Positions 1 to 64,000 of a stretch of 64,000 nucleotides of DNA are shown here, piece by piece (position 1 is the stretch's first letter; each line of letters opens with the position of its first letter). The stretch lies in contig JAUHZT010000002.1 of the NCBI GenBank assembly GCA_030425905.1, positions 1 through 64,000 on the forward strand, read 5' to 3'. The notes below the pieces were generated by a model. The model was given only the letters and a program-made list of their open reading frames with translations. It was not told where the DNA came from and ran no database searches. Both the position numbers and the translations under genes were made by a program. This DNA is from Gammaproteobacteria bacterium (GTDB lineage Bacteria > Pseudomonadota > Gammaproteobacteria > Steroidobacterales > Woeseiaceae).

Positions 1-123
1 CACACAGAGAACCTCCTCTTGGTCGATCAGAATCGCCATATACGTGGTATCTACAATGGTTTGAGTGCTTCGTCCGTGAAGCACCTGATCGAAGACATTG
101 AAGTACTCAAAGCAAACGATTAG
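1..123 (+). CDS. SCO1/SenC family protein, C-terminal fragment (truncated by window start)
   Basis: Open frame from base 1 to TAG at 121-123: HTENLLLVDQNRHIRGIYNGLSASSVKHLIEDIEVLKAND; 'DQNxxIRGIYxG' resembles the SCO C-terminus. Confidence 0.6.
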   Translation, partial: HTENLLLVDQNRHIRGIYNGLSASSVKHLIEDIEVLKAND

Positions 124-822
124 TTATTTCGCAGCGGAAGGCGCGGGTCGAAGGTAAAAGCCAAACGTTTGACGGGAGCTAAACATATTTCTTATCAGAA
201 GGTTAGCCATTCCCTCGACCCACAGCGCGTGTTCGAGAGGGCCGACATCGATCGGTTCCAGACCAATGCTGCCGGCGAGTTCGGCAACAACTGCCTTGGC
301 CTCATCATTGTCGCTCGCGAGAGGGATCGAAACTGGTCCGGACGCACTTGAAGGATCGGCCATGTGTTGTGCGGGCAGCGTATTAAATGCTTTTACCACC
401 CGTGACCCCGGTGCTGCTTGCTGAATCAATTCAGCAATAGATGTGTTCGGCGGCAGCTTGAAGGCAGGATCAGGGTTCAACGGGGCATTTGTTGGGTCAA
501 TGATAATTTTGCCGTCAAGGTCGCCGAGCCCGAGCACGATCTGTTCAGCAAGCTTGCCCGGAACAGCGAGGATTATGATGTTCGCTCTACCGGCTGCGTC
601 GGCCGGACTTTTCGCGCTTGCGTTCTTGCCGGTTCTGGAAACCAGGTCCAGAACGGCTTGTTGCTGAGGTTTGAGAGAGCCGTAAGTAATTTCATGGCCC
701 TCAGCCGCAAGACGGGGTCCAAGCGCGGCGCCGACATTGCCGGTACCGATGACGGCGATCGTCTCGGCCATTGCCGGTATAGCCGTGAGCAAGAATGTGA
801 GCGCGAGAATAATTGCACGCAT
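124..822 (-). CDS. Exported NADPH-dependent F420 reductase-like / NAD(P)-binding oxidoreductase
   Basis: Signal peptide followed by Rossmann motif IAVIGTGNVGAALGPRLAAEGHEITYGS and family-typical IIIDPTNAP, VKAFNT. Confidence 0.75.
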   Translation of the reverse strand: MRAIILALTFLLTAIPAMAETIAVIGTGNVGAALGPRLAAEGHEITYGSLKPQQQAVLDLVSRTGKNASAKSPADAAGRANIIILAVPGKLAEQIVLGLGDLDGKIIIDPTNAPLNPDPAFKLPPNTSIAELIQQAAPGSRVVKAFNTLPAQHMADPSSASGPVSIPLASDNDEAKAVVAELAGSIGLEPIDVGPLEHALWVEGMANLLIRNMFSSRQTFGFYLRPAPSAAK

Positions 823-979
823 TAGTAAGAGACCCCATTTGTCAGCCGAGCCGAAGATAGCTCAAGAAGCTTGGGTTTCTAACACACTCTGGCGAAACTA
901 TAAACTTTGACGCGCAAGCCGGCGCGGAGTGGCTCGTTATCTTGTGTCGCGGCCTGAACCGACAGCCGGCTTGCTTCAA

Positions 980-3847
980 CTAGTAGCCAAAGTCATGACG
1001 CAAAGCGATCTGGTACTGCCGCCCGAACGGATTGTGAGTGCGAGCATCAAAGTTGAGGTCCTGATCGGCGAAGGGTGGATCTTCATCTCCCACGTTAGTC
1101 AGGTTCAGGCTCAATATCGTCTGGCCATTACCGAAGCGATAGTTGTAGTAGATATCGAACGTTGTCCATGAGTCGATCGTCGCGTTGTACTCCTGCAGCG
1201 GCGTCTTGTCGTCGTTGTAGGAATCGATGTAATGCACAACCAGTTTTGCCTCGTGTTGACCTTTGAACCAGCTCAGGAAGCTGTTGGCACGCAGTTCCGG
1301 CACGGGACCGACAATGTTGCTTTCATTGCGGTTGCCGGCGGCGTCTACATCAACCGTGGTCACTACGCCATTGACTACGCCGGGGATGCCGCCGATGTCG
1401 TAGTCGAGTACATAGCTGGCTTCGAGGCCAAAAGTCATGGTTGAAGTCGCAAATGCATCGAAGTTGATGCTGGCGCTGAGATCGATACCGCTGGTATCAA
1501 TGGTCGGTGCATTCACATAGGGGGTGATGACCTTGCTGATCTCGCCGCTATGCTGCAGGTTGTCGTTCGGGTCTTCGCCCGGTAGCGGGTTGCGCAAGAT
1601 GTCCGGGTCCCGGCAATCCGGGGTGCGTGCGTTACACAGTACATTTTCTATGGTTACCTTGGTCTGTGCATTCTCGGCTGAAATGACATCTTCGAACGCG
1701 ATGTTCCAATAGTCGATAGTCATGTCAAAGCCGCCGATGTCGCTCAGCACAAGGCCAATATTGAAGGTTGTCGCTGACTCCGGGTCGAGATCGGGATTGC
1801 CGGAAATTTCGGCGCCCTTGAACCCTGTGGCCGGTGCACCGCCACCGATAGGCACGTCCCCCAGCGGAATCAGGTTGGTCTCACGATTGAAACGCTGGTG
1901 CAGGCTGGGTGCCCGGAACGTAGTGCTGGCTGTCGCTCTGAGCCCAATTGTATCGGTTGCCTGCCAGCGCAATGCGATTTTCGGGTCCAGTGTGTCACCG
2001 GTCTGGTCGCCGTAGTCTTCGTATCGCAAAGCGAGTTGGGCTTCGAGTGTGTCGGAAAGTGGCAGTAGCAATTCGCCAAACAAGGCGTAAACGTCCTGCG
2101 ATGCATCGACGTTCGCGCCGCCGCCGACGAAAATAAAGTTATCGGGGATCAGGGCCTCCGGATTGCGAATGACCTCCAGACTTTCATCACGAAACTGGGC
2201 ACCGAAAGCGCCTCGCACAATGTCGCCATTCATTGACCAGAGGTCACGCGTAAATACGGCATCGAACACCAGCAATGAGGACGTCTGGTCGAGGTCATTG
2301 GAACTGCGCATAAAATCTTCCACGGCTGGGTCATTCGCGAGTGCCGGGTCTGTCCAGCGTGTGCTGAACGGATTGAACCACATGCAGTTACCTACGCCGG
2401 GTGTGCCGTTAACCGTGTCGCAATCAGGCCCCCCGAGGCCGTCCAGTGCGTCGGAAAATTGTTGCTGCAACACGGTCGGGCTGGATTCCTTGACGTTGTT
2501 TTCGCTGTAGTTGAGCGAAACATCGTAATCCCAGCTGCTGCCGAAGCTGCCGCGAAACCCGCCGACGAGGCGATAGGTCTTGTAATCCCGCCATGAGGGG
2601 CTGATCGGGTAATTCTGACCGAACGGCCGGCCAAGGTAGATGCCATCCACGCCGATAAAGTTGCCCGGGTTTTCGGCCGGTATCACCTCGAAGCGAAGAA
2701 CTGGAAAAGACGGTGAGTTAGCGATGTCGCTCACATCGACTGCGTAGTAGGCGGCCTCTGCATAAAACTCCGCGGAATCGCTGATGTTCATTTCAAACGT
2801 AGACCAGAAATTCAGTTTTTCCTGATCATCGGCCAGGTTGTAGTACTCAACAAACGAATACCCGCAGCGTCCAAACTGCGGCGGGTAGCCGAGGTCCGTG
2901 GTACGCCCCTGTACATTGAAGGCGATGCCGCCGGTTGCCTCACAGCCAGGGTCGATGTTGGGTGCACCAGCGCCGATCAATGCCTGTGCAAACGGTGCTG
3001 CAGCGCCAAACGAAGTGATGTAGTTCGTCAGGTTGTTCACCTGGTTAGCATCAGTGAAGTCAGGGGTCAGGATCAATGCACCCGGCGCCGCGAGCGAGGA
3101 AACGCCGCGATTCGCTTCGAGTTGCCCAACCGTCCAGTCGACATCTCCGCCGTTTAGTTGTTCTACGCCGCTGTAGGCGCCAACAATGACCAAATTGCTG
3201 CGGTCGGTTTCCATGCCCCAGATGGCGCTGATGTCATAATTGGCCTGGCTGGCCGACGCTGTCCGGTTGCGATAGCTCCCGCCGAGCTCAAGCCCGACGA
3301 AATTCTTGCGCGTCAAAAAGTTAACGACGCCGGCAACCGCGTCCGAACCGTAGGTTGCTGCGGCGCCGTCTTTAAGAACTTCGATCCGCTCGATGGCGAT
3401 GCTTGGGATCAGGTTAATGTCAACAAATGACGCACCAACGCCTGACGAGGTGGCGTGGATTGTGTTGCGTTTGCCATTAAACAAAACCAGGGTTTTGTCG
3501 AGCCCGAGGCCGCGAATATTTACATTGGCTGTGCCCGTGTTGCGGTTCTGCCCGCCCAGTGCGTTCGAACGATTTTCCGAACTCGTGTTGATGACGAGGT
3601 CGTTGATCAGGTCCGTGGTGGTCGGCGCTCCCAGCGATTCAATTTCATCGCGATCGATAACGTCTATCGGCAGTGCGCCGGTTTCCTGTGAGCCACGTAA
3701 GTGGGACCCAGTAACGGTAATCTCCTCGAGCAGGTCAGACTCATCAGCAGCGCCAGCGCTCTGCGCATTCGCGATATTGATACCTGTGAAAAAGAATGCG
3801 GCTGAACTGAGCACACATACTAGACGGCTACGAAAATACAAATCCAT
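980..3847 (-). CDS. TonB-dependent receptor
   Basis: Start at internal Met (MDLYFRSRLVCVLSSAAFFF..ANA signal); plug motif ITVTGSHLRG, VNIRGLG, C-terminal aromatic end QIALRHDFGY. Confidence 0.92.
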   Translation of the reverse strand: MDLYFRSRLVCVLSSAAFFFTGINIANAQSAGAADESDLLEEITVTGSHLRGSQETGALPIDVIDRDEIESLGAPTTTDLINDLVINTSSENRSNALGGQNRNTGTANVNIRGLGLDKTLVLFNGKRNTIHATSSGVGASFVDINLIPSIAIERIEVLKDGAAATYGSDAVAGVVNFLTRKNFVGLELGGSYRNRTASASQANYDISAIWGMETDRSNLVIVGAYSGVEQLNGGDVDWTVGQLEANRGVSSLAAPGALILTPDFTDANQVNNLTNYITSFGAAAPFAQALIGAGAPNIDPGCEATGGIAFNVQGRTTDLGYPPQFGRCGYSFVEYYNLADDQEKLNFWSTFEMNISDSAEFYAEAAYYAVDVSDIANSPSFPVLRFEVIPAENPGNFIGVDGIYLGRPFGQNYPISPSWRDYKTYRLVGGFRGSFGSSWDYDVSLNYSENNVKESSPTVLQQQFSDALDGLGGPDCDTVNGTPGVGNCMWFNPFSTRWTDPALANDPAVEDFMRSSNDLDQTSSLLVFDAVFTRDLWSMNGDIVRGAFGAQFRDESLEVIRNPEALIPDNFIFVGGGANVDASQDVYALFGELLLPLSDTLEAQLALRYEDYGDQTGDTLDPKIALRWQATDTIGLRATASTTFRAPSLHQRFNRETNLIPLGDVPIGGGAPATGFKGAEISGNPDLDPESATTFNIGLVLSDIGGFDMTIDYWNIAFEDVISAENAQTKVTIENVLCNARTPDCRDPDILRNPLPGEDPNDNLQHSGEISKVITPYVNAPTIDTSGIDLSASINFDAFATSTMTFGLEASYVLDYDIGGIPGVVNGVVTTVDVDAAGNRNESNIVGPVPELRANSFLSWFKGQHEAKLVVHYIDSYNDDKTPLQEYNATIDSWTTFDIYYNYRFGNGQTILSLNLTNVGDEDPPFADQDLNFDARTHNPFGRQYQIALRHDFGY

Positions 3848-4084
3848 TGCGAATCCCCCCGGATGCAGACTAGATTGTAAGTCGCCGCGTTGGCTGAAAT
3901 GCGGCGTCTCGCCAATAAGGCGAAGCATTCGCCTCCGCTCTATCATACCAACAGTGGGTTAAAAGCCAATGGACCTGCGCCTGGGTACCGGGCTGCGGCC
4001 CGGCGTTGCTCACAAGCCGTGAGCCAGGAGCACCGAGGCAGGCGTACGGAACGTATCCAAATGGTGGGCTGCGGCTGAACGCCG

Positions 4085-4951
4085 CTAGCGGGCAGGTGGG
4101 GTGTCGTCCGCTTGCGGCAAGTTTGGGGTGGTGGGTCGGAGCACGTCTTTACAAAGCCGCAATCGTTCTGCGGCGGCATCCCCCTGGCGCAGCGCAAGCG
4201 CAACGAGAATGCTGTCAAGCAAGGCAAGGTGTGCCAGCCGCGAACTCATGGGCGTGAACAGGTTAGTGTCTTCCGATACCCGGCACGGGAACAACAGCGT
4301 TGCGAGATCTGCCAGGCTGGAGTCAGGGCAGGTCATTGCAATAACGGTGGCGCCGCGTTCGCGGGCGACCCGGGCTGCCTGGGTAATTTCCGGCCAGCGG
4401 CCCGAATGCGATAACAGGAGCAAGACATCGCGCGGCCCGCTGATCGCTGCGAACTGCAGAATTGTCGGTGAATCAAGCAATGTCGAACACGGTATGCCGA
4501 GGCGGAAAAATTTGTGCCGGGCATCGCAGGCAACCTGACCCGACGCTCCAAGCCCTGCAAACGCAATCTGGCGTGCCGATTGCATTGCTGTGGCAGCCGC
4601 CTCAATGGGCATTTGCGACAACTGTGCGCGCAGGTCGACCAGCGACTGGATAGACGCGTCGACAACTTTGGTTGCAGCGTCGCTAATCGAATCGTCGAGG
4701 TCGACATCCCGGTGCAGGTGGCTACCTGGCGTACTCATCGACTCGGCAAGGCGCAGACCAAGCTCACGAAAACCGCCCAGGCCAACGTGGCGGCAGAATC
4801 GCACGACAGTCGGCTGACTGGTGCCGCAGTCACGCGCGAGCTGCGCAAGATTGGCACTGAGCGCCTCTTTGGGGTGCTTGAGGATCCACTGACCGACCTT
4901 TTGCTCAGCGCGGCTCAAGGCGGGGAGGGCATCGGAAATTCTAGACAACAT
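4085..4951 (-). CDS. hexR: MurR/RpiR family regulator, HexR-like
   Basis: N-terminal HTH_6 plus SIS domain; divergent from zwf-pgl-edd; operator match at its 5' end. Confidence 0.9.
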   Translation of the reverse strand: MLSRISDALPALSRAEQKVGQWILKHPKEALSANLAQLARDCGTSQPTVVRFCRHVGLGGFRELGLRLAESMSTPGSHLHRDVDLDDSISDAATKVVDASIQSLVDLRAQLSQMPIEAAATAMQSARQIAFAGLGASGQVACDARHKFFRLGIPCSTLLDSPTILQFAAISGPRDVLLLLSHSGRWPEITQAARVARERGATVIAMTCPDSSLADLATLLFPCRVSEDTNLFTPMSSRLAHLALLDSILVALALRQGDAAAERLRLCKDVLRPTTPNLPQADDTPPAR

Positions 4952-4965
4952 GTAGTAAAATTACA
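4951..4965. promoter_or_regulatory. HexR operator candidate TGTAGTAAAATTACA
   Basis: Exact match to the published-type HexR consensus TGTARTWWWATTACA; lies in the hexR-zwf divergent region. Confidence 0.85.
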
Positions 4966-5044
4966 GAAAATCAGGCACAGTTGCCACTCAAATGATGCGT
5001 GATTGTTACATTTGTAGCAAACTTTCAGGAAATTAGAGGGTTCC

Positions 5045-6517
5045 ATGGCCCAATTAATACCGGTCGAGACGTTTGATCTTGTCATTTTTGGCGGCACGGG
5101 CGACCTCGCCATGCGCAAACTGTTGCCGGCGCTGTATCACCGCGATCGCGATGAGCAAATTACCGGCGACAGTCGCATTATCGCAACCAGCAGGGGCTCG
5201 TTAAGCCGCGAGTCCTACCTGTCCCGCGTTGAGGAGGCTTTGCGACGCAATCTCGGCGAAGGTGAATTCGATGAGGCCCATTGGCAGCGTTTTGCACAAC
5301 GCGTGCACTACGTCGCCGCCAATGCGCTCGATCATGAACACTGGGAAGACCTTGTTGAATTGCTGGGTGTTGCCGACCAGCGAGTTCGGGTGGCATATCT
5401 CGCAACGGCGCCCAGCCTGTTTGGGCCCATTGCGCTTGGGTTGAAGTCGAACGGGTTGATCAGCGAATCAAGTCGCATTGTTCTTGAAAAGCCATTGGGT
5501 CGCGACCTTGCGTCGGCCCGCGAAATTAATGACGCCGTCGGCGCCTGTTTTGCCGAGGACCAGGTCTATCGCATCGATCACTACCTCGGCAAAGAGACCG
5601 TGCAAAACCTGCTCGCATTGCGCTTTGGCAACTCGCTGTTCGAACCACTGTGGCGCCGTAGTGCTATTGATCACGTCCAGATTACCGTTGCGGAAGATCT
5701 CGGGGTAGGAGGGCGTGTCGAGTTTTATGACCGGGTGGGCGCGCTGCGTGACATGGTGCAGAACCACCTGTTGCAACTCGTATGCCTGTTCGCGATGGAG
5801 CCACCGTCCAGCCTTGAGCAGAACGCGGTGCGTGACGAGAAGATCAAGGTGCTGCGGTCTCTCAAGCCGATTTCGGCGGAGGCCGTGCAAACAAGCACAG
5901 TGCGCGGTCAGTACTCGGCTGGCGCAATTGGAGGCGAAACGGTAGCGGGTTACCTGGATGAGCTGGAAAGCAAAGAGAGCAGCACCGAAACTTTTGTTGC
6001 GCTGAAACTTGAAATTGAGAACTGGCGTTGGTCCGGTGTTCCCTTCTACCTGCGTACCGGCAAGCGACTAAGGTCCAAACATTCAGAAATTGTCGTCCAG
6101 TTCCAGGACGTGCCGCATTCAATTTTCCCGGAGCAGGAATTCAACGTACGCCCGAATCTCATGCGAATTCGCTTGCAGCCCGACGAGGGTGTGCAGTTGA
6201 CCATTATGGCCAAGGAGCCGGGTCCCGGCGGCTTTGACCTGCGGCCCGTGTCGCTGGACCTGAGTTTTGCCGAGACATTCGGCATTCGCTATCCCGACGC
6301 TTATGAGCGCCTGCTGATGGAAGTGCTGCGCGGTAACACGGCATTGTTCATGCGCCGTGACGAAGTGGAGGCAGCCTGGCGCTGGGTGGATGGGATCATC
6401 GATAGCTGGGCCACTTCGCGGCAGAAAATTTCATCCTACGTTGCCGGGAGCTGGGGACCGGCGGATGCATCGTCCCTGCTTGATCGCGACGGGCGCTCCT
6501 GGAAACCGGAGAACTAG
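5045..6517 (+). CDS. zwf: Glucose-6-phosphate 1-dehydrogenase
   Basis: FGGTGDLAMRKLLPALY and active-site RIDHYLGKETVQN motifs. Confidence 0.97.
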   Translation: MAQLIPVETFDLVIFGGTGDLAMRKLLPALYHRDRDEQITGDSRIIATSRGSLSRESYLSRVEEALRRNLGEGEFDEAHWQRFAQRVHYVAANALDHEHWEDLVELLGVADQRVRVAYLATAPSLFGPIALGLKSNGLISESSRIVLEKPLGRDLASAREINDAVGACFAEDQVYRIDHYLGKETVQNLLALRFGNSLFEPLWRRSAIDHVQITVAEDLGVGGRVEFYDRVGALRDMVQNHLLQLVCLFAMEPPSSLEQNAVRDEKIKVLRSLKPISAEAVQTSTVRGQYSAGAIGGETVAGYLDELESKESSTETFVALKLEIENWRWSGVPFYLRTGKRLRSKHSEIVVQFQDVPHSIFPEQEFNVRPNLMRIRLQPDEGVQLTIMAKEPGPGGFDLRPVSLDLSFAETFGIRYPDAYERLLMEVLRGNTALFMRRDEVEAAWRWVDGIIDSWATSRQKISSYVAGSWGPADASSLLDRDGRSWKPEN

Positions 6518-6520
6518 GCC

Positions 6521-7207
6521 GTGCAGTTGCTTGAGTTTGATAATCGTTCGGACGCGGCACAGGCAGCAGGACGGCGTATCGCCAGTGCCCTGCATCGGCG
6601 ACTCGAACATAATGAGCGCGCATCGCTCATCGTCAGCGGTGGCAGTTCGCCCGCGCCGGTCTATGCTTATCTTTCGCACAAGGAGCTTGCCTGGCATCGG
6701 GTTGATGTCCTGCTAAGCGACGAGCGCTGGGTCCCACCTGAGCATCCTGACAGCAATGAAAAGATGTTGCGAGAGTCACTCGCCGTGTCGAGGGCACGTT
6801 ATGCAAAGATTGTTTCCTACTTTGATCCTGCCTGTTCGCTCGAGAGTCGCTGCGCATCGCTGAACAAGGAAATTGAAGAGTTGCCGCAGCCATTTGCTGG
6901 GGCGCTGCTGGGCATGGGTACAGATGGACACTTTGCGTCGTTGTTCCCTGACGCCGACAACGTGCAGGACGGGCTTGATCTGGAAGGTGGCGCATCGTTC
7001 TTACCGGTTCACACCCCCAGCAGTCCCTACCCAAGATTGAGTATGACGCTGGCCGCACTACTAAGAAGCGATGAAATCCTGTTGCTGATATTCGGCGCAG
7101 AGAAGCGCGCGCGGCTTGAGGAAGCTATCGCGGCAGACAGCGAACTGCCAGTCGCACATTTACTAAGACAAGAATGCGTACCGGTTTTTACATTCTGGGC
7201 GCCCTAG
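6521..7207 (+). CDS. pgl: 6-phosphogluconolactonase
   Basis: VSGGSSPAPVY, LLSDERWVPPEHPDSNEKML, LGMGTDGHFASLFP; between zwf and edd. Confidence 0.95.
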   Translation: MQLLEFDNRSDAAQAAGRRIASALHRRLEHNERASLIVSGGSSPAPVYAYLSHKELAWHRVDVLLSDERWVPPEHPDSNEKMLRESLAVSRARYAKIVSYFDPACSLESRCASLNKEIEELPQPFAGALLGMGTDGHFASLFPDADNVQDGLDLEGGASFLPVHTPSSPYPRLSMTLAALLRSDEILLLIFGAEKRARLEEAIAADSELPVAHLLRQECVPVFTFWAP

Positions 7208-7216
7208 GTAGAAAAA

Positions 7217-9022
7217 ATGAACAAGACAGTGATTGAAGTTACGCGTCGCATCGAGCGTCGCAGTGTTGAGAGCAGGCAGTCTTATCTTGCGCGAATGCAT
7301 CGTACCGCGAGCGACGGTCCATCGCGAAGCCGTCTGTCGTGCAGCAACCTGGCGCACGGATTTGCTGCCAGCGGTGCTTCCGACAAGCAGGCCTTGTCCG
7401 GTGGCGAAGTGCCGAACATCGCCATCGTCACTGCCTACAACGACATGTTGAGCGCACATCAGCCTTATGCAACTTATCCCGACACTATCAAGAAAGCGGC
7501 TACGAGCCGGGGTGCGGTCGCGCAGGTAGCGGGTGGCGTGCCAGCTATGTGCGACGGCGTGACACAAGGTCAGGACGGCATGGATCTGTCACTGTTCAGT
7601 CGTGACGTTATCGCCTTGGCGACCGCGGTGGCGCTGTCTCACGATATGTTTGACGCGACACTTTGCCTCGGCATTTGCGACAAGATTGTTCCGGGGTTGT
7701 TAATCGGTGCATTATCGTTTGGGCATTTGCCCACCGTGTTCGTGCCGGCCGGGCCGATGGTGTCAGGGCTGGGCAACAAGGAGAAGGCCCGCATTCGCGA
7801 AGAGTATGCGAGCGGTAAAATCGGCCGCGATGAATTGCTCGCTGCCGAGTCCGCTTCGTATCATTCCGCCGGAACCTGCACGTTCTATGGCACGGCGAAC
7901 AGCAATCAGATGCTCATGGAATTCATGGGCTTGCAGCTGCCGGGCGGATCGTTTGTAAATCCCGGTACGGAATTACGCGACCTGCTCACGCAGGAAGCCG
8001 TCGGCGTGGCTTTATCAGGAACAAATTTGGGCCAAGACTATCGCCCGCTGGCTGAGATCGTCAGTGAAAAAGCGCTGGTTAACGGCATCGTTGGACTGCT
8101 GGCAACCGGCGGTTCGACCAATCATACGATGCATCTTGTTGCTATCGCGGCCGCGGCGGGCATTGTTATCGACTGGCAGGACTTCTCAGAGCTCTCGGAA
8201 GTCGTACCCCAGTTGTGTCGCGTTTACCCCAATGGTCTTGCCGACGTTAACCAGTTCCACGCCGCTGGCGGGCTTGGCTTTGTCATGTCTGAGTTACTGG
8301 CCGCAGGGCTGCTGCACGATGACGTCCAGACAATCCTCGGTTCGGGGCTGGCGGATTTTTGCAAAGAACCAAACGTAGAAGGTGGTACGCTGGGCTGGCG
8401 GGCCGTGGTAGACGCATCGCTCGATACCGACATCGTGCGCAGTGCGAAGGCGCCGTTTGCTGCGGAGGGCGGCTTGCGACTGGTATCGGGAAATCTCGGT
8501 CGGGCTATCGTTAAAGCGTCGGCTGTTGATCCGGACCACCACACTATCACGGCTCCGGCTGTCGTTTTTCATTCGCAGCAGGCATTTATAGACGCGTTCA
8601 ACAACGATGAGCTTGAGCGAGACTTTGTCGCGGTTCTCAAATACCAGGGGCCGCGTGCCAACGGAATGCCCGAGCTGCACAAACTCACTCCTTATCTTGG
8701 GGTGCTGCAGAACAGGGGCTTCAAGGTAGCGCTGGTGACAGACGGACGCATGTCCGGTGCGTCCGGCAAGGTGCTGGCGGCGATACAGGTAACCCCCGAA
8801 GCGATGTGCGGTGGGCTCATTGGCAAGGTACGCGATGGCGATGTTGTAACGGTCGATGTGCGTTCCGGCACACTACAGGTCGCGGGCGATGATATTGCGG
8901 CTCGCGAAGCAGAAGTTATCGCGCCTGTGCAGCATGGCCTTGGCAGGGAGTTGTTTGCGGCCTTCAGGGAACGTGCCAGCGCAGCCGAATCGGGTGGCAG
9001 TCTTTTTGCGCGTGAGCCCTGA
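7217..9022 (+). CDS. edd: Phosphogluconate dehydratase
   Basis: IlvD/Edd family: [62 protein letters not shown]. Confidence 0.97.
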
Positions 9023-9092
9023 GTAGAAGCTGACTTGCCGCGAGCCGACTGACCAACAAGTGAGTAAGCGCTGCGCCTGCTATTCCGGCCGT

Positions 9093-9974
9093 TTAATTTT
9101 TTTGCGCTGCGCGCCTGAAGGTACCTGGCGGACACCCGGTTAGTTTCTTGAAGAACCGTGAAAAGTAGGCCGGGTCTTTGAATCCCAGGTCGGCAGCGAT
9201 GCTGTCGACCGGCTTGCTGGTGTAGATCAGACGTCGCTTGGACTCAACCAGCAGCCGATTCTGGATGGTAAGTTTGGCAGTTTGATCAAGGTGCTCCCTG
9301 CAGCAACGATTCAGGCTGGAAACCGAAGTGTGAAGTGCACGCGCGTACTGATTGACCGTCAGGTGACGGTCAAAATTCTCTTCGACCAAACGGCGAAAAT
9401 TCTCCAGCATTGCATTGCTGGAATGCCGATGCGGCTTGCCGCGATGCTGGCTGGTGAGCTGTCGTTTAATACTCATCAGAACGATACATGTCCATGATTG
9501 CAGCAGTAGCTCGGAGCCAATGCTCTGGTTCAGAAATTCGGTGTGCAGGCGTGACATGTAGTCGCGAAGTTGACCGAAAAGTACACTATCCCTTTCGAAG
9601 CGTGCGATCTGCGCGGCCTGTATGACGGACTCGAATGATTCGCGGGAGCCGTGTGGATTGCGGCCACGGAAGAGATTATCCGAGACCGAAAGGATCAGGC
9701 CTCGGGTGTCCGGCTTGAAAGTGAAAGAGTGCACAGTGCCGGCCGGCACTGTGATGGCGCAGCGGGCGGGCAGCAGGTACTGCTGATCATCCAGGCTTGC
9801 CTCAAACGCCTTGTTTTCTATGAGCAAGACTTGAAAAAGTGCACTGTGTCGATGCGCTGCGATGCGCCAGTCGTTGCTTGTACTCCGTGCTGCAATGGTC
9901 TCGATGTGCACGAACTCATGCTCGGGTTCGACAGAGGCTTCGCCGTACAGACCAAAATGAGGGATGGATTTCAT
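9093..9974 (-). CDS. AraC family transcriptional regulator (candidate pobA regulator)
   Basis: Cupin-like N-terminus and C-terminal AraC HTH (KPVDSIAADLGFKDPAYFSRFFKKLTGCPPGTFRR); divergent from pobA. Confidence 0.9.
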   Translation of the reverse strand: MKSIPHFGLYGEASVEPEHEFVHIETIAARSTSNDWRIAAHRHSALFQVLLIENKAFEASLDDQQYLLPARCAITVPAGTVHSFTFKPDTRGLILSVSDNLFRGRNPHGSRESFESVIQAAQIARFERDSVLFGQLRDYMSRLHTEFLNQSIGSELLLQSWTCIVLMSIKRQLTSQHRGKPHRHSSNAMLENFRRLVEENFDRHLTVNQYARALHTSVSSLNRCCREHLDQTAKLTIQNRLLVESKRRLIYTSKPVDSIAADLGFKDPAYFSRFFKKLTGCPPGTFRRAAQKN

Positions 9975-10139
9975 CAGTTTGCGATTCGGCAGCAGCCGCG
10001 TTGCGGCCTGGTGTATGTGTTTGTTATTCAGGATTGACTGAATAGTACAACTAATAGTGCTGAAATTGAATTCACGGCCCCGGCAGCGTGGCGGACAATC
10101 AGCGAAGGTATTGCTGCCACTCCGGTTCGCAATCTTTGA

Positions 10140-11387
<1,248 letters not shown>

Positions 11388-11446
11388 CAAAGGCTGAAGA
11401 CTTCTGAGTCCAGAGGCCCAGGGTAAAACGTACTGCCTGAGGTCAT

Positions 11447-11458
11447 ATTGTTAACATT
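11447..11458. promoter_or_regulatory. Palindromic operator-like site 1 upstream of GntR-prp (ATTGTTAACATT)
   Basis: Near-perfect palindrome repeated 62 bp downstream within a shared ATTGTTAACA(A)TTTGGA context. Confidence 0.5.
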
Positions 11459-11508
11459 TGGATTGAAAAATTGCGATTGAGGGCCCATAATCGCGCCACT
11501 TCGCCATA

Positions 11509-11520
11509 ATTGTTAACAAT
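11509..11520. promoter_or_regulatory. Palindromic operator-like site 2 upstream of GntR-prp (ATTGTTAACAAT)
   Basis: Perfect 12-bp palindrome (14 bp as AATTGTTAACAATT, 11508-11521). Confidence 0.55.
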
Positions 11521-11533
11521 TTGGAGCCTTTTC

Positions 11534-12223
11534 TTGGTTCAGGCATTGCAGCCAGCGCACGAAAACCTGTCCGCCCGCGTCTTTGAAGCACTGCAGGATG
11601 CAATCGTTACAGGCGATCTCGAGCCGGGCACAAAACTTCGCGAACCGGAGCTTGCCAGGCGCTTCGGGACCAGCCGGGGGCCATTGCGCGATGCTCTGCG
11701 GCGGCTCGAAAGTCGGCGCCTTGTAATCAATACGCCCAATGCCGGCGCCCGGGTTGTGGCCCTGTCTCGCCAGCAACTGGTCGAACTCTACCTCGTGCGC
11801 GAAGCGCTCGAAGGTATGACCAGTCGCCTTGCTGCCGCCAATATGAGCGACACAGAGATTCAGGAGCTCGAAGTGCTGCTGAAGCGCCACGAGCAGGAAA
11901 TCCAGCGCAAGGACGGAGCCGAGTATTTCAAGCAAGAAGGCGATCTCGATTTCCATTTTCGCATCGCCGTTGGCAGCCGAAACGAACTACTGCGTATTAG
12001 CCTGTGCGAAGACCACTACCAGCTCATGCGGCTTTACCGATACAAGTTTTCGAACCGTATCGGCCGCCCTGCAATCGCATTGGCGGAACACCAGATGATT
12101 CTTGACGCCATTCGCGATCGCGATGGCGAGCTGGCCGAGATATTGATGCGCCGGCATATTCGCAACGCGCGACGAAATTTCGAACAACATCTTATCGATA
12201 CGCCCAATGGAGAAAACACATGA
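11534..12223 (+). CDS. GntR family (FCD domain) regulator of the prp operon
   Basis: w[33 protein letters not shown] plus FCD domain; start chosen at TTG 11534 because the upstream part overlaps the palindrome. Confidence 0.88.
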
Positions 12224-13098
12224 GTACATCTGCTGGCCAACGGTTTCGTTTGGCAATGGAAGCGGAGAAGCCGCTGCAGATTGTCGGCACTATCAATGCC
12301 TACGCGGCGCTGATGGCGGAGCAAGTCGGCTTCCAGGCTATCTATGTATCCGGCGCTGGTGTTGCCAATGCGTCCTACGGTTTGCCTGATCTGGGAATGA
12401 CTACGCTCGACAATGTGCTGGAGGATGCAAGTCGAATCACGAGCGCAACCGATGTCCCGTTGCTGGTTGATATCGATACCGGTTGGGGCGGTGCTTTCAG
12501 TATTGCGCGCACGATCAAGTCAATGACGCGCGCAGGCGTTGCGGCCGTGCATATCGAGGACCAGGTGGGTCAGAAGCGCTGTGGGCATCGGCCAAACAAG
12601 AATATAGTCTCAACGCAGGAAATGGTGGACCGGATCAAGGCCGCGGTGGACGCGAAAACCGACCCGGACTTTGTGGTCATGGCGCGGACGGATGCGCTGG
12701 CTGTTGAAGGAATGGAGCCGATGCTGGAGCGGATTCGCGCCTACGAGGAAGCCGGCGCAGACGCTATTTTTGCGGAAGCGATGACCGAAATCGGTCTGTA
12801 CCGACAAGTTACTGATGCGGTTTCGGTACCTGTGCTTGCGAACCTTACGGAATTCGGCATGACGCCAATGTACACAACAAGCGAACTGGCCGAGGTCGAT
12901 ATTCGCATGGCCTTGTATCCGTTGTCGGCGTTTCGTGCAATGAATGCGGCGGCACTGAACGTGTTTCGTACCATCCGTAGTGACGGCACCCAGAGTGCAG
13001 CGATAAAGAGCATGCAGACGCGCGACGAGCTGTATGAATTTCTTGGCTATCACGACTTCGAACAGAAGCTAGACAAACTGTTCGGAACAAAGAAGTAA
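12220..13098 (+). CDS. prpB: Methylisocitrate lyase
   Basis: ICL/PEPM family: [58 protein letters not shown]. Confidence 0.95.
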
Positions 13099-13110
13099 AA
13101 GGAGATAACT

Positions 13111-14235
13111 ATGGCTGACAAGAAAGCGGGCGGCGCCGGGTTGCGCGGCCAGATAGCCGGTAAATCGGCAATCTGTACAGTCGCGATGGGCCATTCCGGC
13201 CTGACTTACTTTGGTTACGAAGTTGATGACCTGGCGGAAAACTGTGAGTTTGAAGAGGTGGCTTACCTGCTCTTTAACGGCGAGTTGCCCAATCAGCAGC
13301 AATTGAATGACTACAAAAAGAAGCTGACCGGTTTGCGCGACTTGCCGCCCGCGCTCTGTGAAGTGCTGGAACGGATACCGGCAACGGCGCATCCGATGGA
13401 TGTTCTACGTACCGGAGTTTCGTTTCTCGGCAATCTCGAAACGGAAGACAGTTTCACTCAGCAAAAAGATGCGGCCGATCGGCTGATCGCAACCTTGCCA
13501 GGGATGATTACTTACTGGTATCGATTCAGCCACGACGGTGTGCGGATCAGCATGGATACGGGCGCTAGCTCCATTGCGGGGCACTTTCTGCATCTTCTGC
13601 ATGACAAGGTGCCAAGCGCGCTGCATGAACAGGTAATGCAGGTGTCGCTGATTCTTTATGCCGAACATGAGTTTAATGCCTCGACGTTCACGGCACGTGT
13701 CTGTGCATCAACCCTCTCCGATATTCATAGCTGCATCACCGGCGCAATTGGTTCATTGCGCGGCCCGCTACACGGCGGCGCAAACGAAGCGGCGATGGAA
13801 ATGATTCAGCAGTGGAGTTCGCCGGACGAAGCAGAGCAAGCCATTCTGGGCATGCTGCAGCGCAAGGAAAAAATCATGGGCTTTGGACATGCTGTCTACA
13901 CAGAGTCTGATCCGCGCAACGGCATAATCAAGTCCTGGGCGGAAAAACTGGCCGAGGAAACTGGCGACGAAGTATTATACCCGGTCTCGGTACGCTGCGA
14001 AGAGGTCATGTGGCGCGAGAAGAAGCTGTTCTGCAACGCGGACTTTTTCCATGCGTCCGCCTACCACTTCATGGGTATTCCGACGAAGTTGTTTACGCCA
14101 ATATTTGTGATGTCGCGGACCACGGGCTGGTCGGCGCACGTGTTTGAACAACGGTCAGACAATCGCATCATTCGTCCCAATGCCGAATACATCGGTCCTG
14201 CTCCGCGCACCGTAACACCGCTGGCCGACCGCTGA
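13111..14235 (+). CDS. prpC: 2-methylcitrate synthase
   Basis: Citrate synthase family: GPLHGGANEAAMEMI, KIMGFGHAVY; between prpB and prpD. Confidence 0.95.
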   Translation: MADKKAGGAGLRGQIAGKSAICTVAMGHSGLTYFGYEVDDLAENCEFEEVAYLLFNGELPNQQQLNDYKKKLTGLRDLPPALCEVLERIPATAHPMDVLRTGVSFLGNLETEDSFTQQKDAADRLIATLPGMITYWYRFSHDGVRISMDTGASSIAGHFLHLLHDKVPSALHEQVMQVSLILYAEHEFNASTFTARVCASTLSDIHSCITGAIGSLRGPLHGGANEAAMEMIQQWSSPDEAEQAILGMLQRKEKIMGFGHAVYTESDPRNGIIKSWAEKLAEETGDEVLYPVSVRCEEVMWREKKLFCNADFFHASAYHFMGIPTKLFTPIFVMSRTTGWSAHVFEQRSDNRIIRPNAEYIGPAPRTVTPLADR

Positions 14236-14280
14236 AGCCATTCCTGTTTTTTTTAACCCCCAGAACGGAAACCCTATTCA

Positions 14281-15765
14281 ATGAGTTCAAATGTCGAATC
14301 CAACGTACGCCCTGACTACGATCAGGTCATTCAGGACATCGCCGACTACGTCATCAATTACAAGATTGATTCGGCCGAGGCAATGGATACCGCACGCAAC
14401 TGCCTGATGGATACCCTTGGTTGCGGTTTGCTGGCACTGCGTTTTCCCGAGTGCACCAAGCATCTCGGCCCACTGGTGCCCGGCACGGTTGTGCCAAATG
14501 GCGCGCGCGTACCAGGCACCCAGTACATACTCGATCCAGTGAAAGCCGCCTGGGATATCGGCTGCATCATTCGCTGGCTCGATTTCAACGACACGTGGCT
14601 GGCCGCTGAGTGGGGGCACCCGTCGGACAACCTCGGCGGCATTCTCGCAGTCGCCGATCATCTGTCGCAGCGGAATCTTGAGCATGGCAAGCCCGCGCTG
14701 ACAATGAACGACGTGCTTGAAGCCATGGTCAAGGCGCATGAGATTCAGGGTGTATTGGCGCTTGAGAACAGCTTCAACCGCGTTGGCTTGTGTCACGTCT
14801 TGCTGGTACGCGTTGCGTCGGTCGCTGTTGTTACGCATATGCTGGGTGGCAACCGCGAACAGATCATGGCGGCAATTTCCCAGGCCTGGGTCGATGGTTC
14901 TTCCTTGCGTACTTACCGGCATGCGCCGAACGCGGGTTCACGCAAGTCCTGGGCCGCAGGTGATGCGACTTCCCGCGCAGTCCGCCTTGCCGACATGTCA
15001 ATACGCGGTGAAATGGGCATACCCGGTGTGTTGACGGCACCGCAGTGGGGCTTTTACGACGTGTCCTTCAGCCATACCAACGCCGATCTCAAGCTCAAGG
15101 ACAAGAAAGATCGCGAATTCAAGTTTCAGCGCGATTACGGCAGTTACGTCATGGAGAATATTCTTTTCAAGATCAGCTTCCCCGCCGAATTTCACTCGCA
15201 AACGGCTTGCGAGGCAGCGGTCCGCTTACACCCCGAGGTCAAGGATCGTCTCGACGAGATTGAGAAAATCGTCATCACGACGCATGAGTCGGCTATCCGA
15301 ATCATTTCCAAGGAAGGCACGCTGGCCAATCCGGCTGACCGCGATCACTGCCTGCAATACATGACCGCGGTGCCGCTGATATTCGGCAATCTGGTCGCAG
15401 AGCACTATGAGAACGATTTCCATGCCGCGAATCCGCTCATCGACGAACTGCGCGGCAAGATGGAGATCCTCGAGGACAAGCGCTATAGCAAGGAGTATCA
15501 CGACCCGGACAAGCGCTCGATCGCAAATGCCATCCAGGTATTCTTCAAGGACGGCAGCAGCACGGACAAGGTTGAGATTGAATATCCGATTGGCCACCGC
15601 AGGCGGCGTGACGAGGGTATTCCGGTGCTGGAAGCGAAGTTCCAGAGCAATCTGGCTACACGCTTCCCGAAAGGCCGTAGCGACGCCATCTTCAGCCTGT
15701 GCAAGGATGCGGATACTCTGCACAACACGCCGGTCAACGAGTTCATGGATATGTTTGTGATCTGA
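14281..15765 (+). CDS. prpD: 2-methylcitrate dehydratase (PrpD family)
   Basis: MmgE/Prp[59 protein letters not shown]. Confidence 0.96.
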
Positions 15766-15894
15766 GCCAGAACGCTTGGCGGCAGCGTGAGGAGGCCTGT
15801 TCCCTGACTCGTCTCTGCGGCTATACTGAGCTACAACTACACGGTCGAGTACACAACAGTGCCCGGCCGTTTTTTTAGCCCGGAGGTGGTCGTT

Positions 15895-16791
15895 ATGAGA
15901 AGAGTACAACTTGCGTGCGCTGTTATTATGTCGCTGTTAAGCACCGGCGCCTGGTCGGCCGATCCGCTTGTGCTGCAATCGGACTTCGGTGTTAAGGACG
16001 CAGCCGTTGCTTCGATGAAGGGCGTGGCTGTCGGCGTATCGTCCGACCTCGATATCTACGATCTCACGCATGAAGTGCCCGCATTCAATATTTGGGAAGC
16101 ATCGCTGCGGCTGGCACAGGTTGCCGAGTACTGGCCCAAAGGTACGGTTTTCGTATCCGTCGTTGATCCGGGCGTTGGCACGCCGCGCAAGTCTGTCGTT
16201 TTGCGGACGCAATCAGGACATTACTTTGTTTCACCTGACAACGGCAGCCTGACTGCCGTGGCCGAGCAACTTGGTATCGACGCTGTGCGGGAAATCGATG
16301 AAGCCGTGAATCGGCTGAAAAATTCTGAAAAGTCGTACACGTTTCACGGTCGCGACGTGTACGCCTATACCGGCGCAAGATTGGCGTCCGGTGTCATTAC
16401 GTTTGCCGAGGTTGGCCGTCAATTGCCCGCTGAGGTGGTCACTATTGCGTACCAGAAGCCAAGCTACCGCGATGGTGTTGTGCTCGGCAATATCGAGATT
16501 CTCGATCCACAATTCGGCAACATCTGGACCAACATCGATCGCGAGACGTTTGCGAAACTCGGGCTTGAGCCTGGCGATAACCTGTCGATTGAAATTTCAG
16601 AAGGCGAGCGGATTGTGCTCAGGCAATCGCTGCCGTACTTCCGGATGTTCGGCAAGGTCCCTCTCGGCAAGCCGCTCCTGTATCTGAATAGTTTAAACCG
16701 GGTATCGCTGGCGCTTAACCAGGGTAACTACGCGGCGAGCTTTGGAATTGCATCCGGGCCGGACTGGAATCTGAAAATCTCGAAAGACTGA
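15895..16791 (+). CDS. Exported SAM hydrolase / SAM hydroxide adenosyltransferase (DUF62 family)
   Basis: Signal peptide MRRVQLACAVIMSLLSTGAWSA then VLQSDFGVKDAAVASMKGV, VSVVDPGVGTPRKSVVL, SPDNGSLTAV. Confidence 0.85.
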   Translation: MRRVQLACAVIMSLLSTGAWSADPLVLQSDFGVKDAAVASMKGVAVGVSSDLDIYDLTHEVPAFNIWEASLRLAQVAEYWPKGTVFVSVVDPGVGTPRKSVVLRTQSGHYFVSPDNGSLTAVAEQLGIDAVREIDEAVNRLKNSEKSYTFHGRDVYAYTGARLASGVITFAEVGRQLPAEVVTIAYQKPSYRDGVVLGNIEILDPQFGNIWTNIDRETFAKLGLEPGDNLSIEISEGERIVLRQSLPYFRMFGKVPLGKPLLYLNSLNRVSLALNQGNYAASFGIASGPDWNLKISKD

Positions 16792-16922
16792 AGCGCAACT
16801 TTGTAGCGCGATTAAAGGCGCTGCATCAATGCATCACTAAATCTTTGTTGCATGATGCCCTATGCTGCGTTCTGATGAGTATGCCAATAGGGCATAGTTA
16901 GCCCGAAAAGGGTGGAGGCGAT

Positions 16923-18029
16923 ATGAAACTGCGCTACAAGATTTTGAATAGCATCCTCGGGGTTCTCATCCTGGCGATCGCCTGCCTGGGCTATGTAATC
17001 AGTCAAACAGACGATTGCGTTCCCATAGCGGGTGCAACGGGTGAGCGTCCTGTTATGCAGGCGGTTGTTCAATACTGTTACGGCTCGCCGGAAGACTTGC
17101 AGACAGTAAGCGTTGATAAGCCTGTACCCGCCGATGACGAAGTGCTGGTCAGGGTGGCGGCCGCGTCGGTAAACCCGCTCGACTGGCACTATATGCGCGG
17201 CTCGCCGTATATCATGCGCCTGGGAAGCGGTCTTGGAGCACCAAAGGACCCGCGCTTCGGGGTGGACTTTGCGGGGACAATCGAAAGTGCAGGGCAGAAT
17301 GTCACAGAATTCGTGCCGGGTGATGAGGTGTTCGGTGGACGTTCCGGTGCGTTTGCCGAGTACGTACTTGTACCTGCGGATCGTGCAATCGTGAAGAAAC
17401 CAGCGTCAGTTTCTTTTGAGCAGGCGGCGGCAGTGCCAATAGCGGCCGTCACCGCGTTGCAGGCGTTGCGAGACAGCGGCAAGCTGCAGGCGGGCCAGAA
17501 AGTGCTGATCAATGGGGCGTCGGGGGGTGTGGGCACGTTCGCGGTACAGATTGCGAAACTAATGGGCGCGCATGTGAGCGGTGTGTGTAGTTCTCGCAAT
17601 GTCGAAATGGTCAAGTCGATCGGTGCGGATCATGTGTTTGACTACACGAGGGAAGACTACACACAGAGCGGCGAAGAGTATGACCTGATTGTTGATATGG
17701 TCGGCAACCATTCCTTGTTGTCGAACCGCCAGGTTCTCAAGGACGACGGCGTCTACGTGATGGTGGGTGGCCCCGCCGGCGACTGGGTCGGGCCCTTGAT
17801 CGGTCCGGTCAAGATGCTGTTGCTCGACCCTTTTGTCGAGCAGGACTTCAATAAGATCTTGGCGCAACTCAACAAGGATGATCTTGCAACGATCGCCGGG
17901 TACATGAGCGCGGGGCAAGTTACGGCAGTCATCGACAGTCGTTTCGCATTCGGCGAGATTCCGGCGGCTATCGAGCATTCCGAGAACGGCCATGCGCGCG
18001 GCAAGATCATCATCAATGTCGCCAACTAA
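16923..18029 (+). CDS. NAD(P)-dependent zinc-type alcohol dehydrogenase / quinone oxidoreductase (MDR superfamily)
   Basis: GVDFAGTIESAGQNVTEFVPGDEVFG, VLINGASGGVGTFAVQIAKLMGA. Confidence 0.88.
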   Translation: MKLRYKILNSILGVLILAIACLGYVISQTDDCVPIAGATGERPVMQAVVQYCYGSPEDLQTVSVDKPVPADDEVLVRVAAASVNPLDWHYMRGSPYIMRLGSGLGAPKDPRFGVDFAGTIESAGQNVTEFVPGDEVFGGRSGAFAEYVLVPADRAIVKKPASVSFEQAAAVPIAAVTALQALRDSGKLQAGQKVLINGASGGVGTFAVQIAKLMGAHVSGVCSSRNVEMVKSIGADHVFDYTREDYTQSGEEYDLIVDMVGNHSLLSNRQVLKDDGVYVMVGGPAGDWVGPLIGPVKMLLLDPFVEQDFNKILAQLNKDDLATIAGYMSAGQVTAVIDSRFAFGEIPAAIEHSENGHARGKIIINVAN

Positions 18030-18047
18030 GGCTCGCGTTCCAGAACC

Positions 18048-18899
18048 TCAGCGAGCGATGGTGCGGGCGGTTGCCCCGTCAACAGCGCGCAGCAGGTGAT
18101 CAAGGCCAACCGTGCAATTGCCACTGAATTTGTGGGTCGCGATATCATCGGCGCGCGTATGCCCCTGGTTAATAATGAGAACGGGCTTCGCGCTCGCCAC
18201 GGCACGGCGTACAAACCGGAACCCTGAAAATAGCATCAGCGAAGACCCCGCGACCAGCAGACCGTCGGCTTGGTCGATTGCCGCCATCGCGGTCTCTACT
18301 CGCGCGCGCGGGACAGATTCGCCAAACATCACGACGTCGGGTTTGACGATACCTCCGCAATGCGGACAGCCTGGAACAATGAAACTCTCATGACTGGATT
18401 CGGCCAGCTCGGCGTCACCATCCGCGCGGTAACGAAAAACTCGGGCGTGCCAGTCGGGGTTGCTGTCCTTGAGTGACTTCTGAAATTCCAGGCGCGCAAA
18501 TTGCACCAGGCAATCAAGACACCGCACGGTGTCGAGTTTGCCATGCAGGTCGATCACGGACTGGCTGCCCGCGGCCTGGTGCAGGCCATCGACATTCTGC
18601 GTGATCAGAGCGCCTACCTTGCCCCGCGATTCGAGCTTTGCCAGGATCTCATGGCCTGCGTTCGGATTTGCTCTTGAAAATCGCTGCCAGCCGAGAAAAC
18701 TGCGCGCCCAGTAGCGCTGACGGCATAGCGCGTGCCCGGCAAACTCCTGAAACTGGATTGGTTCAGCGTGTTTCCACTGGCCGGATTCATCCCGGTAGTC
18801 CGGGATGCCCGAGTCGGTGCTCATGCCGGCGCCGCCCAGCACCACCCACGATGCCTGGCTCATGAAACGCTGTGTCAGGGCTTCGAGTGCTGCATCCAT
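18048..18899 (-). CDS. Sir2 family NAD-dependent protein deacylase
   Basis: VLGGAGMSTDSGIPDYRDESG, ITQNVDGLHQAAGS, zinc cysteines CLDC/CPHC, GSSLMLFSGFRFV. Confidence 0.93.
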   Translation of the reverse strand: MDAALEALTQRFMSQASWVVLGGAGMSTDSGIPDYRDESGQWKHAEPIQFQEFAGHALCRQRYWARSFLGWQRFSRANPNAGHEILAKLESRGKVGALITQNVDGLHQAAGSQSVIDLHGKLDTVRCLDCLVQFARLEFQKSLKDSNPDWHARVFRYRADGDAELAESSHESFIVPGCPHCGGIVKPDVVMFGESVPRARVETAMAAIDQADGLLVAGSSLMLFSGFRFVRRAVASAKPVLIINQGHTRADDIATHKFSGNCTVGLDHLLRAVDGATARTIAR

Positions 18900-18941
18900 T
18901 CATCCATTGCAGCACTGGCTACAGCGGCTGGTCAAGTCTGC

Positions 18942-20039
18942 CTAAAGAATCTGGTTACGAATGGGCTTGCTTGCGGGCGGCCAGGATTTTCGTTCCTCGT
19001 TGATCAGCTTTTGCATTGTTTGACGAAAGTGCGAGAACGCTGCGTCGGCCTGGAGAAAGCGTGGCTGGAACGGGTCCTCGATCTCCAGCAGTTTTTGCTG
19101 GGCCTCGATGAGCACCTTGTCTTCCATGAAACCTTCCAGCAGGCTGTCGCGCAACGAAATCGACACCTCGGGCTCGTCATGACGAAAGTCCCGCAGGTAG
19201 TTCCAGAAAAAATGCGAGGTACTGCGGGTTTCCGGCGTCATGTACTGACAGTTGCGATACTGTCGCACACCGTTGAAGTCGCCGGAATCGGGGTCCCATC
19301 CGACCGGCGCGAACGTCGTTTCCATAAAGAAGACGCCGGGCACAAGCATGCGCACGTCGTTACGTCGATCCACGCGGGCGCCGCCTTCCGGGCTCACTTT
19401 CTGATGGTAGGGCGGTGGCGCGCTGTCTTTGTGCCAGCGGACAAAGCGAAAGCCGCGTTCGAGTTGGTCGACTTCCTGAGCGGTGCTCACGTAGGCGTAT
19501 TCTTCAGAACCGCCTAGCGTGTTTGTATGCACGAAGGCCAGGTGAGAAAAATCGGCGAGGTTATCAACGATCAACATCCAGTTGGCATCGTAGTGCATGT
19601 ACGCCTGTTCGGGCAGCCCGGTCCAGCGCTCATCCGACAAAGGTTCGTAATCCAGGATGTCGTCCGGGTTGGCAAGATCCGGGTCGCCCATCCAGATCCA
19701 CAGCAGGTGACCTTTCTCCACCAACGGGTATCGTCGGACCCGGTGAGTGCTGCCGATATGCTCCTGTCCTGGTATTTCGATGCATACGCCGTCGGCGTCG
19801 TACTTCATGCCGTGGTACATACAGCGGATGCAGTCACCCTCTACCCGGCCCATTGACAGCGGCGCTGCCCGATGACAGCAGCGGTCATCAAGTGCGACAT
19901 AGTTGCCACTCTCCCCTCGGTAGATAAGCACCGGCTTTTCGAGGTAGGTCCGCGCAAGTTTCTGGCCAACGCCGATCTCGTGGTCCCAGGCCGCTGCGTA
20001 CCAGCAATTCCAGAGAAACATTTCATCCGCGCTCTTCAC
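18942..20039 (-). CDS. Rieske non-haem iron oxygenase, alpha subunit (vanillate demethylase-like)
   Basis: Rieske CCHRAAPLSMGRVEGDCIRCMYHGMKYDADG; NLADFSHLAFVH. Confidence 0.88.
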   Translation of the reverse strand: MKSADEMFLWNCWYAAAWDHEIGVGQKLARTYLEKPVLIYRGESGNYVALDDRCCHRAAPLSMGRVEGDCIRCMYHGMKYDADGVCIEIPGQEHIGSTHRVRRYPLVEKGHLLWIWMGDPDLANPDDILDYEPLSDERWTGLPEQAYMHYDANWMLIVDNLADFSHLAFVHTNTLGGSEEYAYVSTAQEVDQLERGFRFVRWHKDSAPPPYHQKVSPEGGARVDRRNDVRMLVPGVFFMETTFAPVGWDPDSGDFNGVRQYRNCQYMTPETRSTSHFFWNYLRDFRHDEPEVSISLRDSLLEGFMEDKVLIEAQQKLLEIEDPFQPRFLQADAAFSHFRQTMQKLINEERKSWPPASKPIRNQIL

Positions 20040-20258
20040 TTTTCACTCCCGGCCGTCAGGCAATTGTCGGTGGCGTCAGTTGCAAACAATAGCACTGGGC
20101 CAGGGGCTGAAGACAGAACAGCGCAGGACGTGTATTACGGCTTGCGCAACGGACGCAGGGCGCTGTCAGGCGCGGAACCGAGACCTGCGTCCTTGCCCAA
20201 CGTGTCTGGCTGCGGACAATGTGCCCTTCGCTCAAGAGGCTGGCCTGACGGAGGCGCC

Positions 20259-20729
20259 ATGAAAAAACTACTTGTATATGCGGCTATGGGGCTCGGGGTC
20301 GTCGGTTACGGTGTAATGACCAAAGCTGATCGCGACGGATCAGGTGCAATTGTTGATGCCGGCAGCGTCGACGCGTTCCAGGTCCGGGCTGGCGATTGCT
20401 TTGATGATTCGGGCTCACTCGATGAACAGATTACAAGTTTGCCAGGTGTACCCTGCGCAGAGCCACACGACAACGAGGCCTATGCCATCGTGACGCTGTC
20501 GTTGGCCGAGTATCCTGACGAAGAGGTGATGTCGAGCCTGGCATTCGATGAGTGCATGGCGCGCTTCGAGCCGTTTGTCGGCCGTGACTACGAATCATCG
20601 GCGCTGGATATCTTTTCGATGTACCCCACGGTTGAAAGTTGGGCTGCCGATGACCGTGAGGTTGTTTGCGCCGTCTACGATATGGAAGGCCAGAAACTCG
20701 AAGGTAGCGTCAAGAATCTCGGCTTGTAA
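20259..20729 (+). CDS. Membrane-anchored septum-formation-like domain protein
   Basis: ATG 20259 after a purine-rich stretch; FQVRAGDCFDDSG...VPCAEPHDNEAYAI resembles the Septum_form domain. Confidence 0.65.
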   Translation: MKKLLVYAAMGLGVVGYGVMTKADRDGSGAIVDAGSVDAFQVRAGDCFDDSGSLDEQITSLPGVPCAEPHDNEAYAIVTLSLAEYPDEEVMSSLAFDECMARFEPFVGRDYESSALDIFSMYPTVESWAADDREVVCAVYDMEGQKLEGSVKNLGL

Positions 20730-20784
20730 ATGACCGGCCGGCCAGTTGTTGGCCGGGCTCAAGAGGTTGCGGAGCTGGCCGCTG

Positions 20785-21261
20785 TCAGCTCTGCGCCGTC
20801 TTGCGCGGTGTAATGTACATCGTGATATCAGCATGCACGACAACGGTGCCGGCACTATCCAGCACGTCAACTGAGACCACAACATCGTGAGGTTCCCGTG
20901 CCGTGATAGCCGGTAGAGTGCCGGTTGCGCGCAGGTCGGTCGCCGCTTTCGCGAGGTACTGGATGTTCATGCCACGTGGGATCCAGCGCATCGAACCCGG
21001 AACGGAAGCCTCAGTCAGGGTGCCTGCAATGAACTCGCACAGATTTGCGATAGCAATTACGTGCACAGTGCCGATGTGATTCTGAACCGCACGCCGTTTC
21101 TTTATACGGGCAACAGCGTGCCCCACCTCCAGTTCATCAAGCATTGGTCGCACCGAAGAAAAATACGGTGCCTTGAAGCATATCAGCCTGGAGAACAGCC
21201 AGCGCCCAATGGCTGTGCCTGAACAGCGTTGCCAGAGTTTGAGTACGTCCAGCGCTGGCAC
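20785..21261 (-). CDS. DUF4442/hotdog-fold thioesterase-like protein
   Basis: Hotdog-like: VGHAVARIKKRRAVQNHIGTVHVIAIANLCEFIAG, SVDVLDSAGTVVVHADITMYI. Confidence 0.75.
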   Translation of the reverse strand: MPALDVLKLWQRCSGTAIGRWLFSRLICFKAPYFSSVRPMLDELEVGHAVARIKKRRAVQNHIGTVHVIAIANLCEFIAGTLTEASVPGSMRWIPRGMNIQYLAKAATDLRATGTLPAITAREPHDVVVSVDVLDSAGTVVVHADITMYITPRKTAQS

Positions 21262-21765
21262 TCAGGGTGTAATCTTTTGTGCTTGCCCGGGCGTATCCGC
21301 AAAGCTCAGGTTGGCGCGCTTCAGCGCTTCCTGCTTCTTTTCGGAATGCATCAGGCTCGCGTTCTTCATGCTCATGTCTATCGAGCCGGAAAAGTTTGCA
21401 CCGTCTTCCATCATGATACGCGGTGAATAGATATTGCCTTCAACGACGGCAGACTTGTGCAGCCGCACTACCTCGTCGCCGCGCACGTCACCTTCAACTC
21501 TGCCAAGGATCTCCACGCTGCTTGCATGGATGTTGGCTTTAACGCGGCCTTCGCGGCCGATAGTCAGGTTCTTGTCCTGGTGCGCAATTGAACCTTCGAT
21601 CTCGCCCTCAATGATCAGGTCTTCGTTGGCAGAAAGCTCGCCTTTAAACTTGAGGGTGGGGCCGATAACAGAGACATTACGCTTGCGTACGTCGGGATCA
21701 GGAACCTTGGCAGGCTTTGCGGCCACTGGGGTATCGTCGTCGTCACTTCGCTTCTTGCCGAACAT
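21262..21765 (-). CDS. Bactofilin (polymer-forming cytoskeletal protein)
   Basis: VIGPTLKFKGELSANEDLIIEGEIEGSIAHQDKNLTIGREGRVKANIHASSVEILGRVEGDV. Confidence 0.93.
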   Translation of the reverse strand: MFGKKRSDDDDTPVAAKPAKVPDPDVRKRNVSVIGPTLKFKGELSANEDLIIEGEIEGSIAHQDKNLTIGREGRVKANIHASSVEILGRVEGDVRGDEVVRLHKSAVVEGNIYSPRIMMEDGANFSGSIDMSMKNASLMHSEKKQEALKRANLSFADTPGQAQKITP

Positions 21766-22084
21766 GCTTTTCCTCCTGGCAGTGCGGTTTTTATTATTAG
21801 TGCGCCGCTTGACGTTATGTCGGAACCCAGCCTGGCTGCCGACAACGCGAAAATTGCGGTCCGCCAGTTTGACATATTCGCCAAACCGGACTCACAAATG
21901 AGCAAGGGACCCTGAAGATACTCTGCGACCGGATTATCGGCAAGCGGCAAGCTGGTGCAACAGGCCGACATCACGGAATGCCTCCGGGAAGAAGTGCGAG
22001 CGTCGCCAGCGCGCCGCTACCAGCCGGGCAACAATTTGAATTTTGTAAAATGCACGGTCGCGTGTACGCTGTGGCCTGAATCCG

Positions 22085-23956
22085 ATGACGGCAGCGTCTA
22101 TGAAGTTTACCCGGCGTGACTTTTTGAACGGCGTGGCTATTGGCAGTGTCGCCGGTAGCACGCTAGCGCCTTTCGAGATACTGGCCGCACAAAATTCTGC
22201 CCCGTATCCGCCGCAGCTTACCGGCTTGCGCGGTAGCCACGTTGGTTCGTTCGAAGTCGCGCACGCAGTTTCTTGGGCTGGCGCCAGCTACCCGGACCCG
22301 CCAGCGCTGACCGATGCAGAATACGACCTTGTAGTCGTGGGCGGCGGTATTTCGGGTTTGTCCGCCGCGCACTTTTTTCGACAGAAGGCAGGCAACGACG
22401 CACGCATACTTGTCCTCGACAACCATGACGATTTCGGTGGTCATGCCAAACGCAATGAATTCAAGGTTGGCGGCCACGAATTGATCGGCTATGGCGGGAG
22501 CCAGTCCATCGACACCCCGGGGCAGTATTCTGCCGTTGCGAGGCAACTGCTTGTTGATCTCGGTATCGATACAGCGCGTTTCTATGATTATTTTGACAGG
22601 GAGTACTTTGCCCGGGCCGGCCTTGGCTCAGGCATGTACTTCAGCGAGGAAGGGTACGGCAGGGATGTGACGCTGCCGGCGATTGACTCCCTGGAATTTA
22701 CGCAGGGCCAGGCTGGAGAAGATCCGCTTGCAGAATACCCGCTGAGCAAGCGCGACCGGGACTCGTTGTCAGGTTTGCTCAATGTCCGCCAGGATCCGCT
22801 CCCGGCGCTTGATCGGGACGAGAAGATTCGTTATCTGCGCTCGGTGAGTTACCGGGACTTTCTGCTACATGACGCCGGCGTCACCGAAGAGGTTTACCTG
22901 CTTTACCGCGATACCGCGCGCGGACTGTGGGGCATCGGCTGGGATGCGCTGTCTGCACTGGAAGCGTATCGATCCGGGATGCCCGGCACGCAGCAGCTGG
23001 GCATTGGCGCGCTGGAGGGGGAGGGTTCCGGCCACGATGAACCCTATATTTTTCATTTCCCGGATGGCAACGCCAGCATTGCGCGTTTGCTCGTGCGCAA
23101 GCTCGTACCGGACGCTGTGCCCGGTTCCACGATGGAAGACATTGTTCTCGCCAAAGTTGACTATACGCAGCTCGATCAACCCGACTCGCGGTGCAGGGTT
23201 CGCCTGAACAGTACTGCCGTCAATGTGCGCCACGGCAAAGGCGGGAAGCACGTGGATGTCACCTACGTGCGCGAGGGCAAAGTGCACCGGGTGCGTGGCA
23301 AGCATGCGGTGCTTGCGTGCTACAACGACATTATTCCGCACATTTGCGCTGAACTGCCACAAGAGCAGGCGGATGCCATTGCCTACGCAACGAAAGTGCC
23401 GCTGGTCTATGTCAGTGTGGCGATTCGCAACTGGCAGGCCTTTGCGCAGCTTGGTTTCTCAAGAATCTCGATACCCAAGCCGGAACTCATGCATTCATTC
23501 ACCCTCGACTTCCCGGTGAGCATGGGCGGCTATGCCTTTACCGATGACCCGTCGCAACCCACGGTCGTGCACGGTACTTATGTACCGACGGTGCCGGACC
23601 GGGGGCTGACTGCGCGTGAACAGCACCGGCTCGGGCGACGTCGCTTGTACGAGATGAGTTTCGACGACTTTGAGCAGGCCATACTAAGGCAGATGCAAGG
23701 AGCGCTCTCCGCCGGTGGCTTTGACGCGCAGCGTGACATTGCAGCGCTCACTGTGAATCGCTGGCCGCATGGCTACGCCTACGAATACAACGACCTGTCA
23801 GACCCGGCGGAATACGGACCTTCCAGGGGGCCGCATATTGCGGGCGCGGCGCCGCTGGGGCGAATATCGATCGCTAACTCCGATGCTTCCGCTTATGCCT
23901 ATGTCAACGGCGCGATCGATGCGGCTTACCGTGCTGTTAACGAGCAGCTCGGCTGA
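22085..23956 (+). CDS. Tat-exported FAD-dependent oxidoreductase, spermidine dehydrogenase-like (copy 1)
   Basis: FTRRDFLNG Tat motif; GLRGSHVGSFEVAHA; VVVGGGISGLSAAHFFR; NHDDFGGHAKRNEF; similar to 48648-50489. Confidence 0.85.
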   Translation: MTAASMKFTRRDFLNGVAIGSVAGSTLAPFEILAAQNSAPYPPQLTGLRGSHVGSFEVAHAVSWAGASYPDPPALTDAEYDLVVVGGGISGLSAAHFFRQKAGNDARILVLDNHDDFGGHAKRNEFKVGGHELIGYGGSQSIDTPGQYSAVARQLLVDLGIDTARFYDYFDREYFARAGLGSGMYFSEEGYGRDVTLPAIDSLEFTQGQAGEDPLAEYPLSKRDRDSLSGLLNVRQDPLPALDRDEKIRYLRSVSYRDFLLHDAGVTEEVYLLYRDTARGLWGIGWDALSALEAYRSGMPGTQQLGIGALEGEGSGHDEPYIFHFPDGNASIARLLVRKLVPDAVPGSTMEDIVLAKVDYTQLDQPDSRCRVRLNSTAVNVRHGKGGKHVDVTYVREGKVHRVRGKHAVLACYNDIIPHICAELPQEQADAIAYATKVPLVYVSVAIRNWQAFAQLGFSRISIPKPELMHSFTLDFPVSMGGYAFTDDPSQPTVVHGTYVPTVPDRGLTAREQHRLGRRRLYEMSFDDFEQAILRQMQGALSAGGFDAQRDIAALTVNRWPHGYAYEYNDLSDPAEYGPSRGPHIAGAAPLGRISIANSDASAYAYVNGAIDAAYRAVNEQLG

Positions 23957-24001
23957 ATGTCTTCTTAAACTGTGCTGGCGCTGTCGCGCCAAAAGGATCC
24001 A

Positions 24002-25366
24002 ATGGACGACCCGACTTTTATTTCGCTGGTACCCACGCTAATCGTCTTCATGCTCGCCGTGTGGACGCGTCGTCCGATCGAATCACTGATCGCCGGAGCT
24101 CTCGTCGGCTTATTAATAGTGCATGGCACAGGATTCGTAGAGGGATTTGCCGAGACCTCGATCCGTGTGATGACCGATGAAGATGTTGCCTGGGTGATTC
24201 TGGTTTGCGGATTCATGGGAAGTCTTATAGGTCTTCTCATCCGCACCGGGGCAACCAGCGCTTTTACCGCCCGCATGGCCGCCAGGGTGCGTGGCAAGAA
24301 GAGTGCCTTGTTTGCGGCTTGGGGGCTCGGCATTCTGATGTTCGTCGACGACTACCTGAACTCTCTGGCCGTTGGCTCCGCAATGCGCGACTTGACTGAC
24401 AAGTACCGCATTGCGCGTGAGAAGCTCGCCTACGTTGTCGATTCGACCGCCGCCCCTATCAGCGTCATCATTCCGTTCTCTACCTGGGGTGCTTTCTTTG
24501 GCGGTTTGCTGGTGGCCAATGGCCTCGCTGCCGAAGGTCAGGGCCTTGCTGTATATATCAGCGCCATTCCTTACATGCTCTATGCCTGGGTGGCGGTATT
24601 GATTGTTCCTGTGGTGATTGCCGGTTACCTGCCGTCACTAGGCCCGATGAAGACGGCTGACGTCCGGGCCGAGACAACGGGTGTGACGGTGCCGCCTGAA
24701 GCGGCGCATATCGAACAGGCAAATCGTGCGATCAAGACCAAAGAAGGCCTGACTCCGAATGCGCTGCTGTTCGTGTTGCCCATGGTAGCGCTTGTGGTCC
24801 TCACGTTCTGGTTCGACAAGGATTTCCTGAAGGGCATCTATGTCAGCCTGTTCGGTTTTATTGCACTGATCCTGGTGCTCAGAATTCTGGATTTCACCGA
24901 CGCGTTTAATACCGTCATCGATGGGTTCAAGATTATGGTCGAGCCACTGGGCGTTTTGGTGGCCGCCTTTATTCTCAAGGACGTTAACGACGCACTGGGC
25001 TTACCGCTGTATGTTGTTGCAACTGTGCAGCCTTACCTGACGCCGGAGCTCTTGCCGACGATAATTTTTGCAACCATGGGGCTTGTGGCGTTCATGACGG
25101 GTTCGAGCTGGGGTTTTTTCGTCATCATACTGCCGATTGTGACAACGCTCGCCAATAACCTCGGTGCTGACATGACCGTGGTTATCGGAGCGACACTGTC
25201 GGCCAGTACTTTTGGCAGCCATGCCTGCTTTTACTCGGATGCAACCGTGCTGACTGCGCAGGCGACCGGTTGCACACCCATGCAACATGCTTTAACACAA
25301 ATTCCGTATGCGCTTATCGCAGCGGCGATAAGTATTCTCGGCTACCTCGCCATTGCATACCTGTAG
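24002..25366 (+). CDS. NhaC-type Na+/H+ antiporter family membrane protein
   Basis: Multi-TM; FVDDYLNSLAVGSAMRDLTDKYRIAREKLAYVVDSTAAPISVIIPFSTWGAF. Confidence 0.88.
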   Translation: MDDPTFISLVPTLIVFMLAVWTRRPIESLIAGALVGLLIVHGTGFVEGFAETSIRVMTDEDVAWVILVCGFMGSLIGLLIRTGATSAFTARMAARVRGKKSALFAAWGLGILMFVDDYLNSLAVGSAMRDLTDKYRIAREKLAYVVDSTAAPISVIIPFSTWGAFFGGLLVANGLAAEGQGLAVYISAIPYMLYAWVAVLIVPVVIAGYLPSLGPMKTADVRAETTGVTVPPEAAHIEQANRAIKTKEGLTPNALLFVLPMVALVVLTFWFDKDFLKGIYVSLFGFIALILVLRILDFTDAFNTVIDGFKIMVEPLGVLVAAFILKDVNDALGLPLYVVATVQPYLTPELLPTIIFATMGLVAFMTGSSWGFFVIILPIVTTLANNLGADMTVVIGATLSASTFGSHACFYSDATVLTAQATGCTPMQHALTQIPYALIAAAISILGYLAIAYL

Positions 25367-25391
25367 AAATGAGTCTGACCAAGGAGAAGTC

Positions 25392-25835
25392 ATGAAAAAG
25401 CTAATTATCGCCGCAGCCACTGCGCTAGGGGTTCTTGCGTTCTCGGTGCATGCCGGTGATGCCGTCATCAAGCCTGCCAAGATCAGTAAGGCAGATATCA
25501 CAGGCGAAATTTTTCAGCGTGCTGACATGATTGAGAGCAAGCACGGCGACAACACCACGCTGGACGTGACCACCTTGCTCAGTAGTGACGGGAAGTTCGC
25601 ATCGGGCATGTACAAATCGGGCAAAACGCGCTCGGAGATCACCGAGCCCTATGGCGTGGATGAGTTCATGTACTTCATTGAAGGTGGCGTCACGCTGACC
25701 TCATCGGACGGTAGCGTGCAGGAAATTCGTGCGGGTGAGGCGGTAACTATTCCGAAGGAATGGACGGGCGTCTGGGATACCGACGGCTACACCAAGATCT
25801 GGGTCATATACTCCGAGGACGGCTCCGGCCTCTAA
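25392..25835 (+). CDS. Exported cupin-domain protein
   Basis: Signal peptide MKKLIIAAATALGVLAFSVHAG; cupin core YGVDEFMYFIEGGVTLTSSDGSVQEIRAGEAVTIPKEWTGVWDT. Confidence 0.85.
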   Translation: MKKLIIAAATALGVLAFSVHAGDAVIKPAKISKADITGEIFQRADMIESKHGDNTTLDVTTLLSSDGKFASGMYKSGKTRSEITEPYGVDEFMYFIEGGVTLTSSDGSVQEIRAGEAVTIPKEWTGVWDTDGYTKIWVIYSEDGSGL

Positions 25836-25871
25836 CGCTGACCGTCAGGCCTGTGTCAGCGTGGCACGTGT

Positions 25872-27620
25872 TCAGAACGTGCCGCCTTCGCGTTCATAAA
25901 CAATGCGGCCGGCAACAATGGTCATGAGGATCCTGCCCTTGAGCAGGTCTTCGGGGCTGTCGTCGGCGAGCACAAACGGGTCGATGTCCATGACAGTAAG
26001 ATCGGCCCAGCGGCCGGGCGCGATTTTGCCGCTTACGTCTTCGCGAAAACTCGCATAGGCGGACCAGTCGGTGTAGGCGCGCACGGTCTCTTCGGCATTG
26101 AGTGCTTCGTGTGCGTACCAACCGCCCTCTGGCTGCAGCGCCTTGTCCTGGCGAGTAATGGCCGAATGCAGGCCGTAGAAGATGCTGTGATCCGAGCCGG
26201 GATTGTCGGAATTGAACGTCAGGGCGGCGTTGCTGAGTCGAAGTGAGCGCCACGCGTAAGCGCCCCGAATTCGTTCGGCACCCAGCCGTTGCTCTGCCCA
26301 GTCCTTGTCTTCCATGGCGTGTGGCGGTTCCATGGACGCGATCAGGCCCAGTTCAGCGATCCGCGGCAGATCGTCCCGGTGAAGTACCTGGGCATGTTCA
26401 ATGCGATGACGCAGCCGCCGGGTCTCCGGCGCAGTGTTAATAACACGTTCAAGAATATCCATTGCTTCGCGATTGCCAGCGTCACCAATAGCGTGGATGG
26501 CGATCTGGAATCCTGCGCGCATCGCCTCGGCAGTCAATGCTTCGTTGAAGCCGTAGCCGGCGCCACTGATACCACGGTGGCCGGGCAGGTCGCTGTAGTC
26601 GTCCAGCAGCCGCGCGCCACGCGATCCCAGCGCGCCGTCGTAGTAGGCTTTGACCGCCCTGGTGACGAGCATGCTGTTGTTGTCCCGGTCCGGACCTTTG
26701 TCCAGCCATTGACGTACCAGTTCTTCGTCACGCAATGAAAGCATTGCGTATACACGAATTGGCAGGGCATCTTCATCTTCCAGTTGCTGCAGAATCTGCA
26801 TTTCGGCGGCGGGCAGACCAGCATCGTGCACAGCAACGTAGCCGTCCTCGGCCATCTTGTGCAGGCCGAGCAGGAGTTGGCGGCGCATGTCAGCTTCTGT
26901 GCGTGCCGGCATCGCGGCACGAACGATCTCAACGGCTCGGTTAATAAACAGGCCATTCGGGGTACCGTCTTCGCCGATTTGCATTTCCCCGCCCACGGGT
27001 ACGGGTGTATCGGCATTAATTCCGGTTGCATCGAGTGCCGCCTGGTTCACCCAGTCAGCGAAGCCGTGCAGTCCACGCATCAGAACCGGGTGGTCGGGCA
27101 CAGCGGTGCTGAGCAAGACCTTGTCCGGGTAATTGTCTGCCCAGGCACCTTCATCCCAGCCAAGCCCGATGATCCATTCACCCTTTGCAACAGTCTTTGC
27201 ACGTTCCGCAATGCGGTCAACGGCCGCCTGTTCAGTGTCTGCACCGACGAGACTGACCCGATCAATCTGCTCGCCGAGTTCGAACACATGGGTGTGAGAG
27301 TCAACAAGGCCCGGCAGTACGGTCGCGCCAGCCAGGTCGACAATGCGACTTTCAGGCTTACGAAATTCAAGTGCATCCTGACTGCTGCCAACAAAGCGGA
27401 TTGATTCGCCGGCGAGCACAATGGCCTCGGCGTCCGGGTGCCAGCCGTGTTGGTCATGCGGTGCGCTGTGGTGCAGGGAGCCGTCCGGCGCGGCTTGTGG
27501 CCAGTCGAGCGTGTAGACGCGACCATTGATTAGTATCAGGTCCGCGGTGTCCGCTGACTTTTCGGTGCAGGCAGCAAGCGCGGTGAAAAATAGCAGCAGT
27601 GCAAGGTGCGTGGCTTTCAT
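25872..27620 (-). CDS. Lipoprotein amidohydrolase (Amidohydro_3, YtcJ-like)
   Basis: Lipobox FFTALAAC; LINGRVYTLD, VLPGLVDSHTHVFELG, GWDEGAWADNYPDK, IAIHAIGDAGN, RIEHAQVL. Confidence 0.9.
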   Translation of the reverse strand: MKATHLALLLFFTALAACTEKSADTADLILINGRVYTLDWPQAAPDGSLHHSAPHDQHGWHPDAEAIVLAGESIRFVGSSQDALEFRKPESRIVDLAGATVLPGLVDSHTHVFELGEQIDRVSLVGADTEQAAVDRIAERAKTVAKGEWIIGLGWDEGAWADNYPDKVLLSTAVPDHPVLMRGLHGFADWVNQAALDATGINADTPVPVGGEMQIGEDGTPNGLFINRAVEIVRAAMPARTEADMRRQLLLGLHKMAEDGYVAVHDAGLPAAEMQILQQLEDEDALPIRVYAMLSLRDEELVRQWLDKGPDRDNNSMLVTRAVKAYYDGALGSRGARLLDDYSDLPGHRGISGAGYGFNEALTAEAMRAGFQIAIHAIGDAGNREAMDILERVINTAPETRRLRHRIEHAQVLHRDDLPRIAELGLIASMEPPHAMEDKDWAEQRLGAERIRGAYAWRSLRLSNAALTFNSDNPGSDHSIFYGLHSAITRQDKALQPEGGWYAHEALNAEETVRAYTDWSAYASFREDVSGKIAPGRWADLTVMDIDPFVLADDSPEDLLKGRILMTIVAGRIVYEREGGTF

Positions 27621-27748
27621 GGATGCTCCCGATACCGTCGTGCAACGGTAACGCAGGGAGGCCGGCTTGTCAGCCCGAACCAGGCCGCAGCGAGAGCCCG
27701 GAGTTAGAGACCGCGGCAGCGCGGCGCCGCCGCGCAATGCACAGGGTA

Positions 27749-29026
27749 CTAGTTGCCTGCTGATCGGCGCTCGAAAGTGTAGTCGTACAACACCTCGATT
27801 TCAGAGCCGCCGCTGTCGGGAACTGACATCATCTTCAGGCTGGCCGTGTCGCCGTGCAAGTCGAGATACGAAAAGCCCCACACCATGCCTTCGGCAAACA
27901 CCGTTCTGTGTTCGGGGTATTTCCGTTCCTGGTGCTGCATGAATGTCGTGTGCAAAGGGCGTTGTTTCGATGCGGCCCCCGACAGTATTTGAACCAGCGG
28001 TTTGGCGGTGGGTTCACCCAGCGCTGCGGCGCAGGAGTCAGTATGTATTTCGAGCGTGTGTTCGTGGCCAACAATATAAGCATCGGCGTACTTGCACATG
28101 GCCGGCAGGATCAGCTTGCGCAAAACACGTGCCTGCTCGAACTTACTGCCTGACGATGACCAGATTGGGTGATGCGCGAGCACCAGTTTCCAGCGCGCCG
28201 TTGAGTTCTTCAGTGCGTTCTCGAGCCAGATGTGCTGATTCTTTTCGGCATCCGTCAGCGGCTCCACGAAATAGTTCGGTGGTTCGATATTGCCCAGGGA
28301 ACCTTCGGACCCGTCAGGGTTTAGCGAGTCTTCACGCACCGGCACCGACGCCAGAAGCATGCTGGTGTCTATAACGAAGAGTTCGACATCACCCTTCGCC
28401 CCGGCGGGTTTCACCGAATAGAAAGGGCCGTCCATGTAGACGCCGGGTTGCTGTTCCAGGTAAGCGATCTGTGCGAAGCCGCCTTCGCGTGATGTCTCCC
28501 AGTCATGATTGCCCAGGGCAACATAGGTTTGGTAAGTATCAGGCGAGGTGACCATGCTGCCGTACGGGTCTTCGAACATGTCCTTGTAGCGTTGCGCATC
28601 ATCCACACCGTCGGCGCCCAGCGTGGCGCCTGACGGATAAATATTATCGCCGACCAGCACGCCGAAATCGCAGGTCGCAATATCACGGCAAAAATTTCGC
28701 ATAGCACCGGCGACGCCCGGCATTCCGGTTGCCGGTACGATGCGGCCTGTAACCCGGGAGACGGCGAACGGTCGCGGCTCGTACTCGTCAACCGGACGAT
28801 GATCCTCAAGCCAGTCCTGCCATTCGGACTCTAGGTATTGTTCTTCGGTGAACAGGTCTTCGTAATCGTCCTGGTCCGGGTAATCAGGGTGATAGCCGCT
28901 GTCGCCAAAAATCAGGATGCCGACATGCTCGGCCTTGTTATCGGCGGCGGGCGTAGTGGTTTGCGGCGCGCTGCATGCCGCGCATAGAACAACCAGAAAG
29001 AGCGTGCCTGCGGCGTTTCGTTTCAT
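27749..29026 (-). CDS. Lipoprotein metallophosphoesterase (purple acid phosphatase-like)
   Basis: Lipobox VVLCAAC; ILIFGDSGYH, VLVGDNIYPSGA, VALGNHDWETS, VLAHHPIWSSS, YIVGHEHTLEI. Confidence 0.88.
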   Translation of the reverse strand: MKRNAAGTLFLVVLCAACSAPQTTTPAADNKAEHVGILIFGDSGYHPDYPDQDDYEDLFTEEQYLESEWQDWLEDHRPVDEYEPRPFAVSRVTGRIVPATGMPGVAGAMRNFCRDIATCDFGVLVGDNIYPSGATLGADGVDDAQRYKDMFEDPYGSMVTSPDTYQTYVALGNHDWETSREGGFAQIAYLEQQPGVYMDGPFYSVKPAGAKGDVELFVIDTSMLLASVPVREDSLNPDGSEGSLGNIEPPNYFVEPLTDAEKNQHIWLENALKNSTARWKLVLAHHPIWSSSGSKFEQARVLRKLILPAMCKYADAYIVGHEHTLEIHTDSCAAALGEPTAKPLVQILSGAASKQRPLHTTFMQHQERKYPEHRTVFAEGMVWGFSYLDLHGDTASLKMMSVPDSGGSEIEVLYDYTFERRSAGN

Positions 29027-29075
29027 TGCAATAAGTCCTGTCTACACTGAAGGGGTCATCCGTATTATAAAGATT

Positions 29076-29120
29076 GGAACAGAAATTTCTATATGCTACA
29101 AAAATAGAAAATTTGTTTCA
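29076..29120. promoter_or_regulatory. Operator-like box A in the phosphatase/phytase divergent promoter
   Basis: GGAACAGAAATTTCTATATGCTACAAAAATAGAAAATTTGTTTCA; 31/37 positions match box B at 40819-40855; contains GGAA-N6-TTTC and AGAA-N6-TTTC 30 bp apart. Confidence 0.65.
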
Positions 29121-29192
29121 AAATCTGCCATAATGACCGACGGGGGGACCGCAAGGGGTCTCGAAACGTATCGATAAACCGGGATTTTTCAT

Positions 29193-31295
29193 ATGAGAAT
29201 TAGTAGCTTACTCTTTGCGCCCATGATCCTGATGAGTGCCTGCGAAGCGCAACTGGCAACGCGCGAGGCGGGTAGCGCCGCGCCATCTGCGACGCAAGCG
29301 GTCACTGCGACCGCAGAAACTGCGGCTACCCGCACTGATTCTGCGAATGATCCGGCCATCCTGATTAACGGGTCGAACCCTGCCAAGAGTCGCATTCTTG
29401 GCAGCAGCGAACAAGGCGGGATCGAGTTGTATTCCCTGAGCGGCGAACGTCTCGCAAGCGCGGACCAGCGCCCGGCAACGCTGGTCGATGTTCGCTACAA
29501 CTTTGCGTACATGGGGCAACGGCAAAGCCTCGTAATTAGCTACGATGCGGCAGCCGCCGAACTGGTTGCTTACGTGACGGACGGGGACAGCCTGCGACAG
29601 GTCTCGGCACCCATGCCAACGGAAGCGGAGATTGAGGGCTTGTGTCTCTATGTGAGCCCCATCTCTGGCAAATATTATGCATTTGCCGCAGGTGAAGGCA
29701 TGTTGCAGCAGTGGGAACTGCATACGGCAGGCGAGCAAGTGCGAGGCCGCTTGATTCGCTCGGTACCGGTGGGTCCAGGCGCCGCGCATTGCGCCGCCAG
29801 CGACAGGCAGCGAGCAGTCTACTATTCGCAGGAAACGGTCGGCGTTGCACGCCTCAATGCTGAGCCGGAGTCTGAAGCTGAGGTCGAATACATCGGGCTG
29901 GCCCAGCCGCACGGTGTCTTCGAGGGGGACATTAAGGGTGTTGCCCTCTATGAACAGGGTGACAGTGGCTACTTGCTGGTCTCGGATGCGGACGTTAATC
30001 GCGTGCAAGTTTACGACCTGGACAGCCACGCACATCTTGGCGCCATTCGCGTGACCGGTTCGGGTGCGATTGACGACACCGAAGAAACCGAGGGCATGGC
30101 GGCAGTCAGCCTGCCGCTCAGTGATGCATACCCTCAGGGTATGCTGGTTGTCGCCGACGACGATAACAGTGGCGAGCCGACAAATTACAAGCTTGTAAGC
30201 TGGAGCGGCATTGCTGCCGCTCTCGAGTTGCCGGTTGCGGCGGCCTACGACCCAACGGTGTTGGACGTGCCCACGGCCAGGACCGTTTCTCCGAGTAACG
30301 AAACTGTCCCTGTCAGGCACTACGGTGATGCGGCCGATGATCCTCTGATCTGGGTTCATCCGGAAGACCCTGCGAAAAGCCTCGTCATCGGTACGCAGAA
30401 AAAACGTGGCATCAATGTTTACGATATGAAGGGTGCGCTGGTGCAGGAGCGCGAAGACGGGCGTATCAATAACGCCGATATTCGCTACGGCTTTATGCTC
30501 GGCGGGGAGGCTGTGGATATCGTCGCGGGCAGCAATCGCACCCATGACAGCATCAGCGTCTGGAGGATAGACAAAAACACTCGGCAGCTGGTTGATATTG
30601 CCGACGGAATCCTGCCGACCGGCATGACTGACCCTTACGGCCTGTGCATGTATCGGAGCCCGCGCGATGGAAGCTACTACGTGTTCGTCAATGACACTGA
30701 TGGCGTCGTCAGGCAGTGGCGACTGGCAGAGCGTTCTAATGGTCGGGTTGCGCTAGAGCAAGTACGTGAATTCAAGCTCGACTCACAAACGGAAGGTTGT
30801 GTTGCCGACGATGAAACCGGAGACCTGTATGTCGGCGAAGAGGATGTCGGGATCTGGAAATACTCGGCCGAGCCGGACGGTGGTGATCGACGCCGCATTA
30901 TTGATCGCACTGATGGCGGCAATCTGACTGATGACGTTGAGGGTCTCGCAATCCTGTACGGCGAAGACGGTGCCGGCTACCTGATTGCGTCGAACCAGGG
31001 TGCTGACAACTACGCTATTTATGAGCGGCAGGGCGACAATCGGTTCCTCGGGCTCTTTTACGTGGTTGCCGATGAGGAAACTGGCATTGATGGCAGTTCG
31101 GAAACAGACGGGCTGGATGTCACGAGCGCAAACCTGGGGCCGCAGTTTCCGCACGGTATGCTGGTGGTCCAGGATGGCCGAAATATTGCGCCGAAAGGCC
31201 GGCAGAACTTCAAAATGATTCCGTGGGAGCGTATTGCTGCGGCGATGGGCCTTGAGGTCTACACAGGATACGATCCACGTGCGACGGCGCAATAA
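29193..31295 (+). CDS. Tandem-domain beta-propeller phytase lipoprotein
   Basis: Lipobox ILMSAC; BPP motif in domain 2 GDAADDPLIWVHPEDPAKSLVIGTQKKRGINVYDMKG; diverged equivalent in domain 1 SANDPAILINGSNPAKSRILGSSEQGGIELYSLSG. Confidence 0.93.
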   Translation: MRISSLLFAPMILMSACEAQLATREAGSAAPSATQAVTATAETAATRTDSANDPAILINGSNPAKSRILGSSEQGGIELYSLSGERLASADQRPATLVDVRYNFAYMGQRQSLVISYDAAAAELVAYVTDGDSLRQVSAPMPTEAEIEGLCLYVSPISGKYYAFAAGEGMLQQWELHTAGEQVRGRLIRSVPVGPGAAHCAASDRQRAVYYSQETVGVARLNAEPESEAEVEYIGLAQPHGVFEGDIKGVALYEQGDSGYLLVSDADVNRVQVYDLDSHAHLGAIRVTGSGAIDDTEETEGMAAVSLPLSDAYPQGMLVVADDDNSGEPTNYKLVSWSGIAAALELPVAAAYDPTVLDVPTARTVSPSNETVPVRHYGDAADDPLIWVHPEDPAKSLVIGTQKKRGINVYDMKGALVQEREDGRINNADIRYGFMLGGEAVDIVAGSNRTHDSISVWRIDKNTRQLVDIADGILPTGMTDPYGLCMYRSPRDGSYYVFVNDTDGVVRQWRLAERSNGRVALEQVREFKLDSQTEGCVADDETGDLYVGEEDVGIWKYSAEPDGGDRRRIIDRTDGGNLTDDVEGLAILYGEDGAGYLIASNQGADNYAIYERQGDNRFLGLFYVVADEETGIDGSSETDGLDVTSANLGPQFPHGMLVVQDGRNIAPKGRQNFKMIPWERIAAAMGLEVYTGYDPRATAQ

Positions 31296-31339
31296 CGGGC
31301 GCACGTGGACATGAGTTTGCTTGTCTGTCGAGCTGATAC

Positions 31340-32728
31340 ATGAAGTCGTTGCTAAACTTTTTCGCGGCTGGCAAGGATGCGCCACCGATCACGGACCCGG
31401 CCGTGATCGACGCGGAGTTCCGTACGCACCGACGTAATATTATTTTCGTTATTACGCTCAGTTACGGTCTTGGCTACGTCTGCCGCCTCGCACTGAATGT
31501 GGTCAAGAAGCCGCTCATGGACGGGGGCATTTTTACGCCCGAGGAAATGGGTCTGATCGGCTCAATGCTGTTATACGGGTATGCGCTGGGTAAGTTCAGC
31601 AACGGTGTGCTTGCAGACTACTCCAACGTAAAACGCTTTTTTGCAGCAGGGCTGTTTCTTTCGGCGATGATGAACTTCGGCATGTCCATGTCGACGGTCG
31701 TCTGGTTGTCGGCGACGTTCTGGGTGCTGAATGGCTGGTTCCAGGGCTTTGGCGCGCCAGCCTGCGTAGTAGCCCTGGCCAACTGGTTCAGCAATGCCGA
31801 GCGCGGCCGTTACTACGGTCTCTGGAGCACGGCGCATTCGATCGGCGAAGGGCTTACCTACCTGGGTATCGCCTTTCTGATCGCTATGCCGCCGAAGGGG
31901 CTGGGACTGCCCTGGCAATTCGGTTTCTGGGTCCCTGCGGCTATCTGCGTGATCGCGGCAGGTCTTGTCTATTACTTCCTGCAGGATCGGCCGCAGACAC
32001 TCGGCCTGCCGTCAGTGGCAGAATGGCGTGGCGACAGCGGTCTACGCGGTACCGCCAGTCATGATGTACGCAGTATTTTTAAGGACCAGCTACGAGTGCT
32101 TGCGATTCCCTCTATCTGGGTTATCGCGCTAGCCAGTTCGACGATGTACATCACGCGCTACGCGATCAACAGCTGGGGCAATGTATACCTGCAGGAAATC
32201 CGCGGCTTCGACCTGTTCGACGCCAACCTGTTTATTTTTCTCAATACCGCGGCAGGTATCCTGGGTTGCGTGGCCTACGGCTACGTGTCCGATAAATTGT
32301 TTGATGCGCGGCGACCGCCGACAAATCTGATCTTTGGGCTCATGGAGTTGTTGCCGCTGTTTGTTATTTTCTATGGTCCTGCAAACAATTTTGTCCTCGC
32401 GGCGGCACTGATTGTCTATGGTTTTGGCCTGAGTGGTATCCTCGCTTCGCTGGGTGGCTTGTTTGCCGTCGATATTGCACCGAAGAAGGTAGCGGGCGCA
32501 GCGATGGGTTTCATCGGCATTTTCAGCTACCTCGGGGCGGGTTTGCAGGACTATATCAGCGGCAAGCTCATCTACGACACTGAAATTCGCGTTGTCTTTC
32601 CCCTCGGAGACAGCGCCCCAACAGTGTACTTCTACGACTATTCCACACCAATTATTTTCTGGGTCGGCGCGTCCGTTGTTTCTGTCATACTCGCATCAAG
32701 TTTGTGGAAGGTAAGAGCGAGTGACTGA
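31340..32728 (+). CDS. MFS transporter of the organophosphate:Pi antiporter (UhpC/GlpT-like) type
   Basis: LNGWFQGFGAPACVVALANWFSNAERGRYYGLWSTAHSIGEGLTYL, multiple TM helices. Confidence 0.9.
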   Translation: MKSLLNFFAAGKDAPPITDPAVIDAEFRTHRRNIIFVITLSYGLGYVCRLALNVVKKPLMDGGIFTPEEMGLIGSMLLYGYALGKFSNGVLADYSNVKRFFAAGLFLSAMMNFGMSMSTVVWLSATFWVLNGWFQGFGAPACVVALANWFSNAERGRYYGLWSTAHSIGEGLTYLGIAFLIAMPPKGLGLPWQFGFWVPAAICVIAAGLVYYFLQDRPQTLGLPSVAEWRGDSGLRGTASHDVRSIFKDQLRVLAIPSIWVIALASSTMYITRYAINSWGNVYLQEIRGFDLFDANLFIFLNTAAGILGCVAYGYVSDKLFDARRPPTNLIFGLMELLPLFVIFYGPANNFVLAAALIVYGFGLSGILASLGGLFAVDIAPKKVAGAAMGFIGIFSYLGAGLQDYISGKLIYDTEIRVVFPLGDSAPTVYFYDYSTPIIFWVGASVVSVILASSLWKVRASD

Positions 32729-33245
32729 TACCAGGTCATATCTGCAAGGTATTGTTCGTACGCTGGCCGTAGCAGCCTGCGTTACCGCGTGCACTACGGA
32801 CGATGCAACAGACTATTGCAAAAACCACTATGTTTTCCATGCAGAGCATCTCGCGGACGTTGGCACCCTGGCGCTCGAGATGCACGAGGATGGCCATATA
32901 AATTCAAGCCTGCAACTGCCTCGCTCGGCGCTTGCCGGTATGGCGGATGCGTCTGTTGGTCTTGCACCCGAATCCGTTTTTCGGGTGAGTACAGCGTCGC
33001 AGTGCGAACATCAGCGCGTATCTGAGACGATTTCGAATAGCGGATTCGCTGCAACATTTGCATCGGACTGCGGCGCTGACAACGACCTGGGACAGATTGA
33101 CGTGCTGCTGTTTGAAGCGCTACCGGCGCTGGATGAAATGCTTGTTGATATCAAGACGCCAGTAACAGCGAAGCGTTTTGCGATCAGCCGACAGTGCGCG
33201 AACCCGATATTTCGAATCGAACGAGGAACCGTGGATGACGGCTGA
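32721..33245 (+). CDS. Uncharacterised small exported protein/lipoprotein in phytase operon
   Basis: Overlaps upstream MFS end by 8 nt and downstream IMPase start by 11 nt; hydrophobic N-terminus VAACVTAC. Confidence 0.7.
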   Translation: MTDTRSYLQGIVRTLAVAACVTACTTDDATDYCKNHYVFHAEHLADVGTLALEMHEDGHINSSLQLPRSALAGMADASVGLAPESVFRVSTASQCEHQRVSETISNSGFAATFASDCGADNDLGQIDVLLFEALPALDEMLVDIKTPVTAKRFAISRQCANPIFRIERGTVDDG

Positions 33246-34026
33246 TAGCCAGCGGCTGCAGTTTGCCTGTGATGTGGCCCGCGACGCAGGCACGCTTGCG
33301 CTCGAATATTTTTCTAACTTGAGCAGCCTGACGGTGCGCAGCAAGGGCGTGCAGGATATGGCGACCGAAGCGGATGTTAATTCAGAAGCACTGATTCGTG
33401 CCGCTATTGCTTCGGCGTATCCCGAAGACAGTTTTCTCGGTGAGGAAAGCAGTGACAGTTTTGCCGGAAGCAAAGGGGCGGGTACGTGGATTGTCGACCC
33501 GATCGATGGCACACAGCCTTTCGTGAGTGGCATGCGCACCTGGTGTATTTCGATCGCCTATTTTCGCGGCGGTGAGCTTGAGCTCGGCGTAGTCTACGAT
33601 CCGTCGCTGGACGAGATGTTCGCGGCCCAGGCGGGCTGCGGCGCAACGCTCAATGGGCGGCCAATGCAGGTCGCACAGGTGACATCGCTGGACCAGGGGC
33701 TCGTCAGCATGGGCTATTCAACGCGCGTGACGCCGGAAGCGACGCTCGAACCCTTGAGCCGGCTGCTGCACGCCGATGGCATGTTTCACCGCAGTGGCAG
33801 CGGCGCCCTGAGCCTTGCCTACGTCGCCGCTGGTCGCTTAATTGGCTACTACGAGCCACACATGTGTGCCTGGGACTTATCGGCGGGCGCTATTCTTGTG
33901 CGAGAAGCGGGCGGCCGTACCAACGATTGCCTGCCCAATGAGCAGGCGCTGATCGATGGCAGCCCGATGCTCGCGGCTGCGTCTGGCGTGTTCGATGCAT
34001 TAAGCGGTGTGGTTGCAGGAAACTAG
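33235..34026 (+). CDS. Inositol monophosphatase family protein
   Basis: FLGEESSDSF, WIVDPIDGTQPFVSGMRTWCISIAY, WDLSAGAILVREAGG. Confidence 0.93.
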   Translation: MTADSQRLQFACDVARDAGTLALEYFSNLSSLTVRSKGVQDMATEADVNSEALIRAAIASAYPEDSFLGEESSDSFAGSKGAGTWIVDPIDGTQPFVSGMRTWCISIAYFRGGELELGVVYDPSLDEMFAAQAGCGATLNGRPMQVAQVTSLDQGLVSMGYSTRVTPEATLEPLSRLLHADGMFHRSGSGALSLAYVAAGRLIGYYEPHMCAWDLSAGAILVREAGGRTNDCLPNEQALIDGSPMLAAASGVFDALSGVVAGN

Positions 34027-34032
34027 CGGCGT

Positions 34033-34911
34033 TCAGGCGGCGCTCAGGCGAGCAAGATTTCTGTACCCCAGGCTGGCATAGTAATCGGGCGGGGCGACGG
34101 CCGGGTCCTGCTCCGCCTCCACTACGATCCAGCCCTCGTAAGCGGCCTTGCGCAGTGCCGTAAAAAAGCGCTCGTAATCCACGTCGCCATCACCGGGCAC
34201 TGTGAATACGCCATCAAGCACGGCATCCAGAAAACTGCTGTCCCTGTTCTGACACTGGCGCATGACCGGATCACGCACGTCCTTGCAGTGCACATGACCA
34301 ATTCGGCCGGTGTAATCATCAACCAGCTGTACCGGATCGGCGCCCGCAAAGTAAGCATGCCCCGTATCGACGAGCAGGCGAACCTCATCCGAGCTACTGT
34401 TCATCAATGCGTCGATATCGGCGCGCGACTGCACCACGGTACCCATGTGGTGGTGGTAGCACAGCGCGAGCCCCCGATCGGCGCAATAGGCGGCCACCGC
34501 TGACATACGCTCGCCGAAGGATTGCCACTGCGTGGCGTGCAGGTTTGGACGCCGCGACAGCCGTATGTCCTTGTTGGAGTGAATGCAGCCGGTCACTTCC
34601 GCAAAAATAAGCACTTTGCAGCCCATTGCGCACAACAGGTCAGCGTGTTTGCCAATGGCGCCGATTTCCTCGGCGGCGCTGCGGCGCAGCAATTCACCGC
34701 TGTACCAGCCCGACACTAGCGACAGGCCGTGTTCCTCCAGTAAAGGTTTGAGAACTGCCGGGTCACGCGGAAACTTGTGGCCGAGTTCAAGGCCGGCGTA
34801 GCCAGCGGCCGCGGCTTCCCGCAGGCACTTTTCCAGCGAGTTGTTCGCGCCGACGTACTGCAGGTCGTCGTTGCTCCAGGTAATCGGGTTGATGCCTATT
34901 GATACGTTCAT
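34033..34911 (-). CDS. iolE: Myo-inosose-2 dehydratase
   Basis: MNVSIGINPITWSNDDL, YAGLELGHKFPRD, LCYHHHMGTVVQSRADIDALM, DTGHAYFAGADP. Confidence 0.95.
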   Translation of the reverse strand: MNVSIGINPITWSNDDLQYVGANNSLEKCLREAAAAGYAGLELGHKFPRDPAVLKPLLEEHGLSLVSGWYSGELLRRSAAEEIGAIGKHADLLCAMGCKVLIFAEVTGCIHSNKDIRLSRRPNLHATQWQSFGERMSAVAAYCADRGLALCYHHHMGTVVQSRADIDALMNSSSDEVRLLVDTGHAYFAGADPVQLVDDYTGRIGHVHCKDVRDPVMRQCQNRDSSFLDAVLDGVFTVPGDGDVDYERFFTALRKAAYEGWIVVEAEQDPAVAPPDYYASLGYRNLARLSAA

Positions 34912-34945
34912 AGTGAAGTGTCCGCGCTATAGTTTGCAGCGCTAC

Positions 34946-36820
34946 CTAACGCTGTTGGGTTTTATTCTTGTAGGCCTCACGGGCAGCACTCACCGCGGCG
35001 TTGTCACTCGTTGCAGCGACCGGTACGTCCCACCAGGTGCCACCTTCGCTAGTTGATGCGACGGGGTCGGTGTCGATAACGATCACGCTCGTACGCTCGG
35101 CATTTTTTGCCTGCCTGAGCGCTGTGGCCAGTTCATCGAGATTCGCAACCTTGTTTGCCAGTGCGCCAAGCGCGCTCGCATGCTTTACGAAATCAATCGG
35201 AGGCGCCGTGTCGCTGGTGTAACTCGAGGCCAGCAGGTTGTTATAGGGTTTGCCACCAAGCGAGGTTTGCAATCGATTGATACAGGCAAAGCCGCGATTG
35301 TCGAGCAGCACGATAATCAGCTTGACTCCGAGCGCGACCGAGGAAGCGATTTCCGAGTTCAGCATCAGGTAGCTGCCATCGCCAACCGTGACGACAACAT
35401 CGCGCTGGGGCAGCGCAAGCTTCACGCCCAAACCGCCGGCGATCTCATAGCCCATGCAGGAAAAGCCGTATTCAACGTGGTAGTTGTCGGGGTCGCTCAC
35501 GCGCCACAGTTTGTGCAATTCGCCGGGCAGGCCACCAGCGGCACAGACCACCGTCGCATTCTCGGGGAACGTTGCGCTGATCACGCCGAGTACCTGCGCA
35601 TCACTGGGCCTGGCTGCGCCAGTGTCAGAGGTCACCGCTGCATACACCCGGTCCCATTCGTCGCGCAAACCGGCGGCCTTTTGCGACCAGTTTGCGTCGG
35701 CCGACCATGCGCCGAGCCGGTCCTGTAATTCAACGAGGCTGCGCTGTGCATCGCCGCATACCGCCAAGGCATCGCGCTTGACCGCGTCAAACCGGCACAC
35801 GTTGATGCTTAGCATGGCGCAGTCTGGCCGCCGTACAAGCAGGCCCGAACCGGTCGTAAAGTCCTGCAGGCGTGTGCCGATCGCAATCACAAGGTCTGCT
35901 GACTCGGCGAGTTCATTGGCCGCCTGAGTACCGGTCACGCCGATTGCCCCGACGTTCTGCGGGTGACCCCAGTGCAGGCAAGCTTTGCCGGCCTGGGTCT
36001 CCGCTACGGGAATGCCGAAGCGCTCTGCGAAACTTGCGAGTTCCTTTTCTGCTGCAGAGTAAAGAACGCCGCCACCGGCAATAATCAATGGTCGTTTGCT
36101 ACTGCGCAGCAGGTCGGCTGCGCGCGCCAGGCTATCCGCATCCGCGCCCGGGCGTACGAAATGGTGTGTGCGCGGGGCAAAGAACGAGACTGGAAAATCA
36201 AAGACCTCAGCCTGCACGTCTTGCGGCAACGCGAGCGTGACCGGACCGCAGTCTGCCGGATCTGTCAGCACGCTAATAGCCTGTGGTAGCGAGTGCAGCA
36301 ACTGCTCGGGCCGGCTGATGCGATCCCAGTAGCGTGAAACTGGCCGGAAACAGTCATTGGCGGTGACCAGGGGGTCGCCAAAGTCTTCGACCTGCTGCAG
36401 GACAGGGTCGGGCAGGCGATTGGCGAACGTGTCGCCGGGCAGGAGCAGCACCGGAAGACGATTGACGTGCGCTCCGGCCGCCGCCGTTACCATATTGGTC
36501 GCACCCGGCCCAATGGACGTGGTACAGGCCATCATTTGCCGGCGTTTTTTTGCCTTGGCATACGCGATGGCCGAATGCGCCATAGCTTGTTCGTTGTGTG
36601 CACGCAGAACGGGAAGGGCATCCCCGGCGTCCTCAAGTGCTTCACCCATACCTGCAACGTTGCCGTGGCCGAAAATGGCAAAGATGCCGGTAAGCAGGCG
36701 GCAGGTCTCATCATTGACTACGGTGTGCTGAGCGCACAAATAACGGACCAGCGCCTGTGCCGTGGTCAGTCGAATTTTCCCGTCGTTGCCCGTCATCGTA
36801 CCCGTCCTGTCAGTCAGCAT
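34946..36820 (-). CDS. iolD: 3D-(3,5/4)-trihydroxycyclohexane-1,2-dione acylhydrolase
   Basis: ThDP-family: IFGHGNVAGMGEAL, TTSIGPGATNMVTAAA; within iol cluster. Alternative start at Met 36796. Confidence 0.95.
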   Translation of the reverse strand: MLTDRTGTMTGNDGKIRLTTAQALVRYLCAQHTVVNDETCRLLTGIFAIFGHGNVAGMGEALEDAGDALPVLRAHNEQAMAHSAIAYAKAKKRRQMMACTTSIGPGATNMVTAAAGAHVNRLPVLLLPGDTFANRLPDPVLQQVEDFGDPLVTANDCFRPVSRYWDRISRPEQLLHSLPQAISVLTDPADCGPVTLALPQDVQAEVFDFPVSFFAPRTHHFVRPGADADSLARAADLLRSSKRPLIIAGGGVLYSAAEKELASFAERFGIPVAETQAGKACLHWGHPQNVGAIGVTGTQAANELAESADLVIAIGTRLQDFTTGSGLLVRRPDCAMLSINVCRFDAVKRDALAVCGDAQRSLVELQDRLGAWSADANWSQKAAGLRDEWDRVYAAVTSDTGAARPSDAQVLGVISATFPENATVVCAAGGLPGELHKLWRVSDPDNYHVEYGFSCMGYEIAGGLGVKLALPQRDVVVTVGDGSYLMLNSEIASSVALGVKLIIVLLDNRGFACINRLQTSLGGKPYNNLLASSYTSDTAPPIDFVKHASALGALANKVANLDELATALRQAKNAERTSVIVIDTDPVASTSEGGTWWDVPVAATSDNAAVSAAREAYKNKTQQR

Positions 36821-38759
36821 TCCGCGCTGTCGCCTCGCGCGCTGCGGATTCTTCCCAGTAGCGGATCATTGTCTTGTAATTCTCGGCTACCAGGCGGATG
36901 ACAGCTGCATCGTCGCAGTCGCCGTTAAACCATTGCCGCGCAGCGTCGCCAAAGATGCTCCTGCCTACCGCAAAGCCGCGGCAGTAAGGGAACCCGCTGG
37001 CGGTGCGAAAGCTGTCTTTAAGCTCCTGTTCAGGCGCGTCGAGTCCGAGCACGAGTATGCCATGGCACAGTGGGTCGTAGTGTTCGATGACCTCGTTGAT
37101 CTGTTGCCAGCTAGCGCTGCTCTGGGCTTCGAGTTTCCACCAGGCCGGAACGACACCGAGATTGTAGAAGCGGCGCAAGGCGTTGGCTGTCGTGTGCTCG
37201 TCAGCGGCTTGTCCGTTGCTGCTCGTGATAACTTCCAGCAGCAGTTCCCTGCCGAGTTGCGTGCATGCGGCGTTTAGCGCCACCACCTGGCGTTCCTGCT
37301 GCAGCCGCAGGTCGATGGGATCGTCAGGGTGGTAGAAGATCAGGCATTTGACAACGTGTTCGGCGGGCCAGCGCAGGAGCGACAGCGCGATATCCTGCGG
37401 ATCGAAAACCACGGGCCGCGAGGCGGGCACTTCAACAGGGCGACCTATCCACCATTGCTTCGCGCTCAGGTGCGACAGGCAGTCGGCACCGTAGCGCTCG
37501 TCAACGATAACGCCAAGGTTGGCGTGTGAGCCGCGCTCTCTTGCCACCTGTTCAGCCGCTTTGCATACCAGCATCTTGAACGCCGCGATCCGGCTGTCGT
37601 CGGCATCAAGCGAGAAATCGAGTTCCTCGAGTTGCCGGCGGTGATCGAATGCGAGGATCATCAGCGGCGTGTCGGTTTGCCTGCGCGTCGTCGCAACGTG
37701 CAGGTAGTTGATCCTCGGGTCCCTGTCAGGGCGTTTGATCTCAGTGGCACGTTGCAGGTAATCGTCGAGTTCAATGCGTGTTGGCATCGCCGGTGTGCAA
37801 CCGTGCCGTGACACCACCAGTGCGCCACAGGCATTGCCTGCCTGCGCGCATTCGATCCAGCTCTTCTTGTTCAGCCAGGCATTCAGGAAACCGCTCAGGA
37901 ACGCGTCACCGGCACCCAGCACATTAAGTACTTCTACCTGGACACCGCGGATGTTGAGCCCGCCGTCGATATCGTCGGGAATAGCGTGCTCAAAAATACT
38001 GCAACCTAGCGGCCCGCGTTTCAGGACGATGGTTGCGGCAGAGAGCTTGCGTAACTCGCGCAGTGCCAGCAGAACGTCAGGGGACCCACCGGCGATGCTG
38101 ATCTCTTCCTCGGTGCCGACGAGCAGATCGCAGCTGCCCAGCAAGGTTTGTATGCGCTCGGTGACAGCTCGTGACTCGATATACCGCTCTTCACCGCTGC
38201 CCGCCGCGGTCAGGCCCCACAGAACCGGACGGTAGTCGATATCGAGAATGAATTTAGTACCGTTGTTCTTTGCGAACTCGACCGCGCGCTTGACCACCTC
38301 GTAGGTTTGTGGCGTGGAAAGGTGCGTGCCAGTTACCGCCAAAGCGCGACTCGATGCGATATAGGCCTCGTCAAAGTCACCAACTTCCATGCCGAGGTCA
38401 GCACAGTTATCGCGGTAGAAAATATGCGGGAAAGCGTCGCGCCCGGCGATGCCGAGAATAACCAGTCCCGTTAGTCGGGTGGGGTCAGTGACAACGTGGC
38501 TGGTGTCCACTCCTTCACGCGCCAGTTGCTCGCGCACGAAACGTCCCATGTGTTCATTGCCGACCCGCGTCAGCATCGAGGAACGGCTGCCAAGGCGGGC
38601 AAGGCCCGCGGCGAGATTACAGGACGAGCCGCCAAGGTATTTCGCAAAACTCTGCATATCCTCAAGACGTCCGCCAAACTGGTCACCGTAGAGATCGACG
38701 GCGGCGCGACCCAGGCAAATTACATCCAGGGACTTTTGCTGGTCGTTGTACTCAGACAT
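36810..38759 (-). CDS. iolC: 5-dehydro-2-deoxygluconokinase fused to DUF2090 aldolase-like domain (IolC-IolJ type)
   Basis: PfkB part LDVICLGRAAVDLYGDQFGG, GAGDAFLSGFLNAWL; C-terminal MILAFDHRRQLEELDFS... domain. Confidence 0.93.
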   Translation of the reverse strand: MSEYNDQQKSLDVICLGRAAVDLYGDQFGGRLEDMQSFAKYLGGSSCNLAAGLARLGSRSSMLTRVGNEHMGRFVREQLAREGVDTSHVVTDPTRLTGLVILGIAGRDAFPHIFYRDNCADLGMEVGDFDEAYIASSRALAVTGTHLSTPQTYEVVKRAVEFAKNNGTKFILDIDYRPVLWGLTAAGSGEERYIESRAVTERIQTLLGSCDLLVGTEEEISIAGGSPDVLLALRELRKLSAATIVLKRGPLGCSIFEHAIPDDIDGGLNIRGVQVEVLNVLGAGDAFLSGFLNAWLNKKSWIECAQAGNACGALVVSRHGCTPAMPTRIELDDYLQRATEIKRPDRDPRINYLHVATTRRQTDTPLMILAFDHRRQLEELDFSLDADDSRIAAFKMLVCKAAEQVARERGSHANLGVIVDERYGADCLSHLSAKQWWIGRPVEVPASRPVVFDPQDIALSLLRWPAEHVVKCLIFYHPDDPIDLRLQQERQVVALNAACTQLGRELLLEVITSSNGQAADEHTTANALRRFYNLGVVPAWWKLEAQSSASWQQINEVIEHYDPLCHGILVLGLDAPEQELKDSFRTASGFPYCRGFAVGRSIFGDAARQWFNGDCDDAAVIRLVAENYKTMIRYWEESAAREATARNAD

Positions 38760-39555
38760 CCGGATTCCAGTAACGGCTGTCGGGATCCATGATCCACTTG
38801 TGCTCTTCGGTGAACTCGGGGACCGTGTAGCGATCATCCGGCAGATGCCGAATCACCCATGAGTAGTACATGCCATAGCCCGGTGCGGCACATTGCGCAT
38901 GGTCATTCAGGTCTACGATCTTGACGGTGTCGAAATTGCGCACCTTGAGTACCTGCTCGCCCAGTTCGCCGTGGCCGTAGCCCTGCGGTTCCGTAAAGCG
39001 GTAGTGATAAATCTCGGGTTGCGCATGGTGGTGCGGTGGATAGCTGGACCATCCGCCCTGGAAGGTAATGACCTCGCCCAGCACGAGCTCCGTGTTGGGG
39101 TGTGAGTTGGAACCGTCGAAGATCGTGCGCACGTAGCGAAGGCAGCGGTCATTGACCTGGCCTTTGCCGCGCGGCTCGTTTTCGACGTCGTCCGGCGTAA
39201 AAACCCGTGCCGGGAACACCTTGTGGTTGCTGCAGGAGTAAACGGTGAATTCCGTGTCTTCGGTCACTTCAAGGTCGATCGCCGTACCGGACGGCAGATG
39301 AAAACAACTCGCCGATTCATCGAATAGCGAAGTTCGCGCAAAGTCGAGGTCAATGTCTGCCACGGTGCCCTTGACCGCGCCATGCATCAGCAACCAGGCC
39401 GTTTCCGATTCTGTGTCGCAGGCGATCTTGCTGCCTGCCGAAAATTTTCGGACTTCCAGCGTTATCGGCACTTCCTGGTTCCTGTCGAACTCACCCGTGA
39501 TCGTGGTGGTTCCGAGCGGGAAGCCGTCGCGAAAGTTTTTGATGTGGATGGTCAT
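38752..39555 (-). CDS. iolB: 5-deoxy-glucuronate isomerase
   Basis: GWSSYPPHHHAQPEIYHYRFTEPQGYGHGELGEQV; in iol cluster. Confidence 0.95.
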   Translation of the reverse strand: MTIHIKNFRDGFPLGTTTITGEFDRNQEVPITLEVRKFSAGSKIACDTESETAWLLMHGAVKGTVADIDLDFARTSLFDESASCFHLPSGTAIDLEVTEDTEFTVYSCSNHKVFPARVFTPDDVENEPRGKGQVNDRCLRYVRTIFDGSNSHPNTELVLGEVITFQGGWSSYPPHHHAQPEIYHYRFTEPQGYGHGELGEQVLKVRNFDTVKIVDLNDHAQCAAPGYGMYYSWVIRHLPDDRYTVPEFTEEHKWIMDPDSRYWNPDV

Positions 39556-39587
39556 ACTGCCTTACCTCATTCTGTTTGCGTCGCTGC

Positions 39588-40742
39588 TCAGACCAACGCG
39601 TCGTTGTTATCCAGCGCCGACTGCCGGGTATCCACCCATGTGCCTTGAGCGGCCGACAGTTCTATTGCGGCGGTCAGCTGTTGTACGCGGCAACCATTCG
39701 CGAAATCGGAAAACACGGGTGCTCCGCTCGCGATACTGGCAAGGAAATTTCGTACCTCAATAACCTTGAGGTCGTTGATGCCAAGACCGTGGCCAGGTGC
39801 CGGGCAAAATGCCGCGTAGTGCGGATGTTGCGGACCCGAAAGAATAGTACGGTAGCCACGGCGATCGGCAGCGCCGCTGGCGGAATAAAGGCGCAACTCG
39901 TTCATGCGCTCCTGGTCGAACGCAATGCTTCCCTTGCTGCCGTATAACTCAAAGCCGAGCCCGCACTTCTTGCCGGTCGCGATGCGGCTTATGTCGAAGC
40001 TGCCCGGTATCTGATCGTCGAAGCGGCACATGACCTGTGCAATGTCTTCATTCTCAACCTTGCGCAGCGCACCGCTGACTGGATCAGGCCGCTGTTCATG
40101 GATCGTGGTGAGTGAACCAAGCACCGAGGTGACGGGACCGAGCAAATACTCGGCCATGTTAATTAGGTGCGTCCCGAGATCAGCGAGTGCACCGGCGCCG
40201 CCCTGGCTGCGCAGGCAACGCCAGCTAAACGGCGTGGCCGGGTCTGCGAGGTAGTCCTCTTCATACCAGCCACGAAAATTGAAGGATTCGCCGATCTCGC
40301 CTGCCTGGATCATGTTGCGTGCCAGTTCCACCAACGGGTTGCACATGTAGTTAAAACCCATCGATGTCTGCACCCCGGCAGCGGCGGCGGCATCGCGCAA
40401 CTGCATGGCCTGCGCGGCCGTCAACGCGAGCGGTTTTTCGCAGTACACGTGTTTGCCCGCGCGTATGGCCTCCATGGCCATCTCCCAGTGCAAGTGGTTC
40501 GGGGTACAAATGTCGACGACGTCAATCGCGGGGTCGTTGCACACTGAGCGCCAGTCATCACTGGCGGTATCGAAGCCCCAGGCAGCCGCGCAACGCTGCG
40601 CGACGGCGAGCTCGGCATCAACCACGGTTGCCAGGATCGGCGCGTCAAATTCATCGAAGACCGTGCCCACGGAGCGCAGGGCGATCGCATGGGCGTTGCC
40701 CATGAATCCGGTGCCGATCAGGCCAAATCTGAGTTGTGTCAC
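39588..40742 (-). CDS. Gfo/Idh/MocA family oxidoreductase (inositol-isomer dehydrogenase candidate)
   Basis: GLIGTGFMGNAHAIALRSV, NHLHWEMAMEAIRAGKHVYCEKPLALT. Confidence 0.9.
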   Translation of the reverse strand: MTQLRFGLIGTGFMGNAHAIALRSVGTVFDEFDAPILATVVDAELAVAQRCAAAWGFDTASDDWRSVCNDPAIDVVDICTPNHLHWEMAMEAIRAGKHVYCEKPLALTAAQAMQLRDAAAAAGVQTSMGFNYMCNPLVELARNMIQAGEIGESFNFRGWYEEDYLADPATPFSWRCLRSQGGAGALADLGTHLINMAEYLLGPVTSVLGSLTTIHEQRPDPVSGALRKVENEDIAQVMCRFDDQIPGSFDISRIATGKKCGLGFELYGSKGSIAFDQERMNELRLYSASGAADRRGYRTILSGPQHPHYAAFCPAPGHGLGINDLKVIEVRNFLASIASGAPVFSDFANGCRVQQLTAAIELSAAQGTWVDTRQSALDNNDALV

Positions 40743-40817
40743 TTCTACGGGTTCCTGCTGTCAGAGTCGCCTGCGTCCGCCGGGTGCGGCGGCGAGGCAG
40801 GCTCACAGTAACGAATT

Positions 40818-40863
40818 AGAACAAAAATTTCAATTTGTATCAAAAATAGAAAATTCTTTCGAA
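40818..40863. promoter_or_regulatory. Operator-like box B between iolG and the Gfo/Idh gene
   Basis: AGAACAAAAATTTCAATTTGTATCAAAAATAGAAAATTCTTTCGAA, homologous to box A at 29076-29120. Confidence 0.65.
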
Positions 40864-40869
40864 GGTAGC

Positions 40870-41856
40870 TTAAAGCGACACGGGCTGGCCGCTGGTGAGG
40901 GAGGCCTGCGCCGCATCCGCGAGCCGCAACGCGGCAATACCGTCGTTGCCGTCGGGTAATTCAGACTGGCCACCGGCAAGCCGGGTCAAGAAACGCTCAA
41001 GCTGAATTCGATAAGCGTCTGCGTAACGCTCGAGAAAGAACGGCAACACAGGCTCAGTCGTAAAGCCGTCTTCGTTCGCGACCTCCACCTGTGTCTTGGT
41101 CACATTGCCGGCGCGCAACATGCCCCTGGCACCAAAGACCTCAATGCGCTGATCGTAGCCGTAACTGCAACGCCGCGAATTGGTGATCTGGCACATGCGG
41201 CCCGACGCTGTTTTCAGAACCGCTACGGCCGTGTCGATATCACCCGCAGCGCCGATGGCTTCGCTGGCGAGCGCCGACCCGCTCGCAAACACTTCAATGG
41301 GTTCCTCACCCAGTAGCCAGCGGCCCATATCAAAGTCATGAATCATCATGTCTCGAAACAAGCCACCCGAGCGGGCAATGTACTCAACCGGCGGCGGCGC
41401 CGGATCACGGCTTGTGATACTGACGACCTCGACTTCACCCACCTGGCCCGCGTCGATCAGGGTCTTGAGGTTTCCGAGCGTCGGATCATGGCGCCGATTG
41501 AAGCCGATACTCAACAGCACGCCGCACTCGCGGGCGACCGCAACACACTGGCTGGCTGCGTTAATGTCGAGGTCCAGTGGCTTTTCGCAAAAAATGGCTT
41601 TGCCTGCGCGTGCCGCCTGTTCGACAAGTGTCGCGTGCGTGTCGGTGGAACTGGCAATGACCACGGCATCGACGGACTGGTCATCGAGTATCTGGCTGAC
41701 CTCCGCAACGGCCGCACCCGTGCGCTTTGCAAGTTGTGTTGCGGCATCACTGACGACGTCGGACACGTAAGCAAGTGTGGCCTGCGAATTTTGATGCAAA
41801 TTGTTAGCGTGAATCTGCCCGATGCGTCCAGCGCCGATTACAGCAATCTTGATCAT
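40870..41856 (-). CDS. iolG: Inositol 2-dehydrogenase
   Basis: IAVIGAGRIGQIHANNLHQN, AIFCEKPLDLDINAA, GFNRRHDP, RDMMIHDFDMGRWLLGEEP. Confidence 0.9.
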   Translation of the reverse strand: MIKIAVIGAGRIGQIHANNLHQNSQATLAYVSDVVSDAATQLAKRTGAAVAEVSQILDDQSVDAVVIASSTDTHATLVEQAARAGKAIFCEKPLDLDINAASQCVAVARECGVLLSIGFNRRHDPTLGNLKTLIDAGQVGEVEVVSITSRDPAPPPVEYIARSGGLFRDMMIHDFDMGRWLLGEEPIEVFASGSALASEAIGAAGDIDTAVAVLKTASGRMCQITNSRRCSYGYDQRIEVFGARGMLRAGNVTKTQVEVANEDGFTTEPVLPFFLERYADAYRIQLERFLTRLAGGQSELPDGNDGIAALRLADAAQASLTSGQPVSL

Positions 41857-42719
41857 TTGCGGGATTCTCCGGTAGCGGACTTATCGACGCCGTATTTGTA
41901 GGCGTAGCTGATAACCAGTGTCTGTGCGATACACATTGATGCGGTTAGCGAACGGAACTGGCGTACTTCAGCGTCCTTGATCTCGAAGCAGACTTCGGCG
42001 TCACGCGCTATCGGGCTCAGACGACTGTCGCTAATGGCGATCAGCGGCGCGCCGTTCGCTTGTGCCCGTTCGGCGACTGCGGCGGTATCGTTTGCATACG
42101 GCCGGAAAGACACGGCAATGACAATGTCATTGGGGCCGAGCATCCAGCTTTGTTCCGACGTCATGCCGGCCACACCATCGAGCAGGAAAGCGCGTTTCTC
42201 GACATGACTCAGCGAGTAAGCGAGATAGGCGGCTACGGGAAATGCGCGTCGCACGCCCGCGAGGTAGATGGTTTCAGCGTTATGCATGAGCTCGACCGAC
42301 TTCGTGAGGTCCTCGGGACGTACCACTTCACGTAGATGCTCAAGTGCAATGATGTTGCTCTCGGCGAAGTCGTGCAGAACATTCTCGGGCGCGAGCCAGT
42401 CCATTTCGTCGGAGCGCTTGCGGAACTGGCGAATTCGCTCCGAGTAGCTCGGGCTTGGCGAGGCGCTAAGAATTTCGTCGCGAAATAGCCGCTGCATGTC
42501 ACTTGCGCCCGTGTAACCAAAAACCTTGGCAAAACGTACGATCGTGGATGGCTGCACGCCACAGCGGCTGGAAATAATGGACAGGGTTTCCAGGGCCACA
42601 TCGTTCGGGTTATCCATGATGTAGCTGGCAACCTGCTTCAGGCGTGGGCTCAGGGATTCATACTGCGCGGTAATTTCCTGTTTCAGCGCTTCCAGGTCGC
42701 TTGGTGGTGATTTGGGCAT
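41853..42719 (-). CDS. MurR/RpiR family regulator of the inositol locus
   Basis: HTH_6 (VASYIMDNPNDVALETLSIISSRCGVQPSTIVRFAKVFGYTG) plus SIS domain; start at Met 42719 with GGAG upstream, since the longer start overlaps an operator-like box. Confidence 0.9.
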   Translation of the reverse strand: MPKSPPSDLEALKQEITAQYESLSPRLKQVASYIMDNPNDVALETLSIISSRCGVQPSTIVRFAKVFGYTGASDMQRLFRDEILSASPSPSYSERIRQFRKRSDEMDWLAPENVLHDFAESNIIALEHLREVVRPEDLTKSVELMHNAETIYLAGVRRAFPVAAYLAYSLSHVEKRAFLLDGVAGMTSEQSWMLGPNDIVIAVSFRPYANDTAAVAERAQANGAPLIAISDSRLSPIARDAEVCFEIKDAEVRQFRSLTASMCIAQTLVISYAYKYGVDKSATGESRK

Positions 42720-42753
42720 TGCGGGTCGCTCCGGCGGCTTTGTGCCGCGGCAG

Positions 42754-42789
42754 TGAAACACATTTTTCATTGTTGAAAAAGTCGTTTCA
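42754..42789. promoter_or_regulatory. Two tandem TGAAA-N6-TTTCA boxes upstream of the RpiR regulator
   Basis: TGAAACACATTTTTCA (42754-42769) and TGAAAAAGTCGTTTCA (42774-42789), 20 bp apart. Confidence 0.6.
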
Positions 42790-42854
42790 ATTGATGGCGA
42801 GCTTCGAATAGTTGTAACAAAGCGTCCGTAGGCTTCGTCTCCTTAAACGCTGCC

Positions 42855-42920
42855 GGGCGCAGTATAGAATATTTTTTCCAAGATTTTTACTTTTCGGAAT
42901 TTCTATTCTATACTGCGCCC
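42855..42920. promoter_or_regulatory. Mirror-symmetric divergent promoter/operator (17-bp perfect inverted repeat)
   Basis: GGGCGCAGTATAGAATA (42855-42871) / TATTCTATACTGCGCCC (42904-42920); each arm carries TATACT; AGAA-N6-TTCC and GGAA-N6-TTCT lie at the inner edges. Confidence 0.65.
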
Positions 42921-42952
42921 GTAGATCATCCATAGAGAATTTGGGGGGCGAT

Positions 42953-45811
42953 GTGAATACGACTAAAAAGGCCTGCATGCGCAGGTTGGCTGGCAGGACC
43001 GTCCGGCTGGGCACACTTCTTCGACACACTGTTTGGTCCGCTGCCGGATTGCTGATTCTTGGCTTTTCGAACTCGGCGTTTGCTCAGACCGTAACCGGCG
43101 AAGTGACAGATTCCCGCAAGACCGTTGCATTCGAAGGTGCGATTGTCCGCATCGACGGTTTGCCCGTGTCTGCGACCACAGATTCCAGCGGTCGTTTCCG
43201 GCTGCCTAATGTCCCTGAGGGTGATCACACGCTGATCGTGTCGTACGTAGGTACTGAGGACACGCGTATTCCCATCAAGGTTGGCAGCAACGGCCTGGCA
43301 TTGGGCGAGGTCGTCATTGGCGCCAGTGAGCGAGCCACCCTCGAGGAGGTCATCGTGTTCGGCCAGGCGGCAGCCTTTGCCGGTGCCCTGAATCAGGAGC
43401 GTGCATCAGATCACCTCGTATCGGTGCTCGATACCGACGCGATGGGACAGTTTCCTGACCAGAACGTTGCTGAATCGCTGCGGCGGCTGACCGGTGTCAG
43501 CGTTGAAAATGATCAGGGCGAAGGGCGCTATGTCGTGATACGTGGCATGGACCCGGACCTGAATGCCACCTCGATTAACGGCGTGCGAGCCACCGCAGGT
43601 GAGCCGCGACGCGCATTACAGCTTGATGTGATTCCTTCCGACGTACTCGATGGACTCGAGGTTCACAAAACGCTCACGCCTGACATGGACGGTGACGCGA
43701 TCGGTGGCTCGATCAACGTCAAGACGCTATCGGCATTCAGTCGCAAAGGGCCTTACCTGAAGGCACGTGCCGAAGGCGGCTATAACGAATACCGCGAAAA
43801 GTGGAGTCCAAAACTGTCTTTCGCGGGCAGTAACATTTTTGACCTTAGTAACGGGCAACGGTTCGGTGTCGCTGCCGCGCTCAGCTATCACGATCGTGCA
43901 CTGCTGGTCGACAACAATGAAGGCGACGATTGGGAAGAAGCCGACAATGGTGCCGAGTTTGCCGAGACTTACGAACCGCGGCTGTACACCGTGGACCGTA
44001 AACGCATCGGCGGCGCCCTGAATTTCGATCTTGACCTGAACGAGACGACCGCACTGCACCTCTATACGCTCTACAGCACCTTTGAGGATGTCGAGGTTCG
44101 CAATGCAGTTGAATTTGCGCTCGATGGTCTTGACGAAGATACCGTGACGGATGCCAGTGCTGATTATTCGGAAGTAGAAATTTCTCGTTCAACCAAGGAT
44201 CGAATGCAGACAGCCGATAATCTCTCTATTTCATTGGGTTCCGAAACTCAGCTCGACAAATGGCTGATTTCAACAAATCTCGGTTACTCCGCGGCCGCCG
44301 AGGAAACAGAAAATGGCGTAGACGGTGTTTGGGTGGCCGAATTTGAGACGGACGATGGCATTATCGGCGCAGATCAGCCGGTGCTTACACTCAACAGATC
44401 CAATGTACAGATCCCGGTGGTCGAGTCAGCGTTCTGGAGTGCATTGTCCGATGGCAGCTTGTACGAACTCGATGAAATCGAGACTTACTATGAAAAGAAC
44501 GAAGATGAGCAGTTGTCATTTCAGTTCGATGTGGAACGCGATACGGACTTTGGCAACCTGAAGTTTGGTGTCAAGTCGCGGATGCGCGAGAAATCTGTGC
44601 GCGAAGTTGTGGACCTGTATTCCGGTGATGGCACCTGGTTTCTCTCGGACGTACCATTTCCAAACGGTGGTGCAAGCTTTGGCTTCCCGACGCCCGTTGA
44701 TCCCGTCCCCAACCTGGCTGGAACGCGCGACATACTTGCTGGTGGCGTAGGGCTGGAGTATGAAGACCTCGATTCTCAGATTGACTCGAACGTTGCCAAT
44801 TTCACCTACCAGGAAGACGTCATGGCGGCTTATGGTATGGGTACCTGGGAAACGGATCGCCTCACGGTAACCGCCGGTGTTCGCGTTGAGTGGACGGATA
44901 CCGACAACGCTGGCAACGAGGTTGAGTTTCTGGAAGAGGGCGAAATTGTTAATGGCGTGCCCTTGGCCGACGACACGGTTTTTGTAACACCCGTTCAGCA
45001 GTCGGACTCGTACAGTGACATATTGCCAAGCGCCAATTTGCGGTTCAACTTCACCGAAAACGTTATCGGCCGCGCGTCAGTGCACAAGTCAGTGGTCAGG
45101 CCGGGTGTGGAGTTTGTCGCTTTTCGTGTGGCGATTGAAGACAACGAAGCGGAGCTCGGCAATCCCGAACTGAAACCCTATCGGGCGTGGAACGCCGACG
45201 CATCGCTGTCCTGGTACCCGACCGAATTGAGTGTGCTGTCAGCCGGTGTCTTCTACAAAACGATTGAGGACTTTGTGTTCCTGCAGGAAATTGAAGACTA
45301 CGCCTGGCAAGGCAGGGTCTTTGATGAGGCCGTTATCGCGCTCAATGGCGAGGACGCAAGTGTGTTCGGTTTTGAGTTTACGTATCAGCAGCATTTCGGT
45401 TTTCTCGGCGCGCCCTTTGACGGCTTCCTAGTTTCGTTCAACTACACCTATGTTGACGCCGAGGGCGATACGGGCGAGCGCACCATCAGCTTGCCCAAGC
45501 AGGCACAGAATATCGGCAGCTTCATGATTGGCTACGACAAGCACGGGCTGGATCTGCGGCTGGCGATGAAGTATCGCGACAAGTACATAGACGAGCTGGT
45601 TGAGGAAGGACTTGACCGATACACGGACGAGCGCGTGCAGTGGGACCTGACCGCCAAGTACCGTTTCACGGACAACTGGCTCCTGTACGCGGAAGTAGCA
45701 AATATTGGCAACGAGCCTGAGCACTACTACGCAGGCCGCAAGAGTCGTCTGTACCAGTACGACGAGTACGGTACGACGTCGGCGCTGGGTATTCAGTACA
45801 ACTTCCAGTAA
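42953..45811 (+). CDS. TonB-dependent receptor with N-terminal carboxypeptidase-like regulatory domain
   Basis: Likely GTG start; AQTVTGEVTDSRKTVAFEGAIVRIDGLPVSATTDSSGRF, FPDQNVAESLRRLTGVSVENDQGEGRYVVIRGMDP, C-terminal LGIQYNFQ. Confidence 0.93.
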   Translation: MNTTKKACMRRLAGRTVRLGTLLRHTVWSAAGLLILGFSNSAFAQTVTGEVTDSRKTVAFEGAIVRIDGLPVSATTDSSGRFRLPNVPEGDHTLIVSYVGTEDTRIPIKVGSNGLALGEVVIGASERATLEEVIVFGQAAAFAGALNQERASDHLVSVLDTDAMGQFPDQNVAESLRRLTGVSVENDQGEGRYVVIRGMDPDLNATSINGVRATAGEPRRALQLDVIPSDVLDGLEVHKTLTPDMDGDAIGGSINVKTLSAFSRKGPYLKARAEGGYNEYREKWSPKLSFAGSNIFDLSNGQRFGVAAALSYHDRALLVDNNEGDDWEEADNGAEFAETYEPRLYTVDRKRIGGALNFDLDLNETTALHLYTLYSTFEDVEVRNAVEFALDGLDEDTVTDASADYSEVEISRSTKDRMQTADNLSISLGSETQLDKWLISTNLGYSAAAEETENGVDGVWVAEFETDDGIIGADQPVLTLNRSNVQIPVVESAFWSALSDGSLYELDEIETYYEKNEDEQLSFQFDVERDTDFGNLKFGVKSRMREKSVREVVDLYSGDGTWFLSDVPFPNGGASFGFPTPVDPVPNLAGTRDILAGGVGLEYEDLDSQIDSNVANFTYQEDVMAAYGMGTWETDRLTVTAGVRVEWTDTDNAGNEVEFLEEGEIVNGVPLADDTVFVTPVQQSDSYSDILPSANLRFNFTENVIGRASVHKSVVRPGVEFVAFRVAIEDNEAELGNPELKPYRAWNADASLSWYPTELSVLSAGVFYKTIEDFVFLQEIEDYAWQGRVFDEAVIALNGEDASVFGFEFTYQQHFGFLGAPFDGFLVSFNYTYVDAEGDTGERTISLPKQAQNIGSFMIGYDKHGLDLRLAMKYRDKYIDELVEEGLDRYTDERVQWDLTAKYRFTDNWLLYAEVANIGNEPEHYYAGRKSRLYQYDEYGTTSALGIQYNFQ

Positions 45812-45850
45812 GCTGCGCACGGCGCCGCCAGCGCCAGTACGATGTCTGCA

Positions 45851-45886
45851 AGCAGGGCCGGACCTTTGTTCCGGCCCTGCTTTTTT
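45851..45886 (+). terminator. Intrinsic terminator after the TonB receptor
   Basis: AGCAGGGCCGGA-CCTTTGT-TCCGGCCCTGCT followed by a T-run. Confidence 0.92.
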
Positions 45887-45996
45887 ATGCGGTATGCAGG
45901 CGTCGCGGGCGTGTTCGCCGCTTTTTTTGCAAACCGGGGCGACCTGCACCAAACTGACAGCCATTCTCGACAAACTTCTACCAGAGGGACACCAAG

Positions 45997-47202
45997 ATGC
46001 GCGAAGCTGTCATCGTTTCCACCGCGCGGACCGCGCTGGCCAAGTCGGTCCGCGGAACGTTCAACAACACTCACGGCATAACGCTGGCGGGCCACGCACT
46101 CAAACATGCGATCAGCCGAGCGGGCATTGCGCCTGAGCGTATTGAAGATGTGCACATGGGCAGCGGCCACCCCGAAGGCGCCACGGGTTTTAATGTCGGA
46201 CGTAATGCGGCGATAGCGGCCGGCTGTCCAGTGTCGACGGCAGGGGCAACCATCAGTCGTTATTGCTCGTCCGGACTCCAGTCAATTGCTACCGCGGCAG
46301 GCCGAATCGTCAACGAAGGTGTGCCCGTGATGGCGGCCGGCGGCGTGGAGTCCATTTCGCTCGTGCAGCTCGGTGGACATTTCAATATGTTCCATGCGAC
46401 CGACGAAGAGCTGTTTGCGCGCATGCCGCAACTATGGATGTCGATGATCGAAACGGCGGAGATTGTCGCCGAACGCTACGGAATTTCACGCGAGGCGCAG
46501 GATGCTTTTGCGCTTGAGAGTCAGCGGCGCACGGCCGACGCCCAGCAAGCGGGTCGCTACGATGAGGAGATCGTGCCACTGACCACCTCGTGGAAGATGG
46601 TCGACCGCGAAACAGGTGCTGAATCGTTTGTGGAGCGTACCGCCGACAAGGACGAGTGTAATCGTCCGGATACAACTGCCGAGGGACTGGCTGCATTGAA
46701 GCCGGTCTTCAAAGACGGTCAACAAGTCAAAGTCGGCAAATTCATCACGGCCGGCAACGCGAGCCAGCTTGCCGATGGTGCGAGTGCTTGCGTGCTCATG
46801 GAGGCATCGGAAGCCGAACGCCAGGGGATTGAACCGCTGGGTGCGTTCCGCGGGTTTGCGGTGCACGGTTGCGAAGCGGATGAAATGGGCATCGGGCCAG
46901 TCTATGCCGTGCCCCGACTGCTCGAACGCAATGGCCTCAAAGTCGATGACATTGATCTTTGGGAGTTGAACGAAGCGTTCGCAAGCCAGGCAATATATTG
47001 CCGGGACAAGCTAGGGATCGACCCGGAGAAACTGAATGTTAACGGCGGTGCGATCTCGATCGGTCACCCCTACGGTATGACTGGCGCGCGCTGCGCCGGC
47101 CACCTGTTGCTGGAGGGGCGCCGGCGCGGTGCGCGCTACGGTGTCGTCACAATGTGTGTCGGCGGCGGCATGGGCGCTGCCGGTTTGTTCGAAATTTTCT
47201 GA
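45997..47202 (+). CDS. Thiolase (acetyl-CoA acyltransferase)
   Basis: [35 protein letters not shown]-type active site ([13 protein letters not shown]), [33 protein letters not shown]. Confidence 0.95.
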
Positions 47203-47459
47203 GCCCGCCGGTCTCGACGACATCAGCCGGGCGTGCCCGGCTACAGGCGTGCAGGCAGTATGCGGAGCCATGGCGGCAGCCCAGGGGTCGATACCGGGCT
47301 AAAATTTCCGTATGGACAGTTTCCGGGGGCGTGCTTGCGGCTGCCATTGAACAGAATGTGCCGAAAGCCGCCCGAATGCCGGCCGAGTGCAGCAATTTGG
47401 ATATCGCTGTTCGCGACGATGTAAGATTGCCAGAGAACAACAATAAGAAGAGACTGGCT

Positions 47460-48620
47460 ATGAACTCTCTGCAGAAAATTGCCCTGCCTGCTGTTTTCTC
47501 ACTAATTGCGCTCTGTGCGTGTGGCGGCGGAGGAGGCGGTGGTTCAGCACCCCCGGTAACGCCACCAGTGACACCGCCGGTTACCCCGCCAGCGAACGTT
47601 GCGCCGATGGCCGTGATGGACGTCAACGTGGATTCGGGTCATGCGCCATTGCTGGTGAGTTTCGATGCCACGCAGTCGAGTGATAGCGACGGCAACATTG
47701 CGAGCTATGCGTGGACGTTCGGCGACGGGGCGACCGCTTCCGGCAGCACGGTTGACCACAGTTACACCGACCTCGGACAATTCACCGCCACGCTTACGGT
47801 TACTGACGACGATGGCGCGACCTCGGCAACCTCCCTGTCAATCAAAAGCTATGCGCAATTGCCGGGTTTCTATACGGGAACTTTCGCATCGACGGCAACG
47901 GGCACTCCGATCGAGATCGACATGATCGTTGGTAGCAACCTGCGCATGCATGCCTGGAACCGGGTAGACCAATCGTCAGGTTACTGGGGCACGCTCAACG
48001 TCAGCGAGCGCATGGTTGACGGGACTGTTTCTGCGCAAGTCTGGCAGACTGGCAACACGTTCCCGGACGGTAGCGAGTTCGGCCCGGTAACGATCGCAGG
48101 CACGGTTGCCGAGAACCAGGGCTTTACTGGTACGCACAGTGGTGTCGGTGACAGTGGTGCAATCGATGTTACGTATATTAGCGATGTGTCCGACACGGTC
48201 TATACCCTGCAGGACATCAGTGGCGACTGGAGCTACGATGACGGGGCCGGGTTCACGGACATGATCAGCCTGACGGCAAGCGGCGATATCACCTACAGTG
48301 CATCCGATGGCTGTACGGCGACGGGTTCGATCGCCATTCTCGATGAGCAACTCAATGCCTTCTCATTCAGCTACGACCTGAACTGCCCACCGGGCACGAA
48401 CACAGTGCCAAACGGTGTGCGCACCGGCGTCGGCTTTGTCGACGACTTCAACTACGTGGATTCGTGGTTATTCATGGCAGGCTCAATAGCCGACGACGGT
48501 ACCTTGCTGAGCTGGAACCGGCCGAAGTCGGGCGCGACACCGAAGCCGCGAAACGACAATCTGAAGAACATGGCAACGCCCAAACGCGCAACGCCCGTAT
48601 GCAAGCAGCGTGTTCGTTGA
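47460..48620 (+). CDS. PKD-domain lipoprotein
   Basis: Lipobox LIALCAC followed by poly-Gly and (VTPP)n linker; PKD motif DSDGNIASYAWTFGDGATASGSTVDHSYTDLGQFTATLTVTDDDGA. Confidence 0.85.
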   Translation: MNSLQKIALPAVFSLIALCACGGGGGGGSAPPVTPPVTPPVTPPANVAPMAVMDVNVDSGHAPLLVSFDATQSSDSDGNIASYAWTFGDGATASGSTVDHSYTDLGQFTATLTVTDDDGATSATSLSIKSYAQLPGFYTGTFASTATGTPIEIDMIVGSNLRMHAWNRVDQSSGYWGTLNVSERMVDGTVSAQVWQTGNTFPDGSEFGPVTIAGTVAENQGFTGTHSGVGDSGAIDVTYISDVSDTVYTLQDISGDWSYDDGAGFTDMISLTASGDITYSASDGCTATGSIAILDEQLNAFSFSYDLNCPPGTNTVPNGVRTGVGFVDDFNYVDSWLFMAGSIADDGTLLSWNRPKSGATPKPRNDNLKNMATPKRATPVCKQRVR

Positions 48621-48647
48621 GCCTCGCGGCCATAGCGGCATTCGCGC

Positions 48648-50489
48648 TTAAGCCGGTAGTTCCCTAACTGCGCGATGCGCCTGGGAGATGGCCGTGTTGG
48701 TGTCGGCGCTGGCACCCGCGTCCGAGTTCGCAATCGTGATCCGGCCACAGGGCTGGCGGCCGATCACCCAGGGCTTGCTGGCTTCATCCGGCCAGTCAGG
48801 TTCCCAGGTCAGCCCCGGGCTGTAGGCGTAGCCGTGTGACCATCGATTGACCGTGATCGCGGAAATATCCCGCTCGGCATCGAAGCCAGCGCCTGAGAGG
48901 GCCTGATCGAGCTGATCGTACACGTGAGCTTCGTATTCCTCGAATGGGGTTGTCAGGAGTTGACGGCGGCCTGCACGCCATTGCTCGGGTCCCTTGATGT
49001 CTTTGAAGTACGGCACATGACACATGTGCAGAACCATGGGTTCATCAGGCGATGAGCTGAAGTCGTAAGCGCCCATCGAGACCGGGTAGTCCAGTTCAAC
49101 CTGCTTGTAGAAGTCATTGGTATAGTAAACAAACGACACGCCAAGATCGGCGAACGCACGCCAGTTCTTCGCCATCACCTTGGTGTAGACCAGCGGAATC
49201 TTGACGTTGTATTGCAGGCCCGCCACCTGCGCTTCGGGCAGTTCCGGGCAGAGGTATGGGATAGCACTGTTGTAGCAGGCCATAATGCAATGACTCGCGC
49301 GAACGGTGCGGGCAGTGGCGCCGTTAACGTAAGTGATATCGACCGACTTTTCGTTAGTCGTATGCTGCACGTTGACAACGGTACTGTTCAGCCGGATTCG
49401 TGTTGCCGCATCGGCCTGATCCAGTTCGGCGTATTGCACGCGCGCGGTGACGATATCTTCCATGCTGTTGCCCGGTACAGCAGCAGGGTTCAGTGCGCGA
49501 ACGAGCAGGCGTGCGACCGAGGCGTTACCATCGGGGAAGTGGAAAATGTAGGGTTCGTCGCCGCGGTGTCCCACACGCGGCATCGTGTGCCTGAGGCCCG
49601 GCATGCCGCCGCCGTCGTCATACCCCTGTACTTGAATAGCAGGGATTTCCTCAATGCCGACACACCAGAAGCTGATGCCCCAGCGGCGATACATCTCCAG
49701 AACCTGCTGGTCCATGCCCGCATAGTCTTTGAGGAAATCGTAGTAGCTCAGCTTGCTGAGCAGCGCAAATTTCTCCTCGCGATTGAGATCAGGAAGATAA
49801 TCCTTCTCCTCCGTAAAGATACGAACAAGGTCGACCTTCGCCTGCTTACAAAGCGGTGTTTGTGCTACAAATTCCTGCCACGGCAAAGTACCGTAACCGA
49901 CAGCGAGCTTCTGCTCATTGAAAGTCTGCTGGTCGAAAACAATTCCTTTGCCGAGCTTGAGCGAGTCGTACAACGATTGATCGTAGTAATCATAGAAACG
50001 TGGCAGATCAATCCCGATGTCTTTGAGTAGTTCGCGCGCGATGTCCGTGTAGGCCGAAGGCGTATCGATGGATTCAGTACCGCCGTAGCCAATTCTGGTT
50101 GCGCCGTTGACAGTGAACTCATTGCGTTTCGCATGGCCGCCGAAGTCATCGTGGTTGTCGAGTAGCAGTATTTTCGCAGCCGGGTGTGACTTGCGGTAAA
50201 AATACGCGGCCGCAAGCCCGCTTATGCCGGCACCGGTGACCACCAGGTCAAAATGTTCTTCAGGCTGTCCGACCGGCCAGCGCTGTCCGCTAACCCGCGC
50301 GTGCATGGTTTCCCATGAGCCCTCGTGACTACCGCGTAACCCGGTCTTAGCCGGTGGGTAATAGTTTCCGGGCAGCGCGCCCGGACCGGCGTTGGCACCA
50401 AATACCTCGTTCCATGGCGTCAACAGGGATGCGCCCATTGCAACCTGGGTGCCGTTGAGAAAGTCGCGTCGGGTGATTCTGTTTTTCAT
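48648..50489 (-). CDS. Tat-exported FAD-dependent oxidoreductase, spermidine dehydrogenase-like (copy 2)
   Basis: ITRRDFLNG Tat motif; GLRGSHEGSWETMHARV; VVTGAGISGLAAAYFYR; LLLDNHDDFGGHAKRNEF. Confidence 0.87.
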   Translation of the reverse strand: MKNRITRRDFLNGTQVAMGASLLTPWNEVFGANAGPGALPGNYYPPAKTGLRGSHEGSWETMHARVSGQRWPVGQPEEHFDLVVTGAGISGLAAAYFYRKSHPAAKILLLDNHDDFGGHAKRNEFTVNGATRIGYGGTESIDTPSAYTDIARELLKDIGIDLPRFYDYYDQSLYDSLKLGKGIVFDQQTFNEQKLAVGYGTLPWQEFVAQTPLCKQAKVDLVRIFTEEKDYLPDLNREEKFALLSKLSYYDFLKDYAGMDQQVLEMYRRWGISFWCVGIEEIPAIQVQGYDDGGGMPGLRHTMPRVGHRGDEPYIFHFPDGNASVARLLVRALNPAAVPGNSMEDIVTARVQYAELDQADAATRIRLNSTVVNVQHTTNEKSVDITYVNGATARTVRASHCIMACYNSAIPYLCPELPEAQVAGLQYNVKIPLVYTKVMAKNWRAFADLGVSFVYYTNDFYKQVELDYPVSMGAYDFSSSPDEPMVLHMCHVPYFKDIKGPEQWRAGRRQLLTTPFEEYEAHVYDQLDQALSGAGFDAERDISAITVNRWSHGYAYSPGLTWEPDWPDEASKPWVIGRQPCGRITIANSDAGASADTNTAISQAHRAVRELPA

Positions 50490-50679
50490 GCATCCAGCAT
50501 AGCTGATGACGTCCTGTATGGCATGTCCTGACAGCGCGTCCGGGCGAGGTCGATGAGCCGAAATTTCGTCAAAAATTCAGTTTCTCGTCATTTAGCCAGG
50601 CGCTCGATTACCTACCCTGTACGCCACGCTGCAGCACGGGGTTGCGGCGTAGCGAAGGACATTCCAGGGAGGTCAGGGT

Positions 50680-52215
50680 ATGAAGCTCACGCATAGCGCA
50701 GGTAAACCGCAGCAACGATGGCTGGCGGCAATCACACTTCTGCTGGCGCCGGGCGCGCTGCTGTTCGCAGGCATCGGTGAGGAGCGTTCCAGTTACGAGC
50801 GCCTCGAGAACGAGCAGGAATACGCCGTCGGGGTGCGCGAACTGCTACGCCGTGGCGCAGCGGCGTTCGGCGCGCAATGGACGGCCGATGAAGGAGGCGG
50901 GCGACCACTGACAACCGGAACCGGTGCGCCATTGGCCGACGGTGCGGAACCGCTGGTGTTCCCAAGAAACTTCAACCGTGTATCGGCGCGCGATGCGAAC
51001 AGTTGTGAGGGTTGCCACAATGCCCCGTTTGGGCTGGCAGGCGGCGGCGGAGATTTCGTCACCGGTGTATTTGTTGCCGCACAACGCTTCGACTTTGCCA
51101 GTTTTGATGCAAGCGACCCGGTGCTGATGAAAGGGGCGCTGGATGAGACCGGCAACGCAGCGCAGTTACAAACGATTGGTAATTTCCGTGCCACCATTGG
51201 CATGTTCGGTTCGGGCTACATCGAAATGCTGGCGCGGCAAATGACCGCTGACCTGCAATCAATCCGGGACAACACGCTGCCCGGCCAGTCAAGCAGGCTG
51301 CTTAGCAAAGGTGTCTCGTTTGGTGTCCTGCGGCGCCTGTCCTCGGGCCAATGGGACACGAGCGAGGTCGAAGGACTGCCACCGCAAAGCCTGCGCAGCG
51401 CGAGTGCAGACAGTCCGCCCAGTCTGGTTATCCGTCCCTTTCACCAGTCCGGCAGTGTCGTCTCGATTCGGGAGTTCACCAACAACGCTTTCAACCACCA
51501 CCACGGCATGCAGTCAACGGAGCGTTTTGGCGAAGCGACCGACCCCGATGGCGACGGCGTCATCAACGAGCTGACACGCGCCGACATTACGGCGGTCAGT
51601 TTGTTTCAGGCAAGCTTGCCGGTGCCGGGCGTGGTGATGCCGCGCGAACGCAATGCCCGCCGTGCCGTTGTGCAGGGCAGGCGGCTGTTTGGCAAAGTGG
51701 GGTGTGCGGACTGCCATGTGCCAGCCTTGCCACTGGACAACAATGGCTGGATTTACAGTGAACCGAATCCCTACAATCCGGCGGGAAACCTGCAGGTTGG
51801 CGAAGCGGCGCCGGTAAGTATCGACCTGTCCAGTGCTGCATTACCGGGCCGGCGCCTGACCCCCCGGCACGGCGTCGTCTGGGTGCCCGCATTTACGGAC
51901 CTGAAATTGCATGACATCACGGATGGCCCGGATGACCCGAATGCCGAGCAGATCAACATCAATCACCCGGGCGGTTCCCCGGGCTTCTTTGCCGGCAACC
52001 GGCAGTTTCTGACAAAAAAACTCTGGGGTGCGGCAAACGAAAGCCCCTATTTCCATCACGGACTGTTCACGACGTTGCGCGAAGCCACGCTCGCACACGG
52101 CGGCGAGGCGCGCGCATCACGGCAACGCTTTGTTGCCTTGAGCCGGCAGGAGCAGGCAAGTGTTATTGAGTTCCTGAAGTCACTGCAGGTGTTGCCGCCC
52201 AGGCACCGCAGGTAG
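50680..52215 (+). CDS. Di-haem oxidoreductase (thiol oxidoreductase-like, two c-type haem motifs)
   Basis: CEGCH and CADCH motifs; RGRRLFGKVGCADCHVP-type context. Confidence 0.88.
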   Translation: MKLTHSAGKPQQRWLAAITLLLAPGALLFAGIGEERSSYERLENEQEYAVGVRELLRRGAAAFGAQWTADEGGGRPLTTGTGAPLADGAEPLVFPRNFNRVSARDANSCEGCHNAPFGLAGGGGDFVTGVFVAAQRFDFASFDASDPVLMKGALDETGNAAQLQTIGNFRATIGMFGSGYIEMLARQMTADLQSIRDNTLPGQSSRLLSKGVSFGVLRRLSSGQWDTSEVEGLPPQSLRSASADSPPSLVIRPFHQSGSVVSIREFTNNAFNHHHGMQSTERFGEATDPDGDGVINELTRADITAVSLFQASLPVPGVVMPRERNARRAVVQGRRLFGKVGCADCHVPALPLDNNGWIYSEPNPYNPAGNLQVGEAAPVSIDLSSAALPGRRLTPRHGVVWVPAFTDLKLHDITDGPDDPNAEQININHPGGSPGFFAGNRQFLTKKLWGAANESPYFHHGLFTTLREATLAHGGEARASRQRFVALSRQEQASVIEFLKSLQVLPPRHRR

Positions 52216-52259
52216 TGCTCGGCGGGCGATCGCGGCCAGCGAAGTGTAGGCGACGCGCG

Positions 52260-53114
52260 TCAGCTGGTGCTGCGTACGATCAAGGACTTGAGCAATTCAA
52301 CGATCAGCCACGTGAACAGTATGGGCAGAATAATTGTCTGTAACACGAACAGCACGATCAGGTTGATTATGTGTTCGCTTGCATTCGCGGCGCTGGAACG
52401 CAGGTTTTCAAGTCGCGCTTCGACGTCCATGGACTGCAGGGTACTGCGAACTCGATCGCCGAGCCGGTCCATGATGGACTGGTCGGGATTGAGCCGGGGG
52501 GCGGGCTCCTCGTGCATTGATTCGATCTCGGTACTGGTCGCTTCCAGCGCCGCCGTTGCAGCCTGCTGTTCGGGTTCGAGAAACTGGTTCGTCACCACAT
52601 TGGTACCGATGATCAGCGCCGGTACGATAAACCTGAGCACCAGCGTCATAAGTAACAACCGCGTGCCCATCTGGACGTAGCGATTCTCCGAGGTTGCCGG
52701 CCACCACAGCGCGACAATCGCAATGCATGCGGCGCAGGCAAGCGCGACTGTGAAGCCCCACCAGCTGGTGATGCTGAGCAGAAAGTTCTGGAGTCCGAGC
52801 GAGGTCGCAGCGATCAGCATCACGCTCGAAAACTGCTCAATCAGGTCGTTGATGGGGTCGAGGATTTCGCCGACGCCGAGGTTGACACCAACGCCGCCGG
52901 GCTCGAGCGCGAGTTCGGTACCTTGGGCAAGCGAGATGATGCCATTGAGGGTGCGTGCGACGGCGAAGGTCACCAGCGCCCGCTTGAATGCCTCATCGGC
53001 ATAGCGCTGTGCCGTATCGTCAACGAGCCCGCTGACAGCAATGCCAATTGATATGACGGCAATCAGCGTCCAGAGGATCTTTCTCTTAAGCATGGTGCTC
53101 GCTGTTCGCTGCAA
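52260..53114 (-). CDS. Uncharacterised multi-TM membrane protein
   Basis: Several hydrophobic helices; no family recognised with confidence. Confidence 0.65.
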   Translation of the reverse strand: MQRTASTMLKRKILWTLIAVISIGIAVSGLVDDTAQRYADEAFKRALVTFAVARTLNGIISLAQGTELALEPGGVGVNLGVGEILDPINDLIEQFSSVMLIAATSLGLQNFLLSITSWWGFTVALACAACIAIVALWWPATSENRYVQMGTRLLLMTLVLRFIVPALIIGTNVVTNQFLEPEQQAATAALEATSTEIESMHEEPAPRLNPDQSIMDRLGDRVRSTLQSMDVEARLENLRSSAANASEHIINLIVLFVLQTIILPILFTWLIVELLKSLIVRSTS

Positions 53115-53193
53115 GAACTACCGCGATGCTAGCATGTTCGGCCGCCCCGATGAGCCGCTGGCAGCCCTAGCCGGGCTGCCAGCGCTGTATGGC

Positions 53194-56130
53194 CTAGAGC
53201 GGTACCTGGGACAGGAGCAGCGGTGCCCATTCCGGGGTGACCCGGCAGAAAGACTCGCCGGCATTGCTGTCGAAGCCGATACCGGCAGGGTCGATGCGGG
53301 TGTTGTAGTCGAGTTCACAAATACTGTGAGCGATAAAGCGCAACACGCCTTCGATGTCTGCCTGCTGATGCCCGGCAAGGTTTCTGCTGGCAACCGCTGC
53401 GTTGACGTCGTTAAAGGCAGCGGTGTTCGCCACCGTATTCGCGCAAAGTTTCGGGCGGGTTCCGTCGACGCTGCCAGACCCGTACTCGGCGCGCGTCGAG
53501 ACGGGGCACAGTGCTTGCAAGTAATTGCGGTAAGCGAATGCGAGCGCAGCAACCCGATCGACGGCGGCAAACGTGAGGTCCAGGATGGCAAAATCAGACT
53601 GGTCGCTGCAGGTAGGGCAGCCCGCGGAAGGATCGCCTGTAACAGCAGTTAGTTCGATGGATTGCACCGCGCGGTTGCCGAACGGTTGCTGCAGGCGAAT
53701 GATCGCAGCGTTGCTAGTGACATCGTTTGAGTCATCGCCGGACAGAACTGTGTAAGAAAGATCCTGCAGATCGCTGACATCGCGGTCGTTCAACGAGCTA
53801 ACAGACCACGTGTAAGTGTCGCCAGCACCGTTAGCTTCCGCTGTATTGGTCAGCGTAGCGGTGAGTACATCATCGGCCAGGACAGCCGTGATCTGGGCGA
53901 CCTCCTGCACGTCACTGAACTCCGGGCCATCGTACAACAGCGCCAGCGTCATCTCTTGCGCCACGAACGGTACGTTTGTCGATACCGCGGTCGCGGCACC
54001 ACCAGATCCCGCGAGGATTAAATCCTGCGGCCGCACCACCGACGCGACGGTCGCTGTCAGCGACTCGCCGATGTTTATTTCACCGTCGGTAGCGCCGGAA
54101 ATGCCCACGACCGTGAATCCGCCTGCCTGGCGATGCGAGAAATCGCCACCGCTTGCCGACAGGTTCAATGTCAGGTCGCTCGCGAACAGCCCGGCACTGA
54201 CCGCGGCCGCACCGTCAGGAATATCGGTGGCACTGATCGTTTGCAAAGCGCCAACCTGGCGTTGCAGATCCCAGCCGGCAAGGCCCGCGTTGAGCGCAAC
54301 GAGGTGATCCTCGCAGGCGCCACTCAGGTGCCCCGTGTTCTGCAGTTCTTCATTGCAGCCCGACTGCACTGCGTTTAACGGCAGGTTGATGCGCTCGTTG
54401 GCTTCCCGATCCCCGTATTGGTAAAGGACATTGTCCGCTATGGGATCGTCGCTGCTGCCAAGCTGGCTTTGCAGCTCATTGCCCATGAAATCTTCGATAA
54501 CGAACGTGAGACGACCGCCAGCACGTACGCGGCTGCCGCAGCCGACCAGATTGTCCTGCACGTAGAGGTTATCGACGTAGTCGCTGCTCTGTGCAACCGG
54601 GTTGTTGGAGCCATCTGTCCGGAACAGGTCGTACTGGTCGCCAAACAGCAAACCGTACTCGACGTCATCGAGGCTCGTCCCGGGAGCCGCCGAGCCGACT
54701 GGATCAAAACCCGGCACCCAGCATTCGCCGGGCGTCTGGTATTGCGTGTAACCGCTGGTCGGTGTGATTTCCGGGGCCGAGACAATATCTACAAAAAATA
54801 CACCGTTGCGCGCACAGAATTCAGGACCGACTGTGGCATTTTCCAATACGGGAATGTTCGTGAAATCGAGCGGCAAGTCGACAGCAGCACAGGTGCCGGT
54901 GTTCGCATCGTAACGAGGGTCCTGGAAAGGGCCCTGTGTCTCAAACGCGCCGATGGTATCCGGGTCGATACCCGCCAGCTTCATCGTTACGCGGTTGTTG
55001 GCGATCTGGCAGCCAGTAGCCGACAGGCAGTCGGCCGCGAGGAAGGTGCCATTGTTGACGAAATCGATGCCCAGGGGATTGCGTAAAGTGTGGTCAACAG
55101 TTTCGCGAACGGTTGTAAACAGGCTATCCGTACCGGCGTCGTAATCGATCTCGAACAGGGTTACGCGACCGGTCGATCCCGACTGCGTAAGCACGCCGCA
55201 TGGGCCGTCGACGTCAAGGTCCGAGTCGACGTCGTTCGAGGGAGCGAAGAAATTACACAGCGCGGTTGCGATAGAACTGACGTTGCCACTGCCGTTCATC
55301 AGGTTGCGTTGTACGCTGCCATTATCCAGATCGATGGCGAGGATTTCTTTGGCGCCCGCAACGCCCAGCAGGTAGTTGCGCTGTTCGCTTCCGGCAGGGA
55401 CTGTTGTCACGGCACCCGACTTCAGTCCGGCGATGACTGAACCCGGTACGACGGACATGCCCGGCGTTACTGATGCGGGATCAGTGATGCGATAGGCTGC
55501 GCCTGGATTGGCACAGACAGCCAGCAGGTTGCCGCTGCCGGAGGGGTACTCCTCCAGCGTCACAATGTCCTGGCAGCTACTGCCGTTTACAGAAAGCGGC
55601 GGCAGGTCAGATGACTGCAGTGCATAGCCGACATAAGGATCGCTTGCGGCACCGCTGCGGATAAAGCGTTCTATCACGGCCGAACCGGGGCGCGCGACAT
55701 ACAGCGTGTCATCGTTACGTGTAACGACCATGGCTGACGCGCCGTCACCTGAGAAAGTCTGCGATGACCAGTTCGCGCCACCCTGTTCTTCAACCAGCAA
55801 AGTGATCCTACTGCGGTTGCCCGAACTGCCGACAAAAGCATAGTTCGTTGCCTCGGCACGGCCAATCGCAATGGCGTTGGCCTGTTTGACGCGCAAGGGC
55901 ACAATTCTCTCGACCGTTTCGTCGCAGTCTTCGACGATGTCGCACTGGTAGTTGAGCCGGTAAACAGTGCCTTTAAGATCAACCGCAAGGCTCAGGGCGT
56001 CGGCGTTTTGCGCCTGGCTGTATCCGCTTAACAACAACAAGGTGCCCGTCAACGCCACGGCGTGCAGCCGGAACGAGAGTAAAGTGCTCATAGCATCGCT
56101 CTCCGATAGATTATTATTATGCTCAGCCAT
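53194..56130 (-). CDS. Large secreted protein of unknown function (possible propeller-like N-terminus)
   Basis: Signal peptide near Met 56091 (MSTLLSFRLHAVALTGTLLLLSGYSQAQ); long Cys-containing extracytoplasmic sequence. Confidence 0.7.
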   Translation of the reverse strand: MAEHNNNLSESDAMSTLLSFRLHAVALTGTLLLLSGYSQAQNADALSLAVDLKGTVYRLNYQCDIVEDCDETVERIVPLRVKQANAIAIGRAEATNYAFVGSSGNRSRITLLVEEQGGANWSSQTFSGDGASAMVVTRNDDTLYVARPGSAVIERFIRSGAASDPYVGYALQSSDLPPLSVNGSSCQDIVTLEEYPSGSGNLLAVCANPGAAYRITDPASVTPGMSVVPGSVIAGLKSGAVTTVPAGSEQRNYLLGVAGAKEILAIDLDNGSVQRNLMNGSGNVSSIATALCNFFAPSNDVDSDLDVDGPCGVLTQSGSTGRVTLFEIDYDAGTDSLFTTVRETVDHTLRNPLGIDFVNNGTFLAADCLSATGCQIANNRVTMKLAGIDPDTIGAFETQGPFQDPRYDANTGTCAAVDLPLDFTNIPVLENATVGPEFCARNGVFFVDIVSAPEITPTSGYTQYQTPGECWVPGFDPVGSAAPGTSLDDVEYGLLFGDQYDLFRTDGSNNPVAQSSDYVDNLYVQDNLVGCGSRVRAGGRLTFVIEDFMGNELQSQLGSSDDPIADNVLYQYGDREANERINLPLNAVQSGCNEELQNTGHLSGACEDHLVALNAGLAGWDLQRQVGALQTISATDIPDGAAAVSAGLFASDLTLNLSASGGDFSHRQAGGFTVVGISGATDGEINIGESLTATVASVVRPQDLILAGSGGAATAVSTNVPFVAQEMTLALLYDGPEFSDVQEVAQITAVLADDVLTATLTNTAEANGAGDTYTWSVSSLNDRDVSDLQDLSYTVLSGDDSNDVTSNAAIIRLQQPFGNRAVQSIELTAVTGDPSAGCPTCSDQSDFAILDLTFAAVDRVAALAFAYRNYLQALCPVSTRAEYGSGSVDGTRPKLCANTVANTAAFNDVNAAVASRNLAGHQQADIEGVLRFIAHSICELDYNTRIDPAGIGFDSNAGESFCRVTPEWAPLLLSQVPL

Positions 56131-56207
56131 TGCAGCTGATCGTTTCTTATTGCGCCTATTATGACGATATCCGGCGGCTAGAATCGTCCGTTGAACATAA
56201 TCCCGTA

Positions 56208-58433
56208 CTATTGGACGGCTGTAGCGGCCAAGTCGGCTGTTTTCGACGCTGGCCGGGTGGTCGCGTACAGATGCGCCAGACGTTCCGCGGTTGCTTCGAC
56301 GAAAACGGGCATGGCGGTGCTGCTTGCCTCCAGGATGCGGCGGGCCTCAAGCAATGCCTGCTCGGCCGGCGCATAGTTTCCCTGGCCGGTCATGGCAGCC
56401 CCCATGATGCTCAGTGAGGCACCCGTAAGCCAGTGCTCCGCGCCCAGTGCTGCCGCGAAAATGTCGTGCGCACGCAGCGCTTCCGCTTCGGCTTCGATAA
56501 AGCGGCCTGTGTCGAGGTGCAAAGTGGCGAGCGTCATCAGGCTTTTTGCGGCTTCCGGGTTGTCTTCACCCAGCAATTTACGGCGCATTTCGTAGGCCGT
56601 TTCCAGGTGTGGCTCCGCCGCCGCATAATCTTCGCTCTCGGTCAGCATGAAACCGAGGCCACTGTGGGCGCTGGCGAGCTCCGGGTGCGCGCCGGCGTAC
56701 ACTTGCTCAAACATGGTGGTTGCTTCGGTTTGCAGCTCGATAGCGCGCGCAAGATTGCCTTTGTCGAGCTGCAGCCAGGCGAGATTACCGATCGAGGTCG
56801 CCAGTTGTGGATGAACGGCCGGCAGAAACTGGCGATCCATAGCGATTACGCGTTGGTAGGTCTCCTCGGCTGCGTCCAGTTCACCCTTATCGTGATAGAC
56901 AAACGCCAGGTTATTGAGCGTTGTAGACAACTCGGGGTGCTTGTCACCAAACAGTCGCTGGTCAATTTCGAGTGCTTCCTTGTAAAGCCCTTCGGCCTCG
57001 TCATAGTTGCCCAGCTCAAGGTGCACCAGTGCAAGGTTTGAGATGGCGCCCGAAGTTTCGGGCAGGGGCTCGGCATGCACGGCCCGGCGCATGGCTACGG
57101 CTGCCTGCAGGTTCTCGATAGCGGGCGGGTATTCGCCGATATAGTAGTAGTAGAGGCCCAGGTCTTCGAGGCTCTCGGCGATATCCGCATGCTGCGGGCC
57201 GAGCAATTCACTGCGGCTCTTGAGTGCGTCGCGTATCAGGGGTTCGGCGGCTTCATACTCGCCTTTGCGCATCAGGACATCGGCGAGGCCGGTTTGCGTG
57301 TCGGCGCGCAGCGTTGCCTTGTCATGCGCTGACAGGTCGTCGTTCATTTCACGGATCTGCAGCGACTCCTCGACCAGCGCATGGGCGCGATCGTAGTCGG
57401 CCGTCAGCGCAAGCACGGCGGCAAGACGATCAATCGTGTCAGCGAGTTCGCTGGGGGAGCCCACCTTTTTTTCCTTGCGGGTGCTAAGTGAGCTTTCCAG
57501 TAATTGCGCCGCGCGCGGGTACATGCCGAGCCCGGTATAAGCCTGGCCCATGGTGTCCATAAGGGTCGCCTGTATTTGCGGCTGGCCACTGAGTTCGGTG
57601 CCGATCCGCTCGGCGCCTTCGTCGAGAATCTCGCGCGCCGTGATCGTTGCACCGTTTGTGCGTGACTGGTCGGACAATTCGAACAGGCCGACCATAAAAT
57701 CACGCGTTTCACGTGCGACGGCCGTTTCTTCTTCGGCGCGCAATCGTTGCCGATCGGCTTCGGCACGTGCCATGAAAGCGAACGTGGCCAGGCCACTGGC
57801 GACCAGCATGCCAACCGAAGCGGCGGTTGCAACGATCGCCATCTGGCGATGCCGGCGCTGCTGTTCGCGCTGCTTGAGTGCGTCGAAACCGACGCCAAGC
57901 ATGCCCGAAATAAGCTTCAGCTTGGCGTTCTGACGGCCGTCGCCCTGCGCACGAGCATCAGCGGCGATGGGCTCGGCAAAATGCTCTGACAAGTTGTTGT
58001 CATCGCCCAGTTCATAGCGCAATGCGCGCGGGAAGCATTCATCGCTCGCAGTGGCTTCGTTATTTGATGCCCAGGGTTCGCCATCGACAATCAGGCAAAA
58101 GATATTGCCGGAGCGCCCCAGTCGTTTGTAGCCCAGGATCTCTTCATTGACCCATTGCGACCTGGCGGCCGCAGGTGAGCAAATGACAACAAGGTTTTCG
58201 GAGTTGCGCAGGGCTTCGGTAAGCACTTCGCCGAGATTCGTCGCAGACGGTAGCTCGTCACGGTCGCGAAACACCGGGGCCAGCCGTGCCGGGATCTTGC
58301 CCGCTGCGGTGGTTTCGCCGACGAGGTGTTTGGGAACGCGGTAAGTCTCGAGCGATTTGTGCAGCCAGGACGCCCATTTCTCGTCACGGTGGCAGTAGCT
58401 GATGAACGCACGGTAGCGATATTGCCGGTCCAC
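56208..58433 (-). CDS. TIR domain - TM - TPR repeat protein
   Basis: TIR: YRAFISYCHRDEKWASWLHKSLE, VFRDRDELPSATNLGEVLTEALRNSENLVVICSPAAARSQWVNEEILGYKR; TM MAIVATAASVGMLVASGLATFAFM; multiple kinesin-light-chain-like TPRs. Confidence 0.92.
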   Translation of the reverse strand: MDRQYRYRAFISYCHRDEKWASWLHKSLETYRVPKHLVGETTAAGKIPARLAPVFRDRDELPSATNLGEVLTEALRNSENLVVICSPAAARSQWVNEEILGYKRLGRSGNIFCLIVDGEPWASNNEATASDECFPRALRYELGDDNNLSEHFAEPIAADARAQGDGRQNAKLKLISGMLGVGFDALKQREQQRRHRQMAIVATAASVGMLVASGLATFAFMARAEADRQRLRAEEETAVARETRDFMVGLFELSDQSRTNGATITAREILDEGAERIGTELSGQPQIQATLMDTMGQAYTGLGMYPRAAQLLESSLSTRKEKKVGSPSELADTIDRLAAVLALTADYDRAHALVEESLQIREMNDDLSAHDKATLRADTQTGLADVLMRKGEYEAAEPLIRDALKSRSELLGPQHADIAESLEDLGLYYYYIGEYPPAIENLQAAVAMRRAVHAEPLPETSGAISNLALVHLELGNYDEAEGLYKEALEIDQRLFGDKHPELSTTLNNLAFVYHDKGELDAAEETYQRVIAMDRQFLPAVHPQLATSIGNLAWLQLDKGNLARAIELQTEATTMFEQVYAGAHPELASAHSGLGFMLTESEDYAAAEPHLETAYEMRRKLLGEDNPEAAKSLMTLATLHLDTGRFIEAEAEALRAHDIFAAALGAEHWLTGASLSIMGAAMTGQGNYAPAEQALLEARRILEASSTAMPVFVEATAERLAHLYATTRPASKTADLAATAVQ

Positions 58434-58587
58434 AGGCTTGCTCGGGGGTCCGCTAAAAGAGGTAGTCTAGGGCAATTACTGTCGTTTGGACACTGCATTG
58501 ACGGCTGACTGTTGTGCGCTATTCGCTGTTCGGCCTGAATCTGGCTACCATTCACAAGCTGCCGCAGCAATTCGTTGGTATTGGTGA

Positions 58588-61101
58588 ATGCCCGTAAAAG
58601 CAAAACAAAAAGAGCAGGCCAAGACGCTCAGGGACCGTCCCCTCATTATCGGTGTGACCGGCCACCGCGATCTGATTCCGACCGAGATTCCCGGCATCAA
58701 CGCACTGGTGCGCGAGCTTTTTGCTGAACTGCTGCAGCATTTCCCGGGTCGTTCGCTGACGGTAATGTCGCCGCTGGCAGAAGGTGCAGACCGGATTGTT
58801 GCGCTGGTCGCGGAAGACCTCGGTATCGACCTTGTGGTGCCGTTGCCGATGGCCGAAGCGGTGTACGCGCGCGATTTCGAATCGAGCCGCTCCTGGGCGG
58901 AGTTCGGGCGCCTGATGGGCTACGCAAGCGAAGTAAGCATTTTGCCGCTGGTGCCGGGCAACACGCACGAGTCGGTGTCTGACTACGGGCCTGAGCGGGA
59001 CCGGCAATACGCTGAAGCGGGTGCCTACATTGCGGCGCGTGCCGATGTGATGATCGCTATCTGGGACGGGCGAGTAACGGCTGATCTCGGCGGTACCGGT
59101 CACGTGGTGCAGTTTCGTCGCGCAGGCACGATGCCCGGCTATGTGCCGAACTTCACCGACGCTCCGGCACGGGATCTTGTTTTTCACATCCCCTGTTCGC
59201 GCGATCGCCTGAGCGGTGCGCCGGTCGGCGATCTGAAACCTTTAGTGCCTCGCTGGCTTGGTTCCCGCGACCGGCAGTTTGCAAGTTTCCCGCATGAGTA
59301 CATCGAAAAGCTCAATTCGCTATCGCTGGTCGAGGCCCAGGTCGAAAGAAAGGAGGGCATTGTTACCCGGGACAGCTATCGCTTTCCGCTGGTCATCGGC
59401 GTAACCGGTCATCGCGACCTGGTGGCCGCGGAGGAGCCTGAAATACGTAACCGGGTACGTAACCTGCTGCTCGAGTTGAATGAGCGGTTTCCGCACCGGA
59501 AATTGCGCCTTATATCGCCGCTTGCGGAAGGCGCCGACCGGCTGGTCGCCGAAGTGGCACTTGAACTCGGTGTAGAAATAGGCGTTGTGTTGCCAATGCC
59601 GCGGCACCTTTATTATTCGGACTTCAGTTCCGACGAATCCATTGCGGAGTTCAACGCGCTGTACCGTTGCGCCAGCGACGTCATTACTTTGCCGCTGGCA
59701 AAAAAGAATACGCTCAAGGATATTAGCGAGCCGGGCGCCGCACGCGATCTGCAGTACGCGCAGAACGGAGTTTTCCTGTCGGCTCACTGCCATGTGCTGC
59801 TGGCGCTCTGGGACGGCAAGACCACCGGCAAACTCGGCGGCACCGCGCAGGTTGTACGCTTTCATCACCACGACATCATGCCAGGCTACACCACGCGCAC
59901 GGTCGCGACGCAGCAGATGCTGATCGATGACGAAAGCGACCTCATCTACCATATTGTCTGTTCGAGGGATGTGCCGGACGGGGCGCCTGCGGAAGGATTT
60001 GAACCGCTGGATTGCTGGTGGTTCACGAACGACCGGCACGAAGCGCGCACGCGCGAGCTGCCAGCGCAGCATGAGCTGGTGTTTCGTCGCAGTGCCGAGT
60101 TCAGTGAGGACGCGACGCGCTTTCGCGATTCGATCGCCGAGGAGCGCTATCCGCTGATGCCGGACGATGCGAGCGCTGAATTGCCATTTGGGCTGGCGAG
60201 TATTAACCATCTTTTTTGTATCAGTGACTGGCTGGCTATCCACTACCAGAAACTCACTATTCGCGTGCTGCGCGGTACGCACGCGCTGGCCTTCCTGATG
60301 GGTCTGATGTTTATCCTCTACTCGGATTTGCGGACCCAGGAAATCTTCATGGTTGCCTTTCTTGTATTGTTTTTTGCGGCGGCAGGCTTGCAAAAATACG
60401 CGCAGCGAGAAGGCTGGCATCGCAAGTATCTCGACTACCGTGCGCTCGCGGAAGGCTTGCGGGTGCAGTTCTACCTAGCGGCGGCAGGTATTACGAACGA
60501 CAACGAGTCGAAGTTTACACACGATAATTTCCTGCAAACACAGGACCCGGAGCTGGGCTGGATCCGCAATGTCATGCGTGTTGCCGGTACCCGCTGTGAC
60601 GCGGAGCGCGAAGTAACTGATGCCGGGCTGCAGTTTACGCTGGACGAATGGGTCGGCGACGAGACGAGCGGACAGCTTGGGTATTATCGGCGCAAGGCAT
60701 CGCAGTGGGTAACCAGTAACCGCGGCACCGAGCGGCTGTCCCTGCTCAGCCTGATGACCAGTATTGTAGTCGTCGTTGTCATTCTGCTGCTGGGTGGCCG
60801 GCTGGGCGAGAATGTTGTCGACATACTGTTTGCCTTCATGGGCGCCACCCTGCTCTTGTACGCGGTGCGCCAGGGTTATGCGCAAACGACAGCGGAAAAA
60901 GAGCTGATCAAACAATATGAATTCATGTTGCGTGTGTTTGAAAATGCCAAGCGCAGACTCGACAATGCCGACGATAACAGTGAGCGCCGCCAGATCATTC
61001 GCGCGCTCGGCGGCTCCTGCCTCGACGAACACGCGGAATGGATCCTGATGCACCGCGATCGTTCAATCGACAATAGCGACCTGTGGCGCTTCGGCGGGTG
61101 A
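58588..61101 (+). CDS. Tandem SLOG-like (Rossmannoid nucleotide-binding) protein with C-terminal TM (SLATT-like) region
   Basis: Two repeats: PLIIGVTGHRDL..SPLAEGADRIVA and PLVIGVTGHRDL..SPLAEGADRLVA; C-terminal hydrophobic pairs ALAFLMGLMFILY/IFMVAFLVLFFAAAGL and LSLMTSIVVVVVILLLGG/ILFAFMGATLLLYAV. Confidence 0.8.
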   Translation: MPVKAKQKEQAKTLRDRPLIIGVTGHRDLIPTEIPGINALVRELFAELLQHFPGRSLTVMSPLAEGADRIVALVAEDLGIDLVVPLPMAEAVYARDFESSRSWAEFGRLMGYASEVSILPLVPGNTHESVSDYGPERDRQYAEAGAYIAARADVMIAIWDGRVTADLGGTGHVVQFRRAGTMPGYVPNFTDAPARDLVFHIPCSRDRLSGAPVGDLKPLVPRWLGSRDRQFASFPHEYIEKLNSLSLVEAQVERKEGIVTRDSYRFPLVIGVTGHRDLVAAEEPEIRNRVRNLLLELNERFPHRKLRLISPLAEGADRLVAEVALELGVEIGVVLPMPRHLYYSDFSSDESIAEFNALYRCASDVITLPLAKKNTLKDISEPGAARDLQYAQNGVFLSAHCHVLLALWDGKTTGKLGGTAQVVRFHHHDIMPGYTTRTVATQQMLIDDESDLIYHIVCSRDVPDGAPAEGFEPLDCWWFTNDRHEARTRELPAQHELVFRRSAEFSEDATRFRDSIAEERYPLMPDDASAELPFGLASINHLFCISDWLAIHYQKLTIRVLRGTHALAFLMGLMFILYSDLRTQEIFMVAFLVLFFAAAGLQKYAQREGWHRKYLDYRALAEGLRVQFYLAAAGITNDNESKFTHDNFLQTQDPELGWIRNVMRVAGTRCDAEREVTDAGLQFTLDEWVGDETSGQLGYYRRKASQWVTSNRGTERLSLLSLMTSIVVVVVILLLGGRLGENVVDILFAFMGATLLLYAVRQGYAQTTAEKELIKQYEFMLRVFENAKRRLDNADDNSERRQIIRALGGSCLDEHAEWILMHRDRSIDNSDLWRFGG

Positions 61102-61140
61102 TCCTTCGAATGATGAACCGCGTGAACCGAGGCAGTTGAT

Positions 61141-63027
61141 TTGGCGCAACACTTTCAATCAGCCGACGAGCTTGTTGATGCGTTGATCGCATCGGTCGGC
61201 AAGACCATTGTGCTGGGCTTGCCAATCGGGATTGGCAAGGCGATTCATGTCGCCAATGCGCTGTACAGGCGCGCCGTCGAAGACCGTTCCCTGTCGCTGA
61301 AAATTTTCACCGGCCTGACCCTGGAGAAACCGCGCTTCAAGGGCGGTCTTGAGGAACGGCTTGCCGGTCCAGTCGCACAGCGGCTGTATGGCAGCTGGCC
61401 GGAAACGGAGTATGCCAAGGCACTCCAGACTGCGGGTTTACCGCCGAACGTCGAGGTGCGTGAATTTTATCTGCGCCCGGGTGCTTTCCTTGGCAACGAG
61501 CGCGTTCAGCAGAACTACACAAGTATCAATTACAGCAAGGTGGCCGATGCGCTGATTGACCTCGGTGTCAACGTGATTGCGCAACTTGTCACGGCCGAGT
61601 CAGAGGACTCGGCGCACTACAGCCTTGGCGGCAATCCCGAGGTAACGCTGGACCTCCTGCCCGCCTTCGTTGCCCAGCGGGAGGCAGGGCGTCGTGTTGC
61701 AATGGTGGGGCAGCTGAATTCCTGCTTGCCTTACATGCCCGGTGATGCCCGGATTGATGCGCACCAGCTGGATTTTCTGCTGGTGGCACCGGAACTGGAT
61801 CACCCCTTGTTCGCGCTGCCAAATCGACGTGTCATGCCGGCCGATTATGCGACAGGAATGCACGTTGCCAGCCTGATTCCCGACGGCGGTACGCTGCAGG
61901 TGGGCATCGGCTCGCTCAGCGATGCCGTAGCGCATTGCCTGCGCTTGAGACACGAGCAGCCGGCACTGTTCGCAGAGGTACTCGCGGCCTTGCCGGGCGG
62001 TTCATCGAGCGCGCAGCGCACGGTGTTACCGATAGAGGACCAGCCGTTTAAGGAGGGCTTGTACGCGTGTACGGAGTTGCTCAGTGATGCACTTTTTTCG
62101 CTGTTCAGCGGCGGCATTATCAAGCGGCCGGCTGACGAAACTGACGATACCCTGATTCATGCCGGCTTCTTCCTCGGCTCGGGCGGATTCTACGAGGCTT
62201 TGCGCACGCTGGACCCGGAACGGCGCAGGCGTATTTGTATGACACGGATCTCCTTCGTCAACACACTGTTTGGCGAAGAACAAAAAAAACGAGCCCAGCG
62301 CCGCCAGGGGCGTTTCGTCAATGAAACCATGATGGCCACCTTGCTGGGCGCCGCCGTTTCCGACGGGCTTGCTGATGGACGGGTCGTAAGCGGGGTGGGT
62401 GGACAATTTGATTTCGTCAGAATGGGGGCCGAGCTTGACGACGCACACTCGATACTGATGTTGCGGGCGCGTCGCGAACGCGGTGGCATCGCGCAATCGA
62501 ATTTTCGCTGGTCTTACGGGCACACGACGGTGCCCCGGCACATGCGGGATGTGTACGTGTCGGAGTATGGGGTGGCGGCAACCCGCGGCCAGACCGATCA
62601 GCAGGTGATCCGCTCGATGCTGCAGATTGCCGATTCGAAATTCCAGCCAGACCTTGTGCGCCAGGCACAGTCGGCCGGCAAGTTGCCGCGTGATTTCGAG
62701 TTGGCGCCGGCGGCACGCAACAACACGCCTGATGCCATCCATCGTGTGTTTGCGCGGCCCGAGATTCGCGCTGCGTTTCCGGCTTACCCGATGGGTAGTG
62801 AGCTAACAAGCGATGAACAGGTACTGGCGGTCGCGCTTGAGACCTTGCAGGAACGCACGCAATCCATGCGTGGAAAATTCAGCACGGTGGCAGGTGCCCT
62901 CAATACCCGGCTTGAGGCGGCGAACCAGTCGGCGCTTGAGCGTATGGGCCTGCATGAACCGGGCAGCATGCGAGAGCGCCTGTTACGCCGTCTCGTCAAT
63001 TTTGCTTTGCAGGAAACCAGACCATGA
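61141..63027 (+). CDS. Acetyl-CoA hydrolase/CoA-transferase family protein
   Basis: VGIGSLSDAVAHCLRLRH, GVGGQFDFVRMGAELDDAHSILMLRARRERGG; TTG start. Confidence 0.9.
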   Translation: MAQHFQSADELVDALIASVGKTIVLGLPIGIGKAIHVANALYRRAVEDRSLSLKIFTGLTLEKPRFKGGLEERLAGPVAQRLYGSWPETEYAKALQTAGLPPNVEVREFYLRPGAFLGNERVQQNYTSINYSKVADALIDLGVNVIAQLVTAESEDSAHYSLGGNPEVTLDLLPAFVAQREAGRRVAMVGQLNSCLPYMPGDARIDAHQLDFLLVAPELDHPLFALPNRRVMPADYATGMHVASLIPDGGTLQVGIGSLSDAVAHCLRLRHEQPALFAEVLAALPGGSSSAQRTVLPIEDQPFKEGLYACTELLSDALFSLFSGGIIKRPADETDDTLIHAGFFLGSGGFYEALRTLDPERRRRICMTRISFVNTLFGEEQKKRAQRRQGRFVNETMMATLLGAAVSDGLADGRVVSGVGGQFDFVRMGAELDDAHSILMLRARRERGGIAQSNFRWSYGHTTVPRHMRDVYVSEYGVAATRGQTDQQVIRSMLQIADSKFQPDLVRQAQSAGKLPRDFELAPAARNNTPDAIHRVFARPEIRAAFPAYPMGSELTSDEQVLAVALETLQERTQSMRGKFSTVAGALNTRLEAANQSALERMGLHEPGSMRERLLRRLVNFALQETRP

Positions 63028-63515
63028 CCCAAGCTTCGAAGAGCCCGCGAGACTCCGCTATCGATCAAAACGTGCACAAGGTCTTTCCCAACGACCTGAA
63101 TTCCGAATACACGGTGTTTGGCGGCCTGGTAATGGGGCTGTGCGACAGGACCGCATTGATTGTTGCCGAGCGGCACAGCGGCCGAACCTGCGTTACGGCA
63201 GCGGTCGACAGCCTGAATTTTCTGGCGCCGGCACGTTCGGGCGAGACGCTGATCGTCAAGGCCTCAGTTAACCGAACGTGGAACAGTTCGATGGAAATCG
63301 GGGTGTACGTAGCCGCAGAGAACAGCCACAGCGGTGAACGCCGGCACGTGGTGTCGGCCTACCTGACGTTTGTGGCACTTGATGAGTCGGGGCGGCCCGT
63401 CGCAGTGCCGGCATTGCGACCGGAATCTGCCGTCGAACGGCGTCGTTACGAAGCGGCTGAACGACGCCGCAATGCGCGCCTTGCGGCGCGGGCGGAAGCG
63501 TCGGCGAGATCGTAA
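63024..63515 (+). CDS. Acyl-CoA thioesterase (hotdog family)
   Basis: FGGLVMGLCDRTALIVAERHSGRTCVTAAVDSLNFLAPARSGETLIVKASVNRTWNSSMEIGVYV; 4-nt overlap with upstream gene. Confidence 0.9.
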   Translation: MTQASKSPRDSAIDQNVHKVFPNDLNSEYTVFGGLVMGLCDRTALIVAERHSGRTCVTAAVDSLNFLAPARSGETLIVKASVNRTWNSSMEIGVYVAAENSHSGERRHVVSAYLTFVALDESGRPVAVPALRPESAVERRRYEAAERRRNARLAARAEASARS

Positions 63516-63517
63516 CG

Positions 63518-63976
63518 CTAGGCGTTGCGGCTGGCCTCGAACTTGAGCCCCATGACCCGCCCGCGGCTGACGTACAGCAGGTCGCTGATCTTGAGAATCA
63601 GCGAGTCTTCATACTTGTCGAGCTGACCGTCAGCGTAGGCGACCTCCCAAAGCAGCCGTACTATGTCGGCTTTCTCGTCCTCACCCAGATTCCGGTGCAG
63701 TAGCTGGGTCGTTTCATGCAGCGACACGAGTTCATCTGCCTGGCTGTCTGCGGACTTGACCAGGCGGGCCGCGTCATCGTCCGAAAGCTTGAAGCGCTTG
63801 GCCATGAGTTCGATGACGCGTTGCATTTCGAGCTCGTCAAATACCTGGTCAGCGCGTGCGACGTCGACCAACAGTAGCGCGGTCGCGGTGCGCAAGGCCT
63901 GCTCACGGTCGCCAGGTCTGTCCTGCTCCGCGCTGCGCGCACTTGCAAGCAGTTTGTCGAGCCAGCTTCTTAGCAT
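63518..63976 (-). CDS. TerB family protein
   Basis: ATALLLVDVARADQVFDELEMQRVIELMAKRF, DIVRLLWEVAYADGQLDKYEDSLILKISDLL. Confidence 0.88.
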   Translation of the reverse strand: MLRSWLDKLLASARSAEQDRPGDREQALRTATALLLVDVARADQVFDELEMQRVIELMAKRFKLSDDDAARLVKSADSQADELVSLHETTQLLHRNLGEDEKADIVRLLWEVAYADGQLDKYEDSLILKISDLLYVSRGRVMGLKFEASRNA

Positions 63977-64000
63977 CGCAGCCTCTGCGCCTCAGTCGGC

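Follow-up and report, generated by a model that had tools for sequence, protein, structure and literature searches.

Organization of the locus

The window (the whole 64,000-nucleotide stretch of DNA analysed here) carries a predicted signalling module of two to three genes, present in many gammaproteobacteria, in which a TIR gene and a SLOG-SLATT gene are divergently oriented. The TIR-TM-TPR protein P0001 (741 aa, GTG start; 56208-58433, minus strand) is a predicted membrane-anchored NADase and receptor, and the SLOG-SLOG-SLATT protein P0002 (837 aa, ATG start; 58588-61101, plus strand) is a predicted nucleotide-gated membrane effector. Both are encoded by open reading frames present as one copy each in the genome, and their start codons are separated by a divergent intergenic region of 154 bp (58434-58587). 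No sigma-70-like site was found in this spacer, and scanning the locus for promoters and terminators gave results at chance level. A first-pass annotation of the same DNA had given the two reading frames and the spacer exactly. It described the locus as a pair of genes, and both are as stated there, but it overlooked a third gene, which lies 77 bp downstream of the TIR gene in the same orientation and encodes a secreted protein of 978 aa (53194-56130, minus strand).

A membrane-anchored TIR protein with a predicted external TPR array

Residues 1-186 of P0001 (57876-58433, minus strand) make up a TIR domain. Within it, residues 10-117 matched Pfam TIR_2 (3e-11) and ThsB_TIR (2e-8), both beyond the Pfam cut-offs, and the TIR profile matched the plant TIR structures L6, RUN1, RPV1 and RPP1. 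In the profile alignment, the SxWxxxE motif of P0001 was aligned with SxWCxxE of plant TIR NADases, with the second E of SQWVNEE (E98) at the position of the catalytic glutamate. The predicted catalytic Glu98 (S92-x-W94-x-x-x-E98; codon at 58140-58142, minus strand) was assigned from this alignment and from its invariance: E98, S92 and W94 were found in 58/58 TIR domains from SLOG-SLATT loci. The glutamate that the first-pass annotation had called plausibly catalytic is thus conserved throughout, a feature of the TIR NADase superfamily. The TIR profile also matched (E 0.0037) a solved 824-aa 'Tetratricopeptide repeat protein', PDB 9m0n/9umd, for which our literature search found no paper naming the entries; this structure is likely a useful template.

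The TIR domain is followed by a single TM helix recognized by hydropathy (residues 198-216; 57786-57842, minus strand) and a kinesin-light-chain-type TPR array (residues 241-740; 56214-57713, minus strand), which was delimited with Pfam TPR_12 (6e-67), KLC1 structures (2e-28) and our own HMM and is predicted to be extracytoplasmic. Among full-length partners of SLOG-SLATT proteins, of either the TIR or the STAND type described below, one predicted TM helix lies right after the head in 67/67, at the same place as in P0001, and a second hydrophobic stretch occurs elsewhere in 5/67. Lysine and arginine are richer on the N-terminal side of the helix in 66 of the 67 (mean 5.6 vs 2.9). According to the positive-inside rule, the K/R-rich side of a TM segment is the cytoplasmic one. 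Because the bias is on the N-terminal side, the head is predicted to be cytoplasmic; hydropathy and charge together would place the enzyme inside and the TPR array outside the cytoplasm.

Two SLOG domains and two SLATT-like hairpins in P0002

An AlphaFold2 model of P0002, built from a 39-row alignment (mean pLDDT 87.7), contains two Rossmann-type SLOG domains and two helical TM hairpins. Searched with Foldseek, the model matched ShosA and DprA with a probability of 1.00, but with E-values of only 5e-3 to 2e-2. Judging from the model, P0002 has the DprA/LOG-type Rossmannoid fold of the SLOG superfamily, in agreement with the two SLOG repeats and C-terminal TM helices previously read from the sequence.

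SLOG domain 2 (residues ~267-480; 59386-60027, plus strand), delimited from the model and from family alignments, is the copy common to the whole family, and SLOG domain 1 (residues ~19-225; 58642-59262, plus strand) is an extra copy. The two are 43% identical (100/235). The invariant motifs of the SLOG domains are TGHR, AEGAD and WDG. Since nearly all residues invariant in SLOG2 are kept in SLOG1, both copies may bind ligand. Tandem SLOG domains were found in four loci only (the window, L031, L032 and L076), which form one clade on the tree; a single SLOG is the norm. The earlier picture of a double-SLOG effector therefore holds for P0002 but is atypical of its family.

The first SLATT-like helix and TM hairpin spans residues 536-632 (60193-60483, plus strand) and the second residues 695-793 (60670-60966, plus strand), both delimited with the AlphaFold2 model and hydropathy. 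All SLATT scores of P0002 are below the cut-offs: SLATT_1, 22.7 against 26.3 bits (1e-4, second hairpin); SLATT_3, 18.5 against 26.3 (first hairpin); NCBIfam SLATT_3, 24.7 against 45. In the model, the hairpins resemble those of SLATT proteins.

Linkage and co-occurrence of SLOG-SLATT and TIR genes

Homologues of P0002 are present in 56/246 genomes of the window's order. Employing our own HMMs, we analysed their flanks together with those of 80 loci found by scanning GTDB genomes, among them loci of Woeseiaceae, Dyella, Rhodanobacter, Luteibacter, Lysobacter, Pseudohongiella and others. A partner gene was located within 5 kb in 68 of 112 distinct SLOG-SLATT loci (TIR in 55, STAND-NTPase in 13; median gap 482 bp), and in 46 of the 69 loci that have 4 kb or more of sequence on either side. 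Based on the density of P0001's TIR family, the chance expectation of a TIR neighbour is ~7e-4 per locus; the co-location that had been proposed as a check on the pair is thus far beyond chance. The TIR/STAND-TPR cluster neighbours SLOG-SLATT in 67 loci, the next-commonest cluster in 12.

As a second sample, 150 genomes were evenly drawn from the order of genome G494, and SLOG-SLATT and TIR genes were searched separately. As G494 had been picked for carrying the SLOG-SLATT family, the sample comes from a favourable order. SLOG-SLATT was found in 39 genomes and TIR in 40: both in 36, SLOG-SLATT alone in 3, TIR alone in 4 and neither in 107, counts that are uncorrected for relatedness. The odds ratio over the 150 genomes is 321 (Fisher p 1.2e-26, kinship ignored), and the hits span 23 of 64 genera. 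A TIR gene lies within 6 kb of 27 of the 39 SLOG-SLATT genes; for 9 of the other 12, the genome has a TIR gene at another site. The 40 genomes hold 59 TIR genes in all, as against one SLOG-SLATT gene per genome having it; 32/59 do not adjoin SLOG-SLATT, yet 53/59 are in genomes that possess it. Several TIR receptors may feed one SLOG-SLATT effector.

Linkage, the density expectation and co-occurrence in genomes together rule out chance adjacency. A functional link between TIR and SLOG-SLATT is strongly supported, and the core prediction of the first-pass annotation, a functional pair of TIR and SLOG-TM proteins, is borne out by linkage, by co-occurrence even of unlinked genes and by the invariant glutamate. 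Across 399 genomes sampled from the whole phylum, only 3 had the full-length family, all of the window's class, and within one genus the presence of the P0002 family is patchy.

Exchange of the head domain

In 13 loci the TIR domain is replaced. The complete genes of this type encode DUF4062 plus nSTAND1 (nSTAND1 3e-96); the STAND assignment of L053, at a contig edge, is partial. The order of parts in the STAND variant is DUF4062, STAND NTPase, TM helix and KLC-like TPRs (TPR_NPHP3 1e-40). Mapped onto a quick SLOG-SLATT tree, TIR and STAND heads changed at least five times, with one of the five resting on L053. The TPR region of the STAND-type partner in L033 shares 62% identity with that of the TIR-type L077 and 46% with that of the STAND-type L045; the head was therefore exchanged on a conserved TPR.

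According to a 2026 preprint, DUF4062 domains form a family of NADases that resemble TIR and have a catalytic glutamate (PMC13174449). The SGTExE motif of DUF4062 is invariant in 11/11 relatives, and the DUF4062 domain of L033 scores 18.3 bits against a Pfam cut-off of 24.7. With an invariant motif in TIR and DUF4062 heads alike, the partner of the effector therefore keeps a predicted NADase head of one kind or the other.

Adjoining a distant SLOG-SLATT homologue, L064:5565-8099 (minus strand) encodes a protein that combines a CadC-like DNA-binding domain with an AAA/NB-ARC-like ATPase and has weak matches to TPRs; it is possibly another kind of SLOG-SLATT partner.

A variable third gene

The 978-aa protein has a signal-peptide-like N-terminus (likely start at 56091; signal peptide ~56008-56091) and a 60% identical counterpart at the same position in L076, and it is part of the window's module. 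In the window's clade, 15 cassettes have a secreted-protein gene 57-295 bp downstream of the NADase gene and co-oriented with it; in 14 of the 15 its product has a signal-peptide-like start, read by eye. These secreted proteins can be sorted into five or more families, between which profile comparison detected no relation; one of the families gave a weak C-type lectin match. AlphaFold2, with one homologue in the alignment, gave no reliable fold for the 978-aa protein (pLDDT 32.5).

At loci of the Xanthomonadales type, a gap of 450-600 bp holds a small gene (~105-205 aa) in place of the large secreted one. Such a small gene lies beside 31/45 TIR genes and often has a strong Shine-Dalgarno match and encodes a C-terminal [D/N]PxIxN motif; small Ig-like PxIxN genes lie just after the TIR genes of L119, L126, L103, L129, L133, L145 and others. 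Two of the small proteins weakly resemble Pfam DP-EP. The motif is rare among background ORFs, occurring in 39 of 7544, a count that includes the third genes themselves. Searched separately, the PxIxN family was found in 13 of the 150 second-order genomes, of which 12 also have SLOG-SLATT; of its 18 copies, 14 lie within 6 kb of a TIR gene. Some small PxIxN proteins have signal peptides; those of Dyella and Rhodanobacter do not, which is at odds with a simple periplasmic ligand. The module is usually a three-component cassette.

At four loci (L102, L103, L125 and L137) two TIR genes surround a single SLOG-SLATT gene, as if sensors shared an effector; in L102, L103 and L137 both TIR genes come with a small PxIxN gene of their own, and only one such gene was found in L125.

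A gene for a 284-aa multi-TM protein (52260-53114, minus strand) lies 79 bp downstream of the 978-aa gene on the same strand. The protein had no match in a Pfam search and no counterpart in the L076 cassette, and is not counted as part of the module.

Genomic context

The flanks are ordinary; a di-haem peroxidase-like (DHOR) protein, for example, is encoded at 50680-52215 (plus strand). PADLOC at 1e-10 gave no match among 68 flanking proteins from the window and five cultured loci. A defence island was rejected on this result, which agrees with the metabolic flanks reported before. Carriage by phages or plasmids was likewise rejected: no phage homologues of the family were found, and a plasmid search gave weak partial matches only.

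A model for the module and its alternatives

We propose that the module is a membrane-spanning NAD-signalling receptor, and we put the whole circuit at about even chances. The TIR-TM-TPR protein would sit in the inner membrane with its TIR domain inside and its TPR array outside, and the secreted partner, the 978-aa protein in the window, may serve as a ligand, a ligand-binder or a plug at the TPR array. An outside signal or partner acting on the TPRs would cluster the TIR domains, which would then cleave NAD+ via Glu98 to an ADP-ribose-type nucleotide, as family chemistry and the invariant glutamate suggest. The nucleotide would bind the SLOG domains of the divergently encoded P0002, and its SLATT-like TM hairpins would oligomerise and perturb the membrane. 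Supporting this at the sequence level are the domain make-up, the topology signal, the invariant catalytic residues, linkage, co-occurrence and the exchange of heads on the same TPR. There is precedent for the later steps: the SLOG domain of ThsA binds 3'cADPR, TM-macro ThsA has been proposed to act at the membrane through oligomerisation that a nucleotide induces (PMC11204291), and SLATT is predicted to be an ADPr-gated membrane effector (PMC9503650). Neighbourhoods of TIR and SLATT in Firmicute phages are noted in PMC9503650 and PMC7159879. Counted against the model are the sub-cut-off SLATT scores, the lack of defence genes nearby and of phage homologues, plasmid matches that are weak only, a third component that is not one family, PxIxN proteins without signal peptides, and the 32/59 second-order TIR genes away from SLOG-SLATT.

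The purpose would most likely be defence against phage or competitors. The same NAD-signalling circuit could instead serve envelope or stress sensing or development, as the ordinary metabolic flanks, the lack of PADLOC matches, the lack of phage carriage, and the secreted and TPR parts, which suggest envelope sensing, would all allow; patchy presence within a genus, fast turnover of the third gene and repeated head exchange are more typical of conflict systems, and we consider this use of the circuit unlikely, at roughly one chance in four. Near-obligate co-occurrence and a divergent or operonic layout would also fit a toxin-antitoxin-like arrangement, in which the TIR NADase is the killer and SLOG-SLATT provides immunity or regulation, for example if SLOG-SLATT sequestered or degraded the product; cleavage of ribosyl bonds is known for some SLOG enzymes (PMC9503650). 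Four TM helices with SLATT-like hairpins, however, suit an effector better than an antidote, and several TIRs per SLOG-SLATT (59 in 40 genomes) suit many sensors with one effector, which makes such an arrangement improbable. Many TIR domains act as scaffolds, and the TIR of P0001 could likewise be an assembly module only, contacting SLOG-SLATT with no small molecule made. The invariance of the catalytic glutamate and its motif, and the fact that TIR is replaced by a second NADase family and not by a different scaffold, make this the least probable of the three, and very improbable.

Returning to the NAD-signalling receptor, we suggest, tentatively and at somewhat less than even chances, that it represents an undescribed, Toll-receptor-like receptor class, with an outside TPR array and a varying secreted partner, a TM helix, an exchangeable NADase head and a SLOG-gated SLATT effector. 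If so, soluble intracellular sensors of phage proteins would not be the only way for bacteria to raise an NAD-derived nucleotide alarm; with the enzyme coupled to a secreted partner and to a domain that faces outward, extracellular cues would control an internal nucleotide alarm. The natural swap between TIR and DUF4062-STAND is independent comparative evidence for equivalent jobs of DUF4062 and TIR, and, occurring on the same receptor and effector, offers a clean route to the SLOG ligand. In culturable hosts (Dyella, Rhodanobacter), it would become directly testable whether SLATT acts, as predicted, as a membrane effector gated by a nucleotide.

Comparison with known systems

TRPM channels and nephrocystin-3 offer partial likenesses. 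TRPM channels also join SLOG-type domains and TM helices in one chain, and the Foldseek matches included weak hits to TRPM8 and TRPM2, but the TM part is unrelated and no E-value was significant; this is an analogy only. Nephrocystin-3 (NPHP3) has DUF4062, STAND NTPase and KLC-like TPRs in the same order as the STAND variant, whereas the bacterial protein adds a TM helix before the TPRs; the likeness is one of architecture only.

Among bacterial systems, Swarozyc and related DUF4062 NADases resemble the window's relatives in which the alternative head is a probable DUF4062 domain with the invariant SGTExE motif. Swarozyc is triggered by a phage portal protein (PMC13174449), whereas in the relatives DUF4062 forms one protein with nSTAND1, a TM helix and TPRs, and that protein is linked to SLOG-SLATT. 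In the TIR-SLATT systems of Firmicute phages and the GAP1 systems, a TIR likewise stands beside a 2TM SLATT predicted to be nucleotide-responsive; in the accessible text of PMC9503650 and PMC7159879, these systems belong to other lineages, and no SLOG fusion, TIR-TM-TPR receptor or secreted partner is described for them.

Thoeris, like the module, combines a TIR that has a catalytic glutamate with an effector, encoded close by, that bears SLOG or sits in the membrane (PMC11204291). Its ThsA, however, is SIR2-SLOG or TM-Macro, whereas P0002 is SLOG-SLATT with no SIR2 or Macro match; the TIR of the module is membrane-anchored with a predicted extracytoplasmic TPR array, and there is a third, variable gene. 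P0001 scored 15.9 bits against Thoeris III ThcB4 (cut-off 220). With a ThsA-type effector absent and the curated Thoeris and PADLOC models unmatched, membership in Thoeris was rejected. P0002 itself had no PADLOC hit, and neither PADLOC nor NCBIfam has a model covering the TIR/SLOG-SLATT pair, consistent with the earlier remark that it fits no nameable subtype. We found no prior description of the pair in the literature outside subscription papers, where an earlier passing mention is possible. Of the label 'Thoeris-like', membership fell, for want of a SIR2 or Macro effector and because the TIR is a membrane protein, and the signalling logic stood: the pair fits no named subtype and appears to be a new relative of TIR-based immune systems.
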